This document shows, piece after piece, positions 1-64,000 of a DNA stretch of 64,000 nt. Where the stretch lies: NCBI GenBank assembly GCA_027489335.1, contig JAIXZX010000001.1:1-64000 (forward strand), written 5' to 3'. The notes under the pieces were generated by a model. It ran no database searches. It was given only the letters and a program-made list of their open reading frames with translations, and was not told where the DNA came from. The translations under genes were made by a program, and so were the position numbers. The number at the start of each line of letters is the position of its first letter. Positions within the stretch are counted from its first letter, which is position 1. Source of the DNA: Caulobacteraceae bacterium (GTDB lineage Bacteria; Pseudomonadota; Alphaproteobacteria; Caulobacterales; Caulobacteraceae).

Positions 1-195
1 GCCGAGCCCTATGCCGTGGCCAGGGACGCCGACGCGGTGGTGATCATCACCGAATGGGATCAGTTCCGGGCGCTCGACCTCGACCGCCTGAAGGCGGCCA
101 TGACGACCCCGGTTCTCGTGGATCTGCGCAACATCTACCGGCCTGAGGACGTACGTCGCCAGGGGTTCGACTATGTGAGCATCGGGCGGGCCTGA
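1..195 (+). CDS. UDP-glucose 6-dehydrogenase, C-terminal end (5' truncated by window)
   Basis: Frame 1 is open from base 1 to TGA at 193-195: ...ADAVVIITEWDQFRALDLDRLK...VLVDLRNIYRPEDVRRQGFDYVSIGRA, typical UDP-Glc/GDP-Man dehydrogenase C-terminal domain. Confidence 0.85.
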   Translation, partial: AEPYAVARDADAVVIITEWDQFRALDLDRLKAAMTTPVLVDLRNIYRPEDVRRQGFDYVSIGRA

Positions 196-217
196 GGGCG
201 ACGCCCGGAGCCGGCCT

Positions 218-379
218 CTAGCTCAGCGGCATCAGGCTGAGCAGGTGTTGCACAATCCAGGCGGCGCCGGCCCAGAAGGCCAGGCTGAGGACAGCTACAA
301 AGGCAAGGCAGGCGATCGAGGCGGGGCCCCGATTGACATTCCCCTGCCCGCGACCCGCCATGGCGGTGTTGCGAGACAT
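218..379 (-). CDS. Small single-pass membrane protein (53 aa)
   Basis: ATG at 379 to TAG at 218: MSRNTAMAGRGQGNVNRGPASIACLAFVAVLSLAFWAGAAWIVQHLLSLMPLS; one hydrophobic helix; below the cutoff of the supplied ORF track. Confidence 0.5.
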   Translation of the reverse strand: MSRNTAMAGRGQGNVNRGPASIACLAFVAVLSLAFWAGAAWIVQHLLSLMPLS

Positions 380-504
380 GCGTTTCTCCCAGTCGATCTT
401 GTGTCATCGCGCCGGTCGAGCGGTGCGAACATTACGAGACTGACACAATAGCTGGGCTATGGATAGGGTTTCCGAAAACCTGCCGGAAAGCGTTCAAAAC
501 CCTG

Positions 505-1857
505 TCAGGCCGCGGCCTGGCGCACCACCCCGGCGAGTTCGTGAACGATCTCGAAGATCAGTTTCTCGTCGTCGCCCTCGGCCATGATTCGGATCAGGGG
601 CTCGGTGCCGGACGCCCGGACCAGAAGCCGCCCCGAACCATTGAGTCGCTGTTCGGCCTGGGCGATGGCGCCCTTGACGCTTTCGCTGTCGAGGGGACGG
701 CCGCCGCCGAAGCGGACGTTTTCCAGAAGCTGCGGCACGGGTTCAAACTGCCGGGCGAGCGCGCTCATGGGCTTGTCGGCCTGCTTGAGCACCGCCAGCA
801 CCTGCAATGCGGCCAGCAGCCCGTCGCCGGTGGTGGAGAAGTCCGACAGGATCACATGGCCCGACTGTTCGCCGCCCAGGTTGAAGCCGCCCTCGCGCAT
901 CCGCTTCATCACGGCGCGGTCGCCGACCGCGGTGCGCTCAAGGATCAGGCCACGCTCGCTGAGGAACCGCTCGAGACCGAGGTTCGACATGACCGTGGCC
1001 ACGACGCCGCCGCCGGTCAGCTGGTCCCGGGCCGCCCAGTGGCCGGCGATCAGGGCCATGATCTGGTCGCCATCGACCACATGGCCGGTCTCGTCGCAGA
1101 TCACCAGTCGGTCGGCGTCGCCATCCAGAGCGATGCCGATGTCAGCGCGGTATTCCCGCACCATCTTGGCCATGGCCTCGGGGTGGGTTGAGCCGCAGTC
1201 GTTGTTGATGTTGAAGCCGTTGGGTTCGACGCCCAGACGAATGACCTCGGCCCCGAGTTCGTAGAGGGCGGTGGGGGCGACCTTGTAGGCCGCGCCATTG
1301 GCGCAATCGATGACGATGCGCAGACCGTTGAGGCTGAGCCTGCGGGGGAAGGCGGCCTTGGCGATCTCCACATAGCGGGCCTGGGAATCGTCGATCCGCG
1401 CCACGCGGCCAAGGGCGTCAGGGGCCGCCAGACGCTCCTGCAGCCCCTCGTCCATCAGAGCTTCGATCTCCAGTTCCCGGGCGTCGGAGAGCTTGTAGCC
1501 ATCGGGACCGAACAGCTTGATGCCATTGTCGGAATAGGCGTTGTGCGAGGCGCTGATCATGACGCCGAGATCGGCCCGCATGGAGCGGGTCATCATGGCA
1601 ACGCCAGGGGTCGGCATGGGCCCCAGCAGGCGGACGTCCATGCCCACGCTGGTGAAACCCGCCACCAGGGCCGGTTCGATCATGTAGCCGGAGAGGCGGG
1701 TGTCCTTGCCGATCACCACCAGATGACGCCGGGCGTCCTGGGACATGAAGACCTTGCCGGCGGCCATGCCGACGCGCAGGGCGACCTCGGCGGTCATGGG
1801 ATGGCGGTTGGCCTCCCCCCGGATGCCGTCGGTTCCAAAATAGGCGCGGTTGGTCAT
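505..1857 (-). CDS. glmM: Phosphoglucosamine mutase
   Basis: 450 aa; [12 protein letters not shown] start, active-site serine loop [23 protein letters not shown] metal loop, [12 protein letters not shown] phosphate-binding loop. Confidence 0.97.
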
Positions 1858-1982
1858 GGTCGAACTCGCGAAACGATCGGAAACCCAGATTTAGTCGACG
1901 CCGCGTTTGCGAATGCTAAAGGCGGCGCGGGGCGAGACTTTAGGCGCGTCGGAGGCATCCGGCAAAACGGTGAGGTAAGGCC

Positions 1983-3806
1983 ATGTGCGGCATCATAGGC
2001 ATCGTCGGCAAGAGCGACGTCCAGAACCGGCTGGTGGAAAGCCTGCTGCGCCTGGAATACCGCGGCTACGACTCAGCCGGCGTGGCCGGGGTGACCGCCC
2101 CAGGCCAGGTGGAGCGCCGCCGCGCCCAGGGCAAGATCCGCGCCCTGCAGGACGTGCTGGCCGCCCAGCCCCTGGTGGCGCAGGTGGGCATCGGCCACAC
2201 CCGCTGGGCGACCCACGGGGCGCCGTCCGAGCGCAACGCCCACCCGCACACCGCCGGCCGCGTCACCCTGGTCCACAACGGCATCATCGAGAATTTCGCC
2301 GAGCTGCGCCGGGAGCTGGAGGCTCACGGCCGGGTGTTTTCCAGCGACACCGACACCGAGGTGATCGCCCAGTTGATGGACGCCCAGCTGGATACGGGCC
2401 TGTCACCGCTCCTGGCCCTAAAGGCGACCCTGGACCGGCTGACGGGCGCCTTCGCCCTGGCCGTCCTGGTGGCCGGCGAGGATGAGGCCCTGCTGGGCGC
2501 CCGCCGGGGCAGCCCGCTGGTGGTGGGCTATGGAGATGGCGAGATGTTCCTAGGCTCCGACGCGCTCGCCGTGGGCCCGTTCACCAACAGGGTGGCCTAT
2601 CTGGAAGAGGGCGACTTCGTCCGCATCGATCACGAGACGGCCCAGATCTTCGACGCCGAGGGCGCCCCTGTCACCCGCGAGGTCAAGCAGCTGGCCCGCG
2701 CCGCAGCGCTGGTGGAGCGGGGCAACTACCGCCACTTCATGGAGAAGGAGATCCATGATCAGCCCGAAGGGTGTCAGCGCACCATCGCGGCCTATGTGGA
2801 TACTCTGACCAGCCAGGCGGCGATCCCGGGCGACCTGGATTTCGCCAGCCTCGAGCGCATCCAGATCCTCGCCTGCGGCACCAGCTATATCGCCGGGATG
2901 ATCGGTCGCTATCTGATCGAGCAGTTGGCCGACCTGCCGGTGGACGTGGAGATCGCCTCGGAGTTCCGTTACCGCCAGCCGGCGCTACGGCCTGGCGCCC
3001 TTGTCATCGCCATGTCGCAGTCCGGCGAGACCGCCGACACCCTGGCGGCGTTGCGCTACTGCAAGGCGCGCGGCATGCGCAGCGCCGCCATCGTCAACGC
3101 CACCGAGTCGACCATCGCCCGCGAAGTGGACGTGGTCTGGCCGATCCACTGCGGCCCGGAGATCGGCGTGGCCTCCACCAAGGCCTTCACCGCCCAGGTC
3201 AGCGTGCTGATCGCGCTCGCCATCGCCGCGGCCAAGGCCCGCGGCCGAATCGATGGCGCCGAAGAGGCCCGGCTGGTGAAGGTTCTGCTGGGCGCGCCGC
3301 GCCTTATGGCCGAGGCCATCGGTCTGGAGGACGCCATCAGCGCCATCGCCGCCGAGATCGCCAAGGCCAAGGACGTGCTCTATCTCGGCCGAGGGCCGAT
3401 GTCGGCGCTCGCCCTCGAAGGCGCGCTGAAGCTCAAGGAAATCAGCTATATCCACGCTGAGGGGTACGCCGCCGGCGAACTCAAGCACGGCCCGATCGCC
3501 CTGGTGGACGATCAGACCCCGATCATCATCCTGGCGCCCTATGACGCCTGGTTTGAGAAGTCGGCCTCGAACATGAGCGAGGTCATGGCCCGGGGGGGCC
3601 AGGTGGTGTTCATCACCGACACCGAAGGGGCCAAGCATGCTCCGGCCGGCGCCAAGGTGGTGGTCACCGCGCCATCCTCCGATCCCCTGGTCTCCACTCT
3701 GGTGATGTCGGCGCCCATCCAGTTGCTCGCCTATCACGTGGCCGTGCAGAAGGGCGCCGACGTGGACCAGCCGCGCAATCTGGCCAAGTCCGTCACCGTG
3801 GAGTGA
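1983..3806 (+). CDS. glmS: Glutamine--fructose-6-phosphate aminotransferase (isomerizing)
   Basis: 607 aa; MCGIIGIVG N-terminal nucleophile Cys, two SIS domains, C-terminal DVDQPRNLAKSVTVE. Confidence 0.98.
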   Translation: MCGIIGIVGKSDVQNRLVESLLRLEYRGYDSAGVAGVTAPGQVERRRAQGKIRALQDVLAAQPLVAQVGIGHTRWATHGAPSERNAHPHTAGRVTLVHNGIIENFAELRRELEAHGRVFSSDTDTEVIAQLMDAQLDTGLSPLLALKATLDRLTGAFALAVLVAGEDEALLGARRGSPLVVGYGDGEMFLGSDALAVGPFTNRVAYLEEGDFVRIDHETAQIFDAEGAPVTREVKQLARAAALVERGNYRHFMEKEIHDQPEGCQRTIAAYVDTLTSQAAIPGDLDFASLERIQILACGTSYIAGMIGRYLIEQLADLPVDVEIASEFRYRQPALRPGALVIAMSQSGETADTLAALRYCKARGMRSAAIVNATESTIAREVDVVWPIHCGPEIGVASTKAFTAQVSVLIALAIAAAKARGRIDGAEEARLVKVLLGAPRLMAEAIGLEDAISAIAAEIAKAKDVLYLGRGPMSALALEGALKLKEISYIHAEGYAAGELKHGPIALVDDQTPIIILAPYDAWFEKSASNMSEVMARGGQVVFITDTEGAKHAPAGAKVVVTAPSSDPLVSTLVMSAPIQLLAYHVAVQKGADVDQPRNLAKSVTVE

Positions 3807-3817
3807 GGCTGTCGGCC

Positions 3818-4096
3818 TTACGGGGCCGGCGGTGCGTCGGTGGCCGGCGAGGTTGCGGCCGGGTCCATGGCGGCGGGATCATTGACCGGCGGCGGCGTCA
3901 TGCCGTCAGCCGGCATGGCCGGGTCGGTCATGGCCGGATTTGTCGGCGTCATGGGATCAGCCGGGGTCATGGCGCCCATGCTGTTCGTTTCGGCCGGCAT
4001 GGGTTCGGTGGTCTCAACCTCGTTGTCGCCGCAGGCCGCCAGGCTGAGCGCAGCGAGCGCGCCGATGGTCAGGGTGGTCAGGTTACGCAGTTTCAC
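3818..4096 (-). CDS. Small Met/Pro/Ala/Asp-rich lipoprotein
   Basis: GTG start at 4096: MKLRNLTTLTIGALAALSLAACGDNEVETTEPMPAETNSMGAMTPADPMTPTNPAMTDPAMPADGM...; lipobox LAAC then low-complexity tail. The 474-aa ORF in the track is an upstream extension antisense to galU. Confidence 0.75.
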   Translation of the reverse strand: MKLRNLTTLTIGALAALSLAACGDNEVETTEPMPAETNSMGAMTPADPMTPTNPAMTDPAMPADGMTPPPVNDPAAMDPAATSPATDAPPAP

Positions 4097-4276
4097 GAGT
4101 TTGGCTCCCGTTGGGACGAATTCCCGAAACCCTCGAACGCCGAGCCCGCAGCCGCCGTTCCCGCTTTCGTGATCAGTCCCCAGGCCGGGCGCCTGGAACA
4201 GGTCGCATTCATCTGATGGTGGTGGATTTCCCGTAGGTCCTCGGCTAGCGATTTTGCGGCTCGATGGAGGACGGAC

Positions 4277-5146
4277 ATGGACAGGCGCGTTCGCAAGGCG
4301 GTGCTGCCAGTGGCGGGGCTGGGGACGCGGGTTCTGCCCGGGGCCAAGACCACCCCGAAGAACATGCTCAATGTCTTCGACCGCCCCATCCTGTCCTATG
4401 TGATCGAAGAAGGCCGCGCCGCGGGCATTGAGCACTTCGTCTTCATCGTCGGCCGGGGCCAAGGCGCGATCGAGGACTATTTCGACGCCTCGCCTGAAAT
4501 CGAGAGCGCCCTGGAAGCCAAGGGCAAGGCCGACATCCTGGCCGAGGTGCGCCGGGACCTGCCCAAGCCCGGCCAGATGAGCTTCGTGCGACAGATGGCG
4601 CCCCTGGGTCTGGGCCATGCGGTCTGGTGCGCCCGGGACATCATTGGCGATGAACCCTTCGCCGTCATGCTGCCGGACATGCTGATGGCCGCAGAGCCTG
4701 CGGCGCTTGCCCAAGCGGTCAGCGCTCACGACCAGGTGGGCGGCAACATCATCGTTGTGGAGCCGGCGCCGGAGGGCGAGGCCCACAAGTACGGCATCGT
4801 CGATCTGGAGCGCCAGGAGGGCCGTCTGAACCGCATGCGCGGCATGGTCGAAAAGCCGGCGCCGGGGACCGAGCCCTCCAACCTGTTCATCAGCGGCCGC
4901 TACGTCCTGCAGCCCGACATCTTCCCTTTGCTGGAAAAGCAGGGAAAGGGGGCCGGCGGCGAGATTCAGCTCACAGACGCCATGGCCGAGCTGATGAAGG
5001 CGCAGCCCTTTCACGCCCTGGAATATGAGGGCGTGACCTACGACTGTGGCGACAAGATCGGGCTGCTGCGCGCCAATGTGGCGTTTGCTTTGCGCCATCC
5101 AAGCCTGGGCGCCGATGCGCGCGCGGCGATCAGCGGCCTGCTCTGA
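4277..5146 (+). CDS. galU: UTP--glucose-1-phosphate uridylyltransferase
   Basis: 289 aa; KAVLPVAGLGTRVLPGAKTTPKNML, VEKPAPGTEPSNL, YDCGDKIGLLRANV. Confidence 0.95.
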   Translation: MDRRVRKAVLPVAGLGTRVLPGAKTTPKNMLNVFDRPILSYVIEEGRAAGIEHFVFIVGRGQGAIEDYFDASPEIESALEAKGKADILAEVRRDLPKPGQMSFVRQMAPLGLGHAVWCARDIIGDEPFAVMLPDMLMAAEPAALAQAVSAHDQVGGNIIVVEPAPEGEAHKYGIVDLERQEGRLNRMRGMVEKPAPGTEPSNLFISGRYVLQPDIFPLLEKQGKGAGGEIQLTDAMAELMKAQPFHALEYEGVTYDCGDKIGLLRANVAFALRHPSLGADARAAISGLL

Positions 5147-5256
5147 GGCCAGGGAAACCCGCCGCTCGCCCAGGCATTCCCCGCTCAGCGCTTTCACAAC
5201 GCGCCGTCGTTTGTTAGCCCTGGCGAAGACGAAACCCTGCACGGATCGGAGCGGCG

Positions 5257-6465
5257 ATGCGCGTACTCATTCTCGGCGGAGATGGCTTTTGCGGATGGCC
5301 GACGGCCCTCCACCTCTCCGCCCGCGGCCACGAGGTGGCCATCGTCGACAACCTGTCCAGGCGCCGGATTGACGGTGAGCTGGGGGTTCAGTCCCTGACC
5401 CCGGTGCAGGATATCCACGGGCGGATCGCCGCGTGGAAGGACGTCTCCGACCACGAGATCGGCTTTCACGACATCACCGTGGGCAAGGACTATGACGCCC
5501 TGCTCGACCTGCTGAAGACCTGGCGGCCGGACTCCATCGTCCACTTCGCCGAACAGCGGGCCGCGCCCTATTCGATGAAGTCGGCCAGGCACAAGCGCTA
5601 CACGGTCGATAACAATCTCAACGCCACCAACGACGTGCTCGCGGCCATCGTCGATTCGGGCCTCGACATCCATCTGGCGCACCTCGGCACCATGGGCGTC
5701 TATGGTTACGGCACCGCCGGGGCAGCGATCCCCGAGGGCTATCTGACGGTCAAGATCGAAACGCCCGAGGGCTGGGTCGAGCGGGAGATCCTCTACCCGG
5801 CCAATCCTGGCTCGATCTACCATATGACCAAGACCCAGGACGCCCTGCTGTTCCAGTTCTACGCCAAGAACGACCACCTGCGGATCACCGACCTGCACCA
5901 AGGCATCGTCTGGGGCACCCAGACCGAAGAGACCCGCAAGGACGAGCGGCTGATCAACCGGTTCGACTATGACGGCGACTACGGCACAGTGCTGAACCGC
6001 TTCCTGATGCAGTCGGCGGTGGGCTATCCGCTGACCGTGCACGGGGCCGGCGGTCAGACCCGGGCCTTCATCCACATCCAGGACACCGTGCGCTGCGTCG
6101 AACTGGCCCTGGCCCATCCGCCCGAGCGGGGCGAGCGGGTCAAGGTGATGAACCAGATGACCGAGACCTGGCGGGTCAGGGATCTGGCGCAGATGATCGC
6201 CAGGCTGACGGACGCCGAGGTCGCCCACCTGCCCAATCCCCGGGCCGAGGCCGACGAGAACGACCTGGTGGTCGAGAACAAGTGCCTGCTGGACTACGGC
6301 CTCAACCCCATCCGGCTGGAGGATGGCCTACTGATGGAGGTCGCCGAGATCGCCCGGGCCTATGCCGACCGCGCCGATCTGAGCAAGATTCCCTGCGAGT
6401 CGCACTGGAACGCCGAACGGGCGGCCGCGGCCAGCGCGCCGGGCAAGGCGGTGGCGGCCGAATAG
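5257..6465 (+). CDS. sqdB: UDP-sulfoquinovose synthase-like NAD-dependent epimerase (SQD1/SqdB family)
   Basis: 402 aa extended SDR; GGDGFCGW, LGTMGVYGYG, YHMTKTQDALLFQFYAKND, HQGIVWGTQTEET, NRFDYDGDYGTVLNRFLMQSAVGYPLTVHGAGGQTRAFIHIQDTV resemble SQD1 family motifs. Confidence 0.85.
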   Translation: MRVLILGGDGFCGWPTALHLSARGHEVAIVDNLSRRRIDGELGVQSLTPVQDIHGRIAAWKDVSDHEIGFHDITVGKDYDALLDLLKTWRPDSIVHFAEQRAAPYSMKSARHKRYTVDNNLNATNDVLAAIVDSGLDIHLAHLGTMGVYGYGTAGAAIPEGYLTVKIETPEGWVEREILYPANPGSIYHMTKTQDALLFQFYAKNDHLRITDLHQGIVWGTQTEETRKDERLINRFDYDGDYGTVLNRFLMQSAVGYPLTVHGAGGQTRAFIHIQDTVRCVELALAHPPERGERVKVMNQMTETWRVRDLAQMIARLTDAEVAHLPNPRAEADENDLVVENKCLLDYGLNPIRLEDGLLMEVAEIARAYADRADLSKIPCESHWNAERAAAASAPGKAVAAE

Positions 6466-6475
6466 GGGACGGGCC

Positions 6476-7336
6476 GTGCGGCTCTTCACTTTCGGGTACG
6501 GGTTTTCGGCCACGGCCCTGGGGGCGCGGCTGAAGGCCGAGGGCTGGAGTCTGGCCGCCTCCTATCGACGCCCTGAGGACAGATCCAGGCTCTCAGCCCT
6601 GGGCGTGGAGCCGGTCTCGGTTCTCGACCGCGAGGGTCTGGCCGCCCACCTCAAGGCCGCTGACGCGGTGCTGGTCACCGCGGCCCCCGACGCGGAGGGC
6701 TGTCCTGGCCTGCGGACCCTGGTCCCGGCCATGGCTCGCGGCGGGGCCTTTCCCGACTGGCTGGGCTATCTCTCCACCACCGGCGTCTACGGGGACCGGC
6801 AAGGGGGGTGGGCGTTTGAGTCCAGTCGTCTGGCCGCCCAGTCGATGGAGGGGGCGCGGCGGGTGGCCGCTGAGCGGGACTGGCTGGACGTGGGCAAGGG
6901 CATGGGCCTGACCACGACCATCTTCCGCCTGCCAGGCATCTATGGGCCAGGCCGCTCCACCTTTGATCGCCTGCGCTCGGGCCGGGCCAAGCGGATCACC
7001 GCGCCGGGCCAGGTCTTTTCCCGCATCCATGTGGAGGATCTGGCCGCAGGGCTGGCCGCCTCCATCGCGAGGCCGCGGGCCGGCGGAATCTATAATCTGT
7101 GCGACGACGCGCCGGCCCCCAACAGCGAGGTTGTGGCCTATGCCGCAGAGCTTCTCGGCCTACCCGTTCCGCCGGAGGTCCCGGTGGAAGACGCCAATCT
7201 GGCCGGCCCGGCGCAGCGCTTCTACGCCGAGAGCAAGCGGGTCTCCAACGCCCGGGCCAAGGCCGAGCTCGGCTGGCGTCCGGCCTATCCGACCTATCGC
7301 GAGGGCCTCAGCGCCATCCTTCAGGCGGGCGGCTGA
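6476..7336 (+). CDS. SDR-family NAD(P)-dependent oxidoreductase (YeeZ-like)
   Basis: GTG start; MRLFTFGYGFSATALGARLKAEGW, YLSTTGVYGD, FRLPGIYGPGRS, FSRIHVEDLA. Confidence 0.85.
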   Translation: MRLFTFGYGFSATALGARLKAEGWSLAASYRRPEDRSRLSALGVEPVSVLDREGLAAHLKAADAVLVTAAPDAEGCPGLRTLVPAMARGGAFPDWLGYLSTTGVYGDRQGGWAFESSRLAAQSMEGARRVAAERDWLDVGKGMGLTTTIFRLPGIYGPGRSTFDRLRSGRAKRITAPGQVFSRIHVEDLAAGLAASIARPRAGGIYNLCDDAPAPNSEVVAYAAELLGLPVPPEVPVEDANLAGPAQRFYAESKRVSNARAKAELGWRPAYPTYREGLSAILQAGG

Positions 7337-8076
7337 GCCAGCTCCTCGACCGCCGCGATCAGCCGGGCGAGATCCTGGGGCCGCGACAGGCGGTGATCCC
7401 CGTCCTTGATCAGCTGGAACACCACATCGGGGCTGTTGATCGCCTGGGCGAGTTCGAGGGCGTGGCGCCACGGGACATCGGCGTCTTCGCCGCCCTGCAG
7501 GATGCGCACCGGCGCGGTGATCGGCACAGGCCCCGGCAGGATCGACCAGCGGTCGCCGTCCTCCAGCAGGGTGCGGGCTATCGGATAGGGCTCCCCATAG
7601 TCCGAGGGGCGCATCCAGACCCCAGTCTCGTCCAGGGACCGGCGGGCCGCCGCATCGATTTCCGGTCCCATCAGCTTTTCGGTGAAGTCCGGCGCCGGGG
7701 CGACCAGGACCAGCCCTCGCACCTCATCCAATCGCACCATGGCCGCCAGACAGGCGATCCAGCCGCCCATGGAGGAGCCGACCGGAATGACTGGGCCAGG
7801 CGCCAGCTCATCGAGGACGGCCAGCGCATCCTCCCGCCAGCGGGTGATCGTGCCCTTGGCGAAATCGCCCTGAGATTCACCGTGGCCGAAATAGTCGAAC
7901 CGCACATAGGCCTGGCCGGTCTGCAGCGCCCACTCGGCCAGGGCCTGGGCCTTGGTTCCGGCCATGTCAGAGCGAAAGCCGCCCATCCAGACGACGGCGG
8001 GGCCGCGGCCGGCGATCCGCCGCCAGGCCAACGACGTCCCGTCAGGGCGGCGCAGATATCCCGTTTCTTCACGCAT
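7321..8076 (-). CDS. Alpha/beta hydrolase
   Basis: 251 aa; VGSSMGGWIA nucleophile elbow, FDYFGHGESQGDFAKGTITRWREDALAVLDEL, DGDHRLSRPQDL catalytic His region. Confidence 0.85.
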   Translation of the reverse strand: MREETGYLRRPDGTSLAWRRIAGRGPAVVWMGGFRSDMAGTKAQALAEWALQTGQAYVRFDYFGHGESQGDFAKGTITRWREDALAVLDELAPGPVIPVGSSMGGWIACLAAMVRLDEVRGLVLVAPAPDFTEKLMGPEIDAAARRSLDETGVWMRPSDYGEPYPIARTLLEDGDRWSILPGPVPITAPVRILQGGEDADVPWRHALELAQAINSPDVVFQLIKDGDHRLSRPQDLARLIAAVEELAQPPA

Positions 8077-8133
8077 GGGGCCTTATAGCCGGCTCTCCGG
8101 CCCCCTCCCAGGTCGTGCGGGGTTTACCGAAGC

Positions 8134-9321
8134 GTGTTCTGCGGTATGCAAGGCGCCGTGACATTGCCCCCGGACTTTACGCTTCTGCAGGTCGTCCCCG
8201 AACTGGACACAGGCGGGGCCGAGCAGACCACGATCGACATCGCCCATGCGGTGGTGCGCAGCGGCGGCAAGGCCCTGGTGGCCACCCGCGGCGGACGGAT
8301 GGCCGCGCGGCTGGAGTCCGATGGCGGACGGCTGGCCCAGATGCCGGTCCAGACCAAGAACCCCCTGGTCATGCTGGGCAACGCCGCACGGCTGGTGGAT
8401 CTGATCCGCCGCGAAAAGGTCAGCCTGGTCCATGCCCGCTCCCGGGCCCCGGCCTTTTCGGCGCTGTGGGCGGCGCAGGTCACCGGGACACCATTCGTCG
8501 CCACCTATCACGGGGTCTACAACGCCCGCAGCCGCCTGAAGCGATGGTACAATGCGGTGATGACCCGTGGAGACCTGGTGATCGCCAATTCCGACTTCAC
8601 CCGCGACCATGTGCTGCGCGAGCACAGCCTGGACGCCGACCGCATCGTCTCCATCCCCCGGGGCGTCGACCTGGAGCGGTTCAATCCCAACTGGGTGGCG
8701 CCCGAGCGGATCGAGGCGCTGCGGCAGGCCTGGAACGTCCCGGCCGATCCTACGGTCACCACCTTCATGCTGGCCGCCCGCCTGACCCGGATCAAGGGGC
8801 ATGGCACGCTCATCGCCGCCGCCGCCCGCCTGAAGGCTGCGGGACGCGGCGCGTTCCGCATTCTGCTGGTGGGCGATGATCAGGGCCGCAGCGCCTATCG
8901 GGCCGAACTGGCCGCCCAGATCGTCGCAGAAGGGTTGGAGGACCGGGTCTTCATGGTCGGCCACTGCGACGACATGCCCGCAGCCTATCTGCTGGCCGAC
9001 GTGGCCCTCCTGCCGTCCATCGTGCCGGAATCCTTCGGTCGAACTGCGGTCGAGCCCCAGGTGATGGGCCGCCCGGTGGTGGCCTCGCAACTGGGCGGCA
9101 TGACCGAGACCGTGATCCAGGGCGAGACCGGCTGGCTCGCGGCGCCAGGGGATGTGGACGCCTGGACCCAGGCGCTCACCCGGGCGATGGAGGCGGGCCC
9201 CGCCCGTCTGGCTGAAATGGGCCGGACGGCGGCCAACCGGTCCCGCCGGCTCTATTCGGTCGACGCCATGTGTGCGGCCACCCTGGAGGCCTACGAACGC
9301 GTCCTGGAGGCGAGGAGCTGA
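8134..9321 (+). CDS. Glycosyltransferase family 4 (LPS-type)
   Basis: 395 aa (true start may be GTG at 8158); TGGAEQTTID, SIPRGVDLERFNP, PSIVPESFGRTAVEPQVMGRPVVAS. Confidence 0.85.
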   Translation: MFCGMQGAVTLPPDFTLLQVVPELDTGGAEQTTIDIAHAVVRSGGKALVATRGGRMAARLESDGGRLAQMPVQTKNPLVMLGNAARLVDLIRREKVSLVHARSRAPAFSALWAAQVTGTPFVATYHGVYNARSRLKRWYNAVMTRGDLVIANSDFTRDHVLREHSLDADRIVSIPRGVDLERFNPNWVAPERIEALRQAWNVPADPTVTTFMLAARLTRIKGHGTLIAAAARLKAAGRGAFRILLVGDDQGRSAYRAELAAQIVAEGLEDRVFMVGHCDDMPAAYLLADVALLPSIVPESFGRTAVEPQVMGRPVVASQLGGMTETVIQGETGWLAAPGDVDAWTQALTRAMEAGPARLAEMGRTAANRSRRLYSVDAMCAATLEAYERVLEARS

Positions 9322-10316
9322 TGGCGCCCCCCCGCGAGATCAAGAAAATCCTGGTCATCAAGCTGTCGGCCATGGGGGATTTCATCCTCGCCCTGGCCGC
9401 GGCCAAGCAGATCCGTCAGGCCCATCCCAAGGCGCGGATCACGCTGCTGACCACCCCGCCCTTCGAGGGGCTGGCCAAGCTCTGCCCCTATTTCAACACC
9501 GTCGAGACCGACGGGCGGCCTGAGGGTCTGGGGGACTGGCTGGCCCTGGTCGGACGCCTGCGCAAGGCCAAGTACGACCGGGTCTACGATCTCCAGACCT
9601 CGTCACGGTCGAACCTGATCTTCCACGGGATGCGGCCCTTCCCGCCGGAATGGTCGGGGGTGGCGGCCGGCTGCGCCCTGCCCCATCGCAATCCCCGCCG
9701 GGACAAGATGCACACGCTCGAGCGCCATGCCGACCAGCTCAAGGACGCCGGCATATGGCCTGATGCGCCCACGGAGCCGGGCACGGCGCCGGGGCCGGAT
9801 GTGGCCTGGATCCTGCGCAAGGCCGAGGCGCCCCGTCCGGTGGCCGGCGGGATCGAGCCCCGGCCCTATGTTCTGATGGCGCCAGGCGGCTCAGCCCACC
9901 GGCCGGAGAAGCGCTGGCCGGTGGAGCAGTATGGGGAACTCGCCCGCATCCTCTACGCCGCCGGCTTCGACATCGTGATCATCGGCGGTCCGCAGGAGAG
10001 CGCGCTGGCGCGCACCATCCAGCGCAGCGTCGGCAAGGCCCGCGACCTGACTGGACGAACGGACCTGGCGCGAATCGCCATGCTCGGCGCCCGCGCCGCC
10101 CTCGTGGTGGGCAATGACACCGGTCCCGTGCACCTGGCGGCTGCGGCGGGGCCTCCGACCATCGTGCTGTTTTCCAAGGCGTCAGACCCCATTCTGTCAG
10201 CCCCGCGGGGCCATGTGGCCGTCCTGCAGGCCGATAATCTGGCCCGGATGCCGGTGGCCCAGGTGCTGCAGGCCGCCCGGGCGCTCACCCGGTTTCCTGA
10301 CGGGTCGAATGCTTGA
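9321..10316 (+). CDS. Glycosyltransferase family 9 (heptosyltransferase-like)
   Basis: ATG at 9321 overlaps the upstream stop; KKILVIKLSAMGDFILALAAAKQIRQAHP, APGGSAHRPEKRWP, VVGNDTGPVHLAAAAGPPTIVLF. Confidence 0.9.
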   Translation: MAPPREIKKILVIKLSAMGDFILALAAAKQIRQAHPKARITLLTTPPFEGLAKLCPYFNTVETDGRPEGLGDWLALVGRLRKAKYDRVYDLQTSSRSNLIFHGMRPFPPEWSGVAAGCALPHRNPRRDKMHTLERHADQLKDAGIWPDAPTEPGTAPGPDVAWILRKAEAPRPVAGGIEPRPYVLMAPGGSAHRPEKRWPVEQYGELARILYAAGFDIVIIGGPQESALARTIQRSVGKARDLTGRTDLARIAMLGARAALVVGNDTGPVHLAAAAGPPTIVLFSKASDPILSAPRGHVAVLQADNLARMPVAQVLQAARALTRFPDGSNA

Positions 10317-10403
10317 TCGCCTCCGGGCGCTTCGTCATATAGTCTAGGGACCGGTCGGCGCGTCTGCGCGCCTGCGACATTCATTGAAACAGACTCAGGA
10401 GCT

Positions 10404-10943
10404 TTGCCTATTCGCCGCCCCATGCAGGCGCCGCCCCAGAAGGAAGGGCCGCGCATCAACGAGGACATCCGCGTTCCGCGCGTCCTGCTGATCGATCAGC
10501 AGGGCGAGAAGCAGGGCGTCATGCCCACGTCGTCGGCTCTCGAAGCCGCCGCGGAAGCCGGCCTCGATCTGGTCGAGATCGTGCCCAACGCGGATCCGCC
10601 CGTTTGCAAGATCCTGGACTATGGCAAGTTCAAGTTCCAGGAACAGAAGAAGAAGAACGAGGCGCGCAAGCGGCAGAAGGTGGTGGAGATCAAGGAGATC
10701 AAGCTCCGCCCCAACATCGACACCCACGACTACGAGGTGAAGTCCCGCTCGATGCACCGCTTCTTCGAAGAGGGCGACAAGGTGAAGGTCACCCTGCGCT
10801 TCCGCGGTCGCGAACTGGCGCACCCGGAACTGGGCATGAAGCTGCTGCAGAAGGTCAAGGCTGACTTCGAAGAGGTCGCCAAGGTCGAGTATGAGCCCCG
10901 CATGGAGGGCCGCCAGATGATCATGATCCTGGCGCCCCGCTAA
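10404..10943 (+). CDS. infC: Translation initiation factor IF-3
   Basis: TTG start at 10404 preceded by [30 protein letters not shown]...[17 protein letters not shown]...[16 protein letters not shown]. Confidence 0.97.
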
Positions 10944-10970
10944 CCGCGGCCATCGACGCAAGACAAGCAA

Positions 10971-10998
10971 GGGCCGGCGGCGACGCCGGCCCTTTTTT
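10971..10998 (+). terminator. Rho-independent terminator downstream of infC
   Basis: Perfect 9-bp stem GGGCCGGCG-GCGA-CGCCGGCCC followed by TTTTTT. Confidence 0.93.
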
Positions 10999-11099
10999 GA
11001 CGCCCGCGCCAGGAGCGCAGAGCCCGACTGACGCGGGGCTCAGAAATTCTGGTTATGAGAGGTCTTGCCGGACTCCCGGGCTGCGCCTAACACCGCCGC

Positions 11100-12353
11100 A
11101 TGTCGAACCCTGCGCCGGGCGCGGCGACTCCGTCCGCTATGGCTGCGCCGTCGCTGATCGCCGTCATCTTCATCAACATGCTCGGCTTCGGGATCATCGT
11201 CCCGTTGCTGCCCTTCTACGCCAAGTCGTTCGACGCCCCGGCCTGGCAGATCGCGCTGATCTTCTCGGCCTATTCCGCCGGCGCCTTCTTCGGCGAGCCC
11301 TTCTGGGGCCGGCTGTCTGACCGCTATGGCCGCAAGCCGATCCTGATCAGCACCATCGCCGGCAACTGTCTCTGCTATCTGGCGCTCGCCTTCGCCCCCA
11401 ATGTGTGGATCGCCCTGCTGGTGCGCTTCCTGGGGGGCCTGGCCAGCGGAAACGGCTCGGTGATCCAGGGCTACATCGCCGATGTCACCCCGCCGGAAAA
11501 ACGCGCCCGCCGCATGTCGCACATGGGCGCGGCCTGGAATGTCGGCCTGATCGTCGGCCCCTCCGTCGGCGGCATCTTCGCCCACCCCGAGGCCGGCCCC
11601 CTGGGCTTCCGCCTGCCGCTGCTGATCGCCTCGGGTCTGGCGGCGGCCTCGGCCCTGTCCATCCTGGTCTTCATTCGCGAAAGCCGCGCGCGCCAGGAGG
11701 TGTTCGAGCACCAACCCAGCCGCTGGTCGGCCATCGGCGAGGCCGTGCGCCATCCCGTGGTCGGGCGGCTGATGCTGCTGACCTTCATGGTCGGCTTCGC
11801 CTTCACCGGCGTTGAGTCCATCTTCGGACTTTGGACCCAGGCCAGGTTCGACTGGGGCCCGCGGGAAATCGGCGTCTGCTTCGCCTTTGTCGGCGTCTGC
11901 GCGGCGACGACTCAGATGTTCGTCACCGGCCGGCTGTCCGAGCGCTATGGCGAGGGGCCGATGCTGGCCGTCGGCATGGCGCTGACCCTGGTTAGCGCGC
12001 TCGCCCAGCCCTTCGCCCCCAACGGCGCGGTGGTCATCGCCCTGATGTGCACCATGGCGGTGGGCCAGTCAGTGGCCTTCCCCAATGTCAGCGCGCTCAT
12101 CTCCCGCACCGCCGACCCGCACCGCACGGGTCAGATCCTGGGGCTCAACAACGCCATGGGGGCGCTGGCCCGGGTGGTTGGTCCCTTCTGCGCGGGCCTG
12201 GCCTTCGCCGGCATCTCCATCAGCGGTCCCTTCTTTATCGCCGCCCTGATGCTGGCGCCGGCCATCTGGCTGGCCCTGGCCGCCAGCCGGCGGGCGCCAG
12301 CCATCGAGGCCCAGATCGAGACCGCCCCTGAAGCCGAGGCCAGTCGGCCGTGA
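11100..12353 (+). CDS. MFS transporter (TetA-like, 12-TM)
   Basis: 417 aa; NMLGFGIIVPLLPFYAKSF, FSAYSAGAFFGEPFWGRLSDRYGRKPIL. Confidence 0.9.
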   Translation: MSNPAPGAATPSAMAAPSLIAVIFINMLGFGIIVPLLPFYAKSFDAPAWQIALIFSAYSAGAFFGEPFWGRLSDRYGRKPILISTIAGNCLCYLALAFAPNVWIALLVRFLGGLASGNGSVIQGYIADVTPPEKRARRMSHMGAAWNVGLIVGPSVGGIFAHPEAGPLGFRLPLLIASGLAAASALSILVFIRESRARQEVFEHQPSRWSAIGEAVRHPVVGRLMLLTFMVGFAFTGVESIFGLWTQARFDWGPREIGVCFAFVGVCAATTQMFVTGRLSERYGEGPMLAVGMALTLVSALAQPFAPNGAVVIALMCTMAVGQSVAFPNVSALISRTADPHRTGQILGLNNAMGALARVVGPFCAGLAFAGISISGPFFIAALMLAPAIWLALAASRRAPAIEAQIETAPEAEASRP

Positions 12354-13564
12354 CCGACGCCGCGCCCAGGGAAGACCCAAGGGCGCTGATCGTCCTTCTA
12401 TCGGTCATCTTCCTGAACATGGCCGGCTTTGGCCTGGTCATCCCGCTGCTGCCCTTCTTCGGCCAGGCCTTTGACGCCCCGGCCTGGCAGATCACCCTGA
12501 TGTTTTCGGCCTTCTCGGTGGGCCAGTTCCTGGGCGAGCCCTTCTGGGGAAAGCTGTCGGACCGCATCGGGCGCAGGCCTGTGTTGATCCTCACCACTGC
12601 CGGCGGGGCGCTGGCCTATGTGGCCCTGGCGCTGGCGCCCGGCATCTGGACGGCCCTTGCGGTCCGCCTGGTGAGTGGCTTCCTTTCGGGAAACATCTCG
12701 ACCCTGCAGGGCTATCTGGCCGACATCACCCCGCCGCACCAGCGGGCGGGCCGCATGGGGATCATGGGGTCGGCCTTCTCCCTGGGCTTCATGGTGGGAC
12801 CCGCGCTAGGCGGCCTGCTGGCCCGCCCCGAGCTTGGACCGACGGGCTTCCAGATCCCCCTCTATGTCGCCGCCGCCTTCGGCCTGGCCTCGGCGCTGGG
12901 CGTCTTTCTGTTCATGCGCGAGACCATCACGCCGCAGGCCAAGGGGGCGGTTCGGCCGCCGGCCCCGCCCCGGGGTATGGTCCTGCGGGAAGCCCTGGCC
13001 GACCCGGTCATTCTGCGGGTCTTCCTGATCAGCTTCGTGACCATTTCGGGCTTCGCCGGGATCGAGGCCACCTATGGTCTCTGGACCGAGGCCCGGTTTG
13101 GCTGGGGGCCGCAGGAGATCGGCCTGGCCTTCATGCTGGCCGGCATCATCGGGGTGGTCGCGCAAGGCTCCCTGACCGGCATGCTTGTGCGCCGCTATGG
13201 CGAAGGCCGCGTCCTGCTCGCTGGTCTCTGCCTGATGTTCGTGGGCATGCTGACCCAGTTCGCCGCCATCGGCTGGCCCATGGCGGTCGTGGGTCTGGCC
13301 ATCGTGGTGTTCGGCCAGTCCATCACCTTCCCCAACCTTGTGGCTCTGATCTCCATGGCCACGCCGTCCGAACGTCAGGGGGAGGTGCTGGGGCTGAACA
13401 TGTCCAACAGCGCGCTCGCCCGTATCGGCGGACCGATCCTGGCCGGACAGCTCTTCTCGCTGGTGGCGCCTGGCGCGCCCTTCGCCCTGACGGCCATCCT
13501 GATCCTGCCGGCCATCTGGCTGTGCCTGCAGATCATGGCCAGGGTCACTGATCGTCGGGCCTGA
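12350..13564 (+). CDS. MFS transporter (tandem paralog of preceding gene)
   Basis: 404 aa, GTG start overlapping upstream stop; NMAGFGLVIPLLPFFGQAF, GQFLGEPFWGKLSDRIGRRPVL. Confidence 0.9.
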   Translation: MTDAAPREDPRALIVLLSVIFLNMAGFGLVIPLLPFFGQAFDAPAWQITLMFSAFSVGQFLGEPFWGKLSDRIGRRPVLILTTAGGALAYVALALAPGIWTALAVRLVSGFLSGNISTLQGYLADITPPHQRAGRMGIMGSAFSLGFMVGPALGGLLARPELGPTGFQIPLYVAAAFGLASALGVFLFMRETITPQAKGAVRPPAPPRGMVLREALADPVILRVFLISFVTISGFAGIEATYGLWTEARFGWGPQEIGLAFMLAGIIGVVAQGSLTGMLVRRYGEGRVLLAGLCLMFVGMLTQFAAIGWPMAVVGLAIVVFGQSITFPNLVALISMATPSERQGEVLGLNMSNSALARIGGPILAGQLFSLVAPGAPFALTAILILPAIWLCLQIMARVTDRRA

Positions 13565-13633
13565 CCGCCGCCGCCCAGAGGGGGCGCGGACTTGCCTTTT
13601 GTCCGGGGTTGGCGTAAGCACCCGCCCCTTCGG

Positions 13634-13666
13634 AGCCGTCTGGCCAACAGGCATGCCAGGACGGCT
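13634..13666 (+). promoter_or_regulatory. Leader hairpin upstream of rpmI-rplT
   Basis: AGCCGTC-TGGC ... GCCA-g-GACGGCT: 11 paired bases with a single G bulge and 10-nt loop, in the 147-nt intergenic leader. Confidence 0.5.
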
Positions 13667-13711
13667 CATCAATACGCCAGAGGACGGGGCGCCTGGCGCT
13701 CCGCAAGTGAA

Positions 13712-13912
13712 ATGCCGAAACTGAAGACGAAGTCAGGCGCCAAAAAGCGCTTCAAACTGACGGCGACGGGCAAGATCAAGGCCGGCGTCGCGGGCAAGCG
13801 CCACCGGCTCATCAGCCATAACAGCAAGTACATCCGCCAGAACCGCGGCACCAAGGTCATGAGCGCGGCCGATACCCGCATCATCAAGACCTTCCTGCCC
13901 TACGGCCTGTGA
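13712..13912 (+). CDS. rpmI: 50S ribosomal protein L35
   Basis: [47 protein letters not shown]. Confidence 0.98.
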
Positions 13913-13929
13913 TCGGGAGCACATAAGAT

Positions 13930-14286
13930 ATGGCACGCGTTAAACGCGGTGTGGTCGCCCACGCCCGACACAAAAAAGTTCTCGAGCAGGCCAAGGGCTT
14001 CTATGGCCGCCGCAAGAACACCATCCGGACCGCCAAGGCCGCCGTCGACAAGGCCGGCCAGTACGCTTATCGCGACCGCAAGGTGCGCAAGCGTAACTTC
14101 CGCTCGCTGTGGATCCAGCGGATCAACGCGGCCGCGCGTCTGGAAGGCATGACCTATTCGACCTTTATCTTTGGCCTCGACAAGGCCGGGATCGAGATGG
14201 ACCGCAAGGTGCTGGCCGACATCGCCGGCAACGATCCGATCGGTTTCAAGGCCATCGCCGACAAGGTTCGCGCCGCGCTGGCTTGA
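13930..14286 (+). CDS. rplT: 50S ribosomal protein L20
   Basis: [70 protein letters not shown]. Confidence 0.98.
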
Positions 14287-14330
14287 GGATTGCGGCGGGC
14301 TTCCAGGCCCGTCTCCGATCTCACTGAAAG

Positions 14331-14361
14331 GCCCTCCGGCGTCGCCGTCGGAGGGCTTTTT
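14331..14361 (+). terminator. Rho-independent terminator between rplT and pheS
   Basis: GCCCTCCG / CGGAGGGC 8-bp stem followed by TTTTT. Confidence 0.85.
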
Positions 14362-14410
14362 GCTGCGCGCCCTTCCCGCCGATACGACCACGCGATAGAG
14401 CACCCAGGCC

Positions 14411-15520
14411 ATGACCGATCTGAACACCCTGAAGACCGACCTGATCGCCCAGGTGGAGGCCGCGAATGACGCCGCCGCACTGGAGGCGATCCGCATCTCA
14501 GCCCTCGGCAAGAGCGGCCAGATCTCCGAGCTTCTGAAGTCGCTCGGCAAGATGAGTCCCGACGAGCGCCGCGAGCAGGGCCCGCTGATCAACGGCCTGC
14601 GCGACACCGTCGCCGCCCGGCTGGCCGAGCGGAAGGCTGAGATGGAGGCCGCCGAGCTCGACCGCCGCCTCGCCGCCGAGGGCGTCGACCTGTCCCTACC
14701 CGCCCCGCCCCGGCGCCGCGGCAGCGTTCATCCCACCATGCAGGTGATGGACGAGATGGTGTCGATCTTCGCCGAGATGGGCTTCTCGGTGGCCGAGGGG
14801 CCGGACATCGAAACCGACTTCAACAACTTCACCGCCCTGAACTTCCCGCCCAAGCATCCGGCGCGGGAGATGCACGACACCTTCTTCATGGCGGCCGACG
14901 CGGCTGGCGAGCGCAAGGTGCTGCGCACCCACACCAGCCCGGTGCAGGTGCGGGTGATGCGCCAGATCAATGAGAAGGTCCCGGCCTGGGTCGCCACCGG
15001 CCAGGAGCCGCCGATCCGCGTCGTGGTGCCGGGACGCACCTATCGCTGCGACTCCGACGCCACCCACACGCCCATGTTCCACCAGATGGAGGGCCTGGTG
15101 ATCGACAAGGCGGTCCATATGGGCCACCTGAAATGGACCCTGGAGACCTTCATCTCGCGGTTCTTCGAGACCGAGGGCGTGGTCAGCCGTTTCCGGCCGC
15201 ATCACTTCCCGTTCACCGAGCCCTCGGCCGAGATGGACGTCCAGTGCGACCGCTCCGGCGGCGACATCAAGATCGGCCAGGGGACCGACTGGCTGGAGGT
15301 GGTAGGCTGCGGGATGGTGCATCCCAATGTGCTGCGCAACTGCGGCCTGGATCCCGAGGTCTGGCAGGGCTTCGCCTTCGGCTTCGGCGTCGACCGGCTA
15401 GGCATGCTGAAATACGGCATGCCGGATCTGCGAGACATGTTCGCCGGCGACACCCGGTGGCTCGGCCACTACGGCTTCTCGCCCTTCGCCATGCCCAACC
15501 CGGCCACGGGACTGAGCTGA
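14411..15520 (+). CDS. pheS: Phenylalanine--tRNA ligase alpha subunit
   Basis: 369 aa; [46 protein letters not shown]. Confidence 0.97.
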
Positions 15521-15632
15521 CCTCTGTTCGAAGCGCCCCTCAGGGGGCGCGCCCCCCGGCGCCAGCGCGAGGTTAACCTCGCCGCTTGCCCAGCCCCCTC
15601 GCAGGAGGGGACGGACCTGACGAGCTGATACG

Positions 15633-18065
15633 ATGAAGTTCACCCTTTCCTGGCTCAAGGAACACCTGGACACTCAGGCCACCGTCGAGGAGGTGGTCGA
15701 GGCCATGACCATGGCCGGCCTGGAGGTCGAGCACGTGGAAAATCCGGCGGCCAAGCTGGCGGCGTTTTCCGTGGCCAAGATCGTCGAGGCCGTGCAGCAC
15801 CCCAACGCCGACCGCCTGCGGGTCTGTCAGGTGGACACCAGGGACGGCCGCAAGGAGATCGTCTGCGGCGCCCCCAATGCGCGGCCTGGCCTGACCACCA
15901 TCTATGCGCCGCTGGGCGCCTATGTGCCGGGCTCCGGCATCACGCTGGAGGCGCGCCCGGTGCGCGGCGTGGTCTCCAACGGCATGCTGTGTTCAGCCTC
16001 AGAGCTTGAGACCGCCGAGGAGTCGGACGGAATCATGGAGTTACCCGACAGCCTCGCCGTCGGGACCTCGGCCGCAGAGGCGCTCGGCCTGGAAGCGGTC
16101 ATCGATTTCGAGGTGACCCCCAACCGCCCCGACTGGCTGGGTGTCGCCGGCATCGCCCGGGACCTGGCGGCCGCGGGCCTTGGCAAGCTGAAGGACGTCT
16201 CGGTCGCCCCGGTGAAGGGCGCCTTCCCCTGCCCGGTGTCGGTTCGTCTGGATGCGCCGGAGGCCTGCCCGATCTTCGCCGGGCGGCTGATCCGCGGCGT
16301 GAAGAACGGCCCTTCGCCGGCCTGGCTGCAGCAGAAGCTGATCTCTATCGGCCTGCGCCCGATCAACACCCTGGTCGATATCACCAACCTGATCTCCTAC
16401 GACCGCGCCCGGCCGCTGCACGTCTATGACCGGACCAAGCTGGTGGGCGATGTGATCGTGGCCCGCCTGGGCGCCGGACGGGACGCAAGCGCGCCGGCCC
16501 ACACCGACGCACCGACGCCGGCCGAGCATCGGGACGAGCAGCTGATCGCCCTGGACGGCAAGACCTATGACATCACCTCGGAGATGTGCGTCATCGCCGA
16601 CGCCGGCGGCGAGCGCCCGGTGGGGCTGGGCGGCGTCATGGGCGGCGAGAGCACCGGCTGTTCGGAAGACACCACAGAGGTGTTCGTCGAGAGCGCCTGG
16701 TTCGATCCGATCCGTACCGCCCAGACCGGCCGGACCACCGGCATCACATCGGACGCCCAGTACCGGTTCGCCCGGGGCGTCGATCCGGGCTTCGTGGTCG
16801 ATGGGCTGGAGCTGGCCACGCGGCTGATCCTGGAGCTCTGCGGCGGCGAGGCCTCCGAGGTCGTGGTGGCCGGCGAGGCGCCCGCCGCGCCGGGCCCCAT
16901 CGCCTTTGACCGCACCTATGTGCGCCAGCTCACCGGCCTGAACCTGACCGATGACCGCATCGACCAGATCCTGCGGGACCTGGGCTTCGCGGTGGACGGC
17001 GGCCAGGTCACCCCGCCCACCTGGCGGCGCGACGTCGAGGGCCGCGCCGACCTGGTCGAGGAAGTCGCCCGAATCGAGGGCTATGGCGCCCTGCCCGTCG
17101 AGCCCCTGCCCGAGATGCCCCGGCCGGCCGGCGGCGTGCTGAGCGTGCGCCAGGGCCGGATGCGGACCGCCCGCCGGGCCATGGCGGCCCTCGGCTATGC
17201 TGAGACGGTCAGCTGGAGTTTCCTGCCGCGCAGCGCCGCCCGCCTGTTCGGCGGCGGCGACGAGGCCCTGATGATCGCCAATCCGATCTCGGCGGACCTG
17301 GACTGCATGCGCCCCTCGGTCCTGCCCAATCTGATCGAGGCGGCCGGGCGCAATGCGCGCAAGGGGTTCGCCGATGTGGCCCTGTTCGAAATCGGGCCGA
17401 TCTATCGGGACGATACGCCAGAGGGCCAGTCAGCGGTGGTGGCCGGCCTGATCGCCCCCCATGCGCCCCGGCGCTGGGACGGCGGCGGCGATGACCCGCT
17501 GTTCGCGCTCAAGGCCGACCTGATGGCCCTGCTGGACGAGTTGGGGGCGCCGGCCCTGCAGACCGCCCAGGGCTCGAGCTCATCCTGGTGGCATCCGGGC
17601 CGCTCAGCCCGCCTGCAACTGGGGCCCAAGACGGTCGTCGCCGAATTCGGGGAACTGCACCCGCAGGTCCTGAAGGCCCTGGACGTGGCCGGCCCGGTGC
17701 TGGCTTTCGAGCTCAACATCGACGCCCTGCCAGAGGGCAAACGCAAGGCGGTGAAGACCAAGCCGGCGCTCTCGCTCTCGCCGCACATGCCGCTCAGCCG
17801 CGACTTCGCCTTCGTGGTGGATGAGGCCGTGGCCGCCGGGGACCTGATCCGGGCTGTGGCCGGGGCCGACAAGGCCCTGATCGCTCAGGCGCGGGTCTTC
17901 GACGTCTATCGTGGCGCCAGCCTTGGCGAGGGTGTGAAGTCCCTGGCCGTGGAGATCCTGATCCAGCCGCAGGATCACACCCTAGGCGAGGCCGAGATCG
18001 AGCAGCTGTCGGCCAAGGTGGTGGCCGCTGCGGCCAAGGCCGTGGGCGCGAAGCTGCGGAGCTAG
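15633..18065 (+). CDS. pheT: Phenylalanine--tRNA ligase beta subunit
   Basis: 810 aa; [21 protein letters not shown], tRNA-binding domain, B3/B4, [21 protein letters not shown]-terminal ferredoxin-fold anticodon-binding domain. Confidence 0.97.
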
Positions 18066-18071
18066 GGTTTA

Positions 18072-18093
18072 GGGCGCGGCGAAGGCCGCGCCC
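18072..18093. terminator. Bidirectional terminator-like hairpin between convergent pheT and DUF1134 gene
   Basis: Perfect 9-bp stem GGGCGCGGC-GAAG-GCCGCGCCC; no U-tract. Confidence 0.55.
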
Positions 18094-18101
18094 GGAGCCC
18101 A

Positions 18102-18740
18102 TCAGAACGGGAAGAGGTTCCGCTGCCGGCTATAGGCCAGGTAGCCGATGTTGGCGCCCAGGCGCAGGCCGACGCCGGCCCGGATCGGCGCCAGGATGAT
18201 GTCGCTGGCCTTCTGATAGTTCACCCCAAGACCGCCCACGAGGTAGGCCGAGCCCTCGACGCCCGGGAAGCGCTGATAGATGGCGTCCGGGTAGTGCAGG
18301 TTATAGCAGAGCGTGAAGACCCGGCTGGCGTTGGCGCCCAGGTCCCAGCCGATGGAGGGCCCCTGCCAGAAGACCTCCTGGGTCTGGCGGTTCTTCATAT
18401 AGAGCAGGCCACGGCCGTAGCGGGCCCCGATGCTGATGGCGGCTGAGCCCTCCTCGCCGGCGATATAGCCGGTGGGGCTGCCGTTCTCTGCGAAGACGCG
18501 CTCGATGGCCCCGCCCGCGGCTTCAGCCGTGACGCCGAGGAAGTCGGAGACATCACGGACGATTTCGTCGCGGGAATAGGTGGCCGCCTGTTGGGCCTCT
18601 ACGGGGAAGTTCGGGTCCTGCTCGGGCGGCGGGCCCCCCTGGGTCGTTCCCTGGGGGGCGGGCTGGGCCGTGGCGCAGCTGGCGAGGCCAGCCGAGCCGG
18701 CCGCCGCCAGTCCGCTTACGATCAGCTTGCGACGGTCCAT
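18102..18740 (-). CDS. eipA: DUF1134 / EipA-like envelope protein
   Basis: 212 aa with RRK signal and Cys-containing signal region; AAGGAIERVFAENGSPTGYIAGEEGSAAISIGARYGRGLLYMKN...GPSIGWDLGANASRVFTLCYNL. Confidence 0.75.
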   Translation of the reverse strand: MDRRKLIVSGLAAAGSAGLASCATAQPAPQGTTQGGPPPEQDPNFPVEAQQAATYSRDEIVRDVSDFLGVTAEAAGGAIERVFAENGSPTGYIAGEEGSAAISIGARYGRGLLYMKNRQTQEVFWQGPSIGWDLGANASRVFTLCYNLHYPDAIYQRFPGVEGSAYLVGGLGVNYQKASDIILAPIRAGVGLRLGANIGYLAYSRQRNLFPF

Positions 18741-18838
18741 GTCTGTTCTCCTGGTGACGGTGGGATCGTCCCGTCTCTCGAAGGCATGAATGGGGCAGCT
18801 TGGCTTAATGTCTGATTAAGCATGTTGGTCTGCGGGCT

Positions 18839-20350
18839 TCAGGGCCGGTTGGCGCCAGCCGCTGTCAGATAGATGGGATTGGAGAGCGCCAGCAGCGCCC
18901 CATCGAGATCCCGCAATTCCACCCGCAGCCACCCCGTCCGGCCCTCGCTGCGGCGGGTAAAGGCCACCGTCGCCTCTGGACCCTCAGGGACAGGCAGGAC
19001 CTCAACGGCGCCGCCGGGCTCGACCACGTAAAGGCGGGCGGCGGGCGCGCCGGCGATGGTCGCGCGGAAGGCGATCATCTGGCCGGGCGAGGCGGTGATC
19101 TGACCGCCCATCACGGCGCTGGCCCCCTCCGCCTGCGCCTCCAGGTCGAAGGCCGTCAGGCCAGGGTGGGCGAGGTCGATGAAGACCCGGCCCGCCCGCA
19201 GGCTGGCCATCAGGTCAGACTGAGAGAGACTGGCGGCCCAGATCACGGTGGCGGGCCGGCCCAGCGCGCCGGGCGCCTCAACAGGGCGGTCAGGATCGTG
19301 GCTATCGCTGCCGGCGATGGCCGTGATCTGATGACCTTGATTCAGAAGGTTCTCCCAGAAGCCGATCCCGCTGAGCGGCGACTCGGCCCGGCCGCCGAAC
19401 GCGGCCATGGCGCCGCCATTCAGCACCTCGACGGCGTCGATTTTCGACCCGTCGAGATCTCCCCGCCAGCCACAGCCCATGCAGGCCTCGCCTGACGGCA
19501 TGCGCGGGTGGTTGATGGAGACGATCGCGCCTAGGCTTGCGGCCCGGTCGGCTACAGCGTTCAGGTCGGTCGCGCCCGGCGCCTCCAAACGAAACTCCAG
19601 CGGGGCGGTGAGACCAAACAGATTGGCGTGACCCTGAAAGGTGGTCAGCTCCCGACCCGGGATCAGCAGGATGTCGTCGAAATAGGGCTGCAGCTCCCGC
19701 AGGCCCTGGGTGTGCGAGGCGGCGTTGTGTTCGGTGAGCGCGACGAAATCCAGGCCCCGCGCCGCCGCGGCCTCAACGACCTTGAACAGGGGACAGGGGA
19801 CGCGGGCCCCGCCCCGGCTCTGGCAGGTCCCGTCGCTATGGCCCGAATGGACATGCAGGTCGCCCCGCCACCAGCCCGGCCCTGCGGCCAGGGACGCGTC
19901 TGACAGGCCGGCGAAGGGCGCATCCTGCGGGTCAATCCAGATCTCGGCTGTGTAGCGGGTGGTCGCTCCGGCCCGGAGATTGGGTACGCCCAGAACCAAG
20001 GCCCAGGTTCCGGCCGGGAGCGGGCCTGGGAGATAGGACGGCGTGGCATCGCTGGCCGAGATCGTCAACCGGTCCCGGGCGCCCCCGCTCCAGCCGCGGA
20101 AGCGGTCGGGGTCACGCACCCCAAGATCGATGGTCGTCCGGTCTGCGGCCCCATCATGGCGAAAGAGAACGGTGAGCCGCCCGGTCCCGGCAGGCACGGC
20201 GAAGGCCAGCTCGACATAGGTTTCATGGTCGGCCCGGGTGAGCTGGCCCTCCAGGCGGATGTCTGCCGGACGTTCAGGGACGGGCGACGCCGCAGCAGCG
20301 CTGGCGAGCGCGAGGGCCAGAAGACATGTGAGCGCCGCCGCCAGTCGCAT
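18839..20350 (-). CDS. CehA/McbA-like PHP-domain metallohydrolase, secreted
   Basis: 503 aa with signal peptide; WWRGDLHVHSGHSDGTCQSRG, FVALTEHNAASH, SINHPRMPSG, AGSDSHDPDRPV. Confidence 0.8.
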   Translation of the reverse strand: MRLAAALTCLLALALASAAAASPVPERPADIRLEGQLTRADHETYVELAFAVPAGTGRLTVLFRHDGAADRTTIDLGVRDPDRFRGWSGGARDRLTISASDATPSYLPGPLPAGTWALVLGVPNLRAGATTRYTAEIWIDPQDAPFAGLSDASLAAGPGWWRGDLHVHSGHSDGTCQSRGGARVPCPLFKVVEAAAARGLDFVALTEHNAASHTQGLRELQPYFDDILLIPGRELTTFQGHANLFGLTAPLEFRLEAPGATDLNAVADRAASLGAIVSINHPRMPSGEACMGCGWRGDLDGSKIDAVEVLNGGAMAAFGGRAESPLSGIGFWENLLNQGHQITAIAGSDSHDPDRPVEAPGALGRPATVIWAASLSQSDLMASLRAGRVFIDLAHPGLTAFDLEAQAEGASAVMGGQITASPGQMIAFRATIAGAPAARLYVVEPGGAVEVLPVPEGPEATVAFTRRSEGRTGWLRVELRDLDGALLALSNPIYLTAAGANRP

Positions 20351-20414
20351 CAGATCCGCCCCTCGAACAGGCTCGCAGGTGAGCCCGTGTCATCCTGGCA
20401 GGATCGGGGGGGTC

Positions 20415-21917
20415 TTAGAACTCTTCCCAGCTATCGCCGTTGGCCTGCGGCGCCATCTTGAGGGCCGCGGACCCTTGGGTCTGGTAGCGGGCCTGCGGGC
20501 GTTGTGTGCGGGGCGGCGGGGCGGCCGGACGCCGGGCAGGCGCGCTGCGGGTCCCGGCGCCAGCCACCGTGAAACGGCTGATCAGCCGGGTCAACTCTCC
20601 GGCGTCCTGGGCCAGGGCCTGGCTGGCGGCGGTGGACTGCTCGACCATGGCGGCGTTCTGCTGGGTCATCTGGTCCATCTGATTGACCGCCGTATTGACC
20701 TCCTGCAGGCCGGTGGCCTGTTCCTGGGCGCTGGCGGCGATCTCGCTCACGAGACCGGTGATGCGGCCCACCTGACTGACGATCCGCTGGAGCGCGTCGC
20801 CGGTCTTGCCCACGAGTCCGACCCCTTGAGCCACCTGTTCGGTGGAGGCGCTGATGAGGGCCTTGATCTCCTTGGCGGCCTCGGCCGAGCGCTGGGCCAG
20901 GGCCCGGACTTCGGAGGCGACCACGGCGAAGCCGCGGCCGGCGTCGCCAGCCCGAGCGGCTTCCACGCCGGCGTTCAGGGCCAGGAGGTTGGTCTGGAAG
21001 GCGATCTCGTCGATGACGCCGATGATCTGGCTGATCTGGGCTGAGGACTGCTCGATCTGGCCCATGGCGGCGACCGCCTCGCCGACCACCTGGCCCGAGG
21101 CCTCAGCGTCAGTGCGGGCGGCGCCGACCACATCACGGGCCTCCTTGGCGCCCTCGGCCGTGCGCTTGACCGTGGCGGTGAGCTCATCGAGCGCCGCTGC
21201 GGTCTCCTCAAGGCTAGCGGCTTGCTGTTCGGTGCGCCGCGACAGGTCGTCGGCGGCCTGGGCGATCTCGGCAGTCGCGCCGTCAATGCTACTGGTCGCG
21301 CCGATGATGGCGCCCATGGCTTCGGCCAGACTGGCGATGGCGGCGTTGAAGTCGGTCTGAAGGCGGGCGTATTCGCTGGGAAAGTCGCCATCGATGCGCG
21401 CCATGAGATCGCCGGCCGCTACCGCCGAGAGGCCCGTCCCGATGGCGGCCATGGCCTGCTCCTGACGGGCATGGGCCGCCTGCTGCTCCTGCAGCCGGCG
21501 TTTGCGATCCATTTCGATCTCGGTGACGTCTGTGGCGAACTTCACCACCCTCACCGGCTTCCCGTCCGCGTCGAGAATCGGATTGTAGGTCGCCTGAATC
21601 CAGACCTCGCGGCCGCCCTTGCCCAGGCGGAGGTACTTGTTAGCCAGGAATTCGCCGCGGTTCAGGGTGGCCCAGAATTCCCTGTAGTCAGGCTTGGATG
21701 CTTCGTCGGCCGGCACGAACAGGCGGTGATGACGACCGACAATTTCTTCGGCCGTATAGCCCATGGCGTCGAGGAAATTCTGGTTCGCCTTCAGGATCGT
21801 CCCATCAAGGCTGAATTCGATCACCGCCTGCGAGCGGTTGAAGGCCGAAATCATACCCTCGGCTTCAGTGATATATTGATCTTTGGCGGCCTGTTTTGAC
21901 TTGGCTTTCTTGAACAT
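20415..21917 (-). CDS. Methyl-accepting chemotaxis protein, cytoplasmic, N-terminal PAS domain
   Basis: 500 aa; PAS ([31 protein letters not shown]), signalling tip [54 protein letters not shown]; no TM helix seen. Confidence 0.93.
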
Positions 21918-22243
21918 CGTTCCTCAACACCGCTCAATCTTGGCTCGTCCGGTCCTGAGGGGCCCGCCAATCGAGACCCCGGTTACGCGGATTCCCATTA
22001 ACAGGTCCTTTAAAGCGACACTCTCCACAGGTTGAGACAATGAGAAACAACTACCAATCGTGGATTCTCACGACCATTTTCAGTAAATTTACCACGCCTA
22101 GTCAGATGGCTATGTATTTGCGGCTATCATTTACTCAAATCGGCGTGGCCGTCTGACCTCGCCCGTCGGGTCAAGACCGGCCCCTGCTAACGCCCCCTTC
22201 ATCCTGCGATGCGAGGCTAATCCTCTGAAAAGGAGTAGCGTTT

Positions 22244-23491
22244 TTGTCGGCCCTGGCTTGTCTGCGCGTTGTGGTGCGCTCCGATCAGAGCGCACATTCG
22301 GAAGAGGCCCTGAGCCTGCTCGTGGCCAAGTTCACCACCGCCTTCCTCGAAGTGCGCTGGTCGTGGCCGCGCAAATTTTCCGCGATCAACCCCTACGCTT
22401 TCTTGCTGAACGACCCCCGGGCGGCTGAGCTGGACACCGCCGAGCTCGGACGCCTGTCGGCGGAACTGCACGCTCACCTGTTCGGCGAGGAAGACACGGA
22501 CGGATCGGACGTCACCGTCCTGCTGTTCGAGGGGGCCGAAGAGGCCATGGCGGCCTTTGCTGAACTGAGTGAGCCGGCGCTGGCCCAGGCCATGGTCGAC
22601 CCCCTGGCCGCCCCCGCTGGCGGACGCCTCAGCCGCATCACACCCGATGGCCAGCGGCTGCGGCTGCCCCCCAATGCGGGACAAGACGAGGGAGACGTCC
22701 CAGGAGGATCGCCCAAGAGGCGGGGGACGCACGGCCCGGACCGGGACCCCAATCTCGAGGCTGTTCAGGGCATCTACTACAGCGCCCGACAGATCTTCGT
22801 CGGCGATGTGGTGGCCAGTACGCCGGCGGAGGCGCGAACCCATTTCAGCCTGGTGGACGGGGACGATCACCTTCCGGCCAATCCTGAGGCCTTTGACGCC
22901 GCCTGCGTCGTGGCCGCCTTTCAGTTCCTGGCCCATAGCCCGTCAGACGCGCCGCTCTATCTGCCGATCTCCTTCTCCACCCTGCTGCGGCCATCCCGAC
23001 GGGCGGCCTATCTGGAACTGCTGGCCATTCTGCCGGTGTCGGAGCGGCGACGATTGGCCGCCGCGGTCTATGACGTGCCCCGCGCACCGTCCTTTCAGGC
23101 CTTGAAGCAGCTGCGCGACGCGCTCGACATCCAGTTCAGCGCGATCGACCTGCGCACGCACGATCCAGCGTTCGAGATCGAACAGCTGGCCGCTGAGGCG
23201 GTGACCAGCGTGACCCTCGTGCTGCCCCAGGCCGAACCCGAGCGGCGGCTGATCGTGCTGCGCCGCTTCATCGCGCGACTCGAGGCCTATAAGCGCCGCC
23301 GGATCTGGCCCGGCGTGACCAATCTCCGCACCCGGCGCGAGCTGGACATCGCCCTTGAGGCGAAGGTCCCCTTCCTGACCGGGCCTGGCGTCTGTCGTCC
23401 CCAGGCCAGACCCCTGGGGGGCAGGCCCTGGCCGATTGAACAGTTGCCCGTGCTCTCGACCCTGGCAGGCCTCCGGCCGCAGATGGCCTGA
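22244..23491 (+). CDS. Hypothetical protein, possibly with degenerate EAL-like C-terminal region
   Basis: 415 aa; start MSALACLRVVVRSDQSAHSEEALSLLVAKF; C-terminus ...IARLEAYKRRRIWPGVTNLRTRRELDIALEAKVPFLTGPGVC recalls the end of EAL domains. Confidence 0.6.
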   Translation: MSALACLRVVVRSDQSAHSEEALSLLVAKFTTAFLEVRWSWPRKFSAINPYAFLLNDPRAAELDTAELGRLSAELHAHLFGEEDTDGSDVTVLLFEGAEEAMAAFAELSEPALAQAMVDPLAAPAGGRLSRITPDGQRLRLPPNAGQDEGDVPGGSPKRRGTHGPDRDPNLEAVQGIYYSARQIFVGDVVASTPAEARTHFSLVDGDDHLPANPEAFDAACVVAAFQFLAHSPSDAPLYLPISFSTLLRPSRRAAYLELLAILPVSERRRLAAAVYDVPRAPSFQALKQLRDALDIQFSAIDLRTHDPAFEIEQLAAEAVTSVTLVLPQAEPERRLIVLRRFIARLEAYKRRRIWPGVTNLRTRRELDIALEAKVPFLTGPGVCRPQARPLGGRPWPIEQLPVLSTLAGLRPQMA

Positions 23492-23494
23492 GGC

Positions 23495-23950
23495 TCAGGC
23501 CTTGGCGCGCACCTTGCGCAGACGACCGCGGATCTCGTCGGCGGTCTCACGCACGCACTCGTGGGGATCAGATCCCTCCAGCAGGACGTGGACTGACTTG
23601 GGGAGGGCCTGGCGCAGAACCCCAAGCGCCCGGGGCGGCGCCATGATCACCAGACCCTGGAACAGGCCCCGGCGGGTCGGATCGGCCAGGCTCTCGGCGA
23701 CCCGCTCCAGAAACCGGTCCTCCGCCTCTTCGTGCGGCGCCCGCTCTCCGGCGCCATGCTGGCCGTGGCCGGCCCGGTCGTGGACCGTCGCCCCGTGGGC
23801 CGCGGCCTTCGGATAGTCGCCGCCCACTCGTCCCATGCGCCGGGCCTCGATCTCGCGCACATCACCGGCGCGTTGGCGCTCCTCAAAGACCCGCGCCTGA
23901 TCGCCATCGGCCACCAAAATCCAGGTGGTTCCTGTCACGTCCATGGTCAT
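23495..23950 (-). CDS. Host attachment family protein
   Basis: MTMDVTGTTWILVADGDQARVFEERQRAGDVREIEARRMGRVGGDYPKAAAHG...FLERVAESLADPTRRGLFQGLVIMAPPRALGVLRQALP. Confidence 0.75.
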   Translation of the reverse strand: MTMDVTGTTWILVADGDQARVFEERQRAGDVREIEARRMGRVGGDYPKAAAHGATVHDRAGHGQHGAGERAPHEEAEDRFLERVAESLADPTRRGLFQGLVIMAPPRALGVLRQALPKSVHVLLEGSDPHECVRETADEIRGRLRKVRAKA

Positions 23951-24139
23951 ATCCTCCCGTATCGGCCGCATTGACCTCCGCCCACGAGTCCCGCGCCCTG
24001 ACACAGATCAATCCAAGGCCCGGCCAGGGAACGAGGATCACCTAAGGGATAACCCTGAGTGGGCGCTGCCTGCGCGGCGGCCTATCCTTCGATCTGCCGG
24101 GCCAAGCAGCGCCCGTCAGAGGTCGTTGAGGAAGCCGCC

Positions 24140-24982
24140 ATGTCAGAGATTTCCGCCAACACCGCCGCCCTGGGCGGCGTCCTGGTTCATGTGGAGCCCG
24201 GCGAGGCGTCCCGTGATCGTGTCCGGGTGGCCGCCGCCCTGGCCAAGTCCATGGGGGCCCGGCTGATCGGCCTGGGCGCGGAGATGGCCCAGCCCCTGGT
24301 GTCCAGTCCCTATGGCGGGGTGAACACCGCTGAATGGGTTGTAGCCATGAACAAGCAGATTGATGACGATCTGATCGCCGCCCAGGGCGCGTTCGACCTG
24401 GAAACGTCAGGCCTCGACAGCGAGTGGCGCGCCATGCGCGAAATGCCCGCCCGTGCGCTGGCCTCAGCGGCCCGGGCCTGTGACGTGGTGGTGGTCAGCG
24501 CCCATCCGCAGACCAACTACTACCGGGCCGCCGACCCGGCGGAGGTTGTGATGCGCAGCGGCCGGCCGGTGCTGGTGACGCCCGCCAAGGCGAGTCCCCT
24601 GGATGGCCGCGCTGTGGTTCTGGCCTGGAAGGACACCCGCGAAGCCCGCCGCGCCCTGCAGGATGGCCTGCCCTTCATGCAGAGGGCCGGGCAGGTGGTG
24701 GTCGTGGCGGTCTGCAGCCAGGACGAAGCTGGCGCTGTGCAGCGCCAGGTCGATGACGTCATCGCCTATCTGTCCCGGCGCGGCGTTCGCGCCACGGCGA
24801 AGGTGAGCATCGCCCCGGACGCCGGCGTGGTCGGCGAACTGAATGCGACCGCCCAGGCGATCGGCGCCGATCTGATCATCGCAGGCGCCTACGGCCAGAG
24901 CCGCCTGCGGGAGTGGGTGTTCGGCGGCGTGACCCGCACCCTGATGGACGAGCCGACCCGCCACCTCCTGCTGAGTCACTGA
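24140..24982 (+). CDS. Universal stress protein (tandem UspA domains)
   Basis: 280 aa from MSEISANTAALGG; IIAGAYGQSRLREWVFGGVTRTLMDEPTRHLLLSH (G-2x-G-9x-G(S/T)-like motif). Confidence 0.88.
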   Translation: MSEISANTAALGGVLVHVEPGEASRDRVRVAAALAKSMGARLIGLGAEMAQPLVSSPYGGVNTAEWVVAMNKQIDDDLIAAQGAFDLETSGLDSEWRAMREMPARALASAARACDVVVVSAHPQTNYYRAADPAEVVMRSGRPVLVTPAKASPLDGRAVVLAWKDTREARRALQDGLPFMQRAGQVVVVAVCSQDEAGAVQRQVDDVIAYLSRRGVRATAKVSIAPDAGVVGELNATAQAIGADLIIAGAYGQSRLREWVFGGVTRTLMDEPTRHLLLSH

Positions 24983-24997
24983 CGCCGTGCAGGAGGC

Positions 24998-25026
24998 GCC
25001 CACGGAACGCGGCATGTTCCGTGGGC
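24998..25026. terminator. Hairpin between convergent usp and luxR-type genes
   Basis: Perfect 11-bp inverted repeat GCCCACGGAAC-GCGGCAT-GTTCCGTGGGC. Confidence 0.6.
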
Positions 25027-25650
25027 TCAGGCGTCCTGGCCGCCTGCCGCGCCCTGAAAGAGGCGTGTGACCGCTTCAGTACGGTTCCGCGCCCCAGCGG
25101 CCCCGAGGACGGCCTGAACATGCAGTTTCACCGTGGCGATGGAGATGCCCAGGGTCTTGGCGATCTCCTTGTTCGTGCGGCCCAGGCGCATCTCCTCAAG
25201 GACTTCCCGCTGCCGTTTCGACAGACGGTCGGCCGGACCCAGCGCCACCGAACCTATCTGCGCCTCGTCCTCCTCAAAGCAAGGGAAGTACTCTCCGCCG
25301 GCCAGGACCAGCCGGATCGCCGCGAGCATCAGCGGGGCGTCGTCGGTCTTGGGCAGGATGCCGGAGAATCCGTGGGCGCGAGCGCGGCGCGCCAGAACCA
25401 GATCCCGCTCGGGCGCCATCAACAGACGGCGATGCGCGGGCGCGGACATGGACTCCGTCAGCACCTCCGCCAGTTCCGCAGCCGACAGCGGATCAATCAT
25501 CAGCAGTGAAAACGGGGGGCTCGCGACAAGCTCGCCCAAAGTCGCCGCCTCGATCACCGCGCAGTCGCCCATCTCGCCCGACAGCAAAGTCGCCAGGGCC
25601 CGCCGGCAGACCGGCTGACGACTTACGATCGCAACTCTGGTTTCACTCAC
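25027..25650 (-). CDS. LuxR-family response regulator (NarL-like)
   Basis: 207 aa; receiver-like N-terminus, [52 protein letters not shown]. Confidence 0.87.
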
Positions 25651-25684
25651 AGTAAATTACCCGCCATCCGCGTGCGCCGTAGCG

Positions 25685-25710
25685 CTCAAGTGATCAAACC
25701 TCACTTTGAG
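25685..25710. promoter_or_regulatory. Imperfect inverted repeat in divergent promoter of LuxR RR and hybrid kinase
   Basis: CTCAAGTGA-tcaaacc-TCACTTTGAG; arms match apart from one extra T. Confidence 0.4.
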
Positions 25711-25749
25711 TAGGGATATCCTTGATCTGCGTCACCTGGCCGCCCGGCC

Positions 25750-27963
25750 ATGACCATTCGGCGCAGTTCAGGTCAACCGGAGATGGGCGCCGCCGCACCG
25801 ACGCCAAGGCATGGCCATTGGGTGGGATTTATCCCTGAAACGAACTGGGAAAGGCTGGCGACAGGAGAGCTGAAGCCGCCCATGAGTCATTTGGAGACAG
25901 GACCCAACCCATCCTCGGCGGCGTCTGGTGGCCCAGACCTCCTGGTCAGCGAGTTCTTGCAGGCGGAGTTCGCCTTCATGGTGCTCGACTTCGACGCCGA
26001 GCTGCGGTTCGTCGGCGGGGCCTGCGCCCTGCCCGGAGGAGCGGCCGGCCAGGCGCCCTGCCCGGCCGGGGCGCGTCTGGCCCACCTGTTCACGCCCAGC
26101 GATCTGGAGCGGCTGGAGCCGCTGATCGTCGCCGCCCTGCAAGCCCGCCCAGGCGCGATCAAGATCACGTCAGGCTACGGCGCCGAAACCCGGACCCTCA
26201 AGCTCGGCGTCCTTCCCCGCTGCCAGGGCGACGGGGCGGGGCCGGCGGGACTGGTTCTGACCATCGAGGATGTCACCCAGCGCCTGGAGAGCCGGCTTCG
26301 CCTGGAGGCGCTCGAAGATCGGCTGCGGGCCATTCTCAGTCACGCGGCGGACGCGGTGATCGTAATCGACACCGAAGGTCGGATTGAACTGGCCAATGGC
26401 GCGGCTGAACGTCTGACCGGCTGGGTGGCTGGCGACCTGGTCGGCAGCCCGATCACGGTGCTGATGGAGGAGCCGTTCCGCAGCAGCCACCAGGGACAGA
26501 TCGAGCGCTATCTGGAGTTTGGCGACAGCGGGATCCTGAACGTAGGCCCCAGACCCTTCCCGCTGCTCCGCCGGGACGGCGCCACCTTGCCCATAGAGCT
26601 ATCGGTGGGCGAGGCCTTCATTGCGGGCGAACGCAAGTTCATCGGCGTCTGCCGGGACATCAGCCAACGGTTGGAGAAGGACGAGGCGCTGCGCTCGGCC
26701 AACGCCGCCCTGCGCCACAAGATCAGCGAGCTTCAGGCGGTGAGCCAGGGCCTGGAAGCCCAGAAGCTCGCCCTGGAACGCCTTGCCGCCGACAACGCCG
26801 CGGCCCGGGCCGAGGCTGAACGGGCCAATCAGGCCAAGTCCCGCTTCCTGGCCACCATGAGCCATGAACTGCGCACGCCGCTGAACGGCATACTGGCGGT
26901 GTCGGAGGCGCTGGGGCGACGTGGCCTGCCGCCGGCCGATCAGGAGTTGGTGGAGATCATCTCGTCCTCCGGCCAGGGCCTGCTCTCCATTCTCAACGAG
27001 ATCCTCGACCTCTCGCGGGTGGAGTCCGGACAGTTGCAGATCGAGCCGCGGCTCTTCAGCCCGCGGGAGGCGGTCAGGGCGGTGGCCGAGGTCTGGCGGT
27101 TCGCCGCCGAGGCCAAGGGCCTTGAGTTGCGCGTCCAGACAAGGGGCCTGGCGGCCCCACGGATCGGCGACGCGCAGCGCCTGCGGCAGATCCTGTCCAA
27201 CCTTGTGAACAATGCGATCAAGTTCACCGACCGCGGGGCGATCACGCTGCGGGCCCGTCCCGTGGCGCAGGGCCAGCGGCTGCGGTTCGAGGTGATCGAC
27301 AGTGGTCCAGGGGTCGCGCCCCACGACCGTGAGCGGCTGTTCGAACCGTTCGTACAGGCCGATTCCGAGCGAACCCGGCGCCATGGCGGCGCGGGTCTGG
27401 GCCTGGCCATCTGCCGGGAGCTGGCCGGCCTGATGGGCGGACGCATCTGGGTGGAGCCCACCCCGAACGGCGGGGCCTGTTTCGTCGTCGACCTGCCCCT
27501 GGCGCTGGCCGAGGCGGCGCCGGCGCGCCCGCCTTCGGGGGAGCCCGCCGTCGCGGCTGTCCGACGGATGCAGGATCCCAGGATCCTGGTCGCCGAGGAT
27601 CATCCGCTCAACCGGCTAGTGGCCTCCATCATCCTGCAGGAGGCTGGGCTTAGGTTCGACTTCGCTGAGGACGGCGTGGCGGCCGTGGAGGCGGTGACCG
27701 GCGGCGGCTACGATCTGGTGCTGATGGACGTCAACATGCCCCGCATGGACGGGCTGGAGGCCACGCGTCACATTCGGGCGCTGGCGAGCCCCATGCGCGG
27801 AATCCCGATTGTCGCGGTGACGGCGAACGCCGCGCCCGAGGAGGTCGAGGCGTGCCTGCGCGCCGGGATGACCGCCTTTGTCGCCAAGCCGATCCGGGCT
27901 GGCGATCTGCTGGAGGTGCTGACCGCGGCCCTGTCGGCCGCCGACTCTGTCAGACCTGATTGA
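25750..27963 (+). CDS. PAS-containing hybrid sensor histidine kinase/response regulator
   Basis: 737 aa (true start may be MSHLETG at 25882); PAS, H-box ATMSHELRTPLNGILAVSEAL, N/G boxes, REC domain ILVAEDHPLNRLVASIIL...VLMDVNMPRMDGLEATRHIR. Confidence 0.92.
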   Translation: MTIRRSSGQPEMGAAAPTPRHGHWVGFIPETNWERLATGELKPPMSHLETGPNPSSAASGGPDLLVSEFLQAEFAFMVLDFDAELRFVGGACALPGGAAGQAPCPAGARLAHLFTPSDLERLEPLIVAALQARPGAIKITSGYGAETRTLKLGVLPRCQGDGAGPAGLVLTIEDVTQRLESRLRLEALEDRLRAILSHAADAVIVIDTEGRIELANGAAERLTGWVAGDLVGSPITVLMEEPFRSSHQGQIERYLEFGDSGILNVGPRPFPLLRRDGATLPIELSVGEAFIAGERKFIGVCRDISQRLEKDEALRSANAALRHKISELQAVSQGLEAQKLALERLAADNAAARAEAERANQAKSRFLATMSHELRTPLNGILAVSEALGRRGLPPADQELVEIISSSGQGLLSILNEILDLSRVESGQLQIEPRLFSPREAVRAVAEVWRFAAEAKGLELRVQTRGLAAPRIGDAQRLRQILSNLVNNAIKFTDRGAITLRARPVAQGQRLRFEVIDSGPGVAPHDRERLFEPFVQADSERTRRHGGAGLGLAICRELAGLMGGRIWVEPTPNGGACFVVDLPLALAEAAPARPPSGEPAVAAVRRMQDPRILVAEDHPLNRLVASIILQEAGLRFDFAEDGVAAVEAVTGGGYDLVLMDVNMPRMDGLEATRHIRALASPMRGIPIVAVTANAAPEEVEACLRAGMTAFVAKPIRAGDLLEVLTAALSAADSVRPD

Positions 27964-28882
27964 CGATATTTCCTTTGACCACCGCCTGCCCGTCCGGGGC
28001 GAGGTCGAGGCGGGTCTGTGGCAGGGCGAGCGGCCCCCGCAGGGTCTGGTTCACCGCATCGATCCCCGCAGGCTCCCGACCTCTGGCGAGGAGGTAGCGC
28101 AGCGAGATGCGCTCATGGTCGGCGGCGTCAGGCTGGGTGCCGTGCAGGGTGCAGGCGTGCCAGATGGCCGCGAAGCCAGCCGGACCGGTGAGCAGCTTTT
28201 GGCGCACCATGGCCTCCCCGCCGCGGCCGTCGCGGTAGGTCCAGGTCTCGGCGTCCTGACGGGTCAGGTCGTGGGGAAACACCGTCCCGCCCAACTGATG
28301 CGAACCGGTGAGCAGGAACAGCGGCGCGTCCAGCCGGCTGACAGGATGCAGATAGACGTAGAGGGTCAGGAAGTCGGCCGGCCGGTCGCGGTAGTCGATC
28401 AGGTCCTGGTGGAAATCGATCCCATAGAAGTAGGTCACGTCCCGGTATTCCGGCCGGACATAGGCGCCGAGATTGTTCACCGGATTGCCAAGGATGCGGG
28501 CCCGCAGCCAGGGGGGCACGGAGGTCTGGGGCACGCCACAGACCACCTTGCGGTTCAAGAGCTCATACCCCTCGCCCAGCAGGGCCTGCAGGGCGCTGGC
28601 GATGTGCGGCGCCTGCTCCACGAAGCCCAGACGGTCTTCGAACCGTTCGAGCAGGTTGCGGCCCGGTCGGGGATTGACGCCCACATGCTGCGGGTCGGCG
28701 TCGAATTCGGCCTCGCTCAGGAAGAGGCGATGGTCGAAGGGGCGGGTAGCCCGGATGTCGGCCAGCAAGGCGGCGGCGGCCTGGGGATCAATGAGCTCGT
28801 CAAAGACGTGGGCGCCATAGGCGATGAAGTCGGTGACGGCGGGGTGGACTGTGGTGGGCGCGGCGGCGCGGACGGCGGTCAT
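27950..28882 (-). CDS. Phytanoyl-CoA dioxygenase (PhyH) family protein
   Basis: 310 aa; FYGIDFHQDLIDYRD (HxD), LFLLTGSHQLGG, FAAIWHACTLHGTQPDAADHERISLRY (distal His and Arg). Confidence 0.8.
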   Translation of the reverse strand: MTAVRAAAPTTVHPAVTDFIAYGAHVFDELIDPQAAAALLADIRATRPFDHRLFLSEAEFDADPQHVGVNPRPGRNLLERFEDRLGFVEQAPHIASALQALLGEGYELLNRKVVCGVPQTSVPPWLRARILGNPVNNLGAYVRPEYRDVTYFYGIDFHQDLIDYRDRPADFLTLYVYLHPVSRLDAPLFLLTGSHQLGGTVFPHDLTRQDAETWTYRDGRGGEAMVRQKLLTGPAGFAAIWHACTLHGTQPDAADHERISLRYLLARGREPAGIDAVNQTLRGPLALPQTRLDLAPDGQAVVKGNIVNQV

Positions 28883-28944
28883 GGAGCCTCCGAGATTGCC
28901 CAGAGAGTCTCCCCCGCGCCGCCTGAAGATCGCGTTAACCCTGT

Positions 28945-29433
28945 TCAGGGCCGTCCGGGCGCCAGGCGTGGAGCGCTGTCGGGCGGCGGAGTCTGCTCGA
29001 GCTCAGCGATCAAGGCCTTCATCTCGGCGATCTCGCGCACCTGGGCGGCCAGGATCTCGTCGGCCAGGGCTCGCACGCGCGGATCGCGGATATGGGCCCG
29101 TTCACTGGTCATGATTGCGATGGAGTGGTGCGGCGTCATGGCCTTCATGTAGGCGACATCCCCGACGCCGGTCTGGCTGCGCACCATCCAAAGGGCGCCG
29201 GCGAAGACGACGACGGAGCCGGCGAGGATGGCGAGGTTCAAGGTCTTGTTCGGGTACATTCCAAACATGAAGAGCAACATGACGACGGCCATGGTCGCGC
29301 CCATGACCAAGGCCATATAGGCGCGGGTCTGGCTGAACAGCACATGGTCGAGGGCGTAGGTGTTCAGGTACATCAACACGAACATGACTAGGGTCGAGGT
29401 GGCGATCATGGCGCCAAATCGGGCATAGCTCAT
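28945..29433 (-). CDS. DUF305-containing membrane protein
   Basis: 162 aa; three hydrophobic helices then DVAYMKAMTPHHSIAIMTSERAHIRDPRVRALADEILAAQVREIAEMK. Confidence 0.8.
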   Translation of the reverse strand: MSYARFGAMIATSTLVMFVLMYLNTYALDHVLFSQTRAYMALVMGATMAVVMLLFMFGMYPNKTLNLAILAGSVVVFAGALWMVRSQTGVGDVAYMKAMTPHHSIAIMTSERAHIRDPRVRALADEILAAQVREIAEMKALIAELEQTPPPDSAPRLAPGRP

Positions 29434-29487
29434 GGCGGGCCTCCTTCTTTGCTGGAGGCGGAACGCATAAGCTCGTCGTTGGCGCCC

Positions 29488-31695
29488 TTAGGTCGCCGGA
29501 TCTGGGCGTAAGGCGCGCCAGCCCATGGCCAGGATGGCGATCAGCAGGGCCTCGACGATCATCGGCGGGATCTGTGGAACGCCGCCCCCTGAGGCGATCA
29601 GACTGATCACCCGGCCGGTGAGGGCCAGGCCCAGCAGGACCATAGCTGGCGCGAGCCAGCGGCGATCTGCCCGCAGGGCCGCCAGGAGGGCGAACAGGCC
29701 CCCTGCCCCGAAGAAGCCGCCGAGGTCGGCCCGCAGGCTGGCGATCCCCAGCGGGCCGTCGGCCGCCAGTCCGAGGGTGGCGGCGAACGTCAGGGGCTGG
29801 GTCCAGATCCGAAGCGCGATGGCCAGCATGAGCAGCCCCACCAGCCCCACCAGGGTCCGGGAGATCCCCCGCCCCACGGACGCCGCGCGCTCAGGCCTGC
29901 GCCGGGCGAACCGACGCCAGCCGAAAATGGCCAGGCCCACGAGCCCGATGAGAACGGCGAGGGCGATCAACAGCGGCGCCCGGACGTCCGCCAGAATATG
30001 AGAGAGCAGGTTCAGGGCGACCTGGCGATCGACGGAGAACCCCTCCGGAATGTCGGCGGCGCCCACCGCCTTGGCGTAGGCCTGGTAGTCGGCCAGCATG
30101 GCCGCCACCCGCTCAGGCTGGGACGAGGCAAGATCGGTGGTCTCGCCGGGATCACGGACGATGTCGTAGAGCCGCCAAGCTGGATCGCCCCAGGCGCCGG
30201 CGTTGCGGGTGAGCTTGTAGTCGCCCTTGAACAGAGCCGAATCCCCCGCCGCTTCAAGACCGACGGGGTCGTAAGGCCCATAGATCCGCTCCGCCTCGCC
30301 GGTAAGCACAGGCCGCAGACTGCGCCCATGCAAGGGCGGATGATCGACGCCCACGAGATCAAGGAGGGTGGGTGCGATGTCGGAGATCAGGCTGAAGGCC
30401 CGCACGGTCTGGCCTTCGGGCAGACCGGGGCCGGCCATGATCAGCGGGACCCGAAGGCCGCCCTCGCTGGAGTAGAACTTGTAGAGCGCCCCTGGCGCAG
30501 CCGCCGCGCTGGCCCAACCGGGACCGATGGCGGCGTAGGTTCCTGGCCCGCCCATGATGTCGGGTCCGTACTCATAGCCCTGTCTGCGAAGCCAGAAGCG
30601 GAAGATCGGCTGGGCGACGGGATCGCCCGCCTCGGGCCCGTTATCGGAAAGAACGACGAACAGGGTGTTGTCATACTGGCCGGTGGCCCGGAGGTGCTCC
30701 ACCAACCGCCCGAAATGGTGGTCCATCGCCTCGAGCATGCCGGCGTTGATGGCCATGGAGCGGGCCGCCTGGGCCTGGGCCTCCGGCGACAGGGCGTTCC
30801 ATTCGGCGACATTGCGCGGCGGCGGGCCCATGGGGGTGTCGGCCGCGATCAGCCCCGTGCGCACAGCGCCCTGGCGCCGGCGTTCCCGCTGGGCGGTCCA
30901 GCCGTCGAGATAGGCCGCTTCGTACTTGCGGACGAAGGCCTCCGGCGCCTGAACCGGAATGTGGATAGCCAGGAAAGGCAGATAGGCGAAGAAGGGCGCG
31001 GCCTCCCCCGACCCGTCGCCGATATAGTCGATCATCTGGTCGACCAGGAATTCCGACGAATAGAAGTCCTTGGGCAGGGTTGCGGGCTTGCCATCCTCGA
31101 ACCAGGGCGAGCGCTCGTAGAGGGGGAGGTAGGACCGCCCATCCCAGTTGTCGCCGCCGGTGGCGTCGAGGGCGAAAGAGCGGTCAAACCCATGGGCGTC
31201 GGGCAGATCGCCGGGGCCGTGCCCCAGGTGCCACTTGCCGGCCATGTAGGTGCGGTAGCCCACCCGCTTGAGGCGGGTGGCCACCGTCTCCACCCCCTGG
31301 GCCAGACGTCCCTGATAGGCCGGCAGGTCACGATGTTCGGGCGGAGTTGACTCGGGCAGATTGGCGACGCCGGCCGTATGGCTGTCGAGGCCGGTCATCA
31401 GCATGGCCCGCGACGGCGCGCACATGGGCGTGGCGTGGAAGTTGGAGAACCGCGCGCCGCGGGCCGCCAGGGCGTCGATGGTCGGGGTGGCGATCTCGCT
31501 CCCATAGGCGCCGAAATCGGTATAGCCGGCGTCATCAACCAGGATCAGGACGATGTTCGGACGCTTGGCGTTCGTCTGGGCCTGAGCCTCCGCCGGCGGC
31601 GCCAGCAGGGCGCAGGTCAGGGCCAAGAGGCCGCAAACCAGACTGATCAGAGAGCGTGAAGACCCCTGCCCCATAGCCATCCCCTGACCCGACAT
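29488..31695 (-). CDS. Arylsulfatase with C-terminal multi-TM (DUF4345-like) domain
   Basis: 735 aa; signal peptide, NIVLILVDDAGYTDFGAYG, FGly motif MCAPSRAMLMTG, MAGKWHLGHG; last ~170 aa hydrophobic, ...LRADLGGFFGAGGLFALLAALRADRRWLAPAMVLLGLALTGRVISLI. Confidence 0.9.
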   Translation of the reverse strand: MSGQGMAMGQGSSRSLISLVCGLLALTCALLAPPAEAQAQTNAKRPNIVLILVDDAGYTDFGAYGSEIATPTIDALAARGARFSNFHATPMCAPSRAMLMTGLDSHTAGVANLPESTPPEHRDLPAYQGRLAQGVETVATRLKRVGYRTYMAGKWHLGHGPGDLPDAHGFDRSFALDATGGDNWDGRSYLPLYERSPWFEDGKPATLPKDFYSSEFLVDQMIDYIGDGSGEAAPFFAYLPFLAIHIPVQAPEAFVRKYEAAYLDGWTAQRERRRQGAVRTGLIAADTPMGPPPRNVAEWNALSPEAQAQAARSMAINAGMLEAMDHHFGRLVEHLRATGQYDNTLFVVLSDNGPEAGDPVAQPIFRFWLRRQGYEYGPDIMGGPGTYAAIGPGWASAAAAPGALYKFYSSEGGLRVPLIMAGPGLPEGQTVRAFSLISDIAPTLLDLVGVDHPPLHGRSLRPVLTGEAERIYGPYDPVGLEAAGDSALFKGDYKLTRNAGAWGDPAWRLYDIVRDPGETTDLASSQPERVAAMLADYQAYAKAVGAADIPEGFSVDRQVALNLLSHILADVRAPLLIALAVLIGLVGLAIFGWRRFARRRPERAASVGRGISRTLVGLVGLLMLAIALRIWTQPLTFAATLGLAADGPLGIASLRADLGGFFGAGGLFALLAALRADRRWLAPAMVLLGLALTGRVISLIASGGGVPQIPPMIVEALLIAILAMGWRALRPDPAT

Positions 31696-31847
31696 GCGTC
31701 GCTCCTATCAATGCCCGCGATATATATGCACGATGACTGCCAATTTATGCAAGCTGAAGCCGTTGGCCTCCCGCCCGACCCAAGGGGCTTGAGTCTCGAA
31801 GACAATGGCGCGTATCGTGCCAAAACTTTGGCTGGGGGAGGCCGTCG

Positions 31848-33500
31848 ATGTCACGCAAGATTTGGTTGGGGGTGGGGCTGGCCCTCCTGGTGGCCATCGG
31901 CCTGGGCCTGGCCAACTACAAGTCCATCATCCTCTTCGCCGTGGGGAACCTGGGAAAGCAGGAGATCGCCGAGAACCAGGAGATCGCCTGGGCTCGCGGT
32001 CCCGACGCGGCGCCAGAGGGTGATCGCCCACCCAACGTGATCGTCATCCTGGCCGATGACCTGGGCATGAATGACATCAGCGCCTTCGGCGGCGGCATCG
32101 CCAGTGGGCTGGTGAAGACGCCGAACATCGACGCCCTGGCCGCCCGGGGCGCCAATCTCAGCCAGGCCTATGCGGGCCAGGCGACCTGCGCGCCGTCGCG
32201 GGCGATGATCATGACCGGGCGCTACGCCACCCGGCACGGCTTCGAGTTCACGCCGACCCCCAATGGCATGAGCCGGATCCTGGAGATGTTCTACAATGAC
32301 GGCTCGCGGCCCCATCCCATGCTGCGCGACGCCGAGGCGGCCAGAAACACCCCGCCCATGGCCGAGCAGGGCCTGCCCGGCAGCGAAGTCACCCTGGCCG
32401 AGGTGCTGAAGGCCCGGGGCTATCACACGGTCCACATCGGCAAGTGGCACCTGGGCGACACCGAGGAGTTCAACGCCAACGCTCAGGGCTTCGATGAAAG
32501 CCTGCTGATGGCCAGCGGCCTCTATCTGCCGGAGGACGATCCCAATGTGGTGAACGCCAAGGTGGACTTCGACCCCATAGACAAGTTCCTCTGGGCGCGG
32601 ATGCAGGCCGCCGCCAAGTTCAATGGCGGGCCGATGTTCGCGCCCAGGGGCTATCTGACCGACTACTACACCGAGGAGTCGGTCAAGGTCATCGAGGCCA
32701 ACCGCAATCGCCCCTTCCTGCTCTATCTGGCCCATTGGGGGATCCACACGCCCCTGCAGGCGACTCGGGCCGACTATGACGCCCTGCCGGAGATCAAGGA
32801 CCACCGCCTTCGGGTCTATGGCGCCATGATGCTGGCTCTGGACCGCAGCGTCGGAAAGATCATGGCCGCCCTGGAGGCCCAGGGCCTCGCCGACAACACC
32901 ATCGTGGTCTTCACCAGCGACAATGGCGGGGCCGGCTATATCGGCCTGCCAGAGGTCAACAAGCCCTACCGCGGGTGGAAGATGACCTTCTTCGAGGGCG
33001 GCGTGCGGGTGCCCATGTTCATGGCCTGGCCCGACCGCATCGCCCCTGGCACGGTGATGAGCGATCCGGTCGCCCATATCGACCTGATGCCGACCCTGGC
33101 GGCGGCGGCCGGCGCGGCCGCCCCCACAGACCGGGTCATCGACGGGGTCGATCTGCTGCCCTGGCTGACGGGGCAGCGTCCCGCCCAGGCGCCCCACGAC
33201 ACACTGTTCTGGCAGAGCGGCTACTATCGCGCGGTTTTGCACAAGGGCTGGAAGCTGCAGACCTCCGACCTGCCGAAGAAGGACTGGCTCTACAATCTCG
33301 TGGCCGACCCCACCGAGCAGACCAATCTGGCGCAGGCCAATCCCCAGAAGGTGGCCGAGTTGAAGGCCCTGCTGGCGGCCCACCAGGCGGCCGGTCGCGG
33401 TCCCCTGTTCCCCAATGTCGGCTCGGTGCCCGTGACGGTGGACAAGACTCTGGGCGACCCCGCCACCAAGTCCGACGAATTCATCTACTGGCCAGGCTGA
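31848..33500 (+). CDS. Membrane-anchored sulfatase
   Basis: 550 aa; N-terminal TM IWLGVGLALLVAIGLGLANY, NVIVILADDLGMND, FGly motif TCAPSRAMIMTGRY, HIGKWHLGD. Confidence 0.93.
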   Translation: MSRKIWLGVGLALLVAIGLGLANYKSIILFAVGNLGKQEIAENQEIAWARGPDAAPEGDRPPNVIVILADDLGMNDISAFGGGIASGLVKTPNIDALAARGANLSQAYAGQATCAPSRAMIMTGRYATRHGFEFTPTPNGMSRILEMFYNDGSRPHPMLRDAEAARNTPPMAEQGLPGSEVTLAEVLKARGYHTVHIGKWHLGDTEEFNANAQGFDESLLMASGLYLPEDDPNVVNAKVDFDPIDKFLWARMQAAAKFNGGPMFAPRGYLTDYYTEESVKVIEANRNRPFLLYLAHWGIHTPLQATRADYDALPEIKDHRLRVYGAMMLALDRSVGKIMAALEAQGLADNTIVVFTSDNGGAGYIGLPEVNKPYRGWKMTFFEGGVRVPMFMAWPDRIAPGTVMSDPVAHIDLMPTLAAAAGAAAPTDRVIDGVDLLPWLTGQRPAQAPHDTLFWQSGYYRAVLHKGWKLQTSDLPKKDWLYNLVADPTEQTNLAQANPQKVAELKALLAAHQAAGRGPLFPNVGSVPVTVDKTLGDPATKSDEFIYWPG

Positions 33501-34516
33501 TGACACACCCCCCGGAGCCCCAGACCACCGCCGACGGCGTCGCCTATCTGCGCACGCCCGAGGCGGCCTTCGCTGCACTGACCGACTTCCCCTACGCGCC
33601 GCGCTACGCCAGCTTCCAGGGCCTGCGGATGCACTATGTGGACGAAGGTCCGCGGGACGGCCCGGTGGCGTTGCTGATGCACGGCATGCCCACCTGGTCC
33701 TATCTGAACCGGCATCTGATCCGGCGCCTGACCGCAGCCGGCTACCGCTGCATCGCCGCCGATCACATCGGCTTTGGCCGGTCCGACAAGGTCGTTGACG
33801 ATGGATGGTACTCCATCGAGCGCCATGTCCAGGCGCATCGAGCCCTGATCGAGGGGCTCGACCTGCGCAACATCACCCTGTTCTGCCAGGACTGGGGCGG
33901 ACCCATAAGTCTGGCGCAGGTCGCCCACCAGCCCGAGCGGTTTGACCGCCTGGTGATCATGAACACCTGGCTGCATCACGCGGCCTATGCGTACACGCCG
34001 CGGCTCGCTCAGTGGAACGCCCAATGGAAGCCAGACGGTCTGTTCGGCGCCAATGTGCCCGAGCGCCTGTCGCTGGGCTGGTTCATGGCGCTGGCCCTCG
34101 GACATATGGGACCCGCCGACCTGTTCGCCCTGATTCAGACCGGCGCCAAGCCGGAGCTGAGCCCGGCCGGGGAAACGGCCCGGCAAGGCTATGACGCGCC
34201 GTTCGACGGCCTCGGACGCGAGGGCCATGCCGGCCCCCGGCGCTTCCCCCTGAGCTTGCCCTTCGACAATCCCGAGGGCGGCGCAGCCCAGGCCCAGATT
34301 GAGTGGCACGCCGCGCTCTCGACCTGGACCGGACCGATCCACTTCATCTGGGGCGGCGCCGACGAGGTGTTCACCGAAGCCTGGGGACGGACCTGGGCCG
34401 GGGGCTTCCCCCAGGCGACCTTCGATCTGATCCCGGAGGCCGGCCACTTCCTGCAGGACACCCACGGCGACCAGATCGCCGATCTCTTCCTGCAGCGGTT
34501 GGGAAGGGCGGCCTAA
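33500..34516 (+). CDS. Haloalkane dehalogenase-family alpha/beta hydrolase (1)
   Basis: 338 aa, start overlaps sulfatase stop; HGMPTWSYLNRHLIRRL, CQDWGGPISLAQVAHQPERFDRLVIMNTWL, EAGHFLQDTHGDQIA. Confidence 0.85.
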   Translation: MTHPPEPQTTADGVAYLRTPEAAFAALTDFPYAPRYASFQGLRMHYVDEGPRDGPVALLMHGMPTWSYLNRHLIRRLTAAGYRCIAADHIGFGRSDKVVDDGWYSIERHVQAHRALIEGLDLRNITLFCQDWGGPISLAQVAHQPERFDRLVIMNTWLHHAAYAYTPRLAQWNAQWKPDGLFGANVPERLSLGWFMALALGHMGPADLFALIQTGAKPELSPAGETARQGYDAPFDGLGREGHAGPRRFPLSLPFDNPEGGAAQAQIEWHAALSTWTGPIHFIWGGADEVFTEAWGRTWAGGFPQATFDLIPEAGHFLQDTHGDQIADLFLQRLGRAA

Positions 34517-34531
34517 CCGCCCTCTCCGGCC

Positions 34532-35614
34532 TCAGCCCAGGCTGGCGATCAAACCGACCGTGGGCGGCGTGCGGCCGGCGACCAGATCGCTCATCGCCTT
34601 TTGGACCGCGTCCGGGCCCGACACATGGCGCAGGGCGAGGCTCCCCTTCAGCTCCTCGACCATCCGCATCGTCTCCGCCTGGGTGCGACGCTGGATGACG
34701 CCGGGTCCCAGGTCGCCATCGCGTTTGGCGATATGGGCGGGGATGAAGATGAAATCGTGGGAGGGCGCGCCCTCCACCTTGCCGGTGGAGCGGGGCTGGT
34801 CCCAGTGGGTGGCGCCCACCGCGCAGCTGAGCTTCAGCTGCGGTCCAAACCGCTTGTGGATGGCGCCGATCACCACCCCATCCCCGGCCATGTCGACGAA
34901 GGCCGAGGGAACGGCGCCATCGAGGCTGTCGATGTCCCCATAGGCGATCACCTGATCGCAGAGGCCGAGCCCCTCGACGAAGGCCATGTTCCCCGGGGAG
35001 GTCAGGCCGATCACCCGGGGCCTGGGCTCTGGATGGCGGGCCAGCATGTTGAGCAGACCGATGGCCGTCTTGGACGAGGCGCTGCCCACCAGCACCTGCT
35101 CGGCGCCGAAGAAGTCGCTATCGACCAGATAGTCATAGAGCAGATAGCCGGTGCCCAGCAGGGGCAACAGCAGGCACCGCTGATCCTCAAGCGCCCTCAT
35201 GGCCTCGGGCTCGCCGGTGGTCCGCTGATAGTGATTGTAGAAGGCCGGCAGCTCTGCGCGGTGGGACGCGGCGTCCACAAAGCCCCGCGGACCCACCGCA
35301 TCGGGCGTCAGGACGACGTGAGAGGCGGTGGGGAAGAAGCCATAGATCCGCTCGCCGACGGGCAGGTCGGGATGGCGCGAGGCCACCACATCGGCGAACC
35401 CCCAGACCGGGACGAGGCCCCAGGGCTCAGGCGCCGGGAAATAGCCCCAATAGCCGATGGTGGCGCCCGAGAGCGCGTAGCTGACATTGTTGGCGGTGAG
35501 CGCGAACCGGTCGATGGCCAGCAGAACTTCGCCCTGCGCCAGCTCCGGCTGAGGAAGCTCTACAAGACGGCTCTCGGTCAGCGCGCCGCGGCGCAGCTGG
35601 AGTTGGGTGATCAC
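34532..35614 (-). CDS. DUF2855 family protein
   Basis: 360 aa MDR-like; QPELAQGEVLLAIDRFALTANNVSYALSGATIGYWGYFPAPEPWGLVPVWGFADVVAS. Confidence 0.8.
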   Translation of the reverse strand: MITQLQLRRGALTESRLVELPQPELAQGEVLLAIDRFALTANNVSYALSGATIGYWGYFPAPEPWGLVPVWGFADVVASRHPDLPVGERIYGFFPTASHVVLTPDAVGPRGFVDAASHRAELPAFYNHYQRTTGEPEAMRALEDQRCLLLPLLGTGYLLYDYLVDSDFFGAEQVLVGSASSKTAIGLLNMLARHPEPRPRVIGLTSPGNMAFVEGLGLCDQVIAYGDIDSLDGAVPSAFVDMAGDGVVIGAIHKRFGPQLKLSCAVGATHWDQPRSTGKVEGAPSHDFIFIPAHIAKRDGDLGPGVIQRRTQAETMRMVEELKGSLALRHVSGPDAVQKAMSDLVAGRTPPTVGLIASLG

Positions 35615-36060
35615 GGCGTCACAACCTTTCGCGGGCGCAGGGAGAGCAGCAGGAAGACCACGGCCAGGGCGGCCTGGGCAACCGTGGTGTAGTGCTCGGG
35701 CGGATGATGATCCCCCGACCCGCGGCCAAACCAGCCGTCCAGGGCCACCAGTCCCCGTTCCAGGATGACCAGCAGCAGAAAGAGCGGGACCAGGCTGCGA
35801 TAGCGCAGGGCCACGGCCAGCTGGGCGAGGCCATGGGGGATTTGCATGGCGCCGTACCAGGCGAAAACAGCCACGATGGTCTCCCGCCGGGTGGACAGGT
35901 CAATGCCGGCGATGGTCCCGGCCCCGCCGTCCGGCAGGCCGTAGTGGATCAGCCCCGGGACCAGGGAGCCCAGGGCCGAGAGCCCCAGGAACCAGGCCGA
36001 CACCGCCGCCCCGCCATAGGCCGCATTGGTGGACGGCGGCAGCAGGGCGCCCCACCGCAT
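35611..36060 (-). CDS. Integral membrane protein (149 aa)
   Basis: MRWGALLPPSTNAAYGGAAVSAWFLGLSALGSLVPGLIHYGL...; about 4 TM helices; overlaps DUF2855 start. Confidence 0.7.
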   Translation of the reverse strand: MRWGALLPPSTNAAYGGAAVSAWFLGLSALGSLVPGLIHYGLPDGGAGTIAGIDLSTRRETIVAVFAWYGAMQIPHGLAQLAVALRYRSLVPLFLLLVILERGLVALDGWFGRGSGDHHPPEHYTTVAQAALAVVFLLLSLRPRKVVTP

Positions 36061-36062
36061 GG

Positions 36063-36962
36063 CTAGCTGACCGCCAGGAAGGCGGTGATGGCGGCCACCA
36101 GTTGGTCGGCGGCGTCTTCCTGGATGAAGTGGCCGGCGCCTGGAATTATCTGGTGTTTCTGACCCTGCGCGCCGGGGATGCTCGCCTGGGCGCGGACCTC
36201 CCAGCCCTTGGCCACGGGATCGAGCTCGCCGAACAGGGTCAGGAAGGGTTTCTCGAAACGCTGGAGCTTCTCCCAGGCGGCCTTGTTCAGGGGCACGCCG
36301 GGATTGTCCGGCTGGACGGCGATGAGCAGGGGGAAGGAGATCAGGCCCCACTCATAGTCCGAGGATGGGAAGGGGGCGAGATAGGCCGCGCGCTCGGCCT
36401 CGCTCAGCTTGTTCTCCATGCCCTGGTCGAGCATTGGCCAGGGAAAGGCCGTGGCGGCGTTCATCATGCCGACCCACATCTTCATGAAGTCGCTTTCGCC
36501 CTCGCCGATGGGCAGGCCGGTATTGGCGGCGATGACCCGGTCGAACCGATCCGGATGCTCTGCCACCAGATAGAGGCCGATGGTGCCGCCCCAGTCCTGG
36601 CAGAAGAGGGTGATGTGGCGCAGGTCCATGGCGGTGAGCCACTTGCCCATCCAGTCATAATGACGGGCCAGCGTATAGTCGTCCTTGGCGGCCGGCTTGT
36701 CCGACCGGCCACAACCCACCAGGTCCACGGCGATCACCCGACGCCCCGTGGCCAGCAGGCCGGGGATCATCTTTCGATAGAGATAGGCCCAGGTGGGGTT
36801 GCCGTGCATCAGCAGGATCGGTTCGGCGTCCCTCGGTCCCTCGTCCACATAGTGGATGCGGATATCGGTCCCATCGTCGTCCTGGATGGTGAGGTAGTGC
36901 GGCGCCCACGGGAAGTTGGGCAGGTTTGCGAAGCGCTCGTCAGGGGTGCGCAGGATGTTCAT
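36063..36962 (-). CDS. Haloalkane dehalogenase-family alpha/beta hydrolase (2)
   Basis: 299 aa; MNILRTPDERFANLPNFPWAPHYL, HGNPTWAYLYRKMIPGLLA, DLVGCGRSDKP, CQDWGGTIGLYLVAEHPDRFDRVIAANTGLP, GAGHFIQED. Confidence 0.92.
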   Translation of the reverse strand: MNILRTPDERFANLPNFPWAPHYLTIQDDDGTDIRIHYVDEGPRDAEPILLMHGNPTWAYLYRKMIPGLLATGRRVIAVDLVGCGRSDKPAAKDDYTLARHYDWMGKWLTAMDLRHITLFCQDWGGTIGLYLVAEHPDRFDRVIAANTGLPIGEGESDFMKMWVGMMNAATAFPWPMLDQGMENKLSEAERAAYLAPFPSSDYEWGLISFPLLIAVQPDNPGVPLNKAAWEKLQRFEKPFLTLFGELDPVAKGWEVRAQASIPGAQGQKHQIIPGAGHFIQEDAADQLVAAITAFLAVS

Positions 36963-36987
36963 GGCGTTCTCCAGGAGCCGGCCGGCC

Positions 36988-37665
36988 TCAGCCGGCCAGG
37001 ATCGGGGTCGAGTTCAATTGGGCGTGGAGGAGGACGATGTGGCCGAGCGCCGCGGCCAGGGCGAGCGCCAGGGCGACCCAGACCTTGGGTCCCGCCAGCG
37101 TCATGATCTGGGGCTTGGTCGGGAAGGAATAGGTCTGCGGCATGGCCGCGAACTTGAACTCGTGGGCGCCTGCGAAACGGGGATCGACCACCAGGGCGAC
37201 CAGGTCGCGGCGGCTACGGTAGCGCATATAGCCGATGATCGACCAGCCGGGATCGGCCTCCACGCCCCAGGCGTCAAAATAGCCGCCGACCTTGCGCGCC
37301 GCGATGGCCGGGTGGCCGCCCCGGGCGAACAGGGCCGGCAGGAACATGCGGGTATAGCCCTCCATCACCTGCCGGGCCGGCTTGGGCGCTCCGCTCTCGG
37401 GGTCTGGAATGTCGCCAGGGGCGAACCGCACCAGGTTGAGCATGAAGAACTCACGGCCGTCGTCGGCCTCAAGGAAGGCCTGCAAGGTCGCCAGATCGTT
37501 GCGCCCATCCATCTCAAGCCCCGTGGCGATCAGATCGGCCAGGACTGACTGGACCTCGGCCTTAGACAGAGGTCCGCGCCAGTTGACATACCAGGCCAGG
37601 AAAAGAGCGTAGGCCAGGAGGGCTAGGCCCCAGGGCAGCAGAAAGATCGGCATCGAACCCCCCAT
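36988..37665 (-). CDS. Hypothetical membrane-anchored protein (possibly DUF1330-like core)
   Basis: 225 aa with N- and C-terminal TM segments; FFMLNLVRFAPGDIPD...YTRMFLPALFARGGHPAIAARKVGGYFDAWG. Confidence 0.6.
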   Translation of the reverse strand: MGGSMPIFLLPWGLALLAYALFLAWYVNWRGPLSKAEVQSVLADLIATGLEMDGRNDLATLQAFLEADDGREFFMLNLVRFAPGDIPDPESGAPKPARQVMEGYTRMFLPALFARGGHPAIAARKVGGYFDAWGVEADPGWSIIGYMRYRSRRDLVALVVDPRFAGAHEFKFAAMPQTYSFPTKPQIMTLAGPKVWVALALALAAALGHIVLLHAQLNSTPILAG

Positions 37666-37678
37666 CGCGCGTCTTCTT

Positions 37679-37697
37679 ATGACACTTATAATGTCAT
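37679..37697. promoter_or_regulatory. Candidate operator palindrome upstream of 36988-37665 gene
   Basis: ATGACA-cttataa-TGTCAT, perfect 6-bp arms, 14 nt upstream of the ATG at 37665. Confidence 0.5.
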
Positions 37698-37744
37698 TAT
37701 ATTGGCAAGCCTCACCATGGCAACCGTCTTGCCGCAGGCGCGCC

Positions 37745-38839
37745 TCAGCGCTGACCGTTCATGCGCCGGCCGACGCGGACCTCTTCGGTTCCCGCCGGCA
37801 GGGAGATCAGGTCCCCGTCCCGGCCGATCTTCAGCGAGCCGGAGAACTGGCCGCGGGCGTCGCCCAGGAACGGGCCTTCCAGGGCGCGGACCGGCAGGGG
37901 CGGCACGATGTGGTTCAGCAGCAGGAATTTCACGCCGGCCCGCTCAGCCAGCTGAGCGGCCTGTTCCGGGGTGGTGTGATAGTCGGTGATGTCCGCGAAG
38001 ATCCGGGCGAGGTTGGCGCGGCCTGCGGCCTCGGCCGCCGCCTGCTGGCGGTTCACCAGGTCGATGGACAGGGCCTCATGCACCAGCAGGTCGGCGCCCC
38101 TGGCCTGGGCCTCCACCACCGGCGAAGGCGTAGTGTCGCCGCTGATCACAGCGCTGCGGCCCTTGTAGTCGAACCGGTAGCCGACGGCCGGCTGGATGGG
38201 ATCATGGTCGACCCGGAAGGCGGTGATCTTCAGGTCGGGCTCATTGACGATCACGAGGCTCGTCTCGCCCTCGGGAATGGCGAAGGGCCGCGCCGTCGCG
38301 CCATAACCGGTGGGCGGGGTGACGTCCTCCCCGTGGTGGGCGATCCGGTAGCCGCGATCGAGGCTGTAGGCCTGGGCGAAGCCGGCCACCACGGTCTCGA
38401 CGCCTGGCGGGCCATGGACTGGAGTCGGGGCGGTCGCCGAGCTCGTCGCCCACCGCTGCATGAGAAGCTCTCCCAGACCGTCCATATGGTCGGAATGGAA
38501 GTGGGTCAGCAGGATGGCCTCCACCCGGGCCGGCGGCAGGCTCATCAGGGTGAGATTGCGGCTGGCGCCGGACCCAGTGTCGACGATGAACAGCCTCTGG
38601 CCCACCACCACGGCCGTGCAGGGTCCGCCCCGGCTGACGTCAGGCATGGGCGAACCGGCGCCGCACAGGGCCACATGCAGGCCGTCCGGCAGGTCGGTGA
38701 GCGGATCGGCCGCCATGTTCCGCGCCATCAGCCTGTCCATCATGGCCAGCGCCAGGGGACCACGGGCGACCCACAGCCCTCCCCCCACGACCAGGATCAG
38801 AGCGAGAAGGATCAGGGCGAGTCTTGCAGGCCAGCGCAT
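37745..38839 (-). CDS. MBL-fold metallohydrolase (RNase Z/AtsA-like), membrane-anchored
   Basis: 364 aa; N-terminal TM, AILLTHFHSDHMDGLGELL, VISGDTTPSP, LVHEAL. Confidence 0.85.
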   Translation of the reverse strand: MRWPARLALILLALILVVGGGLWVARGPLALAMMDRLMARNMAADPLTDLPDGLHVALCGAGSPMPDVSRGGPCTAVVVGQRLFIVDTGSGASRNLTLMSLPPARVEAILLTHFHSDHMDGLGELLMQRWATSSATAPTPVHGPPGVETVVAGFAQAYSLDRGYRIAHHGEDVTPPTGYGATARPFAIPEGETSLVIVNEPDLKITAFRVDHDPIQPAVGYRFDYKGRSAVISGDTTPSPVVEAQARGADLLVHEALSIDLVNRQQAAAEAAGRANLARIFADITDYHTTPEQAAQLAERAGVKFLLLNHIVPPLPVRALEGPFLGDARGQFSGSLKIGRDGDLISLPAGTEEVRVGRRMNGQR

Positions 38840-38872
38840 GGCGGGGCTCCAGGTTGTCGTTTTGCGGCGGGA

Positions 38873-39913
38873 TCAGCCGGGCTCCGGCGCGGTCGTGACC
38901 CGCAGGACCGTCCTGAACCCCACATGGGAGGCTCCGCTGTCGTGGGGACCGGGCGCCCGGGCGGCGGGGCGATAGCGGAAGCAGAAGTTATCGGCGCACA
39001 GGAAGGAGCCGCCCTTGATCACATGCTTGGGCTGGCCCGGCTCGTCCGGGTCCCGGGACATGGCCCGGGAGGGTCCGCCCTGCTCCAGCACCGAAGCCGG
39101 GACAAGACCCGGGCGGTACCAGTCCGACGTCCATTCCCAGACATTACCGGTGATGTCGTAGAGGCCATGGCCATTGGCCGGGAAGCAGCCCACTGGCGCG
39201 GGCTGGGCCTTGTGACCGTCCTCGCCGGTGTCGGCCACGGGGAAGACCCCCTGCCAGGTGTTGGCCAGCGGCGTCGCCTCGGGCGCCGGATCATCGCCCC
39301 AGGCATAGCGCGCGCCGTCGAGCCCGCCGCGGGCGGCGTATTCCCACTCGGCTTCGGTGGGCAGGTCCCGGCCGAGCCACTGGGCATAGGCCTGGGCGTC
39401 CTCCCAGCCGATGTGCACCACAGGCCAGGAGTCCTTGCCGGTGATCGAGCTGCCCGGGCCCTCGGGATGGCGCCAGTCGGCGGCGGGAATGATCCGCCAC
39501 CAGGCGGCCGGATTTCCGCCTGCGGCGCCCGCGCCGACAAAGACCAGGGACGCTGGCCGCCGCTCTTCGGCCGAGAGGCCCGGATAGGCCGCCTCCGGCA
39601 GAGGGCGCTCGGCCTGGGTCACATAGCCGGTGGCCTCGACGAAGCGGGCGAAGGCCGCGTTGGTGACCTCGGTCTGGTCGATCCAGAAGTCCCCCACCCG
39701 CACATTGCGCGGCGGTCCTTCTTCAGGATGCTCAGGCGACGCCCCCATGGCGAAGACCCCGCCGGTCAGACGCACCATGCCGGCGGTGGGGTTGGCCGGA
39801 TCAGGGAGCGTCAGGTCCGCCAGACAGGCCTTGGGCGCTTCCACGCCACGCTCGCAGCCGCCCAGGGCGCCGAGGACCGTCAGGCCGAGGCCAAGGGCCA
39901 GGGGACGTCGCAT
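38873..39913 (-). CDS. Formylglycine-generating enzyme (SUMF1/FGE) family, predicted lipoprotein
   Basis: MRRPLALGLGLTVLGALGGCERG (lipobox LGGC); GMVRLTGGVFAMGAS, DFWIDQTEVTNAAFARFVEATGY, LPTEAEWEYAARGG, NVWEWTSDW, GGSFLCADNFCFRYRPAARAPGPHDSGASHVGFR with active-site C-x4-C spacing. Confidence 0.93.
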   Translation of the reverse strand: MRRPLALGLGLTVLGALGGCERGVEAPKACLADLTLPDPANPTAGMVRLTGGVFAMGASPEHPEEGPPRNVRVGDFWIDQTEVTNAAFARFVEATGYVTQAERPLPEAAYPGLSAEERRPASLVFVGAGAAGGNPAAWWRIIPAADWRHPEGPGSSITGKDSWPVVHIGWEDAQAYAQWLGRDLPTEAEWEYAARGGLDGARYAWGDDPAPEATPLANTWQGVFPVADTGEDGHKAQPAPVGCFPANGHGLYDITGNVWEWTSDWYRPGLVPASVLEQGGPSRAMSRDPDEPGQPKHVIKGGSFLCADNFCFRYRPAARAPGPHDSGASHVGFRTVLRVTTAPEPG

Positions 39914-39977
39914 GCCCCGTGCCGTTCGCTGGCCGCCCCGCCCCACCTGCGCCTCCCTCGAGCCTTGCGCTCGTCGC

Positions 39978-39993
39978 AACTATTGGCATAGTT
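39978..39993. promoter_or_regulatory. Candidate operator palindrome between FGE and GST genes
   Basis: AACTAT-TGGC-ATAGTT, perfect 6-bp arms, in divergent intergenic region upstream of TetR-linked GST. Confidence 0.45.
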
Positions 39994-40020
39994 CGTGCTG
40001 AAATCAAGCGGAGCTGACCG

Positions 40021-41049
40021 ATGCCCGACCGCCAGCCCATCGCCCTCTCCGGCTCGCCCGGATCGCCCTATACCCGCAAGATGCTCGCCCTGTTGCGGTA
40101 TCGGCGCATTCCCTACCGCTATCTGATGGCCAACAGCCCCGCGGTCGCCGACCTGCCCCAGCCCAAGGTGCGGCTGCTGCCGACCTTCTACCTGCCTGAC
40201 GAGGCTGGCGCTTTGCAGGCGGTGGTGGATTCCACCCCGCTGATCCGCCGCCTGGAGCGCGAGGTTGAGGGACGCTCGGTGATCCCGGACGACCCGGCGC
40301 TGGCCTTCCTCGACGAGCTGATCGAGGACTATGCCGATGAATGGCTGACCAAGGCCATGTTCCACTACCGCTGGGCCTATGCCGACGATATCGATCGGGC
40401 CGGCCGCATCCTGCCCGCCTGGTCTGGGCTGTCGATCCCCGATGAGACGCTCGCCCAGAGGGGCGAGATGTTCAGCCGCCGGCAGATCGACCGCCTCTAT
40501 GTGGTCGGCTCCAATCCCGTCACCGGCCCGGTGATCGAGGCCAGCTACCGCCGCTTCCTGGAGGCCTTCGAGGCCCACCTGACCCATCAGCCCTATCTGC
40601 TGGGGCGCAGGCCTGGGGCCAGCGACTTCGCCGTTTACGGCCAGCTGACGCAGCTGGCTCAGTTCGACCCCACCCCCATGGCCCTGACCCTGAAGATCGC
40701 GCCCAGGGTGTTCGCCTGGGTCAGCCTGATGGAAGACGCCTCCGGCCTGGAGCCGCAGGCCGGCGACTGGACGCCGCTGGCCGACCAGCCGGAGACGCTT
40801 GGCGCCCTGCTGGCGGAGATGGGGCGGGTCTATGTCCCGGTGATGCTGGCCAACGCCCAGGCCCTCGCGGACGGCGCGCCCGAGGTGCGGACCGAGGTGG
40901 ATGGCCTGGCCTGGACCCAGTCGCCCTTCCCCTATCAGGGCAAGTGTCTGCAATGGCTGCGCGCTTCCTATGCGAAGCTGGACGCCGACGCCCGAAGCGC
41001 CGTCGATCCGCTGCTGGATCGGTCCGGCTTGATGGCGATTTTCGCCTGA
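40021..41049 (+). CDS. Glutathione S-transferase-like protein
   Basis: 342 aa; IALSGSPGSPYTRKMLALLRYRRIPYRYLM (thioredoxin-fold N-domain), YLLGRRPGASDFAVYGQLTQL (C-domain). Confidence 0.8.
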   Translation: MPDRQPIALSGSPGSPYTRKMLALLRYRRIPYRYLMANSPAVADLPQPKVRLLPTFYLPDEAGALQAVVDSTPLIRRLEREVEGRSVIPDDPALAFLDELIEDYADEWLTKAMFHYRWAYADDIDRAGRILPAWSGLSIPDETLAQRGEMFSRRQIDRLYVVGSNPVTGPVIEASYRRFLEAFEAHLTHQPYLLGRRPGASDFAVYGQLTQLAQFDPTPMALTLKIAPRVFAWVSLMEDASGLEPQAGDWTPLADQPETLGALLAEMGRVYVPVMLANAQALADGAPEVRTEVDGLAWTQSPFPYQGKCLQWLRASYAKLDADARSAVDPLLDRSGLMAIFA

Positions 41050-41112
41050 GCACTGGCGCCCGCCTCCACTGCGTTCTAATCAGCCCTCTATGACTGGGCA
41101 GAGCCTCCAAGC

Positions 41113-41736
41113 GTGAACGCGCCCCGCGCCATCAAGGTCGACGTGTCGACCCCCGCGCGCCCCGCCCCCGAAGCGGATGGCCGCCGCCGCCGCTCGCAGG
41201 ACAGCCGCGCCCGCATTGTTCAGGCCATGCTGGAGCTGGTGCATGCGGGCGAGACCTCGCCGGCCGCAGAGCTGGTGGCCGACCGGGCCAAGGTCGGCCT
41301 GCGCACCGTCTTTCGGCACTTCAGCGACATGGACAGCCTCTATCGCGAGATGTCCGCGGTGATCGAGACCGAGCTGCAGGGCATTATCAGCCAGCCCTTC
41401 AAGAGCGCCGACTGGCGCGGCCGGATGGTTGAACTCGTGCAACGCAGGGCCGCCGCCTATGAGCGGATCGCCCCCTTCCGGCGGGCCGGCGATATCCACC
41501 GGCAGCGCTCCCAGGTCCTGGCCGCCGACCATGCTCGTTTCGTGGCCGTGGGCCGGGAGATACTCCAGCGCGAGTCGCCGCCAGAACTCCTGCGCGACAA
41601 GGCGAGGTTTGAAGCCCTGGACCTGCTGCTCAGCTTCGACGCCTGGAACCGGCTGCGACGGGACCAGGGCCTGTCGCCCCGCCGCACGGTGGAGGCCCTG
41701 GAGACCGCCGTCTCGGCCCTGGTCGACGCCCTCTGA
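41113..41736 (+). CDS. TetR/AcrR family transcriptional regulator
   Basis: GTG start; RIVQAMLELVHAGETSPAAELVADRAKVGLRTVFRHFSDMDSLYREM. Confidence 0.88.
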   Translation: MNAPRAIKVDVSTPARPAPEADGRRRRSQDSRARIVQAMLELVHAGETSPAAELVADRAKVGLRTVFRHFSDMDSLYREMSAVIETELQGIISQPFKSADWRGRMVELVQRRAAAYERIAPFRRAGDIHRQRSQVLAADHARFVAVGREILQRESPPELLRDKARFEALDLLLSFDAWNRLRRDQGLSPRRTVEALETAVSALVDAL

Positions 41737-41759
41737 GGCTTTAAAGCCCGCGACCAGCC

Positions 41760-44012
41760 TCAGAAGCTGGCGCGGACCCCGGCCATGACCAGACGCGGCG
41801 CGCCCGGCCGCGCCCCGGCCGGCGAGAACGAGACGTTGTAGGTCTCATCGGCCAAGTTCTGGACGGTGGCGAACAGGGCGAAGTTCGAGGTGATCGCGTA
41901 TTCCGCGGCCAGATCGATGACCAGGCGCTCGTCGATTTTGTCGCCGGCCGCGATGGGGCCAGAGCCCGCCGCCTCCCGGGCTTCGGACACCCAGTTGAAG
42001 CCGCTGGTCAGCTTCAGTTTCGCCAACTCCAGACCCACCGACAGATTCAGCTGGTGCTCCGGCAGATAGGGCAGCTCGTCGCCGGCGTTCACCGCCCCCC
42101 AGGGCCCGTAGGCGCTGGAGAAGCTGGATTTGAACTCCGCATCGGTGAGCGTGTAGGCCAGCGAAACCGGGATCGCGAACCCATGGGCCGCCAGGTCTGC
42201 GAAGGTGTGGGAGGCGGTGACCTCCAGGCCGCGGACCTCGACGGCGCCGCCGTCGAACTGGTCGCCGATATTGCAGCCGCCGCCGGTGGAGGCGGTGCAG
42301 GTCCCCACCAAATTGTCATAGTCGTTGAGGAAGGCGATGGCCTCAGCCTGCCAGCCGCCACGGCTCCAGCGGGCGCCGGCCTCGTAGGACCAGCTGGTCT
42401 CGGCGTCTGCGGTGGAGCCAGGCCCAGGATTGGCGAAGCCGCGGTGGGCGCCGGCCAGCAGCAGGACCTCCGGGCTCAGCCGCCAGGTGGCCGAGACGCC
42501 CGGAATGAGCACATCGGCCTTGGTATGGACGACGCGGGTCGGCGTGGTCCGCGCCGGGTCGGTCAGGGCCCAGTCGGTGCGCTTCAGGCGGATGGTCTCG
42601 TAACGCAGGCCAGGCGTCAGGGTGAAGGCGCCAAACGCCATCTCGTCGCGCAGGAAGAAGGACCAGGCCTTGGCCTCGCCCAGGCGGTTTTCCTGGCTGC
42701 CCGGCGCACCGGACGAGGCGAGCACCATCCGTCCGTTGACGATGGTGTAGCGGTCGTCCTGCTGGAAGCGGTCTTCCTCGTCCCGGTGATGGCGGACCGA
42801 GAATTCGACGCCGTGATCGACGGCGCCGGTCTGGAAGTCCACTGCGACCACGCTCTGGACGCCGCTGGCCGAATACTGGCGATTGTTGTTACGTACCCGA
42901 AGGGCGCCGGCCCGGCCGGTGAAGCCCGGGGCGCCGATCAGGTCGGCCATCTGCAGAGCATTGGCGCCCGGATTGGCGACCACCGAGCTGATGCCGACCC
43001 AGCCCGTGTTGGCGGTGTTGCGCACGTCGTTCAGCTTGTACCAGGCCCGCGCCGTCTCATGGTGATAGGCCAGAGTGGTCAAGCTGACATTCGGCGAGAT
43101 CTGGAAGCGGTGGGTCAGCTGGAACGTCTCATGGTCGACGTTCATCACATCGGCGCCGCTGCCGTTGTAGCGGCGATAGGGACTGGCCGCGAAGTCGCTC
43201 AACGTCAGGCCAAGATAGGTCTCGTCACTGGTTTCGTCATAGCGCTGGTACTTGGCCTCCCACTGGTGACGGCGGTCGGCCGAGCGCAGGCCGAGCTTCA
43301 CCAGACCGTCGGTGATCTCAAAGCCCGTGTCGCCGCCGGCGTCGATGACCTTGAAGCCGTCGGAGGCCTCGTACAGGCCCTCCACCAGGCCGCCGATCTC
43401 CCAGCCGCCGCCCAGGGTCGTCCATCCGCCTACAGAACCCAGGGCGCGCCGCCCGCCATATTCGCCGGCCAGCAGGTCGAGCCGGCCTGAAACCTCGCCA
43501 TTGTCCACATCCGGGATCGGCGTGGAGAACAGGTTCAGCGCCCCGCCCACGGTCAGCGGGCCGTACTTGATGGCGGCCGGACCCTTGCTGACTTCCACGG
43601 CGTGGATGCGGGTCATGCGCGGGAAGTAGTAGGCCGCCGGCGCCGCATAGGGGGCCGGGGCGATCAGCACGCCGTCTTCCATCACCGCGATGCGGCTGTT
43701 GCGGTCCGAGCCCGAGCCGCGGATCCCGATATTGGGCCGCAGGCCGAAGCCCTCTTCCTCCTGCAGATAGACGCCGGGCGCCTGGCGCAGGACCCGGTTC
43801 ACGTCGCTGTAGGCGAAGGTCGACAGGGTTTCGGCGTCGATCACCTGCACCGAACCGCCGATCTCCCGCACATTGGTGGTCGAGCCCGTGACCAACACCG
43901 CATCCAGCAAGGGGGCGCCGGCGTCGTCCAACACCTCCGCCTTCGCTGACGACAGAGTCAGGGCGCAGATGGCGGCGCCGCAGAACAGGGCGGTGACACG
44001 GTGTGAAGGCAT
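41760..44012 (-). CDS. TonB-dependent receptor (FecA-like)
   Basis: 750 aa; plug DVNRVLRQAPGVYLQEEEGFGLRPNIGIRGSGSDRNSRIAVMEDGVLIAPAPYAAPAAYYFPR, C-terminal AGVRASF with terminal Phe. Confidence 0.93.
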   Translation of the reverse strand: MPSHRVTALFCGAAICALTLSSAKAEVLDDAGAPLLDAVLVTGSTTNVREIGGSVQVIDAETLSTFAYSDVNRVLRQAPGVYLQEEEGFGLRPNIGIRGSGSDRNSRIAVMEDGVLIAPAPYAAPAAYYFPRMTRIHAVEVSKGPAAIKYGPLTVGGALNLFSTPIPDVDNGEVSGRLDLLAGEYGGRRALGSVGGWTTLGGGWEIGGLVEGLYEASDGFKVIDAGGDTGFEITDGLVKLGLRSADRRHQWEAKYQRYDETSDETYLGLTLSDFAASPYRRYNGSGADVMNVDHETFQLTHRFQISPNVSLTTLAYHHETARAWYKLNDVRNTANTGWVGISSVVANPGANALQMADLIGAPGFTGRAGALRVRNNNRQYSASGVQSVVAVDFQTGAVDHGVEFSVRHHRDEEDRFQQDDRYTIVNGRMVLASSGAPGSQENRLGEAKAWSFFLRDEMAFGAFTLTPGLRYETIRLKRTDWALTDPARTTPTRVVHTKADVLIPGVSATWRLSPEVLLLAGAHRGFANPGPGSTADAETSWSYEAGARWSRGGWQAEAIAFLNDYDNLVGTCTASTGGGCNIGDQFDGGAVEVRGLEVTASHTFADLAAHGFAIPVSLAYTLTDAEFKSSFSSAYGPWGAVNAGDELPYLPEHQLNLSVGLELAKLKLTSGFNWVSEAREAAGSGPIAAGDKIDERLVIDLAAEYAITSNFALFATVQNLADETYNVSFSPAGARPGAPRLVMAGVRASF

Positions 44013-44069
44013 GGATTCCCCAAGCGAATAAGAATGCTTCGCACTCGCCTAGCGCCCGCCCCCAAGGTT

Positions 44070-44084
44070 TGCAAGCAATTCGCA
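44070..44084. promoter_or_regulatory. Candidate Fur-box-like site upstream of TonB receptor
   Basis: TGCAAGCAATTCGCA resembles alphaproteobacterial TGCRAAT-type Fur boxes; about 58 bp upstream of receptor ATG. Confidence 0.35.
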
Positions 44085-44286
44085 TTCTCTTGGTCTTTAA
44101 GTCGATCGGCCCCATGCGGTGATCTGCCGCAGGTCCCATCGGGGGGCGACCGCTCAACGCCGCCACGCACGGACTTCGAGGCCCGCCCGCAAACGTCGAT
44201 GACCGCCGCGTCACAGTTGCGTTGACCGGATATTTACCACGCCAGGGCGACGCCAAGCTCTACTGCCCGCCACACAGGACCTTTGC

Positions 44287-46545
44287 GTGCGACCGATGAA
44301 GCTCAACACGATTTCCGCCAAGCTGATGTTGGCGGCCGGCCTGACCATTGGCCTGCTGTTGCTGATCGCCGCCGTCATCCTGTCGCAGCGGGTCCATGGG
44401 ACCACGTCGGGGCTGTCTTCCGACTATGCCGAGGCGGTTGGCGAAGGCGCCGCAGAGGCTGTCGCCGCAGACCTGGACACGCTGCAGTCCACAGCCTCCG
44501 CCATGGCCAGCGCCATTGGCGTGCTGCATGAGCGCGGCGTACGCGACCGCGCCGTGGTGACTCAGATCACCCGCGAGAACGCCTCGGCCTCGCCGCTGGT
44601 CATGGGCAGCTGGTTCTTCGCCGCACCGGACGCCTGGGATGGCCTGGACGCGGAGTTTGTCGGGATGACCGAGACCGGCTCCAACGCCCAGGGTCGGCTG
44701 GAGCCCTACTGGGCCCAGGTCGAGGGCAAGCTGGTCCTGGAGCCGCCTGCTGATGAGCTGGTGTTTGGCGAGCCCTTCTTCCGTCTGTCGGCCGACTCCG
44801 GAAAGCCGGCGATCACCGAGCCCTACATCTATCCGGTGAACGGCAAGGACGTGCTGATGACCTCGATCACCGCGCCTGTGTTCTCGGACGGCAAGATCAT
44901 CGGCGTGGCCGGTCTGGACATCGCGCTGGACACCTTCTCCAGCGAACTGGCCGAGCTGCGCCCCCTTGGCGACGGCCGGGTGACGCTGCTGTCGGCGGCC
45001 GGCGCCTGGGTGGCCAACCCGGACGTCGGTCTGCTGATGAAGCCCTATGAGGGCGAGGATCTGGCGCAGCTGAGATCGGTCCTGGCCGACGGCGAACAGG
45101 CGCTCCTGCCGGGTCTCGACGTGGGTGGGGTTAAGACCAACCGCCTGATCCTGCCGGTGGACCTGCCGACCTCCAACGCCCGTTGGGCGGTGATGGTCGA
45201 TGTGCCTGCAGCCACCATCGCCGCCCCCGCACGCCAGCTGGTGGTGGGCCTGCTGATTGGTGGTCTCGTGCTGACGGCCCTGGTGCTGGTCGGCCTGTCG
45301 CTGGCGGCTAGCCGCATCGTCGCCAAGCCGCTGGGCCGCCTGACCCGCAATGTCGCCCAGCTGCGGGATGGCCAGTACGACATCGCCGTGGACGGCGTTA
45401 GCGGCAAGGACGAGGTGGGCGAGATCGCCCGCGCCCTGGACGGCTTCCGCCACGACCTGGCCGGCGGCCAGACCGCACGACGCGAGCAGGAGCAGTTGCG
45501 CGCCCAGGCCGAGGCTGATCGCCTCCGCAATGAGGAAGGCCAGCAGCGGGCCGCCGCCGAACAGGCCGTGGTGGTGGAAGCCCTGGAAAGCGCCCTGTCA
45601 CGGCTGTCGGACGGGGACCTGACCGCCCGGGTCGAGGCCGCTTTTGCGCCGGAATATGAAAAGCTGAAGGTCGACTTCAACGCCGCCATGACGAAGCTGC
45701 AGTCGGCGATGCAGGGGGTCGTGGCCAACACCTCGGCCATCACCTCCGGCGCCCAGGAAATCAGCCAGGCGGCCGACGACCTGTCGCGGCGGACGGAGCA
45801 ACAGGCTGCAAGCCTGGAGGAGACTGCTGCGGCCCTCGACGAGATCACAGCGACTGTACGCAAGACCGCCGCGGGCGCCGAACACGCCAGCACAGTGGTC
45901 AGCCAGGCCCGCAGCGACGCTCGCGAAAGCGGCCTGATCGTCGGCGACGCCGTGGGCGCCATGAGCGAGATCGAGCGCTCGTCCAACCAGATCGGCCAGA
46001 TCATCGGCGTCATCGATGAGATCGCCTTCCAGACCAACCTGTTGGCCCTGAACGCCGGCGTCGAGGCCGCCCGGGCCGGTGACGCTGGCCGTGGCTTCGC
46101 GGTGGTCGCCTCCGAGGTGCGGGCTCTGGCCCAGCGCTCGGCTGAGGCCGCCAAGGAGATCAAGGACCTGATCAGCGCCTCCACCGCCCAGGTGGCCGGC
46201 GGAGTGGAGCTGGTGGGCCGCACAGGCGAAGCCCTGCAGCGGATCGTGGCCCAGGTCGGCGAGATCACCCAGATCGTCGATGAGATCGCCGCCTCGTCCA
46301 AGGAGCAGGCCACCGGCCTTCACGAGGTGAACACCGCCGTCAACCAGATGGATCAGGTGACCCAGCAGAACGCCGCCATGGTCGAGCAGTCCACCGCCGC
46401 GAGCCACGCCCTGGCCCGCGAGGCCGCCGATCTGGCGCGGCTGATGGGGCAGTTCCGCACGGGCGGACCCGAGGCCGGCGTCAGCGGCGCCCGGGCCCAG
46501 CAGGCGCGTCTGGCCCAGGCCCTGGGCGAGCGCCGCTGGGCCTGA
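44287..46545 (+). CDS. Methyl-accepting chemotaxis protein with periplasmic Cache-type sensor
   Basis: 752 aa; TM-Cache (PYIYPVNGKDVLMTSITAPVFSDGKIIGVAGLDIAL)-TM-HAMP-signalling tip [54 protein letters not shown]. Confidence 0.95.
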   Translation: MRPMKLNTISAKLMLAAGLTIGLLLLIAAVILSQRVHGTTSGLSSDYAEAVGEGAAEAVAADLDTLQSTASAMASAIGVLHERGVRDRAVVTQITRENASASPLVMGSWFFAAPDAWDGLDAEFVGMTETGSNAQGRLEPYWAQVEGKLVLEPPADELVFGEPFFRLSADSGKPAITEPYIYPVNGKDVLMTSITAPVFSDGKIIGVAGLDIALDTFSSELAELRPLGDGRVTLLSAAGAWVANPDVGLLMKPYEGEDLAQLRSVLADGEQALLPGLDVGGVKTNRLILPVDLPTSNARWAVMVDVPAATIAAPARQLVVGLLIGGLVLTALVLVGLSLAASRIVAKPLGRLTRNVAQLRDGQYDIAVDGVSGKDEVGEIARALDGFRHDLAGGQTARREQEQLRAQAEADRLRNEEGQQRAAAEQAVVVEALESALSRLSDGDLTARVEAAFAPEYEKLKVDFNAAMTKLQSAMQGVVANTSAITSGAQEISQAADDLSRRTEQQAASLEETAAALDEITATVRKTAAGAEHASTVVSQARSDARESGLIVGDAVGAMSEIERSSNQIGQIIGVIDEIAFQTNLLALNAGVEAARAGDAGRGFAVVASEVRALAQRSAEAAKEIKDLISASTAQVAGGVELVGRTGEALQRIVAQVGEITQIVDEIAASSKEQATGLHEVNTAVNQMDQVTQQNAAMVEQSTAASHALAREAADLARLMGQFRTGGPEAGVSGARAQQARLAQALGERRWA

Positions 46546-46567
46546 ACCCACGCGCCGCCGCGCACCG

Positions 46568-47740
46568 TCAGGGCGCGGCGGCCGCTCCGTGCACGGCGGT
46601 GATGAGGGCCGACCGGGCCGCCGAGAGGTCGCGGCCCGTGGCCCGGGGCCAGGCGGAGTTGATCACGATGACCAGCCCGTCGTCGCGATAGGTGGTGATC
46701 GACTGGCCGAATATGCCCGTGGCCTGGTAGGCGCCGTCCGGGTTCATCCACCAGAAATAGCCGTAGCCGGCGTCGCCGTTGTCGATCTGGGCGCTGGTGG
46801 CCTCGGCGACCCAGCCCTGCGGCAGGACGGACTTACCGTCAGCCATGCCGCCTTCCAGCATGAACTGGCCCACCCGGCCATAATCGCGAAGCGTCATGGA
46901 GATGCAGCAGCCGCCGCGCTCTTTCCCCGTGGAGTCGACCATCCAGATGGCGTCCCGCTCCATGCCATAGGGCTTCCAGATCTTCTCCGAGGCGTAGGCC
47001 GACAGGCTCTTGCCCGTGGCGTTGGCCACCAGGATGCCCACCAGGTCAGTCTCGCCGGTATTGTAGTTGAACACCGTCCCCGGCGGATTTTCCCGCGGCA
47101 GCTTGCGCATATAACTGACCATGGCGTTCATGCCGGGCTCGGCGGGCGTGGCGCCCGCGCTCGCCACATCGGACTTGGGATCGGTGTAGTCCTCGTTCCA
47201 CCGCACCCCTGAGCTCATCATCAAGAGCTGGCGCACGGTCACCCCGTCATAGCCGGAGCCTTTCAGCTCGGGGATGTAGTCGGTGACCGGCGCGCCGAGG
47301 CCCGCAATCTTGCCGTCCTGGATGGCGGCGCCCACCAGCGTCGAGGTCAGCGACTTGGCTACTGAGAACGAGGTCCAGCGGTCGGCTGGCTGGCGGCCAA
47401 GGCCATAGCGCTCCAGCAGGATCTGGCCGTCCTTCAGCACCAGGACGCCGGAGACGTTGAAGGCCTCCATGTAGGAGGCGACCGTCCAGGTCCTGCCGTC
47501 GTGCTCGAAGGTGGGATCGATCTGGCGATCGGCCATGACCAGCGGCCGTACGGCTTCCCCGCGTTCGATGGTGTTGACCTGGAAGATGTCCTCGATGGTG
47601 CGATAGCCGCGGGCCTGCAGCTCCGGCGACCACATGAGGAAGTTGGGCGTGGCCGGGTCCAACGGGACCTGCGCGAAGGCGGATGTGGCGATGAGGCCTG
47701 CGGCGGCCACGGCGCCGGCGAGCGCAAGGATGCGAGTCAT
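46568..47740 (-). CDS. Serine hydrolase, class C beta-lactamase/esterase fold
   Basis: MTRILALAGAVAAAGLIATSAFAQ signal; SFSVAKSLTSTLVGAAI (SxxK), FNYNTGETD (YxN-type motif). Confidence 0.88.
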   Translation of the reverse strand: MTRILALAGAVAAAGLIATSAFAQVPLDPATPNFLMWSPELQARGYRTIEDIFQVNTIERGEAVRPLVMADRQIDPTFEHDGRTWTVASYMEAFNVSGVLVLKDGQILLERYGLGRQPADRWTSFSVAKSLTSTLVGAAIQDGKIAGLGAPVTDYIPELKGSGYDGVTVRQLLMMSSGVRWNEDYTDPKSDVASAGATPAEPGMNAMVSYMRKLPRENPPGTVFNYNTGETDLVGILVANATGKSLSAYASEKIWKPYGMERDAIWMVDSTGKERGGCCISMTLRDYGRVGQFMLEGGMADGKSVLPQGWVAEATSAQIDNGDAGYGYFWWMNPDGAYQATGIFGQSITTYRDDGLVIVINSAWPRATGRDLSAARSALITAVHGAAAAP

Positions 47741-47912
47741 GGTGCGTTTCCCGATGTTGTTTTGCCGCCAAGCTAGCCCATTGCGCGGCCGCCGCCAGAC
47801 ACCTGCGCGCATGACGTTACGGCGCCTGGCCAGATGGCTGGCGGGATGTCGCAAAGCGATGCTATCCCGGTCGCCAATCAGAAACCTGATCAGAAACCTG
47901 GGGAGTCTCGTC

Positions 47913-48929
47913 ATGGGTCATAAGCGACTGGGCCGCAGCGCCATCGTGGTGTCGGACATCTGCATGGGCACCATGACCTTCGGCGGCCAGGCCGACGAGG
48001 CCATGGCCCACCGCATCCTGGACAAGTCCTTCGAGGCCGGGATCAACTTCTATGACACGGCCGAGAACTATCCCGTGCCCCCCAGCCCCGAATGGGCCGG
48101 CCGCACCGAGGAGATCTTCGGCCGCTGGCTGAAGACCAAGAACCGCGACGCCGTCGTCGTCGCCACCAAGGTCTGTGGGCCGAGCCACGGCTGGATCAAG
48201 GGCTCCATGCGGGCCGGCATGACCGCGCTCGACCGCCACAACATCACCCGCGCCATCGAGGGCAGCCTGACCCGCATGGATGTGGACTATGTGGACCTCT
48301 ACCAGACCCACTGGCCCGACCACGGGACCGGCTATGAGGAGACCCTGCGGACCCTCGACGACCTGGTCCAGGCCGGCAAGGTGCGCATCATCGGCTGCTC
48401 CAATGAAACCAGCTGGGGCCTGACCAAGTCGGTGGCTGTGGCCGAGCGCGAGGGCACGGTGCGCTACGAGACCATCCAGAACAATTTCAGCCTGAATAAC
48501 CGCCGCTTCGAAGACGAGCTGGCCCAGGCCTGCCGGCAGGAGGGCGTCAGCCTGATCCCCTATTCGCCGCTGGCCGGCGGGGTGCTGTCAGGCAAATACA
48601 AGGACGGGGCGCGGCCCGAGGGCGCTCGGTTCTCCAACTATCTGAACCTGGGCGGGCGCCAGGCCGCCATGGCCAAGCGCTTCGTCAACGACAAGACCCT
48701 GGAAGCCACCGACCGCTTCGCCGCCATCGCCGCTGAGGCCGGCATCTCGCTGGTCACCCTGGCGACGGCCTGGAGCAAGCAGCACGACTTCGTCGCCTCC
48801 ACCATCGTCGGCGCCACCCACGAAGACCAGCTCCCCGACATCCTGGCCGCCATGGACCTGACCCTGAGCGACGAGGTGATGAAGGCCATCGACAAGGTGT
48901 CGAAGGACATTCTCTACCCCATGGGGTGA
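47913..48929 (+). CDS. Aldo/keto reductase
   Basis: 338 aa; MGHKRLGRSAIVVSDICMGTMTFG, NFYDTAENYPVPP, CSNETSWGL, IPYSPLAGGVLSGKY, C-terminus KAIDKVSKDILYPMG. Confidence 0.93.
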   Translation: MGHKRLGRSAIVVSDICMGTMTFGGQADEAMAHRILDKSFEAGINFYDTAENYPVPPSPEWAGRTEEIFGRWLKTKNRDAVVVATKVCGPSHGWIKGSMRAGMTALDRHNITRAIEGSLTRMDVDYVDLYQTHWPDHGTGYEETLRTLDDLVQAGKVRIIGCSNETSWGLTKSVAVAEREGTVRYETIQNNFSLNNRRFEDELAQACRQEGVSLIPYSPLAGGVLSGKYKDGARPEGARFSNYLNLGGRQAAMAKRFVNDKTLEATDRFAAIAAEAGISLVTLATAWSKQHDFVASTIVGATHEDQLPDILAAMDLTLSDEVMKAIDKVSKDILYPMG

Positions 48930-50614
48930 GAGGCGCCCTCGCCGATCCGCTCCATCATCTTTCGCCAGTACTTGAACGGCGCCAGATGGCCGGAGTCGAA
49001 CAGGGGTTGAACCTCAGTGACGTGCTCGCCGACGAAGGCGACCATGTCCTTCATCGGGCTGAACCGGTCGTCGACGCCGTGCCAGATCACCACCGGGGCC
49101 GTGATCCCGGTCAGATTCATGGTTTGGCCTCGCCGAAAGGCCGTCATCTCGTCGGCGATGCCGCGGCCGCCGTGGGCCAGACACTCGGTCACGTAGGCGA
49201 AGACAAAATCGACCATCTCCGGGTGGGCGTCGAAGTAGGCGCGATCAGCTTCGGAAAAGCTCGCCAGCCGCTTCAGGAGACGCCGCGCAAGATCCGGGGA
49301 CAACCGCATACGAAGGATCGCGTAAAAGGTCTCAACGACCCAGGGATGGCTTTCAAAGCGAGCGCGCAGTTCGCTGAGCGGGCTGAGGTTCTGTTCCACG
49401 GGCCGAGGCGGACGCCCGGCGAGGAGAAACACGCCCGTCGCCCGGTCACCCATCCTTTGGGCCGTGGCGAGGGCGAACGGGGCTCCGGACACCACGCCGC
49501 ACAGGGCGGGTCGGTGGAGTTCGAGCCGGTCGCAGAGTTGCTCCATGTCTTCTGCGACGGTCTCGAAGCGATAGTCGGCGCGGCGGTCCGACTGACCAAA
49601 GCCGGGGCGTTCGGCGCACACGACGCGAAGGTTGAGCGCGTTGGCCAGAGCATCGGTGCCGGGCGGCATGAGGCTTGAGCTCATGCCGCCGTGATAGATC
49701 AGCAGAGGTCGGCCAGATCGAGGTCCGTAGTCGCGGAAGGCGAGGCGGCGACCATCGGCGAGCTGTAGACTGCGGATCGGCGGGTCTTCCGTCACGGAGG
49801 ATGCCGACGTCGCCACCAGGCTGCGCCCCACCGCCGCCAGTTCCGTGAGCGTGCGGATGAGTTCGGACTGCCGTTTCAAGCCCATCTTGTCGAAGATCGC
49901 GCGCAACTGGTTGCGGACGGTGTTGACGCTGACCCCGAGCTCTTCGGCGGCTTCCGCCAGCGCCAATCCTTCTCGCAGCTTGGCGGCGAGCCGCAGCTCT
50001 GCGGCCGTCAAGCCGAAGCTCTTGCCGATGGTCCCCCAGACCTGGGCCTCGGGTTCGGGCGCTGGGAACATGAGCGCAAAGGCCGCAGGATTGCGCAGGG
50101 TGGAGCCGGCCAGCGCCGAGGAGTCGGCCACGTAGCAGAACACCGGCGCCCCGGCCGTCGGCCGCTCAAGGCGCAGGATGGCGTGTTGGCCCGACCGCTT
50201 CGCCTCCCCCAAGGCGCGCTGCAGCGCCTCACTGTTGTCAGGGTGGTGGAGCTGGAGTCTCGTCCCAACGGCGACGCTGGCCAAGTGCGGCTCGAGCACG
50301 CCGCGCGCCAGGGCGCAGCAGGCCAGGACCATGGCGCTGGGCGACAGCAGGACCAGGCCAACATCCTTGGCCTGCCCCTCCGGCGGTCCCTCCCCCTGCC
50401 GGCGGGCCAGGGCTGTGACCTTGTGTATGCCGTCGAGCTCAGCCGCCACCTGCTCTGGGAGCCCCGTCGTAGAGCGCGGGAGCTCAAGGGCGGAAATCAA
50501 CTGTTCCCAGGATTCCGGATGGGCGGCCAGCGCATAGAGGGTTTCGACCAGGAGGCGCGCGTCACCTTCCGGCCCGGTAAGCTTCGCTCGCCCAACATGC
50601 GCCACGGCGTCCAC
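48914..50614 (-). CDS. LuxR-type HTH fused to C-terminal alpha/beta hydrolase
   Basis: 566 aa; GLTAAELRLAAKLREGLALAEAAEELGVSVNTVRNQLRAIFDKMGLKRQSELIRTL then LIYHGGMSSSLMPPG, CGVVSGAPFALATA, VIWHGVDDRFSPMKD, DSGHLAPF. Confidence 0.88.
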   Translation of the reverse strand: MDAVAHVGRAKLTGPEGDARLLVETLYALAAHPESWEQLISALELPRSTTGLPEQVAAELDGIHKVTALARRQGEGPPEGQAKDVGLVLLSPSAMVLACCALARGVLEPHLASVAVGTRLQLHHPDNSEALQRALGEAKRSGQHAILRLERPTAGAPVFCYVADSSALAGSTLRNPAAFALMFPAPEPEAQVWGTIGKSFGLTAAELRLAAKLREGLALAEAAEELGVSVNTVRNQLRAIFDKMGLKRQSELIRTLTELAAVGRSLVATSASSVTEDPPIRSLQLADGRRLAFRDYGPRSGRPLLIYHGGMSSSLMPPGTDALANALNLRVVCAERPGFGQSDRRADYRFETVAEDMEQLCDRLELHRPALCGVVSGAPFALATAQRMGDRATGVFLLAGRPPRPVEQNLSPLSELRARFESHPWVVETFYAILRMRLSPDLARRLLKRLASFSEADRAYFDAHPEMVDFVFAYVTECLAHGGRGIADEMTAFRRGQTMNLTGITAPVVIWHGVDDRFSPMKDMVAFVGEHVTEVQPLFDSGHLAPFKYWRKMMERIGEGASHPMG

Positions 50615-50695
50615 CCCTTAGACACCCCATCTTAGGCGCCCTCCCGCGCGATGGAAATCGCGAACCCCAGGCCTGCGGGCTTTCAGCGGCGGGGG

Positions 50696-50740
50696 GCCAT
50701 CGACACGGTGTCGAAGGAGATTTTGTATCCGATGGAGTGA
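50696..50740 (+). pseudogene. Remnant of an aldo/keto reductase 3' end
   Basis: GCCATCGACACGGTGTCGAAGGAGATTTTGTATCCGATGGAGTGA = AIDTVSKEILYPME*, aligning to AIDKVSKDILYPMG* at the end of the 47913-48929 gene (7 mismatches in 45 nt, mostly at third codon positions). Confidence 0.7.
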
Positions 50741-50754
50741 GGGAGTTGCGACGC

Positions 50755-51222
50755 TCAGCCTCGGCGGAGCGCCGCGCCCCAGATGGCCAGATTGAAGGCG
50801 AACTGGCCGGGCTCGGTGGCCTCCACCCTTATGGCGATGGGCACCATGCAGGGGCCGACATGTTCGGGGATCGCGGCGTATTGGGTGACAACGCCGTCCA
50901 TGATCAGAGGCCGGATGATGTTCATGTCGGTGCGATACTTCAGCTCCTCCGCGAAGGGCGGAACATAGACGGTGTTCTCCGGCATGCGGGGGCCGCCGAA
51001 CTCCTCCGGCAGCAGCAGGAGCTCGACCAGCACCCCCTCCTCCACCAGGGCCTTGGCCTTCTCCGGTGAGTCCACATAGGACCAGTCCGGACCGACGGGG
51101 TCCCCCGGGCCGGGCTCATAGCCGGCTTCGCGGAGAAGCTGGTCGGCCAGCGCCTTGGCGTCATGCTCAGCCGGCGCGGCCGGGCCGAACCATCGGCGGA
51201 GTCGTTGAAAAAGATCGTTCAC
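50755..51222 (-). CDS. Hypothetical protein (155 aa)
   Basis: MNDLFQRLRRWFGPAAPAEHDAKALADQLLREAGYEPGPGDPVGPDWSYVDSPEKAKALVEEGVLVELLLLPEEFGGPRMPENTVYVPP; codon-consistent ORF. Confidence 0.65.
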   Translation of the reverse strand: MNDLFQRLRRWFGPAAPAEHDAKALADQLLREAGYEPGPGDPVGPDWSYVDSPEKAKALVEEGVLVELLLLPEEFGGPRMPENTVYVPPFAEELKYRTDMNIIRPLIMDGVVTQYAAIPEHVGPCMVPIAIRVEATEPGQFAFNLAIWGAALRRG

Positions 51223-51329
51223 GGCTAGCCCCCGGCCGCTGGATCACAGGTCTTTCTAAGCAGCCTCAGCGAAAATTCTGTCGGCGCATATCTAGCGAGA
51301 GCCAAACACTCTCCCCCCCATCACGCCGA

Positions 51330-52058
51330 CTACTTATCGGGGGCGCTTGGCGGGTCGAATAGGTCTGCGCCGCGATCCCTGGACGTGCGCTCCGCCTTCC
51401 CCGTCGCCTTTCGCGCGGCCTTTCGCTCACTATGGAGTTCGAATGCTGCGAGCAAGACGCTTAGGGCTTCTTCGAGTTCCTTCGCCGACACAGTCCCGAG
51501 TTCGTCGCCTTTGATAACGTCGACCTCTCGTCCGGCACGTGGCATCTTCTCCCGCAGATCCACCCACTCTAACGTTGCGTCTTTGAAGTCACCGACAAAG
51601 AAGGTCTGTCGGAGGATCGTATTGAAGATGGCCCGCTGGGCCGGATCGAGGGTGCGGCCTTTCCAGCACTGCGCCCACAGCACCCTAAGACGACCGTCCT
51701 CAACCCAGAAACCTGACGGCCGCACTGGGATGGATACGCCACTGCCGATAGGGAACAGGTACCGTTCGCACTCTCGGAACCAAGGCACCTTCTTCTCAGC
51801 GGCGTAGGGCGCGAATGCGGTTACTAGCCCCTTATTGGGGGCCACATTCTTCTTGTGCTTGTCAGCCTCGATCTGCCGCAATGCCCAGTCTAGCGTTTGG
51901 CCTTCCATCAACGGCTTGAACAGCTTCCGCCCCGGATCGAGGGAGAACGGAATCTGCGCTATGTCGAGCTTCTCCATCTCCAAGACGGTAGCCTCGATCG
52001 TGGGTCTGATCAGCGCCACGGCGTGCTGGACAGATGGGGTTTTGCGCAAATCGGCCAT
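51330..52058 (-). CDS. Unrecognised 242-aa protein downstream of Panacea gene; candidate toxin
   Basis: MADLRKTPSVQHAVALIRPTIEATVLEMEKLDIAQIPFSLDPGRKLF...; starts 6 nt after the Panacea stop; visibly less GC-rich than flanks. Confidence 0.8.
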   Translation of the reverse strand: MADLRKTPSVQHAVALIRPTIEATVLEMEKLDIAQIPFSLDPGRKLFKPLMEGQTLDWALRQIEADKHKKNVAPNKGLVTAFAPYAAEKKVPWFRECERYLFPIGSGVSIPVRPSGFWVEDGRLRVLWAQCWKGRTLDPAQRAIFNTILRQTFFVGDFKDATLEWVDLREKMPRAGREVDVIKGDELGTVSAKELEEALSVLLAAFELHSERKAARKATGKAERTSRDRGADLFDPPSAPDK

Positions 52059-52064
52059 ATGCGG

Positions 52065-52580
52065 TTACACACGCCTCCTTAGGATTTCGCGGTAGTAAGA
52101 CTCGGTCATCGAGTCTGGAATGACCATTCCAGGCATTGGTCGCCCCTCGGCAGCTGTCCAAACCTGATCCCACGGCGCTCCGGGCTCATGGGTTTTCTGA
52201 ACCAGCCAGTACGCAGACTTCGTTCCGTAGAACTTCGTCATTTGCTCGACGTGCTGGCGCTCTTGCTCGCCAAGAGATACTTCCAGAGGCACGTCCTGCC
52301 CCGTAGATAGATCAATTCGGGTCAGCCGCCCCACGATTGGTCTGTCACCATAGGTCCGAAGCTGTCGATAAACTTGCGGATGGACCGGGCCGTGCTGCCA
52401 AGCTTCGAACGCGGAGTCCACGAGCGGTTCGCCATACTGGGCAAGGTACCAAGCGTGCGCGAAGTAAATGATCTTGTTCAGGGGAAGGTTAGATAGAACC
52501 AAGCCGTTCGCCTCGGCCACGTCGAGGATGGCGTTTGCGATTTCCCTGACGTCTCTGGCCAAAAAAGGTCCTTGGGGCAC
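52065..52580 (-). CDS. Panacea-domain (DUF4065, SocA-like) protein; candidate antitoxin
   Basis: GTG start; FLARDVREIANAILDVAEANGLVLSNLPLNKIIYFAHAWYLAQYGEPLVDSAFEAWQHGPVHPQVYRQLRTYG is characteristic of the family. Confidence 0.92.
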   Translation of the reverse strand: MPQGPFLARDVREIANAILDVAEANGLVLSNLPLNKIIYFAHAWYLAQYGEPLVDSAFEAWQHGPVHPQVYRQLRTYGDRPIVGRLTRIDLSTGQDVPLEVSLGEQERQHVEQMTKFYGTKSAYWLVQKTHEPGAPWDQVWTAAEGRPMPGMVIPDSMTESYYREILRRRV

Positions 52581-52607
52581 GGCGGCCGCTGCGAATCTCC
52601 AGATACA

Positions 52608-52637
52608 ACCATAGTCGAGTTCGCGATATGTTCCAAC
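52608..52637 (-). promoter_or_regulatory. Candidate sigma70-type promoter for the Panacea operon
   Basis: Minus strand TTGGAA-N18-TATGGT, 28 nt upstream of the GTG start. Confidence 0.35.
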
Positions 52638-52783
52638 CGTCAGTTCGGTGTGGCCGCTGGTAGAATTGGGAGGCCGTCAACCCGATCGTCCTGCACCACA
52701 CCCGCTAGACGGCTCCCCCGCCCTGCCCCTAACGTCCGCGCCGAACCGCGGCATCATCTGCGGGCGTGAGAACGGGGAAACAC

Positions 52784-53173
52784 ATGTTCAATCACATCAT
52801 GGTCGGGACCAACGATATCGAGCGGTCCAAGGCCTTTTACGACGCCGTGCTGGCGACGCTGGGGGCCGGGCAGCCGATGGCCAATGCGGCCCCCACCGGG
52901 CACAAGCGGCTGTTCTACATCCACAACAGTTCGGTCTTCTGCGTCAGCGAGCCGATCAATGGCGAGCCGGCCACCTTCGGCAATGGCGGCACCATCGGCT
53001 TCAAGTGCGACAGCCCTGAACAGGTGAAGACCTTCCACGACGTGGCCGTGGCCCATGGTGGGGTCTCCATCGAGGACCCGCCGGGCCTGCGCGAGGGCGG
53101 CATGGGCGCCCTGCACCTGGCCTATGTGCGCGACCCCGACGGCAACAAGCTGTGTGCGCTCTACCGCCCGTAA
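52784..53173 (+). CDS. VOC (glyoxalase/bleomycin resistance) family protein
   Basis: MFNHIMVGTNDIERSKAFYDAVLATLGAG...GALHLAYVRDPDGNKLCALYRP. Confidence 0.92.
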   Translation: MFNHIMVGTNDIERSKAFYDAVLATLGAGQPMANAAPTGHKRLFYIHNSSVFCVSEPINGEPATFGNGGTIGFKCDSPEQVKTFHDVAVAHGGVSIEDPPGLREGGMGALHLAYVRDPDGNKLCALYRP

Positions 53174-53201
53174 GTCTCTAGGCGCCCCTGGCCGCGTCGT
53201 T

Positions 53202-54140
53202 TCAGGATGCGGCCAGGATGGCTGCGGCCAGGTCATGGCCGGAGCGCCAGGCGGCCTCCACCCGGGCGCCGGCCAGCCAGTCGCCGCAGGCGCCGATCTG
53301 CATTTCCCCCGACCACAGGGGCGCGCCGCCCTGAGCTGTGGTGCGGGCATAGCGCCAGCGGTGGGCCTGGAGCGACAGGGTCTCCGGCAAGGGCTGGCCA
53401 TGGGCCTCGGCCAGCGCCGCCAGCAGGGCCTGCGCCACCTGATCGGCCCCCTCCTCCAGATGCGCCCACGACCAGTCTGGCGAGGCCTGGACGACCCAGG
53501 CCTCCGGTCCTGTGCGGCCAGGCTTGGCGCTGTTGCGGGCGGCCCAGGCCAGCGGGCCGTCCTGGCGCAGGACATCGGCGGGGAGGCTCAAAGGTCCTGC
53601 AAAGGCCGCCATCATGGTCCAGCAGGGTTCGGAGACGATGGCGCCGGCCTGGGCGGCCATGTCAGGCGCGATGGCCGCCAGCAGGACGGCGGCCTGTTCG
53701 CTGGGGGTGGCGACCACCACGGTCTGCGCGCTGAAGGGGGCGAACCCCTCCCCGCTCAGGCGCCAGGCCGCGCCGTCGCGGGCGATCTCGTCCACCCGGG
53801 CCTGCCAGGTGACGTCCAGGGCCTCTGCCATCGCCCGGATGGGGGCGTTCATGCCGGGCACGCCCACCAGAGCCTCAGGGCCTGCGGCCGGCCAGGGCGC
53901 GGCGACGCCGGCCGCCTGCCAGGCGGCCGCGCGGGCGGCGAATTCTGGGTCGCGGACGGTGAAGAACTGGGCCCCGTGGTCGAAGCTCACCTGACCCTGG
54001 GGCGTCTCGATCCTGCGGGTGGACATGCGACCGCCCGGCCCCCGGCCCTTGTCCAGCACCTGGACAGCGTGGCCGGCGTCGCTGAGCGCCTGCGCGCAGG
54101 AGAGGCCGGCCATGCCGGCGCCGATGATGGCGATCTTCAT
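53202..54140 (-). CDS. FAD-dependent NAD(P)-binding oxidoreductase (renalase-like)
   Basis: MKIAIIGAGMAGLSCAQALSDAGHAVQVLDKGRGPGGRMSTRR; C-terminal GACGDWLAGARVEAAWRSGHDLA. Confidence 0.9.
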   Translation of the reverse strand: MKIAIIGAGMAGLSCAQALSDAGHAVQVLDKGRGPGGRMSTRRIETPQGQVSFDHGAQFFTVRDPEFAARAAAWQAAGVAAPWPAAGPEALVGVPGMNAPIRAMAEALDVTWQARVDEIARDGAAWRLSGEGFAPFSAQTVVVATPSEQAAVLLAAIAPDMAAQAGAIVSEPCWTMMAAFAGPLSLPADVLRQDGPLAWAARNSAKPGRTGPEAWVVQASPDWSWAHLEEGADQVAQALLAALAEAHGQPLPETLSLQAHRWRYARTTAQGGAPLWSGEMQIGACGDWLAGARVEAAWRSGHDLAAAILAAS

Positions 54141-54156
54141 TAGGTCTCGTCTTTCC

Positions 54157-56669
54157 TCAACCGGCTTCGCGCAGGACGGCGGCGGGACGGCGCGACAGGG
54201 CCGCGAACGCCGCCAGCGCCCCGCCGAGCGCGCCGAGCGCCGTGGTGCCGCCGAGAATGCCTAAGATCACCGGCCAGTCGACGCTCCAGGTCGCATTGAA
54301 CACCTGGGTCACCACAGGCCAGGCGCCGGCCGCGCCCAGGCTTGCGCCGGCCAGCCCAGCGATGACGCCCACCAAGCCGTACTCCACCAGGTAGGCGCTG
54401 ACGATCTGGCCGCGGGTTCCGCCCAGGACCTTGAGCGTGGCGGCCTCCCGGGCGCGGAAGCGGGCGCCGGCCGCAATGGCGCCGATCAGCACCAGGACGC
54501 CGGCCGCCCCGGCCACGGCCGCAGCGCCCCGGATGGCGAGCGCCAGGCGGTCGAACAGGGTGGCGGCCTGTTCCAGCTGGTCGCGGATGCTGATGACATT
54601 GACGCCAGCGAACTCGGCGGCGAGCGCCCCCGTAACGGCGGCCTCCTCCTCGCGGCTGGCCATGGCGATGGCCACGTGCCGGGGGTTTGCGCCCGCGATG
54701 GCGCCGGTGTTGAGGATGACGCCGAAATTGGCCCCGAAGCCGCCCCAGTCCACCTCGCGCAGCACGGCGATCTGGGCGTCGATCTCGCGACCCAGGACCT
54801 GCAGGGTGATCATGTCGCCGACCTTGAGGCCTGCGCCCCGGGCCGCGTCCTGCTCGAAGGCCACCAAGGGTGGGCCGGCATAGTCGGGCGTCCACCAGGC
54901 GCCGGCCGTGACCTTGGCTTCCTCCGGCGCCCCGTCCAGGGCCGACATGGTCAGGTCCTCGTCAAAGGCCCAGCGTTCGCCCCGCTCGATGGCCTCGATG
55001 TCCACCGGCTGGCCTTTCAGGCGGGTGATGCGGCCGGTGATCAGCGGCAGGCGGTTGTAGCGGTCAATCCCGGGCTCGCTCAGGGCCTCATTGATCACGG
55101 CGTCAAAGGCCGCGACCCGCTCACCGGGGATTTCGGTAAAGACCAGGGAGGGCGCGGTGCGCGGCGCCACCACGCTGACCTGGGCCAGCAGGCTCGACTG
55201 GATGAGCACAATGGCCGACAGCAGCGCGACGCCCAGCCCAATGGCGGGGGTCGCCGTGCGGGCGGCCGACCGGGGGCCAGCCAGATTGGCGAGGCCCAGA
55301 CGCACCGATCCACGGGCGAACCTGCGCACTCGTCCAGCCCCCCAGGCTGCGGCCAGGCCCAGCAGGCTAAGCGCGAGGAAGGCGCCCGCCGCCCCGCCGA
55401 TTAGGCCGGCGGCGGCCCAGCGGCTGGGGGCGGTGAGGATGGCCAGGCCTGCGAGGCCGAGCGCCGCGGCCACCGCAAGAGCTGTCTCGAGGCTGAGCGT
55501 CGGGCGGCCTGACATCTCCTTGCGAAACAGGGACGAGGGCGGCGTGGTCCGGGCTCTGGCCAGCGGCCAAAGCGAGAAGGCGGCCGCAGCCAGCACCCCG
55601 AAGGCTGCGGCCCGGACCAGAGGCTCGGGATAGACGGCGAACAGGGCCGGCACTGGTAGTTGCTCGGCCGCCAAAGCCCCGATGATCAACGGCGTCACCG
55701 CGCCGATGGCGAGGCCTATGCCCACCCCCAGCAGGGCGAGCACGCCGATCTGGATCAGATAGATGTCGCGGATCAGCACCCCTGACGCTCCAAGGGCCTT
55801 AAGCGTGGCGATGGAGGCCTTGCGGCCCTCCAGATAGGACGACACCGCCCCGCCCACGCCCAGACCGCCGGCCACCAGGGAGGCCAGGCCGATGAAGCCC
55901 AGGAAATATTCCAGCTGGTCAATCAGCCGGCCGGCGCCGGCGGCGGCTTCGGAGCGGTCCCGGGCCTCGAAGATGGCGTCGGGGAAGGTCTCCCGGACCT
56001 CTTCGATCACCGCCTTGGGGTCGGCCTCGGCCGGCAGCACGACCCGCACCGCCTCGCCAAACAGTCCCCCGGCGCCCAGCAGGCCCGCGGCCTCCACCGC
56101 GGTCACATCGGTCAGCACCCGGGGACCGAGCGCAAAGCCCCGGCCGATCCGGTCGGGCTCGGAGATCAGCACCGCGCCGACCCGCAGCGTCTGGCCGCCG
56201 ACAGCGAAGGTGTCGCCGAGCTTCAGATCCAGCCGGTCGAGCAGGGCCTGCTCCACCGCAGCGCCCGGAACGCCGCCTGTGGGCGCCAGCGCGGCGGCGA
56301 GGCTGGCGGCGCCCTCAAGCTGGACCACGCCCACCAGGGGATAGGTGTCGGCCACGCCGCGCACGTCCACCAGCCGGCGCTGGCCGCTCGGGGTCTGCGC
56401 CATGGCGTTGGCGCGGACCGAATAGGCGCTGGGGCCCAGGGCCTCGAACACCGCCCGTTCTTGCGGCGTGAAGCGGCGCTGATCGATGCTGAACACCACA
56501 TCGCCGCCGAGGATTTCCCGGGCCTGACTGGCCAGACCCTGGCGGAAGGCCTCGGCCGTGGAGCCCGCCGCGGCGATGGCCGCGACGCCGAGCGCAAGGC
56601 AGGCGAGAAAGATGCGGAAACCCGCGACCCCGCTTCTCAGCTCCCGCCCGGCGAACCGCAGGGCGAGCC

Positions 56670-56673
<4 letters not shown>
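54157..56673 (-). CDS. ABC transporter permease, FtsX-like (YbbP family)
   Basis: 838 aa; LRFAGRELRSGVAGFRIFLACLALGVAAIAAAGS, ATLKALGASGVLIRDIYLIQIGVLALLGVGIGL, ATLKVLGGTRGQIVSAYLVEYGLVGV. Confidence 0.9.
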
Positions 56674-57377
<704 letters not shown>

Positions 57378-57443
57378 GGGGCTCCCGAGGGCGGTTTGGG
57401 CGTTTCATGGCCGCCCGGCCGACCTATATGGGGAAGCACAGCC

Positions 57444-58145
57444 ATGATCGCACCCCAATCCTTGCTCTCCCGCCGCACCCTTCTGCTCAGCGCCCTGGCC
57501 CTGGGCGCCAGCGCCTGCAGCCGGGAGGCCGACGCCCCGGCTTCAGCCGCCGCCGATGAGGCTGCGCCCCCGCCGCCGCCGCTGGCCCCCGGCGACCTGC
57601 CGGTGGTCGCCCTGCTGGGAGACTCCATCACCGCCGGCTACGGCCTGCCGGCGAAGGACGCCCTGCCCGCCCAGCTGGAGGCGGCCCTGGCGGCGGCCGG
57701 GACGCCTGCGCGGGTGCGGGCCGCCGGCGTGTCCGGCGACACCACGGCCGGCGCGCTGGCCCGGGTGGACTTCAGCATCCAGGACGACACCGACCTGTGC
57801 GTCGTGGCGCTGGGCGGCAACGACCTGCTGCAGGGGATCGAGCCGGCGACCATGCGGGCCAATCTGGAGGGGATCATCACCCGGCTGAAGGCCCGCAACA
57901 TCCCGGTCCTGCTGGCCGGCATGCAGGCGCCCCCCAGCTACGGCGCCTACGCCACCGACTTCGCCGCGGTGTTCGAAGGTCTCGCCCGCGACCACGACGT
58001 CGCCCTCTATCCCTTCCTGCTGGACGGCGTCGCCCTCGACCCCGCCCTCAACCAGGACGACGGCATCCACCCCAATGCGGCGGGCGTAAAGATCATCGCC
58101 CAGCGCCTCGCCCCGGCGGTCGCGGGGGCGTTGGCGGAGGGTTAG
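57444..58145 (+). CDS. Arylesterase / SGNH hydrolase (TesA-like), predicted lipoprotein
   Basis: MIAPQSLLSRRTLLLSALALGASACSREA; VVALLGDSITAGYGLP, VVALGGNDLLQGI, DGIHPNAAGVKIIAQ. Confidence 0.93.
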   Translation: MIAPQSLLSRRTLLLSALALGASACSREADAPASAAADEAAPPPPPLAPGDLPVVALLGDSITAGYGLPAKDALPAQLEAALAAAGTPARVRAAGVSGDTTAGALARVDFSIQDDTDLCVVALGGNDLLQGIEPATMRANLEGIITRLKARNIPVLLAGMQAPPSYGAYATDFAAVFEGLARDHDVALYPFLLDGVALDPALNQDDGIHPNAAGVKIIAQRLAPAVAGALAEG

Positions 58146-58177
58146 GGGAGAAAAGTTCTCTCCTTGTTCTTTTTTTA
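58145..58177 (+). terminator. Rho-independent terminator after tesA-like gene
   Basis: GGGGAGAA-AAG-TTCTCTCC stem (one G-U) followed by TTGTTCTTTTTTT. Confidence 0.8.
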
Positions 58178-58258
58178 CTCCCGTCGCTGTGCAATGCTTT
58201 TCAAGCTCTGCCGGGTGGGCGAGCCGCATGGGGATCAGCGGAAGAGGGGAGGGCGCAG

Positions 58259-58681
58259 GTGAAGATCAGGCCGCAAGCCGAGTTCGAGACCTCCCTGCCG
58301 TACGATGCTGTCGATGGCGATGAGGACAATGACTTTGATCAAATCGATCCTGGAGGCCGCAATATTGCTGAGGCCGTGGGTGAATTGCTCAGGCCGCTAG
58401 GCTATGATGTATCAGCGCCTATTCACGAAGATGATCACGGATGGCGATTAGATATCGCCTCTGGAAAGAGAAGATTCTGGCTGCTTATCAACCGGGTGAT
58501 TGGAGAGAAACCTTACCTCATGGCGGATGAATCTCGAAATTTCTGGCATCCACCTCATTTCGAAGATTTTCTGACGCAGTTGAACACCGCCATGAGCAGC
58601 GACCCGCGCTTCAGCAACGTCCTTTGGTACAAGGACTGGAAAGACCGAACACGGACCTCAACGCCCGTCATCCACAGATGA
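58259..58681 (+). CDS. Hypothetical acidic protein (140 aa)
   Basis: GTG start; MKIRPQAEFETSLPYDAVDGDEDNDFDQIDPGGRNIAEAVGELLRPLGYDVSAPIHEDDHGWRLDIASGKRRFWLLINRVIG...; less GC-rich than neighbours. Confidence 0.65.
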   Translation: MKIRPQAEFETSLPYDAVDGDEDNDFDQIDPGGRNIAEAVGELLRPLGYDVSAPIHEDDHGWRLDIASGKRRFWLLINRVIGEKPYLMADESRNFWHPPHFEDFLTQLNTAMSSDPRFSNVLWYKDWKDRTRTSTPVIHR

Positions 58682-58788
58682 TGTTCTTCGCCTCAACCAG
58701 CCCCGAGCTATGCCTCTTGAAAATGCTGTGACGCCCCGTCCGTGAGCAGGGTGTTGCCAAGGCGCCGAATGGCCGCCCTACTGTCTCC

Positions 58789-59631
58789 ATGAGCGAAGAC
58801 AGCATCCGAGACCGTTCCCGCCGCACCCTTGAGCGCGCCCAGGCCCGTTATGAGGCCGATCCCTCCCTGGCCAACACCGTCTGGTATGGGCGGGTGCTGG
58901 GGTTCCGCTACCGGATCGAGGAGGCCATCGCGGTGTTCAGCGAGGGCCTGGAGCGGTTTCCGGACTCCTTTGAACTGCTGCGCCAGCGGGGTCATCGCTA
59001 TCTGTCGACCCGCCGATTCGCCGAGGGTAAGGCCGACCTCGCCCGGGCCGCAGACCTGATCGAGGGCATGGCCGAGTGGATCGAGCCCGACGGCCAAGAC
59101 AACGAACTGCCCGTGCCGCCCACCAGCATCCAGTTCAACACCTGGTACCATCTGGCGCTCGCCCACTATCTGCTGCGGGAGTGGGACGAGGCCGAAGCCG
59201 CCTATCGCCAGTGCATCAAGTGGGTGCGCGAGGATGATTATGACGGCCTGACCGCCTGCCACGACTGGCTCTACATGACCCTGCGCCGCAAGGGCGACGA
59301 GGCCGCCGCCACCGCGGTGCTGGCCGCCATCCCGGAAGGGCTGGCCGACGAGGCCTTCGTCGAGGGACCGTCCTATTACCGCCGCCTGCGGATGTACCGC
59401 GGCGAGCTGGCGCCCGAGGACCTGCTGAGCCCCGACAAGGGATCCCAGGTCATCCATGACGTCGAGACGATCTACGCCACCCAGGGCTACGGGGTCGGGA
59501 ACTGGTATCTCTACAATGGCAAGACCGACCGCGCCCGGGCGGTCTTCGAACAGATCCTGCAGGGCCGCAGCCGCTTCGCCTTCGGCTACATCGCCGCCGA
59601 GCTTGACCTGCGCGAGATGGCGGAGGGTTGA
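58789..59631 (+). CDS. Tetratricopeptide-repeat protein
   Basis: 280 aa; YRIEEAIAVFSEGLERFPDSFELLRQRGHRYLSTRRFAEGKADLARA, EWDEAEAAYRQCIKW. Confidence 0.85.
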   Translation: MSEDSIRDRSRRTLERAQARYEADPSLANTVWYGRVLGFRYRIEEAIAVFSEGLERFPDSFELLRQRGHRYLSTRRFAEGKADLARAADLIEGMAEWIEPDGQDNELPVPPTSIQFNTWYHLALAHYLLREWDEAEAAYRQCIKWVREDDYDGLTACHDWLYMTLRRKGDEAAATAVLAAIPEGLADEAFVEGPSYYRRLRMYRGELAPEDLLSPDKGSQVIHDVETIYATQGYGVGNWYLYNGKTDRARAVFEQILQGRSRFAFGYIAAELDLREMAEG

Positions 59632-59683
59632 GGATCTGATGTTGGCTGGGGTTCGCCCCCGCCTGCGACCTGGCGCGAGACGG

Positions 59684-59773
59684 TGGCGGTGAGAGAGGGA
59701 TTCGAACCCTCGATAGAGTTTCCCCTATACACGCGTTCCAGGCGTGCGCCTTCAACCACTCGGCCACCTCACC
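59684..59773 (-). tRNA. tRNA-Ser(GGA)
   Basis: Minus strand GGTGAGGTGGCCGAGTGGTTGAAGGCGCACGCCTGGAACGCGTGTATAGGGGAAACTCTATCGAGGGTTCGAATCCCTCTCTCACCGCCA; long variable arm, GGA anticodon, encoded CCA. Confidence 0.96.
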
Positions 59774-59910
59774 ACACCGGTCGGGGGCGGGCCCCCGGCG
59801 GAAGGGGGTCTATATAGCGAGGTGGGCGCCCGGGGCAAGCGGCCCTGTTCGTCGGGCGTGCGGCGTCCTATCTGTAGGGTCAAATCCATCCCTATCCGTC
59901 CGAGGTCGCC

Positions 59911-60561
59911 ATGTTGTTCCGCAAACCCGCTGAGATGCCGACGGCGCAGACCGCCCTGCCCGGCCGCAGCCAGCCGATCCCCACCGCCAAGACCCATTTC
60001 GTCAACGGCCAGCCCCTGCAGGGTCCCTATCCGGAAGGGTCGGAGACCGCCGTTTTCGCCATGGGCTGCTTCTGGGGTGTCGAGCGCCTGTTCTGGCAGA
60101 TCCCCGGCGTGCATGTGACGGCCGTGGGCTATGTGAACGGCTTCACCCCCAATCCGACCTATGAAGAGGTGTGCAGCGGCCACACAGGCCACACCGAGGC
60201 GGTGCTGGTGGTCTATGACCCGAAAGCTGTGACCTATGAGCAGCTGCTCAAGGTGTTCTGGGAAGGCCACGATCCGACCCAGGGCATGCGCCAGGGCGGC
60301 GATGTCGGCACCCAGTACCGCTCAGGCATCTATGTGGCCAACGAGGCTCAGGGTTCGGCGGCGGCGGCCAGCAAGGGCGTCTACCAGCAGGCCCTGTCGG
60401 CCAAGGGCCTGGGCCCCATCACCAGCGAGATCGTCGAGACCGGGCCCTTCTATTTCGCCGAGGACTATCACCAGCAGTACCTGGCCAAGAATCCCGGCGG
60501 CTATTGCGGCATCGGCGGTACGGGCGTGACCTGCCCCATCGGGACCGGCGTCGAGGCGTGA
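59911..60561 (+). CDS. msrA: Peptide-methionine (S)-S-oxide reductase
   Basis: 216 aa; [56 protein letters not shown]. Confidence 0.97.
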
Positions 60562-60917
60562 GCCTGGGGGCGGCAGGCGAAGAGATCCTGGCCCAGGCGC
60601 TGGCCCTGCCCGGCGCCACCTTGAGCATCCAGTGGGGCGACGCCCGGGTGGCCAAGGTGGGTGGCAAGGTCTTCGCCATCCTGTCCCTGGACGGTGGCCT
60701 GTCGTTCAAGGCCTCGGACATCGCCTATGAGGCCCTGGTGGAGAGCGGTCGGGCCCGGCCAGCGCCCTATCTGGCGCGGGCGAAATGGGTGCGGTTCGAT
60801 GATCTCTCATTCCTGGAGCCGCAGGAGACCGCCGACTGGCTGGCCCAGGCCCACGCCCTGGTGAGCGCCAAACTCACCCGGGCGCAGCGACGGGACCTCG
60901 GCCTCACTCAAGCTTGA
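60558..60917 (+). CDS. MmcQ/YjbR family protein
   Basis: GTG start overlapping msrA stop; [53 protein letters not shown]. Confidence 0.8.
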
Positions 60918-60962
60918 CCATAAGCCCCCTCACCCTGTCCGGTTGAACATGCTTAGCTCGGC

Positions 60963-61460
60963 GTGCGAAGTCCCATCGCACAACTTCTAGATGTGTGTCC
61001 GGCCGTGCCTGAGCCCAATGACCCGCCTGCGTGGACGCCCCCCTGGCCGAGGTGGTTGAACCTGTCATGGCTGGGCGGAATCGACCCCTGGGTGCGCCTG
61101 CTGACGCGACTGGTGGTGGGGGTGTTCCTCGTGTGGAGCGTCTGGGATGAGGTGACACGCGCAGCCGCCATGCAGGACCTTGCGCACGCCCTCGCAGACG
61201 ACGGGACCCCCTGGGCCGGGATGGCGGCTCGGATCAGCGTCTACACCCAGATGGCCTGTGGCCTAGCATTCATCGCAGGCCTGCTGACCCGTTGGGCCGG
61301 GTTGACCTGTGCGATCTTGTTTTCCGTCACGGCGGCCTACGCCGTGCGCGGGGGCGTCGAGGCCGCCATGCCGGCCGTCTTCCTGGCCCTGATCGGCCTC
61401 GACATGCTCGCCCGAGGGCCCGGGCGATACAACCTGCGCGCCCTGCTGGTTAGACGCTGA
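60963..61460 (+). CDS. DoxX-like membrane protein
   Basis: 165 aa; about 4 TM helices; LLTRLVVGVFLVWSVWDEV...GLLTRWAGLTCAILFSVTAAYAV. Confidence 0.6.
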   Translation: MRSPIAQLLDVCPAVPEPNDPPAWTPPWPRWLNLSWLGGIDPWVRLLTRLVVGVFLVWSVWDEVTRAAAMQDLAHALADDGTPWAGMAARISVYTQMACGLAFIAGLLTRWAGLTCAILFSVTAAYAVRGGVEAAMPAVFLALIGLDMLARGPGRYNLRALLVRR

Positions 61461-61466
61461 CGGCGG

Positions 61467-62225
61467 TCAGGCCTGGGGAGTCTCTTCGATAGGCCTGGCG
61501 GGCGGTCGACTGGCGGCCACTGCAGGCGTCGTCTCCAGCACCTCACGGATCTCAGCAATGGCGCGGGCGGCGGCCGAGGCCCGCTGGCGCCAGACAAGCA
61601 CCGCGACGGCCGCCAGGGTGGCGATGATGAAGGTCGTGGAGCCGAAGACCCAACTGGCCGCGGCCAGGGCGAAATAGTAGCCGCGCACCCCGGCGTTGAA
61701 CGCCGAGAGGGCGGGGTTGAGCAGCCGGCCGGCCGCCGCCCCATAGACCTGCGCCACCCCGGCCGCCTCGTCAGGGGCCGCCCCGATCACCGCGATGGTG
61801 TAGTTGAGCTGCCGGATCGCCCAGATGAAGTCGAGCAGGCCGCGGGCCAGGGTCACCAGCACCAGGGCCACCTGCACCTCGAACAGCAGCCGGGTGGATG
61901 TCTCGATGACGATCAGGCTGGAGGCGCTGCGAAAGGCCGACTCCCCGCCAAACAGCACGCCGGCCGCGCCCGCGATCAGGATCAGGTTCGACGAGGCGAA
62001 GAAGGAGGCTGAGTTGATGGTGTGGCCGAGCAGCTGACTATCCATCAGCCGGCTTTCCCGGCGAGCCATGGCCCTCATCCACCCGCTCCGGATCACCGCC
62101 ATGTCGAGATTGATCATGTGGCGCCGGCCAAGCGCCGCCTTGACCAGCGGCTCATAGGCCAGCCAGGCCACCGCGAAGATGGCCAGGGCGACGGTGTCCA
62201 GGGGAGAGAGCGGCAGACCGAGCAT
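61467..62225 (-). CDS. DUF599 family membrane protein
   Basis: 252 aa; MLGLPLSPLDTVALAIFAVAWLAYEP, MINLDMAVIRSGWMRAMARRESRLMDSQLLGHTINSASFFASSNLILIAGAAGVLFG. Confidence 0.85.
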   Translation of the reverse strand: MLGLPLSPLDTVALAIFAVAWLAYEPLVKAALGRRHMINLDMAVIRSGWMRAMARRESRLMDSQLLGHTINSASFFASSNLILIAGAAGVLFGGESAFRSASSLIVIETSTRLLFEVQVALVLVTLARGLLDFIWAIRQLNYTIAVIGAAPDEAAGVAQVYGAAAGRLLNPALSAFNAGVRGYYFALAAASWVFGSTTFIIATLAAVAVLVWRQRASAAARAIAEIREVLETTPAVAASRPPARPIEETPQA

Positions 62226-62235
62226 GGGCGGGCGT

Positions 62236-63570
62236 CTAGTCCTCCAGAATGCGGCTGTGACGACGGCTGTCGCGCAACAGCAACGATGTGATCAGGGCCA
62301 CGCCCATGATGGCCGAGACATAGATGTAGAAGGCGCTCTCCACCCCCTGCCCCTTGAAGCTGAGGGCCACCGCCTCAGCCGTGCCGCCGAATACGGCGTT
62401 GGCCATGGCGTAGGGCAGAGCCACCCCCAGGGCCCGGACGTGGGCGGGGAAGAGCTCGGCCTTGGTCACGGCGCTGACGGAGGTGTAGCCGGCGATGATC
62501 ACGATCAGCACGACCATAAGGGCGAACGCCACCAGCGGGTCGGTCACCCCGGCCATGGTGTTCATGATCGGATAGGTCAGCAGCATCCCGGCCCCGAAAG
62601 TGAAAGCCAGGTTGGTTCGCCGCCCCCACTTGTCTGAGAGCCAGCCGAACAGGGGCAGGATGAACAGATAGACCACCAGGGCGGCGGCCGTGATGTTGGT
62701 GGCCGTCTCCTTGCTGAATCCTGAGGTGTTGACCAGGAACTTCTGCATGTAGGTCGTATAGGCGTAGAAGGCGAGCGAGCCGCCGGCCGTCAGCAGAAAG
62801 ATGGCCGTCGTCTCCCATGGGTGGTGGGTGAACAGCATCATGGTCCGCGCCCGTTCCGCCCCAGAGGCCTGGGCGTTCTGGAACGAGGCGCTCTCCTCCA
62901 GGCCGCGACGGATCCAGAAGACCACCACCGCCAGCAGGGCGCCGATGACGAAGGGGATTCGCCAGCCCCAGGACTCCAGATCCTCAGTCGGCATGATCCG
63001 CTGCAGGAGCATCAGGATGCCAAGCGCCAGGAGTTGGCCTGAAATCAGGGTGACGAACTGGAAGCTGGACCAGAAGCCCCGCCGGGCCTTGCCGGCCATC
63101 TCCGAAAGATAGGTGGCGCTGGCGCCATATTCCCCGCCCACCGACAGGCCCTGCAGCAGGCGCGCCATGAGCAGGATGGCCGGCGCGGCCACGCCGATCA
63201 TCGCATAGTCGGGGATGATGGCGATGATGGCTGAGCCGGCGCACATCATGGCCACCGACAGGCTGAGCGCGGCCTTACGGCCGGCCCGGTCGGCATAGAG
63301 GCCCATGAGCCAGGCGCCCAGCGGCCTGGCCAGAAACCCGATGGCGAACACGGCGGCCGCCTGCAGCAACTGCGAGGTCGGATCGCCCGACGGAAAGAAG
63401 TGCGGCGCGAAATAAAGGGCGAAGGACGAATAGGCGAACCAGTCGTACCACTCGACGAGATTGCCAGCCGACCCGCCGGCGATGGCCTTCAGGCGCTGGA
63501 GCGGGGTGAGGCCAGGGACCAGCAGCCCGGGCGGGGCCTGTGAGTCCGCGCCTGTTTCCGTCGCCGTCAT
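62236..63570 (-). CDS. MFS transporter, metabolite:H+ symporter (ProP/KgtP-like)
   Basis: 444 aa; GSAGNLVEWYDWFAYSSFALYFAPHFFPSGDPTSQLLQAAAVFAIGFLARPLGAWLMGLYADRAGRKAAL. Confidence 0.93.
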   Translation of the reverse strand: MTATETGADSQAPPGLLVPGLTPLQRLKAIAGGSAGNLVEWYDWFAYSSFALYFAPHFFPSGDPTSQLLQAAAVFAIGFLARPLGAWLMGLYADRAGRKAALSLSVAMMCAGSAIIAIIPDYAMIGVAAPAILLMARLLQGLSVGGEYGASATYLSEMAGKARRGFWSSFQFVTLISGQLLALGILMLLQRIMPTEDLESWGWRIPFVIGALLAVVVFWIRRGLEESASFQNAQASGAERARTMMLFTHHPWETTAIFLLTAGGSLAFYAYTTYMQKFLVNTSGFSKETATNITAAALVVYLFILPLFGWLSDKWGRRTNLAFTFGAGMLLTYPIMNTMAGVTDPLVAFALMVVLIVIIAGYTSVSAVTKAELFPAHVRALGVALPYAMANAVFGGTAEAVALSFKGQGVESAFYIYVSAIMGVALITSLLLRDSRRHSRILED

Positions 63571-63625
63571 GCCCGTCTCCCCCGCGGCCCTTGTTTGCGC
63601 GCGATGCTAGGGAGGTGCGGCGGCG

Positions 63626-63651
63626 AGCGGAAGCCCCTACGGGCTTCCGCT
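63626..63651. terminator. Hairpin between MFS and DUF3309 genes
   Basis: Perfect 11-bp inverted repeat AGCGGAAGCCC-CTAC-GGGCTTCCGCT; no U-tract. Confidence 0.5.
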
Positions 63652-63661
63652 GCTCCGGGGT

Positions 63662-63820
63662 CTAGATTCGACCCATCAGGACAAGAATGAGGACGATCAG
63701 CAGGACCAGACCGAGACCGCCGGACGGGAAGTAGCCCCAGCTGCGGCTGTGACCCCAGGTGGGCAGGGCGCCCACGAGGGCGATGATCAGGATGATCAGA
63801 AGAATTGTGCCAAGCGACAT
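63662..63820 (-). CDS. DUF3309 small membrane protein
   Basis: MSLGTILLIILIIALVGALPTWGHSRSWGYFPSGGLGLVLLIVLILVLMGRI. Confidence 0.9.
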   Translation of the reverse strand: MSLGTILLIILIIALVGALPTWGHSRSWGYFPSGGLGLVLLIVLILVLMGRI

Positions 63821-63942
63821 GTATGTGTCCCGCCTCTGGAGCGCTCCCCAGCGGGCGCTCGCAGCAAAGGAACGACCCCGCGCGGTCAAGGTTCCGCCCC
63901 GCGGGGCTAGGTGGCTCGCCCTGGGCGCGGGCCCCGAGCCGC

Positions 63943-64000
63943 CTAGTCGGCGGCGTCCGCCGTATGCATCGCGCTGTCCTTCTCCTTGACCCCCAGGGCG
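63943..64000 (-). CDS. C-terminal tail of an unidentified CDS (truncated by window end)
   Basis: Minus frame open to window edge: ...ALGVKEKDSAMHTADAAD*. Confidence 0.35.
   Translation of the reverse strand, partial: ALGVKEKDSAMHTADAAD

What the first reader, a model, noticed from the sequence alone, without database searches (positions are those of the whole stretch)
51330..52580. Candidate new toxin-antitoxin pair: Panacea (SocA-like) protein plus unrecognised 242-aa partner
An antitoxin-first bicistron on the minus strand with a 6-nt gap. The upstream gene is a clear Panacea/DUF4065 protein. Panacea domains are established as widespread antitoxins paired with many unrelated toxins, and Caulobacter SocA is a member acting with SocB. 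The partner does not match a toxin family I recognise. The operon is visibly less GC-rich than flanks and lies beside a recombination scar, as expected for a mobile TA or defence module.
Basis: partly seen in the sequence, partly recalled or inferred. Interest (0 to 1): 0.78.

Follow-up and report, generated by a model that had tools for sequence, protein, structure and literature searches.

The report
Divergent SOS-controlled SocAB-like toxin-antitoxin pair
Two adjacent bacterial genes form a distant, previously uncatalogued version of the Caulobacter SocAB toxin-antitoxin system, whose toxin is predicted to jam the DNA-replication clamp and whose promoter carries a DNA-damage (LexA) switch, so damage probably turns on a replication brake.

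Summary
The bicistron is real: a Panacea/SocA-type antitoxin gene (52065-52580, better start TTG 52562), then 6 nt, then a 242-aa gene (51330-52058). The partner is not an unknown toxin type. It has no database hit, but a profile of it and its relatives matches a profile of bona fide SocB toxins (NCBIfam NF047746) with 98.6% probability, E 7e-16, over about 200 collinear columns; shuffled and reversed controls score under 1%. All 10 genomes found with a partner homolog have a SocA-like gene immediately upstream. In a Panacea tree, antitoxins with SocB-type partners form one clade (99/97); the window's branch (6 species) is separate from SocA proper. Both genes miss the curated SocA/SocB cut-offs, so this is a divergent branch, not a SocAB equivalog. 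New here: an exact LexA box (GAAC-N7-GAAC) between -35 and -10, conserved in 6/6 species of this branch, and a C-terminal beta-clamp-like motif (GADLF). The insert (~51242-52695) occupies a variable chromosomal site; close homologs sit in defence islands (Gabija, DarT) and by conjugation genes. Best reading: an SOS-inducible SocB-like replication inhibitor held by its Panacea antitoxin. Toxicity, clamp binding and LexA binding are untested.

The parts
52065..52580 (-). SocA-like Panacea antitoxin gene as listed (GTG start); preferred start TTG at 52562 (165 aa)
   Evidence: PF13274 70.4 bits; NF047745 164.6 bits, below cut-off 190; TTG/ATG at this position conserved in relatives with AAGGA (52569-52573) 6 nt upstream
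51330..52058 (-). SocB-like toxin candidate, 242 aa
   Evidence: No Pfam/NCBIfam/PADLOC/PHROG/PDB hit; profile-profile homology to SocB, prob 98.6, E 7e-16
51357..51371 (-). C-terminal GADLF (residues 230-234), beta-clamp-binding-like motif
   Evidence: L233 and F234 invariant in 6/6 relatives although the tail is otherwise variable; motif scores post hoc, 2 of 3 in a pre-registered check
52619..52633 (-). LexA (SOS) box GAACATATCGCGAAC
   Evidence: Exact match to the alphaproteobacterial consensus GTTCN7GTTC (PMC12700426, PMC4211646); exact box in 6/6 species of this branch
52608..52636 (-). Promoter-like TTGGAA (52631-52636), 17 nt, TATGGT (52608-52613), with the LexA box in and around the spacer
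   Evidence: Sequence reading; 8/12 match, below the scan threshold; the block is the most conserved part of the upstream alignment
51242..52695 (.). Inserted segment carrying the pair (approximate ends)
   Evidence: Flanks 84-97% identical in same-genus species, but the interval holds other DNA there
50755..51222 (-). Left flanking gene, 155 aa, no Pfam match
   Evidence: homologs at the same site in relatives
52766..53173 (+). Right flanking gene, glyoxalase/VOC family
   Evidence: PF00903, E 4.7e-10

Best explanation
The pair is a divergent, SOS-controlled SocAB-type toxin-antitoxin module. The first gene makes a Panacea antitoxin related to SocA; the second makes a SocB-homologous replication inhibitor. 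Shown by computation: antitoxin family, toxin homology to SocB, invariant pairing, conserved LexA box. Inferred: LexA represses the operon; after DNA damage both proteins are made; free toxin binds the DnaN sliding clamp, probably through its C-terminal D-L-F motif, and blocks replication elongation; the antitoxin binds the toxin and either inactivates it directly (as other PanA proteins do) or hands it to ClpXP (as SocA does).
For: SocA HMM E 1.7e-48. SocB profile (members up to 299 bits to NF047746) versus P0002-side profile: prob 98.6, E 7e-16, about 200 collinear columns; column-shuffled and reversed controls under 0.5%; among 122 window ORFs the SocB profile ranks P0002 first (29.5 against 19.2 for the next). 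Adjacent SocA-like gene in 10/10 genomes. Antitoxins with SocB-type partners form one clade, 99/97. Exact LexA box in 6/6 species of the branch with diverged spacers, expected about 0.01 per region. Invariant LF in a variable tail. dnaN is present in the genome. SocB acts on DnaN and SocA is a ClpXP adaptor (PMC5812544, PMC7566177); C. crescentus socB and socA rose 17- and 14-fold in a condition that induces SOS (PMC6120978).
Against: Both proteins fall below the curated SocA and SocB cut-offs, and P0002 has no direct HMM hit. GADLF lacks the glutamine of the consensus QL[SD]LF. SocB proper has an internal Q-x-D/E-L-F-like motif before the conserved Y/F-EEL helix that P0002 lacks, and its C-terminal motif is weaker or missing in some members. 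The exact LexA box is in only 1/9 SocB-proper loci. The C. crescentus SocB sequence itself was not available.
Confidence: 0.72

Rival explanations
1. A SocA/SocB-related pair whose toxin has changed target: same fold and ancestry as SocB, but not acting on the sliding clamp (for example another replisome protein), neutralised by direct binding.
For: P0002 lacks the internal LF motif of SocB proper; superfamily members are only about 13-20% identical. Panacea antitoxins are known to serve toxins with very different targets (PMC8832971).
Against: L-F (or M-F) conserved near the C-terminus across most branches, including three unseen loci (EPDLF, IVSLF, TIEMF).
Confidence: 0.3
2. The C-terminal LF tail is a degron or antitoxin-docking site rather than a clamp motif.
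For: SocB is degraded by ClpXP with SocA as adaptor (PMC5422525), so a conserved tail could serve turnover.
Against: The tails resemble the clamp pentapeptide (QLSLI, QPDFF, QPDLPF) rather than known ClpX C-terminal signals such as LAA (general knowledge).
Confidence: 0.2
3. The pair acts mainly as an anti-phage abortive-infection module, with SOS control as one of its triggers.
For: Nearest homologs lie beside GajA/GajB (E 4e-267, 4e-234), PDC-S21, DarT with ADP-ribosylglycohydrolase, and a GajB-like helicase; the window copy occupies a variable site.
Against: In the window it stands alone; in Ancylobacter and Bosea it sits at a conserved site between a hydrolase gene and proB. No phage data.
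Confidence: 0.3
4. Not a toxin-antitoxin pair: two neighbouring genes with an unrelated shared function.
For: No toxicity data.
Against: Invariant pairing in 10/10 genomes in unrelated contexts, SocA and SocB homology, compact insert with its own promoter-like element.
Confidence: 0.05

Closest known systems
SocAB, type VI toxin-antitoxin system of Caulobacter crescentus (NCBIfam NF047745/NF047746)
   Same: Panacea antitoxin first, about 240-aa toxin second, toxins homologous by profile comparison, antitoxins in one clade.
   Different: Both proteins below the curated cut-offs; separate branch in the antitoxin tree; exact LexA box in the promoter (6/6 against 1/9 in SocB-proper loci); no internal LF motif, instead a C-terminal D-L-F.
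PanAT modules (Panacea antitoxin with diverse toxins; PMC8832971, where SocB is cluster T10)
   Same: Panacea antitoxin plus adjacent conserved partner in an antitoxin-first bicistron.
   Different: Most partners near this clade in Alphaproteobacteria are small proteins of about 110-165 aa, unrelated to SocB. Whether this subfamily is one of their 88 clusters could not be checked (no access to the supplement).
RipA, sliding-clamp toxin of Streptococcus pneumoniae (PMC12795458)
   Same: Would act on the same target pocket if the clamp prediction holds.
   Different: That paper reports no sequence or structural homology between RipA and SocB; not compared here.

Membership tests
SocAB (type VI TA) equivalogs | Antitoxin over the NF047745 SocA cut-off (190 bits) | tested here: not met
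   164.6 bits, E 1.7e-48
SocAB (type VI TA) equivalogs | Toxin over the NF047746 SocB cut-off (210 bits) | tested here: not met
   No hit for P0002 or its relatives L009, L010, L019
SocB superfamily (broad, by homology) | Homology to SocB over most of the length | tested here: met
   hhalign prob 98.6, E 7e-16; controls negative
SocAB (type VI TA) equivalogs | Antitoxin gene directly upstream of toxin gene, same strand | tested here: met
   6-nt gap; same order in 10/10 genomes
SocAB (type VI TA) equivalogs | Toxin inhibits replication through DnaN | not testable with these tools
   Only a candidate motif, residues 230-234
SocAB (type VI TA) equivalogs | Antitoxin is a ClpXP adaptor for toxin degradation | not testable with these tools
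   Needs proteolysis assays
PanAT (Panacea toxin-antitoxin loci) | Panacea domain in the antitoxin | tested here: met
   PF13274 70.4 bits against cut-off 25.7
[quoted passage not shown]
PanAT (Panacea toxin-antitoxin loci) | Partner toxic and neutralised by the Panacea protein | not testable with these tools
   Needs expression assays
LexA (SOS) regulon | GTTCN7GTTC box in the promoter | tested here: met
   Exact box at 52619-52633; conserved in 6/6 species of the branch
LexA (SOS) regulon | RecA/LexA-dependent induction after DNA damage | not testable with these tools
   Needs expression assays

The most novel reading that the evidence does not exclude
A LexA-gated sliding-clamp toxin: a separate branch of the SocB superfamily that couples the SOS response directly to a replication brake, uses a C-terminal rather than an internal clamp motif, and travels through defence islands; more broadly, Panacea toxin-antitoxin loci on alphaproteobacterial chromosomes are often under direct LexA control.
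Probability: 0.4. Interest if true: 0.68.

Novelty: new variant of a known kind. Interest (0 to 1): 0.5.

Why it matters
SocAB is the founding example of a toxin that targets the sliding clamp and of an antitoxin that works as a protease adaptor, but few relatives are catalogued. This shows that SocB is the visible tip of a much more divergent superfamily that current models miss, predicts where the clamp motif lies, and links the branch to the SOS response by a conserved LexA box. The link is directly testable, as is the wider observation that 20 of 50 Panacea loci in alphaproteobacterial genomes carry an exact LexA box (no such link is mentioned in the one Panacea survey searched, PMC8832971).

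Tried and rejected
(1) Direct database searches of the partner: nothing. (2) AlphaFold2 on the four sequences allowed: pLDDT 43, unusable, so no fold search was run. (3) QIPFSL (residues 35-40) as the clamp motif: rejected, because it aligns with a conserved [F/I]-S-[Y/L]-x-P-x-R block and its Q is not conserved. (4) Phage or plasmid origin: no homolog of the partner in phages, plasmids or viral contigs. (5) Getting C. crescentus SocB itself: not in the collections used; the Caulobacter vibrioides control genome gave no SocA hit. (6) LexA boxes in Panacea loci on plasmids and phages: 1 of 10, an Azospirillum plasmid, none in the non-alphaproteobacterial ones. (7) Consensus promoter/terminator scan: nothing over threshold. 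(8) The first tail-motif test is post hoc; a pre-registered repeat gave 2 of 3 (9, 9 and 6.5 against a threshold of 7).

Full report
What is there. On the minus strand, a 171-aa gene (52065-52580) is followed after 6 nt by a 242-aa gene (51330-52058). The segment has 57-60% GC between flanks of 65-75%. The antitoxin probably starts at TTG 52562: homologs keep a T/ATG there, and AAGGA lies 6 nt upstream.

Antitoxin. It matches Panacea (PF13274, 70.4 bits) and the SocA equivalog model NF047745 at 164.6 bits, just under its cut-off of 190.

Partner. P0002 has no match in Pfam, NCBIfam, PADLOC, PHROGs or PDB sequences. Homologs were found in 7 of 299 Caulobacteraceae genomes including its own, in Ancylobacter oerskovii and Bosea sp. 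117, and in G341; the Brevundimonas mediterranea copy is one of the seven. All ten have a SocA-like gene directly upstream.

The partner is a SocB relative. Partners of antitoxins over the SocA cut-off match the SocB equivalog model NF047746 (299 bits for the best tested, 132-202 for four others). A profile of the P0002 side against a profile of these SocB proteins gives probability 98.6, E 7e-16, over about 200 collinear columns. Column-shuffled and reversed controls stay under 0.5%. The SocB profile ranks P0002 first of 122 window ORFs. In a tree of 43 Panacea proteins, those with SocB-type partners form one clade (99/97), SocA proper another inside it (100/99), and the window's six-species branch is well supported (100/98). 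So the pair shares ancestry with SocAB but lies outside the curated family.

Likely target. SocB binds the DnaN clamp and blocks elongation; SocA delivers it to ClpXP (PMC5812544, PMC7566177, PMC5422525). The consensus clamp peptide is QL(S/D)LF (PMC9690074). P0002 ends in GADLF-DPPSAPDK; relatives end in GPDLF, GTPLF, DLPLF, QPDFF, QPDLPF, QLSLI, HPDLF and SLDIF. In the six close relatives L233-F234 are invariant although the tail around them varies. A consensus score gave a combined P of 2e-12 over 17 tails, but this was designed after seeing them. A threshold was then written down and applied to three new loci: two passed (EPDLF, IVSLF) and one narrowly failed (TIEMF, 6.5 against 7; scored by hand with the table). 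SocB proper instead often carries an internal motif (QSDLF, QVELF, GVSLF) that P0002 lacks. Clamp targeting is therefore the leading but unproven guess.

SOS control. Upstream of the antitoxin, TTGGAA and TATGGT are 17 nt apart, and GAACATATCGCGAAC (52619-52633) lies between and partly over them, an exact alphaproteobacterial LexA box (GTTCN7GTTC; PMC12700426, PMC4211646). All six species of this branch keep an exact box at -56 to -83 from the start of the SocA-model match, with changed spacers and largely unalignable surroundings. Over 50 Panacea loci, 20 carry an exact box within 250 bp upstream, against 2 of 278 control windows from the same loci; shuffles of the upstream sequences expect about 0.3 in 44 (17 seen). 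Control windows are mostly coding and related loci are not independent, so the P value of 2e-16 is too optimistic; the shuffles deal with composition. Only 1 of 9 SocB-proper loci has the exact box. C. crescentus socB and socA rose 17- and 14-fold in a condition that also induced SOS (PMC6120978).

Context. In same-genus species the two flanking genes are 84-97% identical, but the interval holds other cargo (a 179-aa P-loop ORF in L073, a 166-aa ORF in L074); the insert here is about 51242-52695. The nearest homologs lie in defence islands or conjugative DNA: B. mediterranea beside GajA and GajB and then a type IV coupling protein and MobA relaxase; G112 beside PDC-S21, DarT with ADP-ribosylglycohydrolase and a UvrD helicase; G061 beside a GajB-like helicase. 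None was found in phages, plasmids or viral contigs.

Verdict. A divergent, SOS-controlled SocAB-like module. Shown: families, homology, pairing, LexA box, variable site. Inferred: toxicity, clamp binding, mode of neutralisation, role in phage defence. The structure model was unusable, and the C. crescentus SocB sequence and the supplement of PMC8832971 were out of reach.

Noticed in passing
Upstream of Panacea genes in L022, L023, L025, L026, L029, L031, L032, L035, L036, L038, L048: Exact LexA boxes also precede many Panacea genes whose partners are small proteins (about 110-165 aa) unrelated to SocB; over all partner types 20 of 50 loci have one, so direct SOS control of Panacea toxin-antitoxin loci may be common in Alphaproteobacteria.
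   Followed up: partly
48936-50694: A 566-aa gene (HTH plus alpha/beta hydrolase) is absent at this point in same-genus relatives; a 47-bp, 85% direct repeat (48884-48930 and 50695-50741), the 3' end of the neighbouring aldo/keto-reductase-like gene, flanks it.
   Followed up: partly
51242-52695 and L073, L074: Variable chromosomal site: between the same two flanking genes, different species carry the SocAB-like pair, a P-loop ORF, or a 166-aa ORF.
   Followed up: partly
L080 / L008 (Brevundimonas mediterranea): The homologous pair lies about 0.4 kb downstream of a complete Gabija system (GajA, GajB) on the same strand, beside a type IV coupling protein and a MobA relaxase.
   Followed up: partly
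48998 and 58155: Two further exact GTTCN7GTTC/GAACN7GAAC matches in the window, not examined.
   Followed up: no
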